Part shown: positions 1 through 41,527 of the stretch, piece by piece
Numbering within the stretch: position 1 is the first letter of the stretch
Layout of the letters: each line of letters begins with the position of its first letter
Assembly (NCBI GenBank): GCA_021781555.1
Contig: JAJXWQ010000028.1
Coordinates: 1 to 41,527, forward strand
Reading direction: 5' to 3'
DNA: 41,527 nt
Source: a bacterium
GTDB lineage: Bacteria > Cyanobacteriota > Sericytochromatia > S15B-MN24 > VGJW01
Notes under the pieces: generated by a model
Seen by the model: only the letters and a program-made list of their open reading frames with translations
The model's database searches: none
What the model was told of the DNA's origin: nothing
Made by a program: the position numbers and the translations under genes

Positions 1-66
1 GCCATTCCGGCCGACCGCTCCTGGTTTTCAAGGTGCCCCCAAAGACAGTAGCCGGTTGCCGGCCAG

Positions 67-504
67 ATGGCCATGCGGGCAAGGGCGAGTTTGTTCCAGG
101 AATCCGGTCAGCTCGAGGAGGCCGAGGCCCTGTACAAGGAGGCGATCGCCCTTGGCGAGCGTGCGTTCGGAACTGGCCACCCTGATCTGGCCGTCTGCTA
201 CAACAACCTCGCGGCCCTTCTGAAGACGAAGGGACAGCTCGACCGTGCGGAACCCTACCTTTTGCGTTCGCTGCAGATCTGCGAGCGGTCATTAGACAAG
301 AGCCATGAAGGTTTCCGAGTCGTCCTATCGGCCCTTGTCGATCTCGAAATCAAGCGGGGCCGGCCAGTCCATGCAAGGAGATGGGCGAAAACGCTGATCC
401 CGCTGCTGGAGCGCTTCGAGGGTACAGAGGCGGCATACCACTGGCGCCAGCGGATCGAAGAGGGAACCCGACAAGGCGGATTGGGGCAAAATTGCACCAG
501 ATGA
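67..504 (+). CDS. TPR (kinesin light chain-type) protein fragment
   Basis: A 145-residue ORF with two to three tetratricopeptide repeats of the 42-residue kinesin-light-chain type. The pattern A..L...G...EAE.LY..AI.. recurs at about residues 5-40 and 45-85, including NNLAALL and G.L..AEP. Such repeats form helical protein-binding scaffolds; no enzymatic domain is present. The frame is closed by a TAG at 49-51, so it cannot extend upstream, and no Shine-Dalgarno sequence precedes the ATG. The protein is much shorter than usual members of this type and ends in an unrelated-looking tail. It lies beside other broken genes and IS remnants, so it is probably a decayed piece of a larger TPR gene. 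The TPR assignment is secure; whether it is expressed is doubtful. Confidence 0.55.
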   Translation: MAMRARASLFQESGQLEEAEALYKEAIALGERAFGTGHPDLAVCYNNLAALLKTKGQLDRAEPYLLRSLQICERSLDKSHEGFRVVLSALVDLEIKRGRPVHARRWAKTLIPLLERFEGTEAAYHWRQRIEEGTRQGGLGQNCTR

Positions 505-688
505 AACTTGGCCAGGCGACCTCGGAGGCAAGCTACGTTTCGAAGAGGCAAGCGGGCAGTGGCAAACCTTCTTCTCGCAAGGGGAAGAGTTGTCCTGCCC
601 AGAAGATGGAGAGGATGAGGTGGTGACGACGGGACGTGGATATGCGAGATCGGCTGGCCTTCTCGGATCGGCAGGGCGCGGTCTCTTG

Positions 689-865
689 ATGAAGATGGCC
701 CTGCCAGCCCTGGCGCTGTTCACGGGATGTGCGACCGTCATAAACGGGGACCCGCAAGTGGCGGCCAACCGTGAGCTTGCGGCGAGCGTGCTTGGATTGC
801 CTGGCCGGTTCTGCCATCCTGAAGATGGCCAGGCCGATCGCCGCGCAGCTGCTGCGGCGAGCTGA
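689..865 (+). pseudogene. Lipoprotein 5' fragment, interrupted
   Basis: From the ATG at 689 the frame reads a lipoprotein signal peptide: MKM, then a hydrophobic ALPALAL, then a lipobox FTGC followed by ATVING. A Cys-Ala-Thr/Ser-hydrophobic-hydrophobic-Asn-Gly start is common in small bacterial lipoproteins. After about 25 mature residues the reading becomes low-quality and stops at 865, just before the IS66-type remnant. The likely reading is the 5' end of a lipoprotein gene broken by insertion or deletion. The frame is open upstream to 590, but the signal peptide favours 689. No good ribosome-binding site is visible. The identification rests only on the signal peptide. Confidence 0.35.
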
Positions 866-918
866 CGATCGAGCCGGGTCGGCACCTTGAGAATCTGACC
901 GGCGCTGCCGAAGACGCG

Positions 919-1218
919 CTATCCCGCGGATCCCGCGGATCCCGCCGTGGCCTCTGCCGCCTCGTAGTTCCACGGCATCCACTCCTCCGGGTTTGCCGCC
1001 ACGAGGTCGGCGTTGCGAAGTAGGGCGACCAGGTAGGCGAAGGGGTTTGCGCCAGCAAGCTCGGCGGTGTGGATCAGGCTCATGTAGATGTCGCCCACCC
1101 GTGCGCCGTTGGCCGTCTTGTAGAAGTAGGCGTTCCTGCGATGCAGGACCGCCCTCTTTAGGATCTGCTCGCACCGCATGCGTGTCCGCTTAAGGGCGTG
1201 AGGATCGGCTGAAACCAT
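919..1218 (-). pseudogene. IS66-family transposase, C-terminal fragment
   Basis: The minus-strand frame encodes the C-terminal end of an IS66-family transposase. It contains EQILKRAVLHRRN, then YKTANGA, GDIYMSLIHT and ANPFAYL, and ends near a WMPWNY motif, which together are the IS66 C-terminal signature. The piece begins at about the last catalytic Glu (CEQ). The N-terminal helix-turn-helix, zinc finger and most of the DDE domain, which should lie at higher coordinates, are missing and replaced by unrelated DNA carrying the IS4-type start at 1281. No intact terminal inverted repeat was recognised. The C-terminal tail runs into a 9-bp tandem repeat (gcggatccc units) around 925-945. This is a dead IS remnant. 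Confidence 0.8.
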
Positions 1219-1263
1219 TGCAAATAGCCACGATCCAGGAGATCCTTTGGTTGTTTAAAACTG

Positions 1264-1423
1264 AAGGAGGCACCTGGACCATGGCCACCATCAAGGGTAG
1301 TGACCCGCCGCCGTGTTGCAAGCGGCTTTCCCCCGCGAGTTGATCGAGGCGACCGCCCGCGAGACGGGCTTCGTGCGGCGGGGCCGAGACTTCGACCCGG
1401 TCACCTTCTTCTGGGCGCTGCGC
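1264..1423 (+). pseudogene. IS4-type transposase, N-terminal fragment
   Basis: An AAGGAGG ribosome-binding site (1264-1270) precedes an ATG at 1281 (MATIKGSD). After a one-base frame change in the CCGCCG tract near 1310, the frame from 1313 reads LQAAFPRELIEATARETGF and then RRGRDFDPVTFFWAL. This is the usual N-terminal domain of IS4-like DDE transposases: Leu-rich start, ARETGFV.R, and DPV.FFW. Homology stops at about 1420, where the sequence passes into the opposite-strand RecB-like nuclease. It is therefore a 5' stub of an insertion sequence, truncated and probably frameshifted, that marks the breakpoint which removed the nuclease 3' half. Recognition is from motif memory only. Confidence 0.6.
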
Positions 1424-2856
1424 CCGATGTCCTCGAGAATGGCCGGGTCCTGGGTCTCGATCCACTGCTCGTAGGCCACGATCGAGGCACTGGCGTTCTT
1501 GACCTCTGCCTCGCGGGCGGCCATGTAGAAGACCTCGAGCTTCTTGATGGAGTAGCTCGGCTGGCTGATCCGGAGGCCCTGGCGCACCACGCGGTAGAGG
1601 TCTACCAGCACCTGGCCGCGGAGCAGGTCGTCGACGGCGTCTTCGCGGGTGCCGTGCAGGCTGGCCAGCCGCTTGAGGGCGGTCTCCTCGTAAGCAGCGT
1701 AATGGTTGACGTGCATGTCGGGATAACGCTTGTGCCGCTCGGTCACGCTGTCCACGAACCGCTCGAAGGCCTGCTTTTCGGCCGCGCGGTCGTGCGCCCA
1801 CAGCCCCTCGAACCGCGCCTGGCCCGAATCATCGCGGTAGACGTAACCGAAGAGGTACTCGAGCCCGCCATCCTGGTAAGGATCTCCCTCCATGTCGAAG
1901 AAGATGTCGCCAGGACTGGGCTTGGGGAGGAGCCCCAGGCCGCGGACTGGCTGGAACGGCAGCAGGACGGCCTCGTGCACACCAGTCTGCCGGTGGCGTG
2001 CCTGGAGCTGCGCCTGCTGCCGGAGCGTCCCGAACGATGCCATCGCCATGCCGTCCGGGCGGCGTTCGTCGCTCGCATCCGCCAGAGCCGTGAGGGTGTC
2101 GATGCCTGCGCTCCGCAACTTGGTGGCCTGATCCGATCGCATCCAGGCCACCAGGCTCAGGTGCTCGTCCGCCTCCCGGCGGGCCTGGCACCGGCTGGCC
2201 CAGCGGCAGACGCCGCAGTGCTCGACCGGTTCGGGATACGTCGCGGCCTCACCGCGCTCGATGTGGTCCACAAAGCGCTGCCGGACACGCCGGAAGTAAG
2301 CCATGAAGTCGTCGGCTGCCAGGCTCACCCGCTCGCCGTTGCCGAGGACGACATGGAATCGCCGCGGTTCAACCTGTTCGATGGCTGCCAGGAGTTCGGC
2401 ATAGAAGCAAAGCTGGAGGACGAAGTACGGTTTGACCCTTCGTGCCAGCTTGGTATCGGCGACCTCGTAGCTCCAGGATCCCAGAGCCGAAGGCTCGTCG
2501 ACGCGCAGCAAGAAGTCCGCGTACCCGCGCCAGGGCGGGTCCAGGAAGGCCGCCTGGCAGATGACATCCGGCCCGGCCCGCAGGGCGGCGATGGTGGGCG
2601 CGACGCAGTCCTGCCGCGAGGCCCGGGCGACCGGAATCTCGACGATGGACTTGCCCTCTGCCCGGAGCCGCTCGAGGTGAGCCCGCTCGTGGAGCAGGCC
2701 GCGGTCGGCGGCAAGCTGGGCCGCCGGGTCCCGTTCATCTGGCGGCTCGAGGCGTCCCTCGGCCACGGCCCGCTCCAGCCCGACCAGATGCAGGCATGAC
2801 GCATAGGAGATGATGTCGGAGGCCGAAAACAGTGGGCCCGCTCCGGTCAGCTGCAC
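1291..2856 (-). pseudogene. TM0106-family RecB-like nuclease, truncated
   Basis: Full-length members of this family join an N-terminal PD-(D/E)XK nuclease, a Cys cluster, an RNase H-like 3'-5' exonuclease domain and a C-terminal SF1 helicase of the AAA_12 type. Here the N-terminal nuclease is intact (ADFLLR followed by EVADTK). So are the Cys cluster HCGVCRW...C and the exonuclease-like FFDMEGDPY with YLFGY. The protein then breaks after AILEDI (about residue 477). The last 45 residues are antisense to an IS4-type transposase start, and the helicase is absent. I chose GTG 2856 over the longer ATG at 2973 because GGAGG lies 5 nt upstream and family homology begins at ASDIISYASC. It is probably a non-functional or nuclease-only remnant. 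Confidence 0.75.
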
Positions 2857-3016
2857 CCGCGCCTCCCGGTGGCCCTCGGCCGCAGGTCTGCGCAGGCGCC
2901 CCTCACGCTTGCCGCCCCCGGGGGCTCGATCTGTCGCGGCGGTGGGCCATCGTGGACGGGCGCGGCCTCGCAAGTCGGGTCTTCAGCACGGTGGTTCCCC
3001 CTGGTTCTGCTCCCAT

Positions 3017-3122
3017 AGAGTGCTCCCGGTTTGAATGGATCGAGCCCGATGAGTCAAACGGGGCCCGGTTGCGCAGCGAAGCGACCGCGCAGAGGACCCC
3101 GTTCAAACTGCAAAAGGCCTAG
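3017..3122 (-). repeat. Interspersed palindromic repeat, copy A
   Basis: Read on the minus strand, this copy starts with ctaggccttttgcag, then gaacgggg, a GC-rich apical part (TGCGC...GCGCA), ccgggccccgtttgac and tcgggctcg. The stretch 3041-3122 matches copy G at the window end (41446-41527) at about 80 of 82 positions. A further 24 bases (3017-3040) align with the 3' extension of copy E (..TTC.AACCGGG.GCAC..). The outer arms form a hairpin that in this copy is fully paired if one G-U is allowed. It lies in the gap between two divergently oriented genes, unlike most copies, which follow stop codons. Confidence 0.85.
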
Positions 3123-3425
3123 AAACCGGCATCCGGATGTAGCCTACACTTCTTCACGAAGGTTCTACCGGGCCCTCGACTCAGGCCTTGTCGCGCGGGA
3201 ACGGCGGAGAAAAGGTGGCCACGGCCATCGCCAAGAACGCATCCGATGGACGCTGCTCCGGGAATCCATGGGTCCTTCCAGAGCGGGCATGCCTTCCCGC
3301 CTGCGGTCGGGCCGGGCCTCTCCCTGGCGCGCTGGCGTCGAGCGACAACCGTGCGCGACTGCCATCCAGGACCCTGCAACTCGCTCCCGTTAGAAGCAAC
3401 CTGACGGGGGCATGATCTCGAGGTC
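3123..3425. other. Intergenic region upstream of the kinase gene
   Basis: No convincing gene is visible. Several overlapping short ORFs occur on both strands, but none has a recognisable domain or ribosome-binding site. No promoter with both boxes was recognised. The stretch may be degraded coding DNA or a long leader for the kinase-GGDEF gene. Confidence 0.5.
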
Positions 3426-6400
3426 ATGCCGCAACTTGCCAACCGCTACGAGGTCCTCGAGACCTTGGGCGAAGGCGGCATGGGCCAGGTGCTCAAGGTC
3501 CGGGATCTGGCGACCGATCGTCTGGTCGCCCTGAAGCTCCTGCGCCCCGGCGTGGGCACGGTCCAGCACCTGCAACAGGAATTCTGGACCATGACCCGCC
3601 TGCGCCACCCGCGCACGGTCGAGGTCTTCGATTACGGCACCCTGCCCGACCAGACGCCGTACTTCACGATGGAACTGGTCGAGGGCAAGGCGCTCGCGGA
3701 CCTTCCCGCGATGCCGGCCGAACCGCTCACGGTGGCGATCGCCCAGATCTGCGACGCTCTGGCCTACATCCACGCGCAGGGCCTGGTGCACGGCGACCTC
3801 AAGCCCGCCAACATCAAGCTCACGCCCGCAGGCGAGATCAAGCTCATCGACTACGGCCTCATGCGACGGAGCGGTCAGGCGGCGGACTCCATTCGCGGAA
3901 CTCCGCACTACCTGGCCCCCGAGGTCATTCGCGGCGGGCCGATCGATCGCCGGGCCGATCTCTACTCCCTCGGCGCCCTGGCATACCACCTCCTGACGGG
4001 CCGGCCGCCTTTCGACGGCCCGACCCTCGTCGAGATCCTCAAGCAGCACCTCGACAAAGAGCCGGCCCCGCCCGGCGCCCTGGCCCCGTGCCCGGTCGAA
4101 CTCGAGGGCGTTTTGCTGCGCCTGCTCGCCAAGGATCCGCTCTCGCGTTTCCAGTCCGCCGGCGAGGTCACCATGGCCCTCGGGCGCGAATCACCGGCCC
4201 AGACGCCCGGCCACTCCTTGCTCGCACCCGTCTTCGTGGGGCGGTCCTCGGAACTCGATGCGCTGGCGACGGAATTCGGCAGGCAGCAGTCAACCGCCGT
4301 GCTTGTCGCGGGCGAGCCCGGCATCGGCAAGAGCCGGATCCTGGGCGAGTTCCGGGTCAAGGTGCAGCTGGCGGAGGTGCCCTCGGCGATCGCCATTTGC
4401 CACGAGCAGACCGAACTCCCCTACGATCCCTGGATCTCTCTGCTGCGCCAGCTCCTGCCCCAGGCCCAGCTGGCCGCGCCACGTCTGGTCGAAGCCCACG
4501 CCCCGATCCTCGCGGCCATCCTGCCCGAGCTGGCGACCGCAGCCGCCCTCAGTCCCGGCACCCAGGGACCGGGCGAAGCTGGCAACAAGGGGCACCCTGA
4601 CCGCAGCGAGGGCGAGCCGACCGGCGGCTCAGGGCGCGCGATCGTCAAGCTGGGGCCGCGCGAGGACGCGCTGCGGCTCGCCGCCGCCGTCTCGGAGATC
4701 CTGTACGCGATCGCCGATGCCAGGGCACTGGTGCTGTTCTTCGAGGATCTGCACTGGCTGGACGAGGCCAGTGGCGAGTTGCTGGGCTACCTTCGGCGCG
4801 GCGCCGTCGACCACCCGCTGATGATCGTGGGGACCAGCCGGCGGGCCGATCTGGCCACCTTTGCCGATGCCAGGCTCCTGCTGCTCGGTCCCCTGCCGGG
4901 CGAAGACATCGCGGTGATGATCGCCTCCATCCTCGGCGGGGGGTACGTCCCGATGCCCTTCGTCGAGACGGTCTCTCGCCTGGGCGGCGGCAATCCCCTG
5001 CAGGTCGAGGGCCTGCTCCGCCACATGGCCGACACCGGAGTGTTGCAGCCCGAGGGCGATCGCTGGATCCCTGCGGGCGAGCCGGATCCGAGCAGCCTTC
5101 CTTCTGCCCTCCAGGATCTGGTCGCCGCCCGGCTCGACCGGGTCCCGGCCGGCGCCAGGGACCTGGCGAGCATCCTGGCCGTCGCGGGTCGGCAGGCGCC
5201 GATCGACCTGCTCGCCGAGGTGTGGCAGCAAGACGCCGAGGCTCTGTTCAAGGCCCTCGCCGAGCTCCAGGCCGAAGGGCTGGTCACCGGCGTCGGCGGC
5301 GAGTTCGACTTCGCCCAGCCCACGACCCGCCAGATCGTGTACGAGGGCCTGTCCGGATCCGGGCGCAAGGAGCTGCACGGCCGCCTGGCGCAAATTCTCG
5401 AGAATCGCCTGGCCGCCGCAGATCCTGACCGCGCCCTGGTCCTGGCGCACCATCACCTCGCCTCGGCAGCTCCCGAGTCCGCGCTGCCGTTTGCCCTGCC
5501 TGCCCTCGAGAGGGCCTTCGAACTGCACGCGCACGGGCAAGTCCAGCACATCGCCGCAGCGACCCTGGCCCTTCCTGTTGCCGGCACGGCCCGATTCCGG
5601 GCGGATGCGAGCCGCACCTCGGGCCCCCTGCCCATGGCCCCGACCGATGCCCGGAGCCGCGCCCGCACCCTGCTCTTGCTGGGCGACGCCCAGCGCCTGC
5701 TCGGCGAGACCCAGCAGGCCCTGGCGGCTTTCGACGAGGCCGCCGAGATCGCCGGGCAATACGACTTATCGGCGCAGGCGGCCCGGGCGCACGTCGGCGC
5801 GGGCCGGTCGCTGCAGATCCGCGGGGAGCTGACGGCGGCCGCTTCGCGCATACGCCAGGGCCTCGATCTCGCAGGCGACGATGCCCAGCTGACCTGCCGG
5901 GCCCTGTGCCAGCTGGGGCGCATCGCGTACTTCGCCTCGGATCTCGAGACCGCGACCGGCCACTACCAGCGGGCGCTCGCCGTGGCCCGAGAGCACGGCC
6001 TGGTCGCCGCCACCGCCGAGGCCCTCTCCTTCATCGGCTTCGCCTTCGTCACCGGTCATCCAGATCGCATCGAGGAAGGCCTGGCTCTGCTGCGGGAATC
6101 CCTGGCACTGCGGGCGGAGATCGGCGATCGCCTCGGCCTCCTGGATACCCAGATGATGCTGGGAAATTCCTTTCTGGCCCTCGGCTGGTACCCCGACGCA
6201 GCCGAGTGCTTCACCCAGGCCCAGCGGCTCGCCTACCTCGCAGGTCACAAGGACGAGGAGGTCTTCACCTACCTCAACCTCGCCATCGTCGCCCTCGAGC
6301 GCGGCGATTTCGCCGCCTGCGACGAACATGCCCGCCTGGGGGAGCAAGGGAGCGCGATCACCCACGACCGTTACACCTCGGCCATTGCTCGGATCCTCAG

Positions 6401-8801
6401 GGCCATGGCCCACCTCTACCGCGGCGAGCTCACGGATGCCCTGGCCATGGTCAAGGACGCCAGGGAGCAGGCCAGCCAGATCGAGCACCGGTACCTGTCG
6501 ACCGTCCTCGGGACCTACGAGGCAGAATTCTGGTTGGCGCTCTGGCAGCTCACCGACGCCAGGCAGAGTGCCGCGGCGGCCCTGGCGGAGGCCGAGAAGA
6601 CCGGCAGCGGCGACCTGGTGGGCCCCCTCTTGATCCTGGTGGGTACCCTCGGCGCCCTGGCAGGGGACCGCGCAGCGGCCAAGGAACATCTCGAGCGCGC
6701 CCACCAGGCCGCCACATCGGCGCATGCCAAGGGCCTCCTGGCCAAGACCGAACGCGGCCTGGCGATCTACGAGGCGGCCGACCACCGACCGGAAGCGGCC
6801 CGCGACCATGCGCTGGTCGGGCTGGTCCTGGCCCGCGAGATCGGAGCGCGGTACCTCGAGGGCGAGCTCGACCTGCTCCTTGGCGACGCCTGCAACGCCA
6901 TGGCGCGTCCGGCGGAGGCCATCGAAGCCTTCCGGGAGGCGCTTGCACTCGGAACCGAGATGGCCACCCCCGAGCTGGTCGCCCGGGCCCACCTGGGACT
7001 GGCCCAGGCCGATCCACCCCAGCAGGCCGCCAGCGCCCGCCTGGCCCGCGAGCAGCTGTTGCGGCTGGCCGGCGACCTGCCGGCTCCCCTTGGCGCCGCC
7101 TACCGCGAGCGCTGGAATCAAGATCTGGGGCCGGATACCGGGGCTGCGACACGACCCACGACCGGCGGCCCGGAGACCGAAGACCTGCGGCGGCTGCAGC
7201 ACGAGAAGGCATTGCTGCAGGTCTCGGCCCGCCGCCTGCAGCAGCTCGTAGACTTTTCCCTCGACGTCGGGCAAATCCACGATCTCGGTGTGCTGCTCGA
7301 TCAGGCCCTCGATCTCGTCATCGAGGCTGCCGGTGCCGAGCGCGGTTTCCTGCTCCTTTTCGAGGGCGGGGTCCTCAGCTGCCAGGCCTACCGCAATCTC
7401 GACCCCAAGACGACCTTCGACTTCCACATCTCCCGCTCGATCGCGCAGGAGGTGCTCGATACGGCCAGACCGCTGTGCCTGGTCGACGCCCTGAACGACG
7501 ATCGCTTCAAGAACCAAGAGAGCATCTTGGCCCTGCGACTCCGCACGGTCATCTGCGTCCCCCTCAAGATCCGCGACGTCGTCGTCGGCGTCATCTACGT
7601 CGATCGCCAGAGCATCAACGCCGAGTTCACCGGCTCGGATCTCGATTTCGTACTCTCGCTCGCAGCATTGACATCCAACGCCATCGAGAACGCCAACCTC
7701 GTCGCCGAGTGGCAGGACGAGCACGACAAGCTCTCGCGCCTCGACCGACTGGCCCGGGAGATCGGCGTCCCGGTCGACGCCGAGGAGATTCTCGTGGTCG
7801 CCCTCGGCGCGGCCCTCGATCTCGCCAGGGCCGATCGAGCGGTCTTGCTGTTCTGGGAGAACGAGCGGCTCGATCCCAGGGTGGCGCTGGATCGCGACGG
7901 CCCCATGGTCGCCAGTCCCGAAATCTCGATGTCGACCTGCCTGTCGGCCGTCGAGACCGGCCAGCCCGTCTGCATCACCGATCCGCAGCAGGACCCGGAT
8001 CTCGATGCCGACCCTGCCGGCCCCTCCGCCACGAGCCACGCCCCCCCCCCTGCCGTCCTGGCGGGCGCCCGTACGACCCGCATCGCGATGCCGCTGCTAT
8101 CCCACGGAACTCTGCAGGGAGTGCTCTACGTCGAGGCACCGTCGCCCCCGCTGGTCTTCACCTCCCGCGACGTCGAGATCCTCGAGTCCGTGGCTGCCCA
8201 TGCGGCCTGGGGCATCGAGAACGCCAGGATCCTTGGCCAGCTTGCCCGCCGGACTTCGGAGCTCGAGCGCACCATGCGCCTGTACGAGGAAGCCAGCTTG
8301 CGCGCTGCCACCGACGTCCTGACCGGCCTCTCCAACCGGCGCGCCTTCCAGGACGAACTCGACCGGGAGATGGTCACCGCCCGGCGCCGGCATCGCGACC
8401 TGGCCGTCTTGCTGATCGACATCGATCATTTTCGCAGCTTCAACGAGACCTACGGGCACCACGTGGGCGACGCGGTGCTGGTGGCGATCGGCCAGGTGCT
8501 GCTGAAGCTCATCCGCGCCAGCGATCGGGTGGCCCGGTACGGCCCCGAGGAGTTCGCCGTGGTGCTCCCCGAGACGGATCTCGCCGGGGCCCGGATCGTT
8601 GCCGAGCGCGTCCGTCAGGCCGTCGCGGAGCTGCAGTTCACCGAGAGCGTCCGGCCCGTGACGGTTTCCATCGGCGTGGCCAACCTCGAGGCCCAGGACG
8701 AGCGTTTCGCCGAGCTCCTCGAGCGCGCCGACCAGGCGCTCTTCGAAGCCAAGAACCGCGGCCGCAACTGCGTCCAGGAGCCCTCCCAAGCCCCGGATTA
8801 A
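3426..8801 (+). CDS. Ser/Thr kinase - AAA - TPR - GAF - GAF - GGDEF
   Basis: A 1,791-residue cytoplasmic signalling protein with no membrane segment. Residues 1-260 are a Hanks-type kinase: Gly loop GEGGMGQV at 15-22, Lys37, HGDLKPAN at 122 (HGD, so a non-RD kinase), DYG at 142-144 instead of DFG, and an APE motif. Next comes an AAA_16-type ATPase with Walker A GEPGIGKS at 296-303 and a FFEDLHWLDEA Walker B region. TPR-like helices fill about 740-1225. Two GAF domains follow (about 1270-1425 and 1440-1605), then a GGDEF domain (about 1628-1785). Its signature is GPEEF (1706-1710), while the upstream RxxD inhibitory site RASD is kept. Cyanobacteria have similar kinase-AAA-GAF proteins ending in a histidine kinase; here the output is a diguanylate cyclase-type domain. 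A C10 run lies at 8041-8050. It is convergent with ftsY, and the two stop codons overlap. Confidence 0.95.
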   Translation: MPQLANRYEVLETLGEGGMGQVLKVRDLATDRLVALKLLRPGVGTVQHLQQEFWTMTRLRHPRTVEVFDYGTLPDQTPYFTMELVEGKALADLPAMPAEPLTVAIAQICDALAYIHAQGLVHGDLKPANIKLTPAGEIKLIDYGLMRRSGQAADSIRGTPHYLAPEVIRGGPIDRRADLYSLGALAYHLLTGRPPFDGPTLVEILKQHLDKEPAPPGALAPCPVELEGVLLRLLAKDPLSRFQSAGEVTMALGRESPAQTPGHSLLAPVFVGRSSELDALATEFGRQQSTAVLVAGEPGIGKSRILGEFRVKVQLAEVPSAIAICHEQTELPYDPWISLLRQLLPQAQLAAPRLVEAHAPILAAILPELATAAALSPGTQGPGEAGNKGHPDRSEGEPTGGSGRAIVKLGPREDALRLAAAVSEILYAIADARALVLFFEDLHWLDEASGELLGYLRRGAVDHPLMIVGTSRRADLATFADARLLLLGPLPGEDIAVMIASILGGGYVPMPFVETVSRLGGGNPLQVEGLLRHMADTGVLQPEGDRWIPAGEPDPSSLPSALQDLVAARLDRVPAGARDLASILAVAGRQAPIDLLAEVWQQDAEALFKALAELQAEGLVTGVGGEFDFAQPTTRQIVYEGLSGSGRKELHGRLAQILENRLAAADPDRALVLAHHHLASAAPESALPFALPALERAFELHAHGQVQHIAAATLALPVAGTARFRADASRTSGPLPMAPTDARSRARTLLLLGDAQRLLGETQQALAAFDEAAEIAGQYDLSAQAARAHVGAGRSLQIRGELTAAASRIRQGLDLAGDDAQLTCRALCQLGRIAYFASDLETATGHYQRALAVAREHGLVAATAEALSFIGFAFVTGHPDRIEEGLALLRESLALRAEIGDRLGLLDTQMMLGNSFLALGWYPDAAECFTQAQRLAYLAGHKDEEVFTYLNLAIVALERGDFAACDEHARLGEQGSAITHDRYTSAIARILRAMAHLYRGELTDALAMVKDAREQASQIEHRYLSTVLGTYEAEFWLALWQLTDARQSAAAALAEAEKTGSGDLVGPLLILVGTLGALAGDRAAAKEHLERAHQAATSAHAKGLLAKTERGLAIYEAADHRPEAARDHALVGLVLAREIGARYLEGELDLLLGDACNAMARPAEAIEAFREALALGTEMATPELVARAHLGLAQADPPQQAASARLAREQLLRLAGDLPAPLGAAYRERWNQDLGPDTGAATRPTTGGPETEDLRRLQHEKALLQVSARRLQQLVDFSLDVGQIHDLGVLLDQALDLVIEAAGAERGFLLLFEGGVLSCQAYRNLDPKTTFDFHISRSIAQEVLDTARPLCLVDALNDDRFKNQESILALRLRTVICVPLKIRDVVVGVIYVDRQSINAEFTGSDLDFVLSLAALTSNAIENANLVAEWQDEHDKLSRLDRLAREIGVPVDAEEILVVALGAALDLARADRAVLLFWENERLDPRVALDRDGPMVASPEISMSTCLSAVETGQPVCITDPQQDPDLDADPAGPSATSHAPPPAVLAGARTTRIAMPLLSHGTLQGVLYVEAPSPPLVFTSRDVEILESVAAHAAWGIENARILGQLARRTSELERTMRLYEEASLRAATDVLTGLSNRRAFQDELDREMVTARRRHRDLAVLLIDIDHFRSFNETYGHHVGDAVLVAIGQVLLKLIRASDRVARYGPEEFAVVLPETDLAGARIVAERVRQAVAELQFTESVRPVTVSIGVANLEAQDERFAELLERADQALFEAKNRGRNCVQEPSQAPD

Positions 8802-10093
8802 CAGGGTTTCGCCGAGTCCGGGCGCTCCTCGCTCTTTTCCGCGAACAGGGCCTCTACGAATACCGCGGGATCGAAGTCCCTCAGATCCTCGAGGCTCTCG
8901 CCGAAGCCGGCCAGCTTGACCGGCAGGCCCAGCTCGTCGCGGATCGAGAAAACGACGCCGCCCTTGGCCGTCCCGTCGAGCTTGGTCAGGATGCAGCCGG
9001 TCAACTGGGTCGCATCCTTGAAGACCTCGGCCTGGCGCAAGCCATTCTGTCCGGTGGTGGCGTCGAGCACCAGGAGCGACTCGATGGGCACCCCCTGGGC
9101 CTCCCGGTCGACGATCTTGCGTATCTTCTGCAATTCGGCCATCAGGTTGGCCTTGTTGTGCAGCCGGCCTGCGGTGTCGATGAGGACCACGTCGGCATTG
9201 CGCGAGCGCGCCGCGGACAGGGCATCGAATACCACCGCCGCAGCGTCGCCGCCCTCGGCATGACGAACGAGCGGGACACCGGCCCGCTCTGCCCAGACCT
9301 CGAGCTGGTCGATCGCCGCGGCGCGGAAGGTATCCGCGGCAGCCATGATGACGTCCAGGCCCTCCAGGGTGAGCCGATGGGCCAGCTTACCCAGCGTCGT
9401 CGTCTTGCCCGTGCCGTTGACTCCCACCAGCATGATCACCTTGAGCTGGCCCTTCTCGAAGGCAAGCGGCCTGGCCTCGCCGAGCTTGCCGACGAGGTAG
9501 GAAGCCAGCGCCCCGGTGACGCCCTCCGGCTGGAGGCCCTCCGTGCGGGCCAGCTGCCGGATCTCCTCGAGCGCGGCCTCGGTGGTCTTCACCCCCATGT
9601 CGGCCTCGATGAGCAACTCCTCGAGCTCCTCGAGAAGCTCGTCATCGATCCGGGTCCTGCCCCGGACCAGATTCTTGACGCGATCGACCAGGATCTTGCG
9701 CGTGGCGGACAGACGCTCGGAGAGCTGGCCGAGCACCTGGCGATCCATGCCGAAGGACGACGTTCCCGGGATGGGGGTGTTGAGCACATCCCAGGCCCGT
9801 TTCCAGAACCCCTTCTTTGCCTCCGGCTCGATCTCTCCCCCTGCCGCGGGCTCGCTCCCCGACGATCCGGAACCGACCTCGACCGGGAGCGCAGGAGCTC
9901 CGCCTGGAACCGCGCCGACGCTCGAGCTTGCCTCCGCGCTGCCCCCCTCGGCTGCGACGCCGGCGTGCCCCTGATCGCCGCCCTCGGGCGCCGCTGGCGG
10001 CGGGAACTCGACCGTGGTCGGGGGCCCGGCCGGTGCGGGGGATGCGGGCGAAGCCTCGGGCTCGGCTGGGGGCTTGCGGTTGAACCAGAGCAT
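8798..10093 (-). CDS. ftsY: Signal recognition particle receptor FtsY
   Basis: This is the SRP receptor GTPase, which docks SRP-ribosome complexes at the inner membrane for co-translational insertion. The 431-residue protein has an acidic, Pro/Ala/Gly-rich variable N-terminus (about 1-95) and a membrane-binding start to the N domain (KKGFWKRAWDVL). The NG domain follows: G1 GVNGTGKTT near residue 225, the AADTFRAAA motif, G3 DTAGR, G4 TKLD and the closing GGVVFSI..ELGLPVKLAGFGE. All GTPase motifs are intact. It is the last gene of a run and starts 1 nt after the nusB stop, so coupling is likely. Its stop codon overlaps that of the convergent kinase gene within a shared TTAA. The nusB-ftsY adjacency is also found in Cyanobacteria. 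Confidence 0.97.
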   Translation of the reverse strand: MLWFNRKPPAEPEASPASPAPAGPPTTVEFPPPAAPEGGDQGHAGVAAEGGSAEASSSVGAVPGGAPALPVEVGSGSSGSEPAAGGEIEPEAKKGFWKRAWDVLNTPIPGTSSFGMDRQVLGQLSERLSATRKILVDRVKNLVRGRTRIDDELLEELEELLIEADMGVKTTEAALEEIRQLARTEGLQPEGVTGALASYLVGKLGEARPLAFEKGQLKVIMLVGVNGTGKTTTLGKLAHRLTLEGLDVIMAAADTFRAAAIDQLEVWAERAGVPLVRHAEGGDAAAVVFDALSAARSRNADVVLIDTAGRLHNKANLMAELQKIRKIVDREAQGVPIESLLVLDATTGQNGLRQAEVFKDATQLTGCILTKLDGTAKGGVVFSIRDELGLPVKLAGFGESLEDLRDFDPAVFVEALFAEKSEERPDSAKPC

Positions 10094-10094
10094 C

Positions 10095-10862
10095 CTAGGA
10101 TCTTATCCTGGCCGCATCGGACGCAAAACGAGAGAGCACTCCGTTCACGAAACGTCCCGACTCCTCGGTGCCGTAATTCTTGGCCAGCTCGACCGCCTCG
10201 TTGATGGCGACCTCCACCGGAACCGTCGGGTCGTACCGGAGCTCGGCCGTAGCCAGGCGCAGGATATCCCGATCCAGGGCGGCCATACGCTCGATCGACC
10301 AGTGCTCGGCAGCCTCGTCGATGGCCTGGTCGACTTCCTCGGCGTGCTCCTGGTACCGGGAAATCATCGCGATCGCGAACGCCCGCACGGCTTCGCTTTC
10401 GGCGAGGGCCGCCTTGGCGGGCCAATCGAGCGCCTCGGCCAGCATCTCGATGGCGTCCTCGAGCTCCCCGATGGCCCCGATGGCCTGCGTGACCAGCTCC
10501 TGTGCGCCGGCCATGCGCTCGAGCTCGTCGGCTGCCAGGTCCCGAGCATTGCGCCAGAAAGCCGTCACCACGCGCTCGAGGGCCTTGTCGTCGAGCTTGG
10601 CGCTCCGAGCCGAACCCTTGACGATCTCGTAAAGCATGGCGGCAGATAACTCGCCTTCGCCGATGCCCGCGAGCAGACCGCGAATCTGCTGCAGACGCGC
10701 GGTGGCCGTGACGATGCGCTCGCGAGCCTCGCTGGCCAGCGTGTCAGCGGCCCTTGCGACCAGCTCGGCCAGCGCGGGCCTGCCGGAGTCGGCCAGAGGA
10801 CCGAGCTGGGAGGTGGTAAGGAGCGCCAGTTCCCTGGCGACGCGCCGGGTATTGAGGGCCAT
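10095..10862 (-). CDS. nusB: Transcription antitermination factor NusB, long form
   Basis: NusB binds boxA RNA with S10/NusE and supports rRNA antitermination. The C-terminal 80 residues are canonical: [40 protein letters not shown] and [11 protein letters not shown]. The N-terminus ([10 protein letters not shown]) is also NusB-like. At 255 residues it is far longer than the usual roughly 140. The extra helical, Ala/Glu-rich stretch (about 20-165) resembles the insertion in cyanobacterial NusB, which has about 210 residues. The ATG at 10862 has AGGA 8 nt upstream. Both lie inside a long inverted repeat covering 10861-10914, described separately. It follows accC by 132 bp and precedes ftsY by 1 bp. 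Confidence 0.93.
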
Positions 10863-10914
10863 CGGCTGTATCCTGTGCGTTCTCGTTCAAGGTGCAAGCA
10901 CCAGGATAGCCGAT
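10861..10914 (-). promoter_or_regulatory. nusB leader hairpin sequestering RBS and start
   Basis: On the transcribed strand, ATCGGC-TATCCTG (10914-10902) can pair with CAGGATA-CA-GCCGAT (10875-10861). This gives 13 base pairs with a 2-nt bulge. Inside it is a second small hairpin, GGTGC-TT-GCACC. The 3' arm contains the AGGA ribosome-binding site and the A and U of the nusB start codon, so the folded form should block initiation. This pairing is read directly from the sequence; a regulatory role (thermosensor, protein-binding leader or translational coupling) is inference. Confidence 0.5.
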
Positions 10915-10994
10915 TTCGCCTCCGTCCGCCCGCTTTGCGCGCCCGGAAGCGCAAGACGGGGTCGTCCTCGCCGCGGGCTGCCCTGTGCCCGAGG

Positions 10995-12335
10995 CTACAG
11001 GATGCGTCGGTGGAGGAAGTTGGTGTAGGCCTCGCCCTTCTGGAAGAAGGCGTTATCCAGGATTCGCTGGTGAATCGGGATCGTGGTGCGCACCCCGGTG
11101 ATGGCGAACTCACCCAGCGCACGCTGCATCCTTGCGATCGCCCGTGACCGATCCGGCGCCCAGACGATCAGCTTGGCGATCATCGAGTCGTAGTAAGGCG
11201 GGATCGTGTAGCCCGGGTAGCAATGCGAATCCACCCGGACGCCGGGGCCCCCCGGAGGCATGTAGGCGTCGATCGTGCCTGGCGACGGGCGGAAGTCCCG
11301 GGCCGGGTCCTCGGCGTTGATGCGGCACTCGATGGAATGGCCCTCCCAGCGGATGTCCTCCTGCCGCAGGTCGAGAGGCTCGCCCGCGGCGATGGCGATC
11401 TGGCGAGCGACCAGGTCCGTCCGGGTGACGAATTCGGTCACGGGATGCTCGACCTGGATCCGGGTGTTCATCTCCATGAAGTAGAAATTTCCGTGGCGGT
11501 CGAGGAGGAACTCCATCGTTCCCACCCCTTCGTAGCCCAGGGCCTTGACCACCTTGAGCGCGGCGTCGCCCATCCTGGTGCGCAATCGCGGGGTCAGGGC
11601 CGGGCTGGGAGACTCCTCGAGCAGCTTTTGATGGCGCCGCTGGATGGAGCAATCGCGCTCGCCCAGGTGGATCGCCCGACCATGCTGGTCGGCGAGGATC
11701 TGGATCTCGATGTGACGGGGTTCCTCCAGGTACTTCTCGAGGTAAACCTCGCCGTTGCCGAAGGCCGCAATCGCCTCCTGCTGCGCCATGGCGAGTTCGT
11801 CGAGGAGGCGCCTGGGGTTGTGCACGACCCGCATGCCCCGCCCGCCGCCGCCGGCCGCGGCCTTGACGATGACGGGAAATCCCAGCTCCCTGGCGATCTT
11901 GACCGGGTCCTGGCCACCGTCGATCGGGCCGTCCGATCCCGGAATCGTCGGAACCCCGAGGCGCTTCATCAGCGTAAGTGCCTGGATCTTGTCTCCCATC
12001 TGGCCGATCGCCCGGGCCGACGGCCCGATGAACTTGAGCCCGTGATCCGCGCAGATCTCGGCAAAGCGGGCATTCTCCGACAGGAGGCCGTAGCCGGGGT
12101 GCACCGCGTCGGCGCCCGTGAGCATGGCCGCGGAGACGATGTTGGGGATGTTGAGGTAGCTCTGCGTGGTCGGCCCCGGCCCGATGCAGACCGCCTGGTC
12201 GGCGAGGCGCACGGGGAGGCTATCCTTGTCGGCCTCCGAGTGCACGATGACCGTCTTGATCCCGAGCTCGACACACGCCCGGTGGATCCTGAGGGCGATC
12301 TCGCCCCGGTTTGCGATCAGGACCTTGTGAAACAT
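10995..12335 (-). CDS. accC: Acetyl-CoA carboxylase, biotin carboxylase subunit
   Basis: It carboxylates the biotin of BCCP with ATP and bicarbonate, the first half-reaction of malonyl-CoA synthesis. The 446-residue length is standard. Visible motifs: N-terminal [22 protein letters not shown]; the ATP-grasp glycine loop [11 protein letters not shown]; the HIEIQILAD strand; [11 protein letters not shown]; the metal and active-site segment [16 protein letters not shown]; and the C-terminal barrel-sandwich start [13 protein letters not shown]. All catalytic elements are present. It begins 12 nt after accB and is cotranscribed with it in the usual accBC order, with efp just upstream. Confidence 0.98.
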
Positions 12336-12347
12336 GGCGTTGCGGGG

Positions 12348-12809
12348 TTAGCGCTCGACTTCCATGAGGACCTGGCCGAAATCCACGGGCTCGCCGTTGT
12401 TCACCAGGATCCTGCGGACCCGGCCTCCGTTCTCGGCCTCGATCTGGTTCATGAGCTTCATCGCTTCGATGATGCAGAGCGTCTGCCCGGGTTCGATCGA
12501 GGTACCGACCTCGACAAAGGGCGGCGAGTCCGGCGAGGGGGCACGGTAGAAGGTCCCCACCATCGGAGCGCGGACCTTGTAGATGGAGTCGTCCGTCCGC
12601 TCGGCAGGCGTCACAGGGGTCGCCTCGGCCGGCGCCGGCGGAGGGACCGGCAGCAGGGTCTGCGCCGCAACGGCTCCCGACGTCACCAGGAGCGGCGAAC
12701 CCTTCTTGATCGCGATCTTGACGTCGCCCGCTTCGACCGTGAGCTCCGAAAGATCCGAGCCCGTGATCAGGCTCACCAGCTGCCGGATTTCGTCGAGTCC
12801 GATGTCCAT
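12348..12809 (-). CDS. accB: Biotin carboxyl carrier protein of acetyl-CoA carboxylase
   Basis: The carrier subunit moves carboxylated biotin between AccC and the carboxyltransferase. The 153-residue protein has an N-terminal helical segment (MDIGLDEIRQLV), a Pro/Ala-rich linker (about 48-70) and a C-terminal biotinyl domain. That domain begins at VRAPMVGTFYRAP and carries the EAMKLMN site, with the acceptor Lys at about 118. The PMVGTFY thumb is typical of AccB rather than of lipoyl domains. It starts 4 nt after the efp stop, and efp-accB is a well-known gene pair. Confidence 0.97.
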   Translation of the reverse strand: MDIGLDEIRQLVSLITGSDLSELTVEAGDVKIAIKKGSPLLVTSGAVAAQTLLPVPPPAPAEATPVTPAERTDDSIYKVRAPMVGTFYRAPSPDSPPFVEVGTSIEPGQTLCIIEAMKLMNQIEAENGGRVRRILVNNGEPVDFGQVLMEVER

Positions 12810-12813
12810 GACA

Positions 12814-13371
12814 CTACACCCGATCCAGGTACTGCCCGGTGCGCGTGTCGATCCGCACCACGTCGTCGACGTTGACGAAGAAGGGGACGCTCACCACGGC
12901 GCCCGTCTCCAGCGTTGCCGGCTTGCCGCCGCCCGACGCCGTATCGCCCTTGACGCCCGGGGGGGTGTCGACGATCTTGAGCTCGACGAAGTTGGGAAGG
13001 TCGATGCCGATGATCGTCCCCTGGTACATGACGACCTCGATCACCATGCTTTCCTTGAGCCACTTGGTGGCCTCGCCGAGCTTCTCGGCGGTGATCGCCA
13101 CCTGGTCGTAGGTCTCCTGGTCCATGAAGTGGTACTCATCCCCCGAGCCGTACATGTACTGCATCTCTTTCTTCTCGAGATTGGCCCGGGGCACCTTTTC
13201 ACCGGCACGGAAGGTCCGCTCCACCACGTTGCCCGTCTTGACGTTCTTGAGCCGCGTCCGGACGAACGCCGCACCTTTGCCGGGTTTGACGTGCTGGAAC
13301 TCGACCACGGCCATCACGTCGCCGTCGAGTTCGATCGTGACCCCCGTACGCAGGTCGTTGGTGGAAATCAT
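12814..13371 (-). CDS. efp: Elongation factor P
   Basis: EF-P relieves ribosome stalling at polyproline. The three-barrel protein starts at [10 protein letters not shown], its usual N-terminus, giving 185 residues. The longer reading from 13422 adds 17 atypical residues, so I chose the ATG at 13371, which has an AGAGGGG ribosome-binding site about 9 nt upstream. The tip loop reads KPGKGAAF with Lys32, the position that is modified in lysine-type EF-Ps. It is not the Arg form. The C-terminal [15 protein letters not shown] motif is intact. It is the first gene of a tight efp-accB-accC block. A candidate promoter lies in the 209-bp gap upstream. Confidence 0.97.
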
Positions 13372-13453
13372 CTGCCAGAACCCCTCTTGCGAAAATCGAG
13401 TGCGATGGATGCAGCACGCCAAGCCGGCCGCTCGAACTGATTGTAGTCAGCGC

Positions 13454-13484
13454 ATTCTACCAAGCCCCTTCGAGCGAGCGCCAA
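13454..13484 (-). promoter_or_regulatory. Candidate efp promoter
   Basis: On the minus strand a TTGGCG (13484-13479) lies 19 bp before TAGAAT (13459-13454), about 80 bp upstream of the efp ATG. TAGAATG also occurs upstream of two other genes here (17282 and 24752), which supports the -10 assignment. The -35 match is weak. Confidence 0.35.
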
Positions 13485-13580
13485 CTTTGCCCCTTCCTCG
13501 GGCCGGTCCGGAGGCGCACCCGACCGCTCGGGCCCGGCGCGACAGGGTCGAACCTCACGCCAGGCGAAGCGTCGGGCCGA

Positions 13581-14672
13581 TCAACCGGCCGCCACATTCA
13601 GGCTCACCGGAAGGTGCGTGAGCCGACAGGCGCCCTGCGCCGTGACCAGCACCAGCTCTTCCAGACGCACGCCGCCCCAGCCCGCGACGTACAGGCCGGG
13701 CTCGATCGCCAGCACCATCCCGGGAGCCAGCACCTCGGTCGAGTCCTGGGCCAGCCGTGGAGACTCGTGAACATCGAGGCCGACCCCGTGGCCGACATCG
13801 TGCCGCAGCGGATAGCCGTGCGATTCCAGGACCCGCCGGGCAGCATCCTCCACCTGGCTGGCGGGGTCGCCCGGTCTGGCCGCGGCGATCGCAGCATCGA
13901 GCGCTTCCCGAACGGCGGCAAAGGCCCGCGCCTGGAGCCCATCTTGAGGGTCTCCCACCACGATCGTCCGGCACATGTCGGCCGCCAGGCCGGACGCGGT
14001 GGCCCCTGCATCCACCAGCAACAGGTCGCCCGCTTCCATCCGGCGCGCGCTCGGCCGGGCATGAAGGATCGCGGTTCGTGGTCCCGAGGAAACGAGCGGC
14101 TCGAACGCGGGCGGCCCATCGCTGTGGCGCCGGAGGTCGGCAGCCAGGATCGCAGCGAGCTCCCGCTCGGCGACCCCGGGTTCGGCCACGGCGAGAACAT
14201 GGGTCAGCGCCATCTCGGTCGCCGCGACCGCGGATCGAATGGCAGCGATCTCGAGATCATCCTTGATGCGCCGCAGCTCCTCGACCTGACCGCCGGCGGC
14301 GAGCAGCCGGGAGCGCCGGGAAAGGCAAGCCTCGAGGGCCCGCAACTCCCACCAGGAGATCGCCCCGGGCTCGAATCCCAGCCTGCGGGATCCCGACAGC
14401 AGGATCGCTTCACGCTCGGCCTCGATGTACCGGGCCCCGCTCGCGACGACCAGATCGTAGACCGGAGGTTCTTCCGGTGCGCTTTCCGCATAGCGTCTGT
14501 CGGTCACCAGGAAGACCCCGACCGGCCCGATCACCAGCCGGCAGAAAGAGCCGGAGAATCCCGTCAGATACCGGACGTTGGCAGGATCCGAGATCAGGAG
14601 GCCGTCCTGGCCGGCAGCGTCGAATTGCTCGCGCAGGCACTCCAGGCGTGCCAGAAAACGGGACCGGACCAT
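13581..14672 (-). CDS. M24-family Xaa-Pro-type aminopeptidase
   Basis: A metallopeptidase of the pita-bread fold (PepP/PepQ/YqhT-like), removing N-terminal residues before proline. The 363-residue protein has a creatinase-like N-terminal domain (about 1-135: ISDPANVRYLTGFSGS) and the catalytic domain. All five metal ligands can be seen: Asp in LVDAGA, Asp in ADMCRT, His295 in GHGVG, Glu324 in AIEPGLY and Glu338 in RLEE. HESP is also present. The start MVRSRF matches family expectation. It is upstream of efp with a 209-bp gap, the usual neighbourhood of this peptidase in many bacteria. The exact substrate class cannot be told from sequence alone. Confidence 0.93.
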   Translation of the reverse strand: MVRSRFLARLECLREQFDAAGQDGLLISDPANVRYLTGFSGSFCRLVIGPVGVFLVTDRRYAESAPEEPPVYDLVVASGARYIEAEREAILLSGSRRLGFEPGAISWWELRALEACLSRRSRLLAAGGQVEELRRIKDDLEIAAIRSAVAATEMALTHVLAVAEPGVAERELAAILAADLRRHSDGPPAFEPLVSSGPRTAILHARPSARRMEAGDLLLVDAGATASGLAADMCRTIVVGDPQDGLQARAFAAVREALDAAIAAARPGDPASQVEDAARRVLESHGYPLRHDVGHGVGLDVHESPRLAQDSTEVLAPGMVLAIEPGLYVAGWGGVRLEELVLVTAQGACRLTHLPVSLNVAAG

Positions 14673-14835
14673 CGCGTAGCCTCGCTTCCCCCGAACGAGG
14701 ACACGCCACCCGACCTTGCCATCCTAAGCCGGCGCGCGGGTCGGGGGAATCCCGGTCCTGATGGACCTCTTTGGAGAATCCCGCGATCGGCTGCCGTCAG
14801 CCGAACCGCAACGCAGCGGGGCCGGTCCTGCCGCC

Positions 14836-15180
14836 TCAGCGGGTAGGCGCTCGAAGCCCTTCCGAAGGCAAGGCGCAAGAAGCCGTCGTGCCGATCGAGG
14901 CAAGCCAGGCCCCCGAGGACGCCACCGGACCCGAGATGCCCGCAGCGCTCGGACCCGCAGGAAGCACACTGCAGCTTGCCGTCATGAGGGCTGCCGCCAG
15001 GATCGGTGCAACCGCCGCGAGATCGAATCGCCGCCTCCGGCCTCCGCCGGCCTTGACCAGACCGGCCCTGGCCACGAGCGTGAAGCCGAACTCGGGGGCC
15101 ATGCCGAAGCCCCCCTCCACCCGCCACCTGGTGCCCGGCGATAGCAAGAAACCGGGCCCGAAGGTCAGATCGTTGCGCAT
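14836..15180 (-). CDS. Small hypothetical protein, possible exported
   Basis: Not recognised. The ATG at 15180 has a strong AAAGGGGGAA ribosome-binding site 6-8 nt upstream and follows the NHL-repeat gene by 54 bp on the same strand. The first 45 residues (LTFGPGFLL, RWRVEGGFGMAPEFGFTLVA) alternate polar and hydrophobic residues like a beta-barrel strand pair. A later segment has RRRR, then a hydrophobic stretch (LAAVAPILAAALM), then TASC, resembling a lipoprotein signal sequence. This odd order could mean a fusion of two remnants or a misassigned frame. Coding status is uncertain. Confidence 0.35.
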   Translation of the reverse strand: MRNDLTFGPGFLLSPGTRWRVEGGFGMAPEFGFTLVARAGLVKAGGGRRRRFDLAAVAPILAAALMTASCSVLPAGPSAAGISGPVASSGAWLASIGTTASCALPSEGLRAPTR

Positions 15181-15234
15181 GTTTGCTTCCCCCTTTCCTG
15201 TGGCTCGAGCGTCCCGGGCCCGAGGCCGCGAGAC

Positions 15235-16347
15235 TTACTCGAGCAGCCGGATCCGCTGGTTGTCGGGATCGGCGATCGCCTCTTTTCCTCCCGACAGCAC
15301 CGCGATCGCGCTCACTTCCCCGAACTGGGCCGTCGCGACAGGCCCGTCGACCATCCCGGACGTGCCGTTACCCGCTAGCGTCACGACCTTGCCCTGCGCG
15401 ATCTCGCGGATCGCCTCGTTCCCCCCATCGGCGACCAGGATCGTGCCATCGGGCTCGACCGCGACCCCTGCAGGGGCCTTGAACTGCGCCGAGGCGACGG
15501 GACCGTCGGTGTATCCAGCCTGCCCGGTTCCGGCGAGGGTCGTGACGGAACCGTCGAGGTTCACGCGCCGGATGCGGTTGTTGCCGGAATCTGCCACCAC
15601 CAGGTACCCGGCGGGATCCCAGGCCAGGCGTTCGGGCAGATCGAAGGCCGCCAGATTGCCCGTGCCGTCGGCGAATCCCGCCTGGTCGGATCCGGCCAGC
15701 GTCCGCACGACGCCGTCGGTGCCGAGCCGATCGATGCGGTGCAAGGTCGAGAGATCGATCGCCCCGCCCGGCTCGACCGCCACCCCGAAGATCTGAACAT
15801 AGGGCACGGGCTTGCCGTCAGGGCCATCAAGGGCGATCGTCGTCACCACGCCCGTGGGGCTCACTCGCCGCAGGGTGTCGCCATCTGCGACGACCAGGCT
15901 TCCATCTGGAGCCGCCGCGACATCGGACGCTCCCCAGAACTGCGCGGCCGCCCCCGTTCCGTCCTTGCGGCCAAAGCTTCCGCCGGCCAGCAGGGTCATG
16001 CTGCCGCTGGCATCCACGGTCCAGATGCTGAGCGTGCCGTGGTCGGCGACCGCCAGGGATCCGCTTGCCATCGCGGCGATCCCCTCGGGCTGGAACAACG
16101 TCGCCATGGCCCCCCCGCCCACCAGGGTGCTGACCGTGAGGCCCGGCGTTCCCGAGCGCACGATGACCGGAGTCGGTGCCGCCGAGGGCGTATTCGGATC
16201 GGAAGGCACGGGAAGGTCGGACGATCCGGACGAACCCGGCAAGGTCGGCCCCGCGGGCGCCTTGACCATGGCCGGGGACGTCCTGCAGCCGGCCATCAAG
16301 CCCGCAGTTCCCAGGACGGCGACCAGGTGGCGGGCTCTGCGGGGCAC
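15235..16347 (-). CDS. NHL-repeat beta-propeller lipoprotein
   Basis: An exported lipoprotein with a C-terminal NHL-type propeller. The signal peptide RRARHLVAVLGTAG ends in the lipobox LMAGC at about residue 20. A Pro/Ser-rich linker follows, then about five repeats of the form LAG...G..DG....A.F..P.G.A...DG...VADGGN..IR (clear in VVADSGNNRIRRV and ILVADGGNEAIREI). NHL repeats bind proteins, RNA or glycans; no catalytic residues are evident. I chose GTG 16347 because GAGGAGG lies 8 nt upstream and the signal peptide then starts at once. The ATG at 16374 would add nine charged residues. It follows the TPR membrane gene by 162 bp on the same strand. Confidence 0.85.
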   Translation of the reverse strand: MPRRARHLVAVLGTAGLMAGCRTSPAMVKAPAGPTLPGSSGSSDLPVPSDPNTPSAAPTPVIVRSGTPGLTVSTLVGGGAMATLFQPEGIAAMASGSLAVADHGTLSIWTVDASGSMTLLAGGSFGRKDGTGAAAQFWGASDVAAAPDGSLVVADGDTLRRVSPTGVVTTIALDGPDGKPVPYVQIFGVAVEPGGAIDLSTLHRIDRLGTDGVVRTLAGSDQAGFADGTGNLAAFDLPERLAWDPAGYLVVADSGNNRIRRVNLDGSVTTLAGTGQAGYTDGPVASAQFKAPAGVAVEPDGTILVADGGNEAIREIAQGKVVTLAGNGTSGMVDGPVATAQFGEVSAIAVLSGGKEAIADPDNQRIRLLE

Positions 16348-16509
16348 GGCGTCAACCTCCTCGGGCCAGGACAACCAGATGGAGAGGGATCGCCTCGAGC
16401 TTGGCAGGCGCGGGTCGCGCCCTCATCTCCGCCAGGTTAAGCGAGCCTGAAGCCGGCCCCGGAGACCGCCGCCCGGCAAGACCTCAGGTCTCGGCCGGCG
16501 CCATGGGCC

Positions 16510-17157
16510 CTACCGGCTCGGCGTGGAAAGCGAGTCGAGAAGGTCCTGGATCTTGCCCTTGAGGACCGGATCGTGGGTGAGCTCGAGGGCCCGGCGCCAG
16601 GCGTCGAGCGCCTTGCCCTGCCGACCGAGGGAGCTGTACACGATCCCCATGTTCACGTAGGCCTTGACGAACCGGGGATGGCCCGCCAGCGCCTCCTTGA
16701 ACGCGGCGATCGCCGCGGCTGGCTGCCGCTCGTAATAGAGGCACGTGCCGAGGTTGACGCGCACGTCCGGGTTGGCCGAATCGAGCGCCAGGACCTTGCG
16801 GTAGCGCTCCGCCGCCGCCGCATAGTTCTCCCCGTCGTACTCGAGGTTGGCCAGCGCAAGGTTCATGCCCTCGTCGTTGGGATGCTGCTGCACCAGGGCC
16901 TCGAGCTTCTGGATGTCGCTGTTCAGCGGCTGGCCAGCGGTGTCGCTCTGGGGCTGCTTGGGACGGTGGGAGAAGAAGGGCGCGGCCTGCATCGCGGTCA
17001 TGGCCACGAAGGCGAGCAAGAGGATCGAGAGAACGATCCAGGAAAAGATCCGCTTGCGCCGCTCGGCTCTCTGAATGTGGCTTTCGAGGTCGTCGTCACG
17101 CTGACTGGTTGCGGCCTGCACGGGCCTCTTGGTGGATTTGGGGCTCATGGCCCCCAT
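16510..17157 (-). CDS. Membrane-anchored TPR protein
   Basis: A scaffold-type protein of about 215 residues. The N-terminus is basic and polar (SPKSTKRPVQ...RRKR), followed by one membrane helix (IFSWIVLSILLLAFVAM) at about residues 36-55. Three to four TPRs follow (LVQQHPNDEGMNLALANLEY, AAERYRKVLALD, AYVNMGIVYSSLG, ALDAWRRALEL), predicted outside the cytoplasm. The arrangement resembles TPR proteins of cytochrome c maturation (NrfG/CcmH type), but nothing in the context supports that role. The longer frame to 17277 adds 40 low-complexity residues, so I placed the start at ATG 17157; ATG 17148 is an alternative. It is divergent from the lipoprotein gene at 17342. Confidence 0.8.
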   Translation of the reverse strand: MGAMSPKSTKRPVQAATSQRDDDLESHIQRAERRKRIFSWIVLSILLLAFVAMTAMQAAPFFSHRPKQPQSDTAGQPLNSDIQKLEALVQQHPNDEGMNLALANLEYDGENYAAAAERYRKVLALDSANPDVRVNLGTCLYYERQPAAAIAAFKEALAGHPRFVKAYVNMGIVYSSLGRQGKALDAWRRALELTHDPVLKGKIQDLLDSLSTPSR

Positions 17158-17281
17158 GTTCCCATGGATCCGGAAGTTGGGAGCGCGGCGATCGCTCGGG
17201 CCAGAGCCCGGCGCCCCGCGGTTGGCTCGTCGACGACCCCCACGAACCACCAGGCAGCCTCGGCGCCCGAAAATCATCTGC

Positions 17282-17331
17282 TAGAATGCTACATCTCAGA
17301 TTGTTTATTTCTTTACTACACCAAGGAGGAG
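17282..17331 (+). promoter_or_regulatory. Candidate -10 box and strong RBS for lipoprotein gene
   Basis: TAGAAT at 17282-17287 is a good -10 element, but no matching -35 is visible at 16-19 bp. An AT-rich leader follows, ending in AAGGAGGAGG (about 17323-17332), 9-10 nt before the TTG start at 17342. This strong ribosome-binding site is what decides the TTG start. Confidence 0.45.
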
Positions 17332-17341
17332 GAAGCGTTCC

Positions 17342-18133
17342 TTGAACAAGACTCATGTACGCCGTGCCGTGGCCGGGGTCGCCCTCGCGATGCCCGTGCT
17401 GGCCCTCGCGGGCTGCCCGATGCCCAACACCACCTCGCCGACCGCGATCTTCACGGGGACCAACGCCTACACCGGCCAGGTGACCCAGTTCGGCAAGGCC
17501 TACCCCGGCGCCACCAGCATCCAGCTCCGGTTCCCGACCAACTCCACGTCGGGGGTCCGCAGCACGGTCATGACGACCGACGCGAGCGGCGATTTCATGG
17601 TGCCGACCGCGACGGCCACCGAGAGTTCCTATCAGTTCGTGTGGGATCTCGGCGGAGCCACCGCCAGCGCCAACACGACGAGCTTCGGCGATCTGGTCGT
17701 CACGGATCCGATCACCAAGCCCGTGGTCGGCAAGGATAACGTGACGCCAGGTTTCACGATCGAGACCGGCTGGCACCTCGATCCCGGCTTTGCCATCAAT
17801 GCCACGATGAGCGTCACCAGCGGAGCCACGTTCAGCTTCAGCACCTTCGCCCCGCAGGGCGCTCCCGCGGCCGCCGGTCCCTTCGAGTACCAGGTCTTCC
17901 TGCAAGACGCCGCGGGCGATCAGTGGTCGTCAGCGACCCACGCCTTCGGCACGACGGCGGCTTCCGCCAGCATCCCCTGGAACGGCAACATCGGCTCGAA
18001 TTCCGATAGCCCGTCCGGTAACCCCTTCCCGGCCGGATCTGCCGCCTACATGATCAAGTGGGAAACCCAGGGTGTAACCGACGGCTCCAAGGCCTTCGGG
18101 CAGTCGCTCTGGATCCCGGTCACGATCCAGTAG
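17342..18133 (+). CDS. Hypothetical lipoprotein
   Basis: A 263-residue secreted lipoprotein of unknown function. The N-terminus MNKTHVRRAVAG leads into a hydrophobic stretch and the lipobox LALAGC at about residues 20-25. The mature part is Thr/Ser/Ala/Gly-rich with alternating beta-strand-like segments (QVTQFG, IQLRFPTNS, SYQFVWDLGG, FEYQVFLQD, YMIKWETQG). This suggests one or two Ig/carboxypeptidase-regulatory-like beta sandwiches, but no catalytic motif was seen. Translation starts at TTG, supported by the strong AAGGAGGAGG upstream and by the signal peptide beginning there. A GC hairpin terminator follows the stop codon. Its leader is more AT-rich than the surroundings. Confidence 0.85.
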   Translation: MNKTHVRRAVAGVALAMPVLALAGCPMPNTTSPTAIFTGTNAYTGQVTQFGKAYPGATSIQLRFPTNSTSGVRSTVMTTDASGDFMVPTATATESSYQFVWDLGGATASANTTSFGDLVVTDPITKPVVGKDNVTPGFTIETGWHLDPGFAINATMSVTSGATFSFSTFAPQGAPAAAGPFEYQVFLQDAAGDQWSSATHAFGTTAASASIPWNGNIGSNSDSPSGNPFPAGSAAYMIKWETQGVTDGSKAFGQSLWIPVTIQ

Positions 18134-18173
18134 CCGGGTGGAGCGGGGAACGACCGATTTCCCGCGCAGCTTC

Positions 18174-18198
18174 AAGGGGCGCCTCAGGGCGCCCCTTT
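18174..18198 (+). terminator. GC-rich hairpin terminator
   Basis: AAGGGGCGCC (18174-18183) and GGCGCCCCTT (18188-18197) form a perfect 10-bp stem with a 4-nt loop, ending in TTT. It lies 40 bp after the lipoprotein stop and between convergent genes, so it may act on both strands. The T tract is short. Confidence 0.6.
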
Positions 18199-18253
18199 AG
18201 CTCGTGCGTCCGCGCGGTCCGCGACCCGGCAGGGGCCGCCAACCGCGGCAAGG

Positions 18254-19069
18254 CTACTTGAGAAAGTACGCCGACAGCGGGGGTGGGGTGGTCCCGGGCA
18301 CCTGCGCGTAGCGCGAGAAATCGGTCACACCCTCGGCCCTCAGAACGTCCTCGTCGAGGAACGCGTTGCCCGTGCAGCTGGCCGGATCGCGACCGAGGAT
18401 CGCCAGCGTGGCCTCCACCAGGATGTCGGGGCTGCGCCAGTCCTCCGGGCGGCCCAGGTTGAAGTGGCGGGTCGCCTGGGTCTCGATCGCCGTCACCGGC
18501 CACAGGGCGTTGACGCCGATCCCGGCGCCGCGCAGTTCCTCGGCCAGAGACAAGGCGATCAGCGTCATCCCGAACTTGGATACCGAGTAGGCGGCCTTGC
18601 CGGGTTGAGGCGAGATCGAAAGCGGCGGGCTCATCATCAAGATGTGCCCGAAGCCTTGCTTGCGCATGATCGGGATGACCGCCTGGCTGCCGGCATAGGC
18701 GGCCCGCACGTTGACTCCCATGACCAGGTCGAAGCGCTTGATCGGCATCTGCTCGACCGGCGCCAAGAAGATGGCGCCGGCGTTGTGGATCATGAAATCG
18801 ATCCGACCGAAGGTCGACACGGTCCTGTCCACCATGGCCTGGATCTCGTCCTCGAACCGCACATCGACCTTGAGCGGGAGGGCCCGCCGGCCCTGAGCCA
18901 CGACCTCCGCGGCGGTCTCGCCGATGGTGCCCGGCAGTTTCGGATCCGGTTCATCCGTCTTGGAGGCCACGACGACGTCGCAGCCCTCCTTCGCCAGTGC
19001 CACGGCAATCGCCTTGCCGATGCCGCGACTGGCCCCCGTGATGATCGCGACCTTGTCCTGGAAGCGCAT
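18254..19069 (-). CDS. SDR oxidoreductase, HSDL2-like
   Basis: An NAD(P)-dependent short-chain dehydrogenase of 271 residues. It has the cofactor loop TGASRGIGKA (about 11-20), NAG near 98, the catalytic Ser in MMSPPLS and YSVSK (Tyr and Lys). Extended similarity to hydroxysteroid dehydrogenase-like 2 is recognisable: SKTDEPDPKLPGTI, the VNALWPVTAIET segment and a C-terminal GNAFLDEDVL..EGV..FS.YA.VPG. The SCP2 sterol-carrier domain of HSDL2 is missing, as in many bacterial versions. The substrate is unknown, possibly fatty acyl or steroid-like. It lies 9 bp after a small Cys-rich gene on the same strand, suggesting cotranscription. Confidence 0.93.
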   Translation of the reverse strand: MRFQDKVAIITGASRGIGKAIAVALAKEGCDVVVASKTDEPDPKLPGTIGETAAEVVAQGRRALPLKVDVRFEDEIQAMVDRTVSTFGRIDFMIHNAGAIFLAPVEQMPIKRFDLVMGVNVRAAYAGSQAVIPIMRKQGFGHILMMSPPLSISPQPGKAAYSVSKFGMTLIALSLAEELRGAGIGVNALWPVTAIETQATRHFNLGRPEDWRSPDILVEATLAILGRDPASCTGNAFLDEDVLRAEGVTDFSRYAQVPGTTPPPLSAYFLK

Positions 19070-19078
19070 GGGCCGGCT

Positions 19079-19372
19079 TCAGACCATCGTCGCGACGACG
19101 GCGCAGGTACCCTTGAACGGCGGCTTGCCAGCCTGGCAACGCGGCTGCTGCTCGCAGTCCTCGCAGGCCGCCTCGCGTCCGAAGGAGCTGCGCTCGATCC
19201 GGTAGCAGGCCAGGCAGAGCGCCCGGTGAAGGTCAGACCAGTGCTCCTCCGGACCGCCGGAAGGAAAGAACACCGGGATCTCCAGGATGGGATTCGTTCC
19301 CGTCCCGAGGGATTGCTCCGAGCAGCGCGTGCAAGGAGCCTCGATCCAAGGCCAAAGCTGTCCTGTCGACAT
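19079..19372 (-). CDS. Small Cys-rich, probable zinc-binding protein
   Basis: Not recognised as a named family. The 97-residue protein carries several metal-ligand-type Cys pairs: CTRC near residue 14, CLAC near 53, then CEDC with a following PRC at about 70-78. This could bind zinc or an Fe-S cluster. I chose ATG 19372 because GAGGAGGG lies about 5 nt upstream; a GTG at 19378 in the same frame overlaps that site. It sits directly upstream of the HSDL2-like SDR (9-bp gap) and probably belongs to the same transcript. The good ribosome-binding site, Cys pattern and operon position support it as real. Confidence 0.65.
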   Translation of the reverse strand: MSTGQLWPWIEAPCTRCSEQSLGTGTNPILEIPVFFPSGGPEEHWSDLHRALCLACYRIERSSFGREAACEDCEQQPRCQAGKPPFKGTCAVVATMV

Positions 19373-19591
19373 TGACACCCTCCTCGCGTCTCATACCCGA
19401 TAAGTCCAGCGGATTGCGGCCGTCCGAGCCATGGCTTGCACCCCCCCGGGAGACTCGCCTGGCTTGGACGGGCCAGCGAACCTGCCCTGAGCTCCGGAGA
19501 ACCGCGGCACAGCCTCCCGCGTGCCGGCCCACCTGAGGAAAAACACCCTCCTGCGATCCGGCTAAAATCACGCGACCGAAGCTTGGCGTGA

Positions 19592-19620
19592 TTGCGGCGA
19601 GGGGCTTCCTGCGCTAGCAT
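19592..19620 (+). promoter_or_regulatory. Candidate apt promoter
   Basis: TTGCGG (19592-19597) and TAGCAT (19615-19620) are separated by 17 bp, ending 27 bp before the GTG start of apt. A second -10-like TAAAAT at 19563-19568 lacks a partner box. This is the best two-box promoter seen in the window. Confidence 0.45.
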
Positions 19621-19647
19621 GTGCGGTCGCCCTGCAAGGAGAAGCTC

Positions 19648-20187
19648 GTGACGCTCACCGACACCGTCGCCCTGATCAAGGATCGCATCCGCGATGTCCC
19701 CGACTTTCCGCGGCCCGGAATCATGTTCAAGGACATCACCCCCTTGATGAAGGATCAGGCGGTTTTCCGGCTGGCCATCGAGCAGATCATCGAGCACTTC
19801 CGGAAGGAAGAGATCGACTACGTGGTCGGGATCGAGTCCCGCGGCTTCATCATGGGCGCGCCGATCGCCTACGGCCTCCAGACCGGCTTCGTCCCCGTTC
19901 GCAAGCCGGGCAAGCTTCCCTACGACACGCTGCGGCAGGAATACCAGCTCGAGTACGGCAGCGATGCCCTCGAGATCCACAACGACGCCATCGAGGCCGG
20001 ACGCCGCGTCCTCATCGTCGACGATCTGCTGGCCACGGGCGGGACGGTCCTGGCCACGGCGGACCTCGTTCGCAAGCTTGGCGCCGAGGTCGTGGCGGCG
20101 GCCTTCCTGGTCGAGCTCAGCTTCCTCGGCGGCCGGGAGCGCGTGGCCGCCCGCGACCTCGAGATCTTCCCGCTCGTGACCTTCTAG
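19648..20187 (+). CDS. apt: Adenine phosphoribosyltransferase
   Basis: It salvages adenine to AMP with PRPP. The 179-residue protein shows the Apt N-terminus ([20 protein letters not shown]), VGIESRGFI, the flexible-loop region [11 protein letters not shown] and the PRPP-binding motif [13 protein letters not shown]. The first possible start (GTG 19621) would add nine residues. I chose GTG 19648 because AAGGAG lies 6 nt upstream and the N-terminus then fits the family. It is followed by copy B of the interspersed repeat and then rel on the same strand. The two products act in linked purine nucleotide metabolism, but the 261-bp gap and a candidate promoter suggest separate expression. Confidence 0.97.
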
Positions 20188-20236
20188 GGCCATTTCCGGA
20201 ATCCGCACCGGGAACCCGCGCTCTGGGACAACACTT

Positions 20237-20278
20237 CTTGCAATTTGAACGGGCCCCTCGGCGCGGTCGCTGCGCTCT
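20237..20278 (+). repeat. Interspersed palindromic repeat, copy B (half)
   Basis: ttgcaatttgaacgggcccc followed by the ggcgcggtcgctgcgct apical segment. Only the 5' arm and part of the loop are present; the 3' arm (ccgggccccgtttgac) is missing. It lies 50 bp after the apt stop codon. Confidence 0.75.
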
Positions 20279-20369
20279 CCTGGATGCCGCCTTCGCGGAG
20301 CTGCGGAAGTACCTCGCCAGTCCCGGTGGCTGGCCCGGTCCCTCGTGTTCATGGCCCCGTTCGATGGGG

Positions 20370-20375
20370 TATAGT
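20370..20375 (+). promoter_or_regulatory. Candidate rel -10 box
   Basis: TATAGT within GGGTATAGTGAAAC, about 74 bp upstream of the rel start. The same GGGTATAGTG string precedes the HD-GYP gene (33394-33403). No clear -35 is visible. Confidence 0.35.
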
Positions 20376-20448
20376 GAAACGGCGTGGGAATTCAAAGGCG
20401 AGTCCCCTGTGACTTTACCCTGGCACCCGTGAGCGGACCCGTGGGGAC

Positions 20449-22587
20449 GTGCCCGACGATCTAATCAGAACGCTCAGCGTCTATGCTCCCGCCGATATCG
20501 ACTTGATCGAGCGGGCGTCGCGCTTTGCCCGAGAGCAGCACGAGGGCCAGCTGCGCAAATCCGGCGAGCCCTACATCATCCATCCCTACGAGGTCGCCCT
20601 CATCCTCGCCAAGCTCGAGGCCGACCCCAAGACCGTCGCTGCCGGCCTTCTCCACGACGTCCTGGAAGATACCGAGGTCACCGCGGAGGAACTCGAGGCG
20701 CTCTTCGGCAAGGATGTCGTGCGCATCGTCGAGGGCGTCACCAAGGTCGGCAAGCTCTCGTTCTCCAGCAAGCAGGAGCGCCAGGCCGAGAACTTCCGGC
20801 GCATGTTCCTCGCCATGGCCGAGGACCCCCGCGTGATCGTGGTCAAGCTGGCCGATCGCCTGCACAACATGCGCACGCTGCACCACATGACGGCGGACAA
20901 GCAGCGCGAGATCGCCCAGGAGACCCTCGATATCTTCGCCCCCATCGCCCACCGGCTGGGTATGGGGAAGATCAAGTGGGAGCTCGAGGATCTTTGCCTG
21001 CGTTACCTCCAGCCCACCGAGTTCCGCAAGATCCAGGAGCTCGTCGCCGAGAATCGCGAGAAGCGCGAGGCCTACATCCAGGAGATCGTCTCACGAATCC
21101 GCTCGGAGCTCGATTCGGCGAGTCTCAAGGGCGAGGTCTACGGAAGGCCCAAGCACTTTTACAGCATCTGGGTCAAGATGCAGACCCAGAACAAGGATTT
21201 TGAGGATCTCTTCGACGTCACGGCGGTTCGCGTGCTGGTCGACTCCATTCCCGACTGCTACCACGTCCTCGGCATCGTCCATAGTGTCTGGCGTCCCATC
21301 CCGGGGCGCTTCAAGGACTACATCGCGATGCCCAAGCCCAACCAGTATCAGTCCTTGCATACCAGCGTCGTGGGGCCGAGGGGTACGCCCTTCGAAATCC
21401 AGATCCGGACCCACGAGATGCACCGCGTGGCCGAACTCGGTATCGCGGCCCACTGGCGCTACAAGGACGGCGGAGCGACCTCCTCGGCCGACGAGAAGTT
21501 GACCTGGCTGCGCCAGTTCCTCGACTGGCAGTCCGACATGCGCGACGCCGAGGAGTACCTCAACACGGTCAAGGAGGACCTCTTCAGCGACGAGGTCTTC
21601 GTCTTCACGCCCCGCGGCGACGTCCTCGACCTGCGGCGCGGAGCCACGCCGATCGATTTCGCCTACCGGGTCCACTCGAGCGTCGGCCATCGCTGCGCGG
21701 GCGCACGGGTCAACCAGCGCATCGTTCCCCTGGACACTCCGTTGCAAAACGGCGACATCGTCGAGGTCGTCACCAGCAAGATCGAGCGCCCGAGCCTCGA
21801 CTGGCTATCCTTCGTCGTCACCAGCACGGCCAAGCAGCGGATCCGCCAGTGGTTCAAGCGCCAGCGCCGCGAGGAGAACATCGCCCTGGGCCGCGAGGCC
21901 CTCGAGCGCGAGCTCGATCGCCTGCGCCTGGCCCACCTCAACAAGGCCGAGCAGCTCCTGGAGATCGCCCCCAAGCTCAAGTTTGCCAGCACGGACGACC
22001 TGTTCGCGGCGATCGGCTATGGCGAGAAGACCGCCGCCGCCGTGGCCCAGGCCCTGCGGGACGCCTTTGCCCCCAAGGAGCCCGAGCTGCCCCGCATGGC
22101 ACCGTCGGTCGAGCCGCGGCATCGCAACGGCACGGGCATCCTGGTCGAGGGCGGCGCGGGCATGCTGCTGAGCCTGTCCCGCTGCTGCTCGCCGGTGCCC
22201 GGCGAGCCCATCGTCGGGGTCGTCACCCGGGGGCGGGGTATCAGCGTGCATTCGGCCGAATGCGCCAACCTCGAAGGCGTGGAACCCGGCCGCAAGGTCC
22301 AGGTCGACTGGGGCGAGGCCGAGAAAGCGGCCTTTCCGGTCGAGATCGCCGTCGAGGTCATCGACCGGGTGGGCCTTCTCAAGGACATCACGGCCAAGAT
22401 GGCCGACCTCAAGATCAACATCCGCAACGTCGAGGTCCGACCCGCTCGCGACAAGATCGTGGTCGTCCATCTGGTCATCGACGTCGCCGACCTGCCGCAC
22501 CTGCAGCGGGTCCTGGCCGCCATCGGCCGCATCTCGGACGTCATCCGGGCCTATCGCGTCGCCAAGAGCCAGCGCGTTCGGCGCTAG
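20449..22587 (+). CDS. rel: Bifunctional (p)ppGpp synthetase/hydrolase
   Basis: A Rel/SpoT-family stringent-response enzyme that makes and degrades (p)ppGpp. At 712 residues it has the full long-RSH layout. The HD hydrolase domain (about 30-180) includes HDVLEDT with His69-Asp70. The synthetase domain (about 230-350) has RFKDYIAMPKPNQYQSLHT from residue 287; the RxKD form is typical of bifunctional enzymes, whereas monofunctional RelA has ExDD. A TGS domain (VFVFTPRGDVLDL), helical and Cys-containing regions (SRCCSPVPGE) and a C-terminal ACT domain (DRVGLLKDITAKMADLKINI) follow. Both active sites look intact. The start is GTG 20449, with GGGGA a few bases upstream. Copy C of the repeat follows the stop. 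Confidence 0.97.
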   Translation: MPDDLIRTLSVYAPADIDLIERASRFAREQHEGQLRKSGEPYIIHPYEVALILAKLEADPKTVAAGLLHDVLEDTEVTAEELEALFGKDVVRIVEGVTKVGKLSFSSKQERQAENFRRMFLAMAEDPRVIVVKLADRLHNMRTLHHMTADKQREIAQETLDIFAPIAHRLGMGKIKWELEDLCLRYLQPTEFRKIQELVAENREKREAYIQEIVSRIRSELDSASLKGEVYGRPKHFYSIWVKMQTQNKDFEDLFDVTAVRVLVDSIPDCYHVLGIVHSVWRPIPGRFKDYIAMPKPNQYQSLHTSVVGPRGTPFEIQIRTHEMHRVAELGIAAHWRYKDGGATSSADEKLTWLRQFLDWQSDMRDAEEYLNTVKEDLFSDEVFVFTPRGDVLDLRRGATPIDFAYRVHSSVGHRCAGARVNQRIVPLDTPLQNGDIVEVVTSKIERPSLDWLSFVVTSTAKQRIRQWFKRQRREENIALGREALERELDRLRLAHLNKAEQLLEIAPKLKFASTDDLFAAIGYGEKTAAAVAQALRDAFAPKEPELPRMAPSVEPRHRNGTGILVEGGAGMLLSLSRCCSPVPGEPIVGVVTRGRGISVHSAECANLEGVEPGRKVQVDWGEAEKAAFPVEIAVEVIDRVGLLKDITAKMADLKINIRNVEVRPARDKIVVVHLVIDVADLPHLQRVLAAIGRISDVIRAYRVAKSQRVRR

Positions 22588-22630
22588 CGCAGATCCACCC
22601 GCTTGGCCCCTGACCTTGGGGGAGGGGATG

Positions 22631-22726
22631 TTTGCAATTTGAACGGGTCCCTCTGCGCGGTCGCTTCGCTGCGCAACCGGGCCCCGTTTGACTCCTTCGG
22701 CCTGAACCCCGCCAGGCGAAACCGCT
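22631..22726 (+). repeat. Interspersed palindromic repeat, copy C
   Basis: A full copy: tttgcaatttgaacgggtcc, the ctctgcgcgg...gctgcgcaa apex, ccgggccccgtttgactcc, then an extension ending ccaggcgaaaccgct, which is shared with copy D. It fills the gap between the convergent rel and NYN genes and ends 1 bp short of the NYN gene's stop codon. Confidence 0.9.
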
Positions 22727-22727
22727 A

Positions 22728-24707
22728 CTAGCCTTCGGCCACGGCCTCGTCATCGGCACCCTCCTCGGGCGGCAAGAGCGGCTCGAGGGCCTGGACGACC
22801 ACGCGGCTCGAGGGATTGAGCAACAGCGCGTTGGTGGTGCCGCCGCGGGGGTTGGGAACCTGCCTGGGAACGAAGGTGCGCAAGTAGCAAAGCAGGTTGA
22901 TCCAGAAGTGCACCTGCTCGCCCGGCGTGGGGCCTGCGGGCACTGCGGCCGTCTCGGGTTCGACCACCGCGATCATCGTGCCCGCCTCGCCCGCCAGCAC
23001 CTCGGCTCCCGAGCACACCGCCGGGGCATCGGAGCGCGTCCCGAGCGGGGGGATCTCGGCTGCGGCATCGGATTCCGCTCGTTCGGCCCCCGGCTCGACG
23101 GTCGGAACGCCGAACAGCCGCGCCACCTCTCTCTGGTAGGTGCTGCGGGCGATCCAGGCCCGACCTCGGAGCTCCTCGTGCATCAAGCGGATCATGGCGT
23201 CGCGCAGTTCGAGGATCTCGCAGCAGCGCGCGTGCTCGCGCTCGAGATAGACCTGGCTGGCCGGTGGTGCCGAGAGCGGGATCTGCCCCTCCTCGACGTC
23301 TTCCTCACCCGAGGGGGACAGCGGCTTGGCGACGCGCACCATCTGTGAACCCTTGGCGGCGTCGAGAATCTCCTTGGCCTCGCGGCGAGCCTCGGCGGGC
23401 GGGCGGCCATCCGAGGTGAGCTTGTCGGCGATGCGCTCGAGAAGCTTGCTGGCCGCCATCCAGGCGTGGCCGTGCTCGATCAGGTGGGCATCGACCGCGC
23501 AGATGAGGAGCTCCTCGGGGCCGGAGTACGACCCCGCCGCCAGGTGCTTGACGATGAAGTGTTCCGGATTGAGTCGCACGAGCTTGACCTTGATGGCAGG
23601 GTCCCGCTTGTGCGGAACCTCCTTGGTCAGCAGGACATTCGTCTCCTTGAGCCAGGAAAGCCAGTTGTGGACGCGATCCAGGGCAAGATCCGGAAACACC
23701 GACTGGAGCTGATCGCGCAGCTTGCTGAAGCTGGGGTTGAAGGGCCCCGTCAAGGTGTCCGCGAGGATCTTCAGGACGTTGTCGATGACGGCGCGTGCCT
23801 CCTGCACGCGAGCGTGGTCTTCGGCCAGGCGGAAGCGCCGTATGGTCTTGGCCTCTCCCGTGTGGTGGTCGTTCAACCGGACCTCTTCGCTGGTGAAGAG
23901 CTCGGAATTGACGGCGCTCTTGAGCCACGTCTCCCGCTCCTCCTCGCTGAGGCCGGCCAGGTTCTTTTGGTTGAGGAAATCGAGGAACTTGGCGAAGGTC
24001 ACGAAGCCGAAGTTGTTGGCTTTCATGTAGTAGTCGCAGTACACGACCAGGGCGTCCAGAGTCGAGAGCGTGCCGGGCCGATCGCGCAGCTCCACCGTGG
24101 GCGTCGGCTGGCGCGGCTCGATGGGAGCCGTACCCGATCGCGAAGCGGCCGCGCCTCGCAAGGAGAGCGGAGCCGACCGCGAGGTCTGCCGGACGGGAAA
24201 CGACGGGGCAGAGCGCAGCAGATCTGCCAGCAGGTCGTCCAGATGGGCGAAGTCCGAGCCGTAGGTCTGCAGGGTGTGGTTGGTCGCCCCCCGCACGCCC
24301 CAGATGATGGCTCGCTTCTGGTTGAACATCAGACGCTGAACGATCGGCTGGTAGCCTCGATCGCCCGTCGCGATGATGTAAGTCGAGATCTCCGGGCGCC
24401 GGCTGATGAGGTCGTTGATCGCGTTCTGGATCTTGAGATCGGCGTTATTGGCGCCGGTCAGGTTCAAGATCACATCGAAGGTGTACTGGTTATAGGCCTG
24501 GGCGTGGTGGCTGAATTCTGACTTGGTCCAATCCGCCACGGTGGCCCAGTACTCGAGTTCGCCCCAGTCGCGGCAATGATCCAGCAGAGCCTGGGCCAGG
24601 TCGGCGGCGAAGTCCTCCTGGACGATCGTCCCGCCATAGGCCTTGCGCAGGCTGAGCCAGATGTTCTCGTGATCGACGAATAGCGCGCAACGCACCGGGT
24701 TGGTCAT
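22728..24707 (-). CDS. NYN-domain (LabA-like PIN-fold) protein
   Basis: A 659-residue protein beginning with a NYN domain, a PIN-like nuclease fold. The acidic site positions are present: VDHENI (Asp12), NNADLKI...INDL and ATGDRGYQPI. LabA-type NYN proteins are typical of Cyanobacteria. After about residue 180 come three helical, winged-helix-like stretches (LVVYCDYYMKANNFGFVTFA; FSKLRDQLQSVFPDL; AWMAASKLLERIADKL) that resemble tandem RNA-binding OST-HTH/LOTUS modules, though this is a weak match. The acidic C-terminal part is unassigned. I chose ATG 24707; upstream TTG and GTG codons are alternatives. It is divergent from the Mod-Res pair across 183 bp, so it may be co-regulated with them. 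RNA cleavage is inferred from the fold only. Confidence 0.85.
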   Translation of the reverse strand: MTNPVRCALFVDHENIWLSLRKAYGGTIVQEDFAADLAQALLDHCRDWGELEYWATVADWTKSEFSHHAQAYNQYTFDVILNLTGANNADLKIQNAINDLISRRPEISTYIIATGDRGYQPIVQRLMFNQKRAIIWGVRGATNHTLQTYGSDFAHLDDLLADLLRSAPSFPVRQTSRSAPLSLRGAAASRSGTAPIEPRQPTPTVELRDRPGTLSTLDALVVYCDYYMKANNFGFVTFAKFLDFLNQKNLAGLSEEERETWLKSAVNSELFTSEEVRLNDHHTGEAKTIRRFRLAEDHARVQEARAVIDNVLKILADTLTGPFNPSFSKLRDQLQSVFPDLALDRVHNWLSWLKETNVLLTKEVPHKRDPAIKVKLVRLNPEHFIVKHLAAGSYSGPEELLICAVDAHLIEHGHAWMAASKLLERIADKLTSDGRPPAEARREAKEILDAAKGSQMVRVAKPLSPSGEEDVEEGQIPLSAPPASQVYLEREHARCCEILELRDAMIRLMHEELRGRAWIARSTYQREVARLFGVPTVEPGAERAESDAAAEIPPLGTRSDAPAVCSGAEVLAGEAGTMIAVVEPETAAVPAGPTPGEQVHFWINLLCYLRTFVPRQVPNPRGGTTNALLLNPSSRVVVQALEPLLPPEEGADDEAVAEG

Positions 24708-24746
24708 GCTCACCAAAAAAGATCCCAAAAAACAGAGCTGACGGTC

Positions 24747-24752
24747 ATTCTA
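24747..24752 (-). promoter_or_regulatory. Candidate -10 box for the NYN gene
   Basis: TAGAAT, in the context GTTAGAATGACC on the minus strand, lies 40 bp upstream of the ATG at 24707. No clear -35 was found. It is one of three TAGAATG elements in the window. Confidence 0.35.
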
Positions 24753-24843
24753 ACACAGTGCAAAGACGCCGCCGGATTTGCGCCCCGGAGCTTGCTACTC
24801 CTGGTTCCGCCCCGGCGAGACCGTGCTTGCGCTGACCAGGCGC

Positions 24844-24849
24844 TATACT
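24844..24849 (+). promoter_or_regulatory. Candidate -10 box for mod-res
   Basis: TATACT in GCGCTATACTGG, 41 bp before the TTG start of the methyltransferase gene. No -35 at standard spacing was seen. With the minus-strand box at 24747-24752 it would form a divergent promoter region. Confidence 0.35.
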
Positions 24850-24890
24850 GGAGCGCCCCTTCCTGCTGACATCTTGCGGAGCCCTACAGG

Positions 24891-27197
24891 TTGAGCCCAC
24901 GCCCCCCGCTCGAGCCGCTGCCCGGTTGGAACGGAGCTATCCCGCTCGACCGCGAAGCGGACGGCCGCTGGCTGGTCGACCTCGATCCCCTGATCGACCC
25001 GATCCTCTGCTGGTCCGGCAAGGCCTCGGCAAGGCCCATGGGCGGCCTGCCGCTGCAGCGCGCCGAGATCGTCCCGGCCTCCCAGCTCGGCCGCATCGCC
25101 CGGCGGGCGCTCGGCCCCGATCGCCAGGATCGAGTGGAATGGTTCGAGCATGCCGAAAACTGGCGCAACCGTCTCATCAGCGGTGACTCGCTGCCGGTGA
25201 TGGAGGCGCTCCTGCGCCACGAGCGGATGGCCGGTGCGGTCCAGGCGGTGTACATGGATCCGCCCTACGGCATCAAGTACGACGCCAACTTCCAGCAGCG
25301 CGTCGATCGCACCCGCAACGACTCCGACCAGACCAGCGACGACGTCCTCACGATCAAGGCCTTCCGCGACACCTGGGTCCTGGGCATCCACTCCTATCTC
25401 TCCTATCTCCAGGAGCGGCTCTACCTGGCCCGGGAGCTGCTGGCGGCGAGCGGGTCGATCTTCGTGCAGTCGGGCGATCGCAACGTCCACCTGGTCCGCA
25501 ACGTGATGGACGAGGTCTTCGGGGCACGCAACTTCGTGGCGATCATCCCCTTCCGCAAGAAGACGATGCCGCTCGGGGCCCGCCACCTCGACGGGATGGT
25601 GGATTTCCTCGTCTGGTACGCCAAGGATCTGGAATCCCTCAAGTATCACCAGCTCTACCTCGAGCAGGATATCCAGGGCGAATTCCACTGGAAGGCCTAC
25701 GATACCCCAGCCGGGCAGACCTGCCGGATGACGCCCGAACAGCAGGGCGATCACCGGCTGCTGCCTCCAGGCGCCCGCCCCTTCCGGCTCGTTTCGATGA
25801 AGGCGCCAGGCTATTCCGCCGGCAACGACTTCGCGATCGAGATCGACGGCACGCGGTACCCGCCGCCCCGGGGAGGCTCCTGGATCACCGGCTCCGAAGG
25901 CATCGCCCGGCTCAAGGCGGCCGGCAGGCTGGCCCTGGATGGCAAGACCGTGGCATTCAAGCTCTTCCTGGACGACTTCCCCCTGGCCAAGCTCACCAAT
26001 CTCTGGTCGGACACCGTCGGGGCCTTCGACAAGGCATACGTCGTCCAGACCAGCGAGGAAGTCGTCCGGCGGTGCCTGTTGATGTCCACCGATCCCGGCG
26101 ACCTCGTGCTGGACCCCACGTGCGGCTCGGGGACGACGGCCCTGTGCGCCGAGCGCTGGGGGCGCCGCTGGATCGCCTGCGACACCTCGCGGGTGGCGAT
26201 CCACGTGGCCCGCCGTCGCCTGCTGGGAGCCTCCTTCGAGCCGTTCCTCCTGCTGGGGCCCACCCCCGCCGACGGCTTCACCCTGAAGACGATCGAGCGG
26301 CGCACCCTGCGCACCATCGCCGGCGGCCTCGAACCCGAGCGCATCGCGCTGGTCGACCGCCCCACCGTAAAGAAAGGCGTCCTGCGGGTGGCCGGGCCCT
26401 TCGAGATCGCTGCCGTCGGGCGCTATGCCGAGGCCGACTGGCACGCCTCCGTGCAGACGGAGGACGGGCTCGAGAACTACATCGAGGTTCTCTGCCGCCT
26501 CTATGCGCCTGATGCGCGCATCGAGGTCTTCGGTCTCGTCCACGCCGTCTTCGAGACCGCCGCAGGGCTCGCAGCCCTCTCGGTCGGTCCGCTCGCGGGG
26601 CAGGTGACCGCCAGCCAGGTCGAGGACGCCGTGCAGGATGCCCGGACGCTGGGCATCTCGGAGCTGCACCTGCTCGGCTGGGCCTTCGAAGCCAACCTCG
26701 GCGCGACCCTCGATCGCCTGGCCGCAAAGGCTGGCGATCCCCCTATGGCAGTTCGCCTCGTCGCCATCCGACCGGACGCCCTGGCCCGGGGCTTGAAGCC
26801 AGGCACCGGGGACCGGCTGTTCGCACCGCAGGGCAACCCCGAGGCCACCCTCGAGAATTTGCCCGACGGCAAGCTCCAGGTGAGGCTCCACGGGCTGACG
26901 CTCCCGGATCGCCACGGGACCGAGACCGTCACGCACGCGATCGACTCGGGCTACATCGCGGCCTGGTACCTGGACGAGGCCTTCGACGGCGACTGCTTCG
27001 TGGATTCGCAGATCTTCCTCGACCTCTCGCGAGCTCCCAACCTCAAGGCCCTGCTCAAGGTGGACATCGACCCGGAAGAATACAGGCTGCAAGCCTGCTC
27101 TCGTCCCTTCGAGCCACCGCAGAGCCACCGCGTGGCCGTCCGGGTGACCGACGTCCATGGCAACGAGTCGTCGGTCGTGCTGCCCGTTCCAGGGTGA
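24891..27197 (+). CDS. Type III-like DNA methyltransferase (Mod)
   Basis: A beta-class site-specific DNA methyltransferase of 768 residues, expected to methylate adenine N6. Motif IV DPPYGIKY at residue 123 precedes the SAM-binding motif I LDPTCGSGTTALCAERWGR (Asp408), the beta-class order. The region between (about 200-380) should hold the target-recognition part. It resembles the Mod partners of the two-gene type III-like systems found with a DEAD/DEAH Res protein, though it is shorter than I recall for that family. The start is TTG 24891, with only a modest GGAG upstream. Its stop overlaps the GTG start of res by 4 bp (GTGA), so translation is coupled. Both catalytic motifs are intact. Confidence 0.92.
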   Translation: MSPRPPLEPLPGWNGAIPLDREADGRWLVDLDPLIDPILCWSGKASARPMGGLPLQRAEIVPASQLGRIARRALGPDRQDRVEWFEHAENWRNRLISGDSLPVMEALLRHERMAGAVQAVYMDPPYGIKYDANFQQRVDRTRNDSDQTSDDVLTIKAFRDTWVLGIHSYLSYLQERLYLARELLAASGSIFVQSGDRNVHLVRNVMDEVFGARNFVAIIPFRKKTMPLGARHLDGMVDFLVWYAKDLESLKYHQLYLEQDIQGEFHWKAYDTPAGQTCRMTPEQQGDHRLLPPGARPFRLVSMKAPGYSAGNDFAIEIDGTRYPPPRGGSWITGSEGIARLKAAGRLALDGKTVAFKLFLDDFPLAKLTNLWSDTVGAFDKAYVVQTSEEVVRRCLLMSTDPGDLVLDPTCGSGTTALCAERWGRRWIACDTSRVAIHVARRRLLGASFEPFLLLGPTPADGFTLKTIERRTLRTIAGGLEPERIALVDRPTVKKGVLRVAGPFEIAAVGRYAEADWHASVQTEDGLENYIEVLCRLYAPDARIEVFGLVHAVFETAAGLAALSVGPLAGQVTASQVEDAVQDARTLGISELHLLGWAFEANLGATLDRLAAKAGDPPMAVRLVAIRPDALARGLKPGTGDRLFAPQGNPEATLENLPDGKLQVRLHGLTLPDRHGTETVTHAIDSGYIAAWYLDEAFDGDCFVDSQIFLDLSRAPNLKALLKVDIDPEEYRLQACSRPFEPPQSHRVAVRVTDVHGNESSVVLPVPG

Positions 27198-29494
27198 GCG
27201 CTGCGTTTGCGGGGCGCGTGGTCACATGTGACGCCTACGAAGAGCCCGACCGTCACCACGCCCGTCAGCTCGAGGGCTCGCGCATCCTGGTCGCCGGCCG
27301 GAGACCCAGTCCGATCGGCCTGGTCGAGTCCCTGCGCGCCGAGGTCCGCGCCTGGCGTCAGGCCGGGTACCCGGGCGTGTCGGCGGTCACCCGCGAGCTG
27401 CTGGGCTACTGGTTCGAGCGCGAAGCCGAGCGCACGACCGCAGGGACCCGGTTCTTCTTCTGTCAGCGCGAGGCGGTCGAGACCCTCGTATACGCCTACG
27501 AAGCCCGTGACCGCCTCGTGGTTGCCGAGACCGACGAGCTCGTGCGGTACGCCCTCAAGCTCGCCACGGGGACCGGAAAGACGGTCGTCCTCGCCCTCGT
27601 CATCGTCTGGGCGACCCTACATTCCACGCGGGTGCCGGGCTCCAGCCTCTCGCGCAACTTCCTGGTACTGGTTCCCAACTTGACCGTAAAGGATCGCGTT
27701 TCCGGCCGGTCGCGGGGCGATGGTCTGGATCCGGCGGGCGCCCGCAGCCTCTACCGGCTCTTCGACATGGTCCCGCCGCTCTGGCAAAAAGATTTTCGCC
27801 CGGAGGTTCGGGTCTGCAACTGGCAGGCGGTCCCGCTCGAGGGCCGACGGGACGACTGGCTCGAGGAAGATCTGGACGCCCCCGGAGGCCTGGTTCCCGC
27901 GTCGGTCCTGTGGGCCTGGCGCCGCCGATCCAGGCAAGGGCCCGCCGCAGGGCTCAAGAGGTTCCTCGGCCCCTGGCAGGATCTGATCGTCCTCAACGAC
28001 GAGGCCCACCACGCCCATGGCAAGAGGCGCTCGACGGCTGACGATGCGCCCGTGATGCTGCGCTGGACCGCACTCCTCCAGCACCTTGCCCGCCTGGCTG
28101 CCGTCCGCCTGGTCGTGGACGCTTCGGCGACGCCCTGGCGAGCCGACCCGGGCGCCGCGGCGCCGATCTCCGGTTCTCCCGGGCGCTCCAAGCACGCCGG
28201 GCAGGCCATTCCGTTTTCCTGGGTCATCTCGGACTTCACGGTCGAGGACGCCTGGGAGTCCGGCCTGGTCAAGGTTGTGCGCCTTCCGCTGGGAACGGTG
28301 GATCTATACTCGCAGACCAGGGGGGCCCGCGATGCCAGCGCGTTCATGGCGGGTTGTGGCGAGACCCTCGATGCGATGATCGAACGCTGGGCTCGCGCCT
28401 TCACGACCTGGCGCGCCCGCAACGAGCCGGTGCCGGCGCCCGTCCTGCTGATCGTGGTCCAGAATACCCGGCAGGCGTCCTGGCTTTTCGATCACATCAC
28501 GGGCCACCACGGGCTCCTCGCCAACCCGGATCCTGCCGATCCCCGCACCTGGGCGACGCTCCGCGTGGATCGGTCCGTCTTCGACGCGGATCGGGGCCTG
28601 GAAGGCACGCTTAGAGAGATGGTCGCGACGGTGGGCCTGCCGGGGGCGCCCGGGGAGAGCGTGCGGTGTCTCATCGGCGTCCAGATGCTGTCCGAGGGCT
28701 GGGATGTCCGGAGCATCACCCACATCGTGGGTCTGCGGGCCTTCGATTCGCCGCTGCTGGTCGAGCAGATCGTGGGTCGTGGACTCAGGCTGCGGAATTA
28801 CGACGTTCTCAACCTGGCGCTCGACAGCCGGTTGCCAGGGGCCGAGGAAAGTGTCGAGGTGGTCGGGATTCCCTTCGCCGGCTTCGCGATTCCCGAGCCA
28901 TCCGACACCATCGCGGCCGTGCCTGGCGCGCGGCCGGTCCATCCGGACCCCTCGAAGGAGGCCTACCGGATGGTCATTGCGAACGTGCGCGGATGGATTC
29001 CCGTCACGACGGCCGAGGGAATCCACCTGCACCCGCTCCACGGCCTGCCCGAGGCCTTCGATACGAAGCGCATGCCGACCTTCCGCTGGGCGGGGCTGAC
29101 GGCACCGGGCCGCAAGTGCCACCTCAACGCGGTGCCCTGCCGCGACGGCCGCGAGCAAGCCCTCGCCGGGTTCCTGGACCATGCCGCGGACGTCGAGCGC
29201 TATGTCAAGAACGAACGGCTGGGCCTGGCGATTCCGTGCGGGCGCAGCCTGCGGCATCCGCCCGCATTTCTGGCCAGAACCGACGCTGGCGCCCTGTGGG
29301 CCCTCGACCTCGAGCCATCTCCGGCCCCCGAGGCGATCGCCCGCTGGTGCGAGCGCCTCGGCATGCGCTATCGGTGCGTCGACCCCGAAACCCTGGACTC
29401 CCTGACGCAATCCGCCTCCGGGCGCCCGGCCACGCTCGAAATGCTGCTCGGCGACCCGGTCGGCGGAAGCCCGGGCCCGTATCCTCCGGGCTGA
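27194..29494 (+). CDS. Type III-like restriction helicase (Res), nuclease motif degenerate
   Basis: An SF2 DNA translocase, the expected partner of the upstream Mod. Helicase motifs are intact: Walker A ATGTGKT (124-130), DEAH (269-272), SAT (311-313) and motif VI QIVGRGLRLR (from 525). In active relatives the C-terminus carries a PD-(D/E)XK nuclease of the form YVKN...IPY...Y.PDF.V...L.LE.KG. Here YVKNERLGLAIP is kept, but the PD position reads PPAF (Asp to Ala, residue 691) and the E-x-K position reads LDLEP (Glu to Asp705, Lys to Glu707). Cleavage activity is therefore doubtful. It overlaps mod by 4 bp. A role in restriction, or in a non-cleaving process, is inferred. Confidence 0.88.
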   Translation: MSAAFAGRVVTCDAYEEPDRHHARQLEGSRILVAGRRPSPIGLVESLRAEVRAWRQAGYPGVSAVTRELLGYWFEREAERTTAGTRFFFCQREAVETLVYAYEARDRLVVAETDELVRYALKLATGTGKTVVLALVIVWATLHSTRVPGSSLSRNFLVLVPNLTVKDRVSGRSRGDGLDPAGARSLYRLFDMVPPLWQKDFRPEVRVCNWQAVPLEGRRDDWLEEDLDAPGGLVPASVLWAWRRRSRQGPAAGLKRFLGPWQDLIVLNDEAHHAHGKRRSTADDAPVMLRWTALLQHLARLAAVRLVVDASATPWRADPGAAAPISGSPGRSKHAGQAIPFSWVISDFTVEDAWESGLVKVVRLPLGTVDLYSQTRGARDASAFMAGCGETLDAMIERWARAFTTWRARNEPVPAPVLLIVVQNTRQASWLFDHITGHHGLLANPDPADPRTWATLRVDRSVFDADRGLEGTLREMVATVGLPGAPGESVRCLIGVQMLSEGWDVRSITHIVGLRAFDSPLLVEQIVGRGLRLRNYDVLNLALDSRLPGAEESVEVVGIPFAGFAIPEPSDTIAAVPGARPVHPDPSKEAYRMVIANVRGWIPVTTAEGIHLHPLHGLPEAFDTKRMPTFRWAGLTAPGRKCHLNAVPCRDGREQALAGFLDHAADVERYVKNERLGLAIPCGRSLRHPPAFLARTDAGALWALDLEPSPAPEAIARWCERLGMRYRCVDPETLDSLTQSASGRPATLEMLLGDPVGGSPGPYPPG

Positions 29495-29545
29495 TCGCCG
29501 TCCTGCCGCCCCGCCTGGCCCGCCGGAGGGGCCGGGTTCTTGCGA

Positions 29546-29551
29546 TACAAT
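29546..29551 (+). promoter_or_regulatory. Candidate ettA -10 box
   Basis: TACAAT within TGCGATACAATGG, 39 bp before the TTG start of ettA and after the res stop. No convincing -35 is present. Confidence 0.3.
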
Positions 29552-29589
29552 GGTTCCGTCCCGCGTTCCCCCGACTGGAGCCTATCACG

Positions 29590-31251
<1,662 letters not shown>

Positions 31252-31370
31252 GCCGGGAGACCGGCCCTCGCGCCGGGCGGTGGAAAAGCTGGGGAAATCC
31301 CCGGGATCGCGGCCAGCACGGCCATCACGCCTGGGGAAAACCAGTGGATCTCTGGTTTCAAATTATGAAG

Positions 31371-31404
31371 GATGCCCCGGCGCAACGGCGCCCCTCGGGG
31401 CATC
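31371..31404. other. Hairpin in ettA-pepA convergent gap
   Basis: GATGCCCC (31371-31378) pairs perfectly with GGGGCATC (31397-31404). It lies just beyond the pepA terminator as read on the minus strand and 120 bp after the ettA stop. It may be a backup terminator for ettA or an RNA-stability element. No T tract follows on the plus strand. Confidence 0.35.
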
Positions 31405-31410
31405 AGGACG

Positions 31411-31445
31411 AAAAGAAATCGCCCCCCCGGCTGGCGGGGGCGATT
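31411..31445 (-). terminator. Intrinsic terminator of pepA
   Basis: On the minus strand AATCGCCCCC (31445-31436) pairs with GGGGGCGATT (31426-31417), a perfect 10-bp stem with a 9-nt loop, followed by TCTTTT. It lies 112 bp after the pepA stop, with repeat copy D between. This is the clearest Rho-independent terminator in the window. Confidence 0.75.
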
Positions 31446-31447
31446 CG

Positions 31448-31548
31448 AGCGGTTTCGCCTGGAAAGGAGCGGTCCCGAGGGTTCAAACGGGGCCCGGTTG
31501 CGCCGCGCAGTCAGTGACCGCGCAGAGGGACCGTTCAAACGGCAAAGG
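31448..31548 (-). repeat. Interspersed palindromic repeat, copy D
   Basis: Read on the minus strand: tttgccgtttgaacggtccc, the tctgcgcggtc apex, ccgggccccgtttga, then an extension ending ccaggcgaaaccgct, shared with copy C. The apex differs by an extra ctgactgcg-type insertion. It lies between the pepA stop codon (9 bp away) and the pepA terminator, so it would be part of the pepA 3' UTR. Confidence 0.85.
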
Positions 31549-31556
31549 GATGGTGG

Positions 31557-33248
31557 CTACTTCTTGCGGGATGCGGGCTTGGCCGCGGGCTTCGCGCTGG
31601 TCTTCGCGCCGGTCTTCGCCCCGTTGGCCGAGATCTTGGTCCCGCCAGTTGCCACCTTGGCCGCCGGCTTGGCGGGCGGGACAACCTTGCCGTTGCTCGC
31701 CGCCGAGGCCGCCGCGGAGGTTCCCGCAGCCATCGCCTTGCCGCCCTTGGCGTATTCGCGGGCGAGATCGACCAGCAAGCGCACGCCGATGCCGGTGGCT
31801 CCCTTTGGCACGTAGGCCCGCCCCTTGTCCTCCCAGGCCGTGCCCGCGATGTCGAGGTGGGCCCAGCGGTACGCCCCCGTGAACTTGGCCAGCATTGCGG
31901 CTGCGGTGATAGTTCCTGCGGGACGCCCGCCGCCGTTCTTGACGTCGGCGATGTCAGACTTGATCTGCTCGCTGTATTCCTCCCACAGCGGAAGCTGCCA
32001 GGCGCGCTCCCAGGTGCGCTCGCCCGCCGCCAGGATCTGATCGACGAGGCCCTGATCGTTGCCCATCAGACCGATCGCCTGGTTGCCCAGCGCGATCACG
32101 CACGCCCCGGTCAGCGTCGCGAGATCCAGGACGACCTCGGGCTGGTAGCGCTCCGCGTACGACAGGGCGTCCGCGAGGATGAGCCGGCCCTCGGCATCCG
32201 TGTTGATGACCTCGATCGTCTTGCCCGACATCGTCTTGAGGATGTCACCCGGATGCATGGCGTGGCCGCCGGGCATGTTCTCGGTGGCCGGAATCAGGCC
32301 CACCACGTTGACGGGGAGCTCCAGCGAGGCGATGGCCTTGAGCGCGCCGATGACCGCGCCGGCACCCGCCATGTCGTACTTCATCTTGTCCATGCCGTCG
32401 GCTGGCTTGATGGAGATTCCGCCCGAGTCGAAGGTGATGCCCTTGCCGACGAAGACCAGAGGCTTGCGCCCCTTGACCGGCAGGTACTCGAGAACGATGA
32501 AGCGAGGGGGCTGCGCCTCCATCGCTCCCCGGGCGACCCCGAGCAAAGCACCCATCTTGAGCTTGTCGATCGCCTTCTCGTCGAGAACCTGACACTTGAT
32601 GCCCTGCTTGTCGGCCATCTCCTTGGCCCGGTTGGCCAGGATGGTCGGCGTCATGTCCGAACCGGGCGCGGATACCAGGTCACGCGTCAGCGCGACGGCC
32701 TCCGCGATGCGCTCGCCATCGGCGAGGCCCGCCTTGAGCGCTGCTGTCTCGGCGGCCGGGGCGAACAAGGTCACCGCTTCGAAGACGGGACGCTCGGCGT
32801 CCTCGCGCTCGGTCTTGTAGGCGCCGTAGTCGTACAAGGCCATGAGGATGCCCTCGGCGAGGGTCTGACCATGCAGGCGGGCGGGAAAGGCGGCGCCGGC
32901 GTGGTCGGCCAGGGGAGCCCCGGCGGTCTTGAACTTGTAATCGCGGACCAGTTGCGCGGCCCGGCCCGCGGCCTGCCGAAGGCTGTCGAGCTTGAAGCTG
33001 GCGCGCTTGCCCATGCCCAGCAGGAGCAACCGACGGGCTCCGATCTTGCCCATCGTCGGAAGCAGGACGTGAGATCCAGCCTTGCCGGTGAACTCGGCAC
33101 CGGAAACGACCTCGGCGATCATTCCGCCCATGGCCTTGTCGATGGCCGCCACGTCCGCAGAAAGCTTCTTCTCCCCCTCGAAGACGCCCAGGACGAGGGC
33201 ATCGAGCTTCTCGGACTCGGGCTTGGTGGTCTTTACATTGAACTTCAT
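31557..33248 (-). CDS. pepA: Leucyl aminopeptidase (M17) with basic tail
   Basis: A dinuclear-metal cytosolic aminopeptidase, 563 residues from ATG 33248. I preferred that start to 33278 because AAGGA lies 7 nt upstream and the family start MKFNV follows. The C-terminal catalytic domain shows GKGITFDSGG, the KYDMAGAG segment, NTDAEGRLILADAL and the closing TGAYRWAHLDIAGTAW. The metal-binding and catalytic residues are present. Unusually, the last 60 residues (about 504-563) are a Lys/Ala/Pro-rich, histone-H1-like tail with repeated AKPAAK-like units and an SRKK end, not normal for PepA. PepA in E. coli also binds DNA, so a DNA-binding tail is conceivable. It has its own terminator, with repeat D in the 3' UTR. 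Confidence 0.96.
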   Translation of the reverse strand: MKFNVKTTKPESEKLDALVLGVFEGEKKLSADVAAIDKAMGGMIAEVVSGAEFTGKAGSHVLLPTMGKIGARRLLLLGMGKRASFKLDSLRQAAGRAAQLVRDYKFKTAGAPLADHAGAAFPARLHGQTLAEGILMALYDYGAYKTEREDAERPVFEAVTLFAPAAETAALKAGLADGERIAEAVALTRDLVSAPGSDMTPTILANRAKEMADKQGIKCQVLDEKAIDKLKMGALLGVARGAMEAQPPRFIVLEYLPVKGRKPLVFVGKGITFDSGGISIKPADGMDKMKYDMAGAGAVIGALKAIASLELPVNVVGLIPATENMPGGHAMHPGDILKTMSGKTIEVINTDAEGRLILADALSYAERYQPEVVLDLATLTGACVIALGNQAIGLMGNDQGLVDQILAAGERTWERAWQLPLWEEYSEQIKSDIADVKNGGGRPAGTITAAAMLAKFTGAYRWAHLDIAGTAWEDKGRAYVPKGATGIGVRLLVDLAREYAKGGKAMAAGTSAAASAASNGKVVPPAKPAAKVATGGTKISANGAKTGAKTSAKPAAKPASRKK

Positions 33249-33287
33249 GCTGGGTCCTTCTGGAATAGCTCTCTGCAACTTCTTTCC

Positions 33288-33293
33288 ATTATC
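33288..33293 (-). promoter_or_regulatory. Candidate pepA -10 box
   Basis: GATAAT on the minus strand (in TTAGGATAATGG), 40 bp upstream of the pepA ATG. There is no good -35. It shares the divergent 171-bp region with the HD-GYP promoter. Confidence 0.3.
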
Positions 33294-33396
33294 CTAACAT
33301 CTTTCGCTATCAGAGGACCGTGGGATACAGCAGCAGGGCGAGCCTGCCGTCCCTCGGAGCTCGCGAAGATCCGAGGTCCGGCACGGGCCAAACGGG

Positions 33397-33402
33397 TATA
33401 GT
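33397..33402 (+). promoter_or_regulatory. Candidate -10 box for the HD-GYP gene
   Basis: TATAGT within GGGTATAGTGGC, ending 17 bp before the ATG at 33420. Transcription from it would leave a leader of only about 11 nt with no Shine-Dalgarno sequence. The same GGGTATAGTG string precedes rel. Confidence 0.4.
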
Positions 33403-33419
33403 GGCTTAAGACGCGCCGC

Positions 33420-34664
33420 ATGAACACTTCCATCCGCACCCCCATCGACAAAATCCGAGCTGGCATGGTTCTTGCCGAGCCGGTCTTTCATCCCACCTCG
33501 CGGCAGTTGCTGATGTCGGCCGGGACCTCGCTCACGCACCAGAACATCTCCCTCCTCTACCGCAGCGGCATCCAGCACATCAGCGTGATCAACTTCGCCG
33601 AGCAGGCCTCGTCCGGAGCAGCTAGCGTGCCTCCGGTACCCGACGTGTTCCGCGGCCAGGCGCCAGTGGCGGCTCCGGGTGCCAGCTACCCGGGATTCGG
33701 CAAGATGTTCAGGCCCCAGGCCGACGGCCCGGCCGCCCCCGTGCGGGCCCTGCCGAGATTCTCGGAATCGCGCCTCGAGAACGTGGCCAAGGAAGTCGTG
33801 ACCCGCAACTTCCAGACCCTCAAGGAGATCCAGTCCCAGTTCGCCTACAGCGCCAAGATCGATTTCGACCGGGTCGACCACTCGGTCCAGAACACGCTGC
33901 GCGAGATCGTCCTCAACAAGGAGCTGCTGGAGTCCCTGGCCGATCTTCGGATCTACGACGAGTTCACCTACGCGCATTCGGCCAACGTGATGAGCCTGTC
34001 GCTGCTGATGGGGGTGACCCTCGGCTACAACTACGAACTCCTGCGCGCGCTGGGAATCGGAGCCATGCTCCACGACATCGGGAAGACGTTCATACCGGAC
34101 TTCATCCTCAACAAGCCGGGAAAGCTGTCGCCGTCGGAGTACGAAGCCTTCAAGAGCCACCCCGAGCGCGGGGTGAAGGCCATGGCTGGCCATGCCTGGG
34201 CGACGACCGAGATCAAGGCCATCGTCCTGCACCATCACGAACGCTTCAACGGCACCGGCTACCCTCATGGCCTCAAGGGCAAGGACATCCCGGAGATGGC
34301 GCGCATCGTCGGCCTGTGTGACGTCTACGACTCGATGGTCGCCAAGCGCGTCTTCAAGCCCGGCATGCCGCCTTACCAGGCTTACCAGACCATCCTCAAC
34401 GCGATGAACGTGCTGTTCGAAGCGCGAATGGTCTGGGCGTTCCAGAACTTCATCGTGCCGTATCCGAAGAACTGCGTGGTCGTGCTCAACTCGGGCGAGA
34501 TCGCCAAGGTGGTCAAGGTGAACCGCGACGACCCCCTGCGGCCGGTCATCGAGTACGAGGAGGGCCGCGTCGACGACCTTTCCAAGCAGCAAGGCAAGGT
34601 CGTCGCGGACCTTTATCGCCCGGAGAATCACGCATCGATCACGGAGCCGCAGAGCGCCCCTTAG
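33420..34664 (+). CDS. HD-GYP domain c-di-GMP phosphodiesterase
   Basis: It hydrolyses cyclic di-GMP, the opposite reaction to GGDEF proteins. The 414-residue protein has an N-terminal domain (about 1-150) with an IDKIRAGMVLAEPVF start, typical of HD-GYP proteins without receiver domains. An HD-GYP domain follows at about 165-350: HDIGK at 218, KSHPERGVK, LHHHERFNGTGYP with the GYP triad at 280-282, and LCDVYDSM. A small C-terminal segment (VVVLNSGEIAKVVKVN) is beta-rich. All signature residues are intact, so it is probably active. No membrane segment is seen. No ribosome-binding site precedes the ATG, and the candidate promoter implies a nearly leaderless mRNA. It is divergent from pepA; repeat copy E lies 20 bp after the stop. 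Confidence 0.95.
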   Translation: MNTSIRTPIDKIRAGMVLAEPVFHPTSRQLLMSAGTSLTHQNISLLYRSGIQHISVINFAEQASSGAASVPPVPDVFRGQAPVAAPGASYPGFGKMFRPQADGPAAPVRALPRFSESRLENVAKEVVTRNFQTLKEIQSQFAYSAKIDFDRVDHSVQNTLREIVLNKELLESLADLRIYDEFTYAHSANVMSLSLLMGVTLGYNYELLRALGIGAMLHDIGKTFIPDFILNKPGKLSPSEYEAFKSHPERGVKAMAGHAWATTEIKAIVLHHHERFNGTGYPHGLKGKDIPEMARIVGLCDVYDSMVAKRVFKPGMPPYQAYQTILNAMNVLFEARMVWAFQNFIVPYPKNCVVVLNSGEIAKVVKVNRDDPLRPVIEYEEGRVDDLSKQQGKVVADLYRPENHASITEPQSAP

Positions 34665-34683
34665 ACTGTTTGCAGTTCCATAC

Positions 34684-34787
34684 CTTTTGCGGTCAGAACG
34701 GGTCCCTCCGTGCGGGCGCTATGCTGCGCAAACGGGCCCCGTTTGACTCCTTCGGCCCGATTCCTTCGAACCGGGGGCACCCTGACC
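34684..34787 (+). repeat. Interspersed palindromic repeat, copy E
   Basis: ccttttgcggtcagaacggg, then a tccctccgtgcgggcgctatg apex, gggccccgtttgactcc and a 3' extension (ttcgaaccgggggcaccctgacc). The extension aligns with that of copy A, and its last 14 bases recur inside the kinase gene at 4589-4602. It lies 20 bp after the HD-GYP stop codon in a 413-bp convergent gap. Confidence 0.8.
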
Positions 34788-34819
34788 AGACCGGGAGCGA
34801 CCCACCTGCATGATCCAGG

Positions 34820-34850
34820 AAAGCCCCCCGGGCCGGAGGCCTGGGGGGGC
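34820..34850 (-). terminator. Strong GC hairpin, possible terminator
   Basis: GCCCCCCGGGCC (34823-34834) and GGCCTGGGGGGGC (34838-34850) form a stem of about 12 bp with a 3-nt loop. On the minus strand it is followed by TTTCC, so it may end transcripts of the gene at 35078-36535. The T tract is weak. Apart from this hairpin and repeats E and F, the 413-bp gap shows no gene. Confidence 0.45.
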
Positions 34851-35025
34851 GACGCCAGCCGCGCTTGTCCAAGGCGCGGTCGACGGTTTGCTGTCAGGTG
34901 CGCGTCCCTTGAGAGGACGGCTCCACCATAACACCACCACGCCGCCCCGGCCTGCGCCCGCAATCACCCGCGGACTGTGAGCCTGGCCACACCGACCGGC
35001 TGGCTGGCAGAGGCACCCGCTCGAG

Positions 35026-35055
35026 CTTGAACGGGTCCCGCTGCGCGGGCGCGGG
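35026..35055 (+). repeat. Interspersed palindromic repeat, copy F (partial)
   Basis: cttgaacgggtcccgctgcg followed by cgggcgcg. It matches only the 5' arm and part of the apex, and it lacks the 3' arm. It ends about 20 bp from the stop codon of the minus-strand gene at 35078. Confidence 0.6.
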
Positions 35056-35077
35056 GTGGCCGAGAAACCGCGAGCGC

Positions 35078-36535
35078 TTAGCGGCCGACCTCGGCCGGCA
35101 CCATCACCGAATCCACCATTCCGTGGATCGCCAGCTTATCCGCCGGACACACCGTGACCAGGACATCTGCGAGTTCGGCGCGATCGCCCACCACGAAGTA
35201 GTAAGGGCAGATGCGCGCCCTGCCAGCCATCGGAATGATCTCGTCCTGGCCGAAGTGATAGTAACGGACCGACATCCTGGCGGGCTTGTGGTACTCCTGC
35301 AAGAGGTAGATCGTGCCCCGCTCGTAGGCGGCGAGCGCCTCCCGGAGCCGGTGCGACCAGTCGTCGCTCGACATGTCGTGCCCGAACGAGATCCCCCGGC
35401 TGCCCCAGGCGAGCTCCGAGAAACCCGACGGCTTGAGGACGAACTGACGCCCCTTCTTGGACAGGCCGTGGAGATCGTCCCAGCTGGTGGCCTGTCGCCC
35501 ATCGAGCACGAGCCGCGGGATGCACGCATGCGGCGGAATGGGGCGAGGATCCAGGATCCAGGTCCGCGGGATGAGCGGGGCGATCGCCTCGAAGGCTCCG
35601 CCGGCCAGTTCGGACTTCCAGTAGGGTCCCAGAGCCGGGTGGTGGAACAGGGCGAAGAACATCTTCTCTTCGAGGAACGCCTTGAAGGGAGGCGTCACGA
35701 CGACCTTCTGCTTCTTGTTGGCGTAGAGGATGAGCTCGGCCTTGGGAATGTTCTTGAGGTCGAAGAGTTCGAAGAACCGGTACACGACGTCGATGTGCTG
35801 GCCCTCGTAGGCCAGGCCATCGTCCGAGAACTGCAGCTCCTCGGGCCGGCAGACCACCGTGTGCAAGCCGGACTGCTCGAGCTCCTGGCCGAGCCACAGC
35901 ATCTCCGTCCAGTAATCATCCGCCTCGCGCGAGACGACGATCGCCAGCATGGGATCGGCGATATCGGGCACACGATCGCGAATCATGCGGGCAAATCCGC
36001 TGACCACACCACCCTTGCCACCCACCAGAGCGAATCCGAACGGCTCGTATTCGCGTGCCATCGACCCGACGAAGCCCATCCCGCCAGGGATGGCGTCGAG
36101 CTCGCAGCAGACCGTACGCCCGGTATCCGTCACGATCAGATCGGGACGGATGATGCCCGGGAGCAGGTTCTTGAACCGGTTCATGCGGCCGTAGTCGACC
36201 AGACCGTCGGGCTTGCCGCAGTCGAGGTACTCGGCGATCCATGCCGGCATGCGATGGTGCGCGGACTCCAGGTACAGCTTGTTGGCCGCACGGTAGAAGG
36301 CCAGCAGGTGGTTGCCGAGCTCCGCCAGGTAGCGGAGGAACTCCGCCGACAGGCAAAACGGCTCGGGCGAGATCCGCCAGGCCGTGTTCTGAGCCGGGTG
36401 CCCCTCGCGCCGGGCACTCTTGAAGACCGGATGGCTGCCGGCGTGCTCGTTGATGGCCAGGGTGATCTCGCGCGCCCGGGACAGGTCCTCGTTGGCGCAC
36501 CCACCCTGAATCCCTAGCTCGAAAAGCGCCCCCAT
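35078..36535 (-). CDS. Uncharacterised protein, possible ATP-grasp fold
   Basis: A 485-residue soluble protein that I do not recognise by name. Two regions suggest an ATP-grasp-type ligase of the circularly permuted (glutathionylspermidine synthase-like) kind. One is RPDLIVTDTGRTVCCELDAIPGGMG (about 135-160), with an acidic CELDAIPGG. The other is a C-terminal FVLKPSGFSELAWGSRGI followed by a basic, aromatic PARMSVRYYHF segment. The middle part has KAELILYANKKQKVVVTPP, like the domain linking such folds. This is inference from pattern, without a search. The start ATG 36535 has GAGG 12 nt upstream. It is followed by repeat F and a GC hairpin, and lies downstream of the zinc-ribbon gene on the same strand (59-bp gap). 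Confidence 0.85.
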   Translation of the reverse strand: MGALFELGIQGGCANEDLSRAREITLAINEHAGSHPVFKSARREGHPAQNTAWRISPEPFCLSAEFLRYLAELGNHLLAFYRAANKLYLESAHHRMPAWIAEYLDCGKPDGLVDYGRMNRFKNLLPGIIRPDLIVTDTGRTVCCELDAIPGGMGFVGSMAREYEPFGFALVGGKGGVVSGFARMIRDRVPDIADPMLAIVVSREADDYWTEMLWLGQELEQSGLHTVVCRPEELQFSDDGLAYEGQHIDVVYRFFELFDLKNIPKAELILYANKKQKVVVTPPFKAFLEEKMFFALFHHPALGPYWKSELAGGAFEAIAPLIPRTWILDPRPIPPHACIPRLVLDGRQATSWDDLHGLSKKGRQFVLKPSGFSELAWGSRGISFGHDMSSDDWSHRLREALAAYERGTIYLLQEYHKPARMSVRYYHFGQDEIIPMAGRARICPYYFVVGDRAELADVLVTVCPADKLAIHGMVDSVMVPAEVGR

Positions 36536-36594
36536 CGTCAGTTGTCTACCTCGAGCACGACTCGCCCGTGATGACCGGTTCCATCGGAACGGAA

Positions 36595-36912
36595 CTAATG
36601 GACCAGCATCTTCAGCGCGAAGATGGCGAAGGCTACGATCAGCCCCACGATGAGGAGCATCCCGAAGGAGTTGCCGATAGACTCGGTGCCCCTAGCCTCG
36701 ACGTTGCCGCCAAGATGGGGATCGTCCTCGTGGAGGCCCAGTTCATCGATGTCGTCGGCCTTGAAGCCTTCGACCGCGGTGGGCGGCGGGATGGTGATGC
36801 CAGTGTACCGCGGTGCTCCGACGAACTCGGCCTTCTGTTCGCTGACCATCGGTGCGCCGCATTGCTTGCAGAACTTGGCGTCGTCTTCGTAACCGCAGGA
36901 CGGACATTTCAT
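36595..36912 (-). CDS. Zinc-ribbon, C-tail-anchored membrane protein
   Basis: A 105-residue protein with an N-terminal zinc ribbon (CPSCGYED...FCKQCGAP, four Cys) and a C-terminal hydrophobic helix (FGMLLIVGLIVAFAIFALKML), probably anchoring the ribbon on the cytoplasmic face. Between them is an acidic, Pro-rich linker. GAGG lies 8 nt before the ATG at 36912. Function unknown; small tail-anchored zinc ribbons of this kind are common in bacteria. It is upstream of the ATP-grasp-like gene on the same strand. Confidence 0.85.
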   Translation of the reverse strand: MKCPSCGYEDDAKFCKQCGAPMVSEQKAEFVGAPRYTGITIPPPTAVEGFKADDIDELGLHEDDPHLGGNVEARGTESIGNSFGMLLIVGLIVAFAIFALKMLVH

Positions 36913-37118
36913 GGAAGAGCCTCGGCAGTCCGGCAGCCACCGAAAAGTTCAAAAAAGCCAGCCCGGAGCGCAGGCAAACTCGGATGGCCCCGACGGCGAT
37001 CGAGACTTCGGAAGGCGACGGCTTTCATCAAGGCTCCAGTCTAACATGTGACAGCCATGGAGCCCCCCCTGTCGACGCCGTCCCGGGCGCGCCGTTGCGC
37101 CTGGACCGACCCGGAAGG

Positions 37119-37586
37119 CTACGCCGATAACGCCTGAGCGTTGGAAAGCATCAGGGTGTCGGTGTAGTGCTTGCGCTCGAATTCCTGCTGCTGGGACTGG
37201 CTCTGCGCGGTGCTCGAAGCCTCCGCGCTCGGCGTGCTCTCCTGCCTGCGCTTGATCTCATCGAGGAGATGCCGGAGCTGGGCGTCCTTCGTGAGCTGCG
37301 AACCCTCATGCTGCGGCGGGTGGTGCGCGCCGTGTCCCTTGCCCTTACCGTTGATGTCGGCCAGCGTCATCGCTTGCGAGGACGGCTGGAAAACCGCGTC
37401 CGCAAGCCGCGCCAGCGCCTGCGCGAGATGAGGGTTCTTGGCCTGCATCTCCCGGATCAGGGACTCGACCTGCTTGGGATCGAGCTGCTGGATCGCCGAC
37501 TTGACCTGCTCCTCGAGCGCGGCCGTCTGGCCGTGGAGCTGCTGCGTCAGCGCCAGCGGCTGCGTCTTGGCGATCGCGAATCCCAT
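37119..37586 (-). CDS. Hypothetical Gln-rich helical protein
   Basis: Not recognised. The 155-residue protein is mostly helical and Gln/Ala-rich (LTQQLHGQTAALEEQVKSAI, VESLIREMQAKNPHLAQALA), with a short basic-His linker (GKGKGHGAHHPP) and a polar C-terminal half (QSQSQQQEFERK). There are no Cys and no signal peptide. I chose ATG 37586 (MGFAIAK) because AAGGAAG lies about 7 nt upstream; the frame from 37655 would add 23 unlikely residues. Neighbours on the same strand are a secreted protein upstream and the zinc-ribbon gene downstream, each with a separate gap. Confidence 0.7.
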   Translation of the reverse strand: MGFAIAKTQPLALTQQLHGQTAALEEQVKSAIQQLDPKQVESLIREMQAKNPHLAQALARLADAVFQPSSQAMTLADINGKGKGHGAHHPPQHEGSQLTKDAQLRHLLDEIKRRQESTPSAEASSTAQSQSQQQEFERKHYTDTLMLSNAQALSA

Positions 37587-37770
37587 CAAGAATCTTCCTT
37601 CCCCGGTACTGCCGCCGAGCCCCCACTCCCTCTTTATCACCCGGCCCTGCGCCAAGTTTCGTTAAACCACTTCCACGAGCATTAAATGTTCAATAATCGA
37701 AACTGCCGACCTTTCCGCTCGTCCACGCCTCGAGGCCAGCGCCGGCGACCGGACGCCATGCCCGACGTAG

Positions 37771-38877
37771 CTACCGGATCTCCGGCCTGGCCTCGCTGCG
37801 CCGCAGGGGACCCGCAACCCTCGAGGTGGTCGGAACCAAGGCCGATCCCGTCCCCGCCACCGCAGCCCCGGACCGCGAGATCGGCAGGCTGCCCGAGGCC
37901 TTGGGGCTGCCCATGGCAAGCAGCCGAAGCGGTGCGGGCGCGACCGAGCTCGATGCGCCCACCGGGGCGGGCCCGGGATCCGCGAGGCTCGCCGACGCCC
38001 GCATGGCCAGCGGCATGGGCAGGAGCTCCCGGAAGCCGAGGTCCGGGTGGCGCTCCAGCACATCGATCCAGACCGGGAGCTGGGGCGGGCCCTGGTACCG
38101 ACCGGTGACCTCGACCCTGACCGACACCTGCCGGGTCTGCCCGCGCCGGATCTCGCCCAGGGAGATGGGATCCGTCGACGACAAGAGGACGGACGACGTC
38201 GCGGCCCGGAACCGGGCACGTACGTTCCGGGCCATACCGGCGCCCAGGTTCTCCACCTGTGCCACCAAGGTGACGCGGCGGCCGAGCGGGATGCGGCCGA
38301 GCGGCGCGGCCTCTTTACCGAGCGCGCCCTGACCGAAAATATCCACCCCCACGAGCTGGAGCTTGGGCGGCACGAAGGCCAGCGTCTGGAAGGCCAGCCG
38401 AGCGGGAGAGCCGTAGTAGCCGCCGGCGGCGTGGATCTCGAGCATGTACTCGGCAGTCCGGGTGGCCAGGCGGCGATCGGACGGCAAGAAAATATCGACC
38501 GAGGCGGTGGCTCGGGCCGCCATGTTCGGCGCCGTCACCTCGCCGCCCGGCGGCAGTCCAGGGACCGGATCGAGAGCCTTGTAGCTCACCTCGATCCCCG
38601 TCATCGGACGGTCCTCCAGATTGCGAAGCTGGACGTGGATGCGCCCGGTTTCCTCGGCCTGGAGCACGCCGTCCGGCCTGGGGGACAGGAAGGTCGCAAG
38701 GTAGTCGAACGACGGCAGCAAGAGCTGCGGATCGAACGCCTGGCTGGAAGAGGGCGAGGGCGAGGCCACGGGGGCCGAGGCCACCGGCCGGCCGGGCAGG
38801 ATCGGCGCGCACAGCGCAGCCGGCCCCGCGGCCAGCACGGCCAGGGAAACCAAGAGGGCAAGCGACGGTCCACGCAT
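37771..38877 (-). CDS. Secreted protein with Ig-like (CARDB-type) domains
   Basis: A 368-residue exported protein of unknown function. A signal peptide (RGPSLALLVSLAVLAAGPAALCA) is followed by a Pro/Ser/Ala linker. Two beta-sandwich-like domains then contain VQLRNLEDRPMTGIEVSYKA and VTLVAQVENLGAGMARNVRARFRA, the pattern of CARDB or bacterial Ig domains (V..V.N.G...A.NV). The C-terminal 70 residues are low-complexity. The ATG at 38877 has no close ribosome-binding site; GAGGT nearby better fits an ATG at 38890 in another frame that encodes nothing credible. It begins 19 bp after the patatin stop, so both may be cotranscribed. Confidence 0.8.
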   Translation of the reverse strand: MRGPSLALLVSLAVLAAGPAALCAPILPGRPVASAPVASPSPSSSQAFDPQLLLPSFDYLATFLSPRPDGVLQAEETGRIHVQLRNLEDRPMTGIEVSYKALDPVPGLPPGGEVTAPNMAARATASVDIFLPSDRRLATRTAEYMLEIHAAGGYYGSPARLAFQTLAFVPPKLQLVGVDIFGQGALGKEAAPLGRIPLGRRVTLVAQVENLGAGMARNVRARFRAATSSVLLSSTDPISLGEIRRGQTRQVSVRVEVTGRYQGPPQLPVWIDVLERHPDLGFRELLPMPLAMRASASLADPGPAPVGASSSVAPAPLRLLAMGSPKASGSLPISRSGAAVAGTGSALVPTTSRVAGPLRRSEARPEIR

Positions 38878-38896
38878 GGCAGACCGACATGTTACC

Positions 38897-40162
38897 TCAC
38901 TCGGCGGCGATCACCCGGGTCCGGCGGCTGGTCTTGCGCGGATGAAGGGGCTTGATCTCGGCTGGAGGTGCGACGAGACCATGATCGCGCAGCGCGCCGA
39001 GGGTATCTTCGTACCCCTTCTTTACGTACTGCCGGATCAACTTGGGCTTGAAGAAGCCCTCGAAGACATCGCCGCTCAGGGAGGGCACCGGAAAGATCGG
39101 TACGAGCTTCACGATCCTGCGTTCGAGGAACTGATCCAGGCTGGCGAAGCCGGCGGCCATGCACAGGTCCTCGTTCCGCCGGGTCCGCATGACACGCCCG
39201 CGCTTGTCGGTATCGAGGAAGGCGCGCAGGTGCTCGATCTTGCGGTTGACTTGCTGGACCTTGCGGAAGTTGGTGATCAGATACTTGCCCGCCAGCATCG
39301 TGAACACGCGAGCCATCACGGCCGGAAGCGTGGGTTCAAGCGTCTCCGGCTTGTCGACCATCGTGGGTCCCAGCGACACGAGCAGGGTATCGACCTCGGG
39401 GTCGAGGCGGATCGCCCTGCCGATGGGCGCGCAATCCATGATGCCGCCGTCGGCGAGGAAATGCTCCTTGCCGTTGCTCATCTCGACCGGCATCGGGGGA
39501 AAGGCGAAGGGAAAAGAGCTCGACGCCACGATCAGCTGACGCAAGCGCACGATGAAGGACTCCCACTCTGCCTGCGTGCGGTTGTGCCAGTGGAACTCCT
39601 CGAAATGCGAGTACTGGGGAACCAGATCTCCGTCTTCGGTGAAGATCGTCGAGCCTCCGAGGTCCGTGGCGACGATGCTGAGCACCACCTCCCGGGCGAC
39701 GTTCTCGATGGGAAACAGGCGAGCCTCGAGGACGGCCTTGAGGAAACCATGAGTGATCAGCGAAACGAAGTCGCCCTTGACGAGCTTCTCGAAGGCGATG
39801 ATGGTGTCCCAGCCGATGCGCGGCGTGTACTGCCGGCGCAGGGGATCGATTCCCAGCCGAGCGAACAGGTTGGACAGGCTGCGGCTGGCGATGCTGGAAC
39901 GCTCGTCGGCATCGAAGCAGTCGTAGAGGTTCTGGGCGTTGACCTTGTTCTCCCAGAGCCAGATGAGCTCCTCGTCGACCGTCTCGGCGTTGAAAACACC
40001 TCGGGCGATGGCGCTGGCAGCGAAGGTACCGTTGATCGCTCCGGCCGAGATGCCGACGATGACGTCCGGCACGATGTCTTTCTCGGCCATGGCCTTGAGG
40101 ACGCCAGCCTCGTATGCGCCCTTGGCGACCCCGCCAGCCAGAACCAGACCTATTTTGCCCAT
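38897..40162 (-). CDS. Patatin-like phospholipase
   Basis: A Ser-Asp dyad lipid acyl hydrolase of 421 residues. The oxyanion loop GGVAKG lies at residues 10-15, the nucleophile elbow GISAG has Ser39, and the catalytic Asp is in LADGGIMD (about residue 240). The open frame begins at 40255, but the family start MGKIGLVLAGGVAKGAYEAG fixes ATG 40162. The C-terminal half (about 290-421) is basic and ends in a Lys/Arg-rich tail (HPRKTSRRTRV). No signal peptide is seen, so it is cytoplasmic or injected. The substrate is unknown. It precedes the secreted Ig-like protein by 19 bp. Confidence 0.95.
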   Translation of the reverse strand: MGKIGLVLAGGVAKGAYEAGVLKAMAEKDIVPDVIVGISAGAINGTFAASAIARGVFNAETVDEELIWLWENKVNAQNLYDCFDADERSSIASRSLSNLFARLGIDPLRRQYTPRIGWDTIIAFEKLVKGDFVSLITHGFLKAVLEARLFPIENVAREVVLSIVATDLGGSTIFTEDGDLVPQYSHFEEFHWHNRTQAEWESFIVRLRQLIVASSSFPFAFPPMPVEMSNGKEHFLADGGIMDCAPIGRAIRLDPEVDTLLVSLGPTMVDKPETLEPTLPAVMARVFTMLAGKYLITNFRKVQQVNRKIEHLRAFLDTDKRGRVMRTRRNEDLCMAAGFASLDQFLERRIVKLVPIFPVPSLSGDVFEGFFKPKLIRQYVKKGYEDTLGALRDHGLVAPPAEIKPLHPRKTSRRTRVIAAE

Positions 40163-40297
40163 CAAGGTGCTCTCATCGTTCGGGCCGCTCTCCGAGGCGG
40201 GCCTCACGCTCCGAGAGACTTGTACCCGCACACGGGCTCGAGGGAACGCTCGCACCGATCCAGGGTCGGTGTCGGCCGACCGGGAATCCCCCCGAAA

Positions 40298-40684
40298 TCA
40301 ACGCGGATCAGCTTCCCGTCCCTGGAAGAGCAGGGCTGCGGCCTTGCCGGCGGCGAACCGCGCCTCGAGCTCTGCGACCAGAAAGCTCTCGGAGCCATCT
40401 TGCTCGACGCGCCGACGGAAGGGGCCGTCCACCAGGATCTCGCCCGCCGATCGGCCCTTGTGGCCGGCCGGATTGAAGCAGCGGATCCGGTCTCCGTCCA
40501 GCTGGGTCAAGACGATCTGATGGGTGCCTCCGTCGGGGTACCACGACAGCTCGACCACGACGTCCGCCCGGCCAGCCGCGAGAGCCGCCCGAACCGCGTC
40601 GAAGCTCTCGGTCCGATCGGCATGACCGCCCATCATCGCCTCGAGCAGCTTGCCCGTCCGGTCAAGTTCCGACGGATCGCCCAT
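40298..40684 (-). CDS. Hypothetical protein, small C39-like possibility
   Basis: Not securely recognised. The 128-residue protein contains VELSWYPDGGTHQIVLTQLDGDRIRCFNP. This resembles the His region of papain-like/C39-type domains (GTH.IVLT..DGD.I.C.NP), but no catalytic Cys is placed correctly upstream, so it is more likely a non-peptidase relative. ATG 40684 is preferred over the adjacent ATG 40687 because AAGGA lies 6 nt upstream. It is divergent from the PGBD-LysM gene and upstream of the patatin gene on the same strand (135-bp gap). Confidence 0.65.
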   Translation of the reverse strand: MGDPSELDRTGKLLEAMMGGHADRTESFDAVRAALAAGRADVVVELSWYPDGGTHQIVLTQLDGDRIRCFNPAGHKGRSAGEILVDGPFRRRVEQDGSESFLVAELEARFAAGKAAALLFQGREADPR

Positions 40685-40858
40685 CATGGATCCTTATCTT
40701 AAACGGATCTTACTGCCGGCTTTGGCGTCGCTTTACCGTATCCGACAGCCAACCCGCCGACAAGAGGAGTATCGCACATACCCGAGCCGCGGACCGGAAG
40801 GTTCTCCCGGCGGGTGTCAGGCGACCGGCGGAGCCGGGCATCGAACGAGGAATACGTG

Positions 40859-41449
40859 GTGGTGAGCGAGCAAAACCAAAGTCTTACCGTGCTCCTGTTG
40901 GGAGCGTTGCCCGGGGTCCGCCCTGCGGCACCGGTCGACATCCGGGGCCAGCTGCCGCCAGGAGCCCTGGCAGGACAGCCGCCCCGTGGCGCCGCGGTCC
41001 CCAGGATCCAGACGGCACCGCTGGCGCTTTCCAATGAACCCATCCAGCGTGGCGAAGCCGGCCCGCGCGTCGCCAAGCTGCACGCCGAACTCTTCGAACT
41101 GGGCTTCCTGGCCAAGCCCGGGCTGCCGCCCTACTTCGGCGTCAGCACCGACGCCGCCGTCCGCAACTTCCAGAAGGCCTGGGACCTGGTACAGGACGGC
41201 CTCGTCGGGCTCGAGACCCAGCGCTACATCGACGAAGCCCTGCGCAGCCTGCGCGCAGGAACGGGTTCCCGGGCCCTCAGCTACCTGGTCCGGCAGGGCG
41301 ATTCCTTGCTCCGCATCTCGCAGGCGCTTCTGGGAGATGCCGGCCGGTGGCGTGAGATCCTCGATTTCAACAACCTGACCGACCCCAACCGCATCGTTCC
41401 CGGCATGACGCTGCGCATCCCCCCGCGGCTCCGAGCGCGTCAGGTCTAG
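40859..41449 (+). CDS. Peptidoglycan-binding PGBD-LysM protein
   Basis: A cell-wall-associated protein of about 196 residues. After a hydrophobic and Pro-rich N-terminus comes a PGBD1 domain (GEAGPRVAKLHAELFELGFL, FGVSTDAAVRNFQKAWDLVQDGLVG). A C-terminal LysM domain follows (YLVRQGDSLLRISQALLGDAGRWREILDFNNLTDPNRIVPGMTLRIPP). Both bind peptidoglycan; no hydrolase domain is present. Three GTG codons (40856, 40859, 40862) are in frame after GAGG at 40847-40850. I chose the middle one for 8-nt spacing, while a start at 40814 would lack a ribosome-binding site. No clear signal peptide is seen. Its TAG stop lies inside repeat copy G. Confidence 0.88.
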   Translation: MVSEQNQSLTVLLLGALPGVRPAAPVDIRGQLPPGALAGQPPRGAAVPRIQTAPLALSNEPIQRGEAGPRVAKLHAELFELGFLAKPGLPPYFGVSTDAAVRNFQKAWDLVQDGLVGLETQRYIDEALRSLRAGTGSRALSYLVRQGDSLLRISQALLGDAGRWREILDFNNLTDPNRIVPGMTLRIPPRLRARQV

Positions 41450-41527
41450 GCCTTTTGCAGTTTGAACGGGTCCCTCTGCGCGGTCGCTTCGCTGCGCAAC
41501 CGGGCCCCGTTTGACTCATCGGGCTCG
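41446..41527 (+). repeat. Interspersed palindromic repeat, copy G (runs off window)
   Basis: ctaggccttttgcagtttga, the acgggtccctctgcgcggtc apex, gcgcaaccgggccccgtttg and a final tcatcgggctcg. It matches copy A at about 80 of 82 positions; the only difference is a GGGGTCC/GGGTCCC change in the 5' arm. The first four bases include the TAG stop of the PGBD-LysM gene. The element continues past the window end. Confidence 0.9.

Follow-up and report, generated by a model that had tools for sequence, protein, structure and literature searches.

A Type III-like Mod–Res operon whose Res subunit appears to have lost its nuclease but kept its helicase motor

The window analysed here, a stretch of 41,527 nucleotides that constitutes a single contig (C26) of genome G000 (3.8 Mb, 181 contigs), encodes a two-gene Mod–Res operon of the BPTD_3080 type. 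We consider it reasonably probable that this Type III-like system is restriction-dead and has been kept for methylation, together with a motor that survives but does not cleave. With its PD-(D/E)XK active site gone, and with it much of the spacer that follows the motor, Res would no longer cut DNA. Mod would still be a working m6A/m4C methyltransferase and the main target of selection, and the conservation of its recognition region at this locus in two genera would reflect an epigenetic, domesticated use with a regulatory role. Res itself would live on as a motor driven by ATP; it probably remains attached to Mod and may translocate or help with methylation, in either case without cleaving DNA. 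Such a system probably marks DNA without cutting it, and perhaps moves along it. As read from the sequence, the features behind this proposal are a lost active site, an open and coupled reading frame, intact motifs, purifying selection on Mod, and a constraint on the motor that outlasted the constraint on the nuclease.

The operon, its neighbours and the methyltransferase

Mod (24891–27197, plus strand, 768 aa, TTG start) is classified as a beta-class N6/N4 DNA methyltransferase by Pfam (N6_N4_Mtase, 105 bits) and by PADLOC (MTase_III, 340 bits). Res (27194–29494, plus strand, 766 aa, GTG start) was identified as a Type III-like helicase subunit by its match to NCBIfam NF046055 (365.9 bits, below the curated cut-off of 800) and by Foldseek. 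Since the Mod stop and the Res start overlap by four bases (GTGA), the pair (24891–29494) forms a translationally coupled operon related to the BPTD_3080 Type III-like restriction family that this model describes.

The divergent neighbour of Mod codes for a protein with a Pfam NYN domain (22728–24728, minus strand, 666 aa). This gene is a family-conserved marker of the locus: it occurs in 5/5 genomes of the bacterial family, including G003, which lacks Mod–Res, and it adjoins an RSH gene wherever the contig permits the check, with or without Mod–Res. The order RSH–NYN–Mod is common to G000, to G001 (a sister species in the same genus) and to G002 (another genus of the family). The other neighbouring frames, named by eye, are housekeeping-like (adenine phosphoribosyltransferase-like, RSH-like, ABC-F-like and leucyl-aminopeptidase-like). 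A 1791-aa frame in the window (3426–8801, plus strand) has a start that resembles a Ser/Thr protein kinase (GEGGMGQVLKVRDL).

The initial annotation of this DNA had raised the idea that the system recruits another nuclease. Cleavage could then occur in trans, with a protein such as the divergent NYN protein doing the cutting as in CglI/NgoAVII. The adjacency of NYN and Mod in three genomes would suit this idea, as would the precedent of CglI, in which helicase and nuclease are separate proteins (PMC4267653). However, since the NYN gene is also present in G003 without Mod–Res, it is a resident neighbour, and because its distribution is independent of Mod–Res we reject it as the partner nuclease. 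NYN domains are, moreover, mostly RNases. Recruitment of another nuclease thus finds no support, and we regard cleavage in trans as highly improbable. A further restriction subunit elsewhere in G000, which is HsdR-like (L180, G000:C105), has an intact D..EAK nuclease site; therefore this genome has not undergone a general loss of restriction.

Mod keeps the two motifs that had been read in it earlier, motif IV (DPPY, 25257–25268) and the SAM motif I (DPTCGSGTT, 26112–26138), both on the plus strand. The boundaries of its target recognition region (aa 220–385; 25548–26045, plus strand) were inferred from the beta-class motif order. Comparison with Mod of G001 gave a dN/dS of 0.205 overall, falling to 0.10–0.17 in the central catalytic segments. 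Purifying selection acts on Mod, and this by itself fits active restriction as well as epigenetic use. Simple repeats of the phase-variable kind are absent from mod, which contains only short repeats of 2–4 copies; in view of this missing repeat tract, we reject phase variation.

The nearest relative that we found for the operon is a virus-like contig (L094, IMGVR_UViG_3300031991_000072), with 46% identity in Res and 47% in Mod. Among 68 Mods, the recognition region of the window Mod is most similar to that of G002 (60–61% identity; next best 40%). Outside this region, L094 is closest to the window Mod for both the N-terminal catalytic part (71%) and the C-terminal part (49%), and the corresponding parts of the G002 Mod (L021, 8379–10643, minus strand) are closest to sequences other than L094. 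Two genera share a Mod recognition region at the same locus, although their nearest relatives differ for Res and for the remainder of Mod. This pattern suggests that domain swapping brought the region into a new backbone at the locus, or that specificity was retained across a turnover of the system, or that both Mods drew on a common source. The shared region would favour methylation specificity as the conserved feature.

The nuclease and the motor of Res

The C-terminal nuclease domain (29099–29449, plus strand) appears degenerate, with 7/15 conserved columns retained and a fold that is predicted with a pLDDT of 91.9. When 108 Res sequences were aligned, 102 of them showed D-E-(K/S/T) in the PD-(D/E)XK columns (88 DEK, 11 DES, 3 DET). 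The remaining rows are the window (A-D-E), family member G004 (D-A-E), G002, which has no nuclease domain, and three sequences that are truncated or split ahead of this domain. Codons and alignment both agree with the earlier assignment of the catalytic positions on the plus strand: A691 (GCA, 29264–29266) replaces the catalytic Asp, D705 (GAC, 29306–29308) the Glu and E707 (GAG, 29312–29314) the Lys. The surrounding YVKN..L.L.IP context is kept at 29198–29236, as had been reported. The catalytic D and E are kept in all 102 relatives with a nuclease domain, L094 included. Because the K707 column varies (S or T in 14/102), no single change argues more strongly than the loss of D691. Further losses concern the position directly after E707, where P708 stands in place of a G conserved in the comparators, the second conserved K, which follows the active site, and a conserved C-terminal W. 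These data uphold the earlier suggestion of an apparently dead nuclease, and the window Res should not cut DNA.

The initial annotation had also considered that the true PD-(D/E)XK residues might lie elsewhere in the protein. L094 carries its PDF...ETKG site at exactly the same positions, and the alignment to 102 relatives offers no alternative triad, so that we reject this placement. An activity that relies on the displaced residues E654, D705 and E707 has hardly any probability in our view. The domain is predicted to fold, E654 is invariant among relatives and kept in the window, and Glu-to-Asp at 705 is conservative, but the Asp of 102/102 comparators is Ala, and the window also lacks K707, G708 and the second conserved Lys. 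The isolated C-terminal domain model gave no significant match in the PDB (best E 0.19, VRR_NUC); VRR_NUC, LlaBIII and EndoMS, which are among the best-ranked names for this domain, belong to PD-(D/E)XK enzymes.

The spacer from motor to nuclease (28790–29212, plus strand; motif VI to PxF) is shortened to 157 residues, compared to a comparator median of 289 (279–312). A deletion of this kind might in principle be an assembly error, an explanation that hardly works for the multiple point changes in the nuclease. Because L094 has an intact nuclease and a full spacer, the loss in the window is derived, which would make the window Res a disarmed form of an L094-like enzyme.

The helicase motor (27563–28789, plus strand) is intact, as the initial annotation had stated. 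It contains ATGTGKT (27563), DEAH (27998), SATP (28124), LSEGWD (28688) and EQIVGRGLR (28763), such that motifs I, II, III, V and VI of the SF2 motor of the BPTD_3080 restriction endonuclease (NF046055) are all present, and 67/74 of the columns conserved in ≥90% of the comparators are retained. A structure model of the full-length protein (pLDDT 82.4) found RadD, EcoR124I HsdR and EcoP15I Res as its best Foldseek matches. One BPTD_3080 Res in the alignment (L066, G086:C67) is interrupted just behind motif V (GWD) by an intein-like insert several hundred residues long.

Constraint on Res was judged by domain, since G001, the one other genome available from the genus, yielded no Res for dN/dS analysis. 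For this comparison we used columns that L094 keeps and that are conserved in ≥90% of 101 comparators. Here, Res of the window lost 3/69 helicase columns, all by conservative changes (M133L, S495G, V508I), and 7/14 nuclease columns (p = 8e-5). The retention of motor columns while nuclease columns were lost suggests that constraint on the motor outlasted constraint on the nuclease, although motor conservation could be inherited if the nuclease loss is recent. In a neutral simulation that lowered identity to ~0.6 or less and assumes neutrality from the time of nuclease loss, the frame remained open in 0/60 replicates, while the real Res frame is open.

Res in the bacterial family

Nuclease failure affects all three Res proteins found in family members, each in a different way: the window by its active site, G002 by deletion of the domain and G004 by an E-to-A change. 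The corresponding count elsewhere is 0/102 (p = 5e-6, kinship ignored). The comparators include 15 genomes over the cut-off in an NF046055 search of the phylum. G002 has the order RSH–NYN–Mod–Res of the window; its Res frame ends after ~600 residues, right next to a convergent gene, so that a nuclease would not fit in, yet 67/74 helicase columns are kept. The G004 Res is full-length and keeps PDF but has A in place of E. We reject contamination as the source of the G004 sequence, since its low GC (0.51) matches other fetched stretches of that genome.

In G001 a dispersed repeat lies directly 3' of the Mod stop, after which the contig ends. These 111 bases (L083:6533–6643, G001:C115) recur in dozens of copies with 94–98% identity in G001. 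No match to Res was found in the 111 bases or in the rest of the assembly (86% complete), and Res is likely absent from this genome. The same 111-bp repeat also occurs in G000, as one 89% copy (G000:C155) and many partial ones. One bacterial family displays stages of decay from a dead site (window) to a deleted domain (G002) to a Res that was not found (G001).

The window Res goes with L094 and its intact nuclease, G002 is closest to Thermus/Sphaerobacteraceae, and G004 belongs to a cyanobacterial/Planktothrix group; in the Res tree itself, long branches left the window and G002 poorly placed. Res sequences from the same phylum group closely with Planktothrix, which would point to Cyanobacteriota and, together with genome traits, to a non-photosynthetic class. 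A phage collection contained no Res match. Since the three Res proteins have different relatives, each seems to have lost its nuclease independently. For the same reason, we abandoned the earlier idea that the substitutions are fixed in one nuclease-dead clade.

These losses bring up the scenario of plain decay, in which restriction has stopped, Mod is all that counts, and Res is on its way to becoming a pseudogene, with the motor as a leftover. The missing Res in G001, the deleted domain in G002 and, in the window, the shortened spacer and the lost residues of the nuclease are consistent with this scenario, and so is a mild excess of window-specific over L094-specific helicase changes (44 vs 27 on average). 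On the other hand, the Res frame is open, every motor motif is intact, helicase columns fared far better (66/69) than nuclease columns (7/14), and the coding GC pattern is constant over the whole gene. The decaying pseudogene that the initial annotation had considered is a poor fit to this pattern, which we read as not simple decay. We judge plain decay to be unlikely.

Persistence of motor constraint after nuclease loss would also suit a defence without cleavage, BREX-like but with two genes, in which Mod marks self and Res, though dead as a nuclease, starts translocating at unmodified sites and blocks the replication or transcription of invaders. At least two lineages of the family would have arrived independently at such a Mod–motor system by nuclease loss, blocking or remodelling foreign DNA from unmethylated sites, with the specificity of the locus retained and the rest replaced. 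The retained coupled operon points the same way, as does G002, which independently combines motor and methylase without a nuclease, and BREX sets a precedent for restriction without cleavage (PMC12707154). However, G001 keeps Mod where Res was not found, unlike a motor-dependent system, three independent losses resemble a relaxed need for restriction, and none of the BREX genes, whose core is PglX and PglZ, was noticed among the neighbouring frames. Taken together, this makes non-cleaving defence a rather doubtful explanation. With an operon kept for methylation as the preferred reading, the retained constraint makes it testable whether Type III-like motors work usefully without a nuclease.

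Comparison with known systems

The window operon resembles the BPTD_3080 family (NF046055) by homology across the motor and the degenerate nuclease, by its two-gene Mod–Res arrangement with an adjoining DPPY methyltransferase, and by its K-C/S-H..N and YVKN..L.L.IP context. It differs from this family by a spacer that is shorter by ~130 residues, by loss of the catalytic D, E and K, and by its score under the cut-off. L094 has the same gene order at the identities given above, but has an intact PDF...ETKG site, a 293-residue spacer and a different Mod recognition region. As in Type III restriction–modification systems, Mod and Res are encoded together and Mod is of the beta class (DPPY before motif I, with the recognition region in between). 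Unlike in these systems, the window Res lacks the catalytic residues for ATP-dependent cleavage at two unmethylated sites. The predicted motor fold resembles that of EcoP15I (PDB 4zcf_C, among the best structural matches), a Type III enzyme that is distant in sequence and has an active nuclease. With BREX, the window would share by analogy the concept of methylation plus a motor without cleavage, but no homologous components have been demonstrated at the window locus.

A functional parallel may be the type III phasevarions. In Haemophilus influenzae modA and Neisseria modA11/modA12, res is inactivated (in Neisseria by a 250-aa in-frame deletion) and mod is retained, a state that has been proposed to reflect dedicated gene regulation (PMC2667262). 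The window would likewise combine a Mod that is kept under purifying selection with a loss of restriction by Res, and methylation is the proposed function; it differs in having no phase-variable repeat tract, in keeping the motor motifs and the frame, and in the Res family involved. According to the pan-genome survey by Oliveira et al., solitary methylases rarely arise from in-place decay of restriction systems (PMC4176335), and the bacterial family of the window looks like an exception to this rule. Inactivation of Res with retention of Mod is thus known from Neisseria and Haemophilus; what is unusual here is the repeated disarming within one family and the constraint on the motor.

Follow-up and report, generated by a model that had tools for sequence, protein, structure and literature searches.

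The repeat at which this contig ends is most probably (at roughly 0.8, judged from sequence comparisons) a gene-less MITE that multiplied in a recent burst of one subfamily, with a DDE transposase that targets TA acting on it in trans. Sharp ends, TA on both sides, a symmetric target preference, empty sites in a relative, and copy number are directly observed; the DDE transposase acting in trans is inferred. The window, by which we mean the whole stretch of 41,527 bases analysed here, is all of contig C26, and its end at 41527 is therefore a contig end.

The original prediction drew attention to two repeat copies in the window, A (3041-3122) and G (41446-41527). Indeed, these lie on opposite strands and agree at 80 of 82 bases (two mismatches, 97.6%, E 1.8e-36; 83 nt at 98% in a second alignment), and the stop codon of ORF 40814-41449, which encodes PG_binding_1 and LysM domains, falls inside G. 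The repeat unit is longer than this 82-base match. Copy A is a full 102-bp element on the forward strand (3018..3119), flanked by TA at 3016..3017, in the target ATAG, and at 3120..3121. Copy G, on the reverse strand, retains 79 of 102 bp (41449..41527) before the contig end cuts it; the TA at 41447..41448 together with the terminal G of the element forms the TAG stop of the forward-strand PG_binding_1-LysM gene (40814..41449), so that the stop codon is the target. Each copy differs from the TA-to-TA consensus at one base, A at base 81 and G, in the part present, at base 82. For the suggested gene conversion, as far as these two copies are concerned, we found no evidence, each having a variant of its own. 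Nor does the pair stand out, since end counts put the total at about 225 copies.

Short-read assemblies often stop at repeats, and the assembly break suspected at G was borne out, both because the contig stops where the window does and because contig starts elsewhere cluster at left ends. Among 100 listed of the 227 left-end matches (C1 to C113), 10 contigs begin no more than about 125 bases from a left end, compared with about 0.8 expected, namely C16, C23, C31, C35, C56, C69, C71, C95, C103, and C112.

To define the element, we aligned 30 loci from its own genome and 93 near-full copies found in 881 kb of that genome. The unit consists of TA, 102 bp from GAGTGCTCCC to AAAAGGCC, and TA, with sharp boundaries and unrelated flanks in most near-full copies. 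It is short, without coding capacity and dispersed in many copies, as MITEs are. The left and right termini form the inverted repeats typical of MITEs, although imperfectly: without gaps, 12 to 15 of 24 positions agree (p 0.0105 to <0.0005 by shuffling), where the "old" ends compared are composites read by eye. The weakness of these terminal repeats counts against our reading. So does the failure to find an autonomous partner in the 881 kb, which hold 12 left and 19 right ends without a core; left-right pairs of such core-less ends within 5 kb span only 164, 54, and 121 bp.

The repeat may form a conserved hairpin, its predicted fold being stable (z -2.2 and -3.7). Double changes occur in 10 of 19 stem pairs, filling 41 cells against a mean of 17.2, and none of 200 shuffles, which ignore relatedness among the 114 distinct cores, reached 41. 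In this ungapped alignment, however, 78 of the 114 cores have a mismatch at one and the same stem position, and the alifold consensus contains only two pairs. In or beside some old copies (C4:39868-40018, L118:18749-18939, and others) the core is repeated in tandem with a period of about 61 bp, which is a minisatellite within a MITE. A 54-bp TA-to-TA copy at C85:43178-43231, in tandem with a fuller one, has its left end joined to its right without a core.

Across the 3.82-Mb draft genome, the left end occurs 227 times and the right end 224 times at no more than two mismatches; reversed-pattern controls gave no match there. The 29-base core matches 402 times at no more than one mismatch, exceeding the end counts because the core is present too in older subfamilies and in fragments whose outer ends differ. 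Identity of the 93 near-full copies reaches 100% in 21 (in two of which the last bases, beyond the alignment, differ), at least 98% in 69, and at least 95% in 81. Pieces of old copies gave 209 BLAST matches in the 881 kb, about one per 4 kb, in a sample whose densities are biased, having been partly picked for containing copies. The window itself holds an older full-length copy of 81% (34679..34784, reverse strand), an older 64-bp core that has lost its outer ends (22631..22694, reverse), a diverged older copy (31474..31549, forward), and two fragments (20238..20276 and 35024..35052, both reverse). The first three are absent from the congener G001, with junctions that are not clean.

Outside its own genome the family is scarce. 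The core occurred in three of 386 genomes drawn from the phylum, namely its own, G001 (five matches), and the same-family genome G004 (two matches); G001 has four left ends and one right end, and six further relatives have none. At C204:762-947 of G004 (loci L065 and L068), the exact 29-base core sits in other palindromic arms (GGAGACGCC..GGCGTC) and is repeated at 59 and 98 bp; this contig, with sampled DNA of 49-58% G+C, may be foreign to its bin. Rfam at gathering thresholds gave no match in the window, a plasmid collection none to copy A, and IMG/VR viral contigs no exact match to a 30-base core pattern. Titles and starts of abstracts yielded no description of this repeat. It appears to form a high-copy MITE family not described before, in a lineage of which little is known. 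The HIP1 octamer GCGATCGC, whose excess is a cyanobacterial trait, occurs 323 times in the same 881 kb against 34 expected from base composition, a nine-fold excess.

Recent mobility, one of the two causes proposed for the near-identity of A and G, is upheld by the 227 left ends, the many near-identical copies, and the empty sites in G001. This congener, to which we compared two pieces of the window of 20 kb each, shares about 86% DNA identity. After the orthologous PG_binding-LysM gene, G001 reads ATCTAG and then at once other sequence, with no repeat. G is therefore not a copy held at the same locus by both relatives, as an old, static element would be; the proposed comparison of flanks was informative for G only, copy A having no clear orthologous flank in G001. 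When the joined flanks of 94 near-full copies were compared with sampled G001 DNA, nine had a spanning ortholog without the element, G being the tenth such site. A single TA stands at the insertion point in seven of the ten, G included, and five of these read CTAG; the other six are C87:85316, C4:18295, C6:16347, C46:84226, C46:77046, and C10:1981, with CTAG in four. The remaining three give no such clear TA, which tells against our reading: TG stands at C2:37536, and the sequence is ambiguous at C33:14085 and at window position 34679. A further point against it is that the copy at C139:53608 is present also in contig C406 of G001. As 906 bp there are 100% identical, against the usual 86% or so, we suspect that C406 was cross-binned, which is probable, or else reflects a very recent transfer.

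Target duplication, a further mark of MITEs, is evident from these empty sites and from the copies themselves. Of 51 copies of at least 98% that touch no other counted copy, 47 have TA on both sides. Their inferred targets are CTAG (36), TTAG (5), CTAA (4), TTAA (3), and others (3), and the bases flanking the TA are C on the left in 40 and G on the right in 42. At non-CTAG targets the element termini stay G and C; a 2-bp duplication of TA therefore fits better than one of 4 bp.

The sampled DNA is poor in CTAG, with 456 occurrences against 2,659 expected from base composition. CTAG is a rare, gene-end-enriched site in this high-GC genome. We located insertions relative to 650 genes predicted with a home-made, error-prone caller (errors occur, for instance, near 28.7-31.2 kb of the window), from DNA from which the elements had been removed, since an element left in place interrupts reading frames; the insertion sites were those of copies with at least 95% identity. 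Among 66 such sites, 47 of them at CTAG, 31 coincide exactly with the stop codon of a gene, five fall inside called genes, and 30 are intergenic. The 348 free CTAG comprise 104 at stops, 136 intergenic, and 108 inside genes, so that insertions fall inside genes less often than free CTAG sites do (5/66 vs 108/348, p 3e-5). A preference for stop codons as such was rejected, since, outside genes, stops account for 31 of 61 insertions and for a comparable share of free CTAG, 104 of 240 (p 0.32; 0.58 with the first gene set). It is through the choice of CTAG, therefore, that copies arrive at stop codons. Insertions are enriched between convergent genes (20/51 vs 39/222, p 0.0013). With the first gene set, the left end touches the stop in 19 cases and the right end in 15, every stop being TAG. 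Selection or insertion bias thus keeps most copies out of genes and towards 3' ends.

On our reading, a DDE-type transposase acting in trans would insert the element at a TA within YTAR, mostly CTAG, and duplicate the TA. CTAG would become CTA-G...C-TAG, which restores the target at each side of the element, and a TAG stop used as a target would remain a stop in either orientation, because both element termini begin with G and re-form TAG. The burst of one subfamily would have followed the split from the congener. That the element ends are adapted to re-form TAG from TA plus the terminal G, with CTAG-stop insertion harmless in both orientations and CTAG rebuilt as a landing pad where a further copy would insert in fixed orientation, we consider unlikely; if true, adapted ends would help to account for the wide spread of the element.

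Copies also occur in arrays. In the sampled DNA of this genome, 18 adjacent pairs share a TA with a 104-bp period, and all have the same orientation. Such uniformity is unexpected for free insertion into the palindromic CTAG and speaks against our reading. Five of ten pairs compared (in C152, C19, C29, C2, and C71) have no variant in common and differ at subfamily positions, which makes local tandem duplication unlikely as the sole source of arrays; the pairs in C16 and C44 do resemble local duplicates. In four of those five pairs the upstream copy is closer to the consensus, a pattern that hints that one copy was inserted into the CTAG at the left end of another already in place.

As to the transposase that moved the element, searches for the IS630, PF01609, and Y1 types identified one IS630 transposase (DDE_3), six PF01609 matches, and one IS200-like Y1 transposase. 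The six are an IS1182-like full protein and a fragment, two IS1380-like copies (L267 and L268, 85% identical over 1.4 kb), and an IS701 full protein and a fragment. At L270:1330-3130, an IS1182-like element, whose ends begin GAGACG/GAGCGT, lies in a CTAG at the end of an old repeat copy.

An IS630/Tc1-mariner enzyme, as proposed for RUP, either the resident IS630 (L062) or a lost relative, may have been the driver, an attribution that we make tentatively. It would explain the TA duplication, which the portion of PMC2170065 used here establishes for IS630/Tc1-mariner elements such as ISY100. Moreover, the one DDE_3 transposase found in the genome sits between CTAG sites, and in contigs C13 and C173 ends of IS630 directly adjoin those of the element. 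However, the ends of the resident IS630 match those of the element at only 4 to 11 of 24 positions (best shuffle p 0.014 among eight comparisons) and are thus not the shared ends expected of an IS630-type MITE.

An IS5-like enzyme of the IS427 or IS1182 type, as proposed for MITEPsy1 and BrickBuilt, is another possible, if far from assured, driver. The old right end, GACCTTTTGCA, resembles four ends of IS5-family elements or MITEs given in the consulted part of PMC4596501 (7 to 56 of 5000 shuffles, depending on the end, were as good), and CTAG/YTAA is the MITEPsy1 target according to an excerpt of PMC3189936. The resident IS1182-like element is bounded by CTAG sites and has the ends GAGACGC../GAGCGTC... 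Nevertheless, 28 end comparisons were made, and the left ends remained without a match; among resident elements, where IS630 and IS1182-like ends were compared, the IS1182-like ends do not match those of the element. Of the six PF01609-type proteins, five were scanned, L267 among them but not L268; all stayed below the IS5 cut-offs, and the match to IS1182, at 259 bits, fell just under its cut-off of 270. The duplication is 2 bp here but 4 nt in MITEPsy1, again by the excerpt of PMC3189936; instead of the 4-nt CTAG/YTAA duplication of an IS5-type MITE, a 2-bp TA fits the non-CTAG sites.

Known elements offer partial parallels, as far as the excerpted sources describe them. RUP of Streptococcus pneumoniae (PMC3049150, PMC2229807) is likewise short (107 bp), gene-less, present in about 110 copies, and inserted at TA-containing targets, but it is AT-rich and of other sequence, and its ends resemble the resident IS630-Spn1, a match without counterpart here. 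Correia/NEMIS (about 107 and 155 bp; PMC2229807) and ERIC/RU-1 (PMC2229807; 127 bp, PMC2759123) share TA at their termini and target duplication but have other sequences and ends. MITEPsy1 of Pseudomonas syringae (PMC3189936), 100 nt long with CTAG or YTAA targets, differs in its 4-nt duplication, its 18-nt repeats near those of ISPsy2, and its six copies. BrickBuilt of Porphyromonas gingivalis (PMC4596501) is a MITE with an internal tandem repeat and IS5-like ends that resemble the right end of our element; its 23-nt minisatellite, its 19 copies, and its duplications of varying length set it apart. REP/REPIN sequences with their RAYT (PMC3116915, PMC2817692) are palindromic and numerous, whereas the repeat studied here has TA at either side, and no RAYT in the genome exceeded the cut-off.

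We think it improbable that the repeats are of the REP/REPIN type, moved by a Y1 (RAYT) transposase. They are palindromic, abundant, and mostly outside genes, and a decayed 38-bp repeat piece lies about 160 bp upstream of the genome's one Y1 transposase; yet old pieces number about one per 4 kb, and because they are so common this proximity may be due to chance. With 63.2 bits, the Y1 protein clears the cut-off of 55 for the IS200 model, but its score of 29.4 is far from the 80 required by the RAYT model. REP/REPIN elements are not known to duplicate their target, and symmetric CTAG targets with TA on both sides, such as we see with a single TA at the empty sites, are unexpected of single-strand insertion. 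Least plausible of all are old static repeats kept alike by gene conversion, which would account for near-identity across many loci but not for seven congener empty sites with one TA, nor for different subfamily variants persisting side by side.

In conclusion, the repeat most probably represents a new MITE family that targets TA and underwent a recent burst. It is of an ordinary kind, but its copy number and the neutrality of its insertion towards stop codons are striking. The family explains an assembly break, and its copies are usable as strain markers and are possible sites of rearrangement. Furthermore, it illustrates on the scale of a genome how a transposon can spread and yet mostly spare genes when its target motif is concentrated at stop codons.
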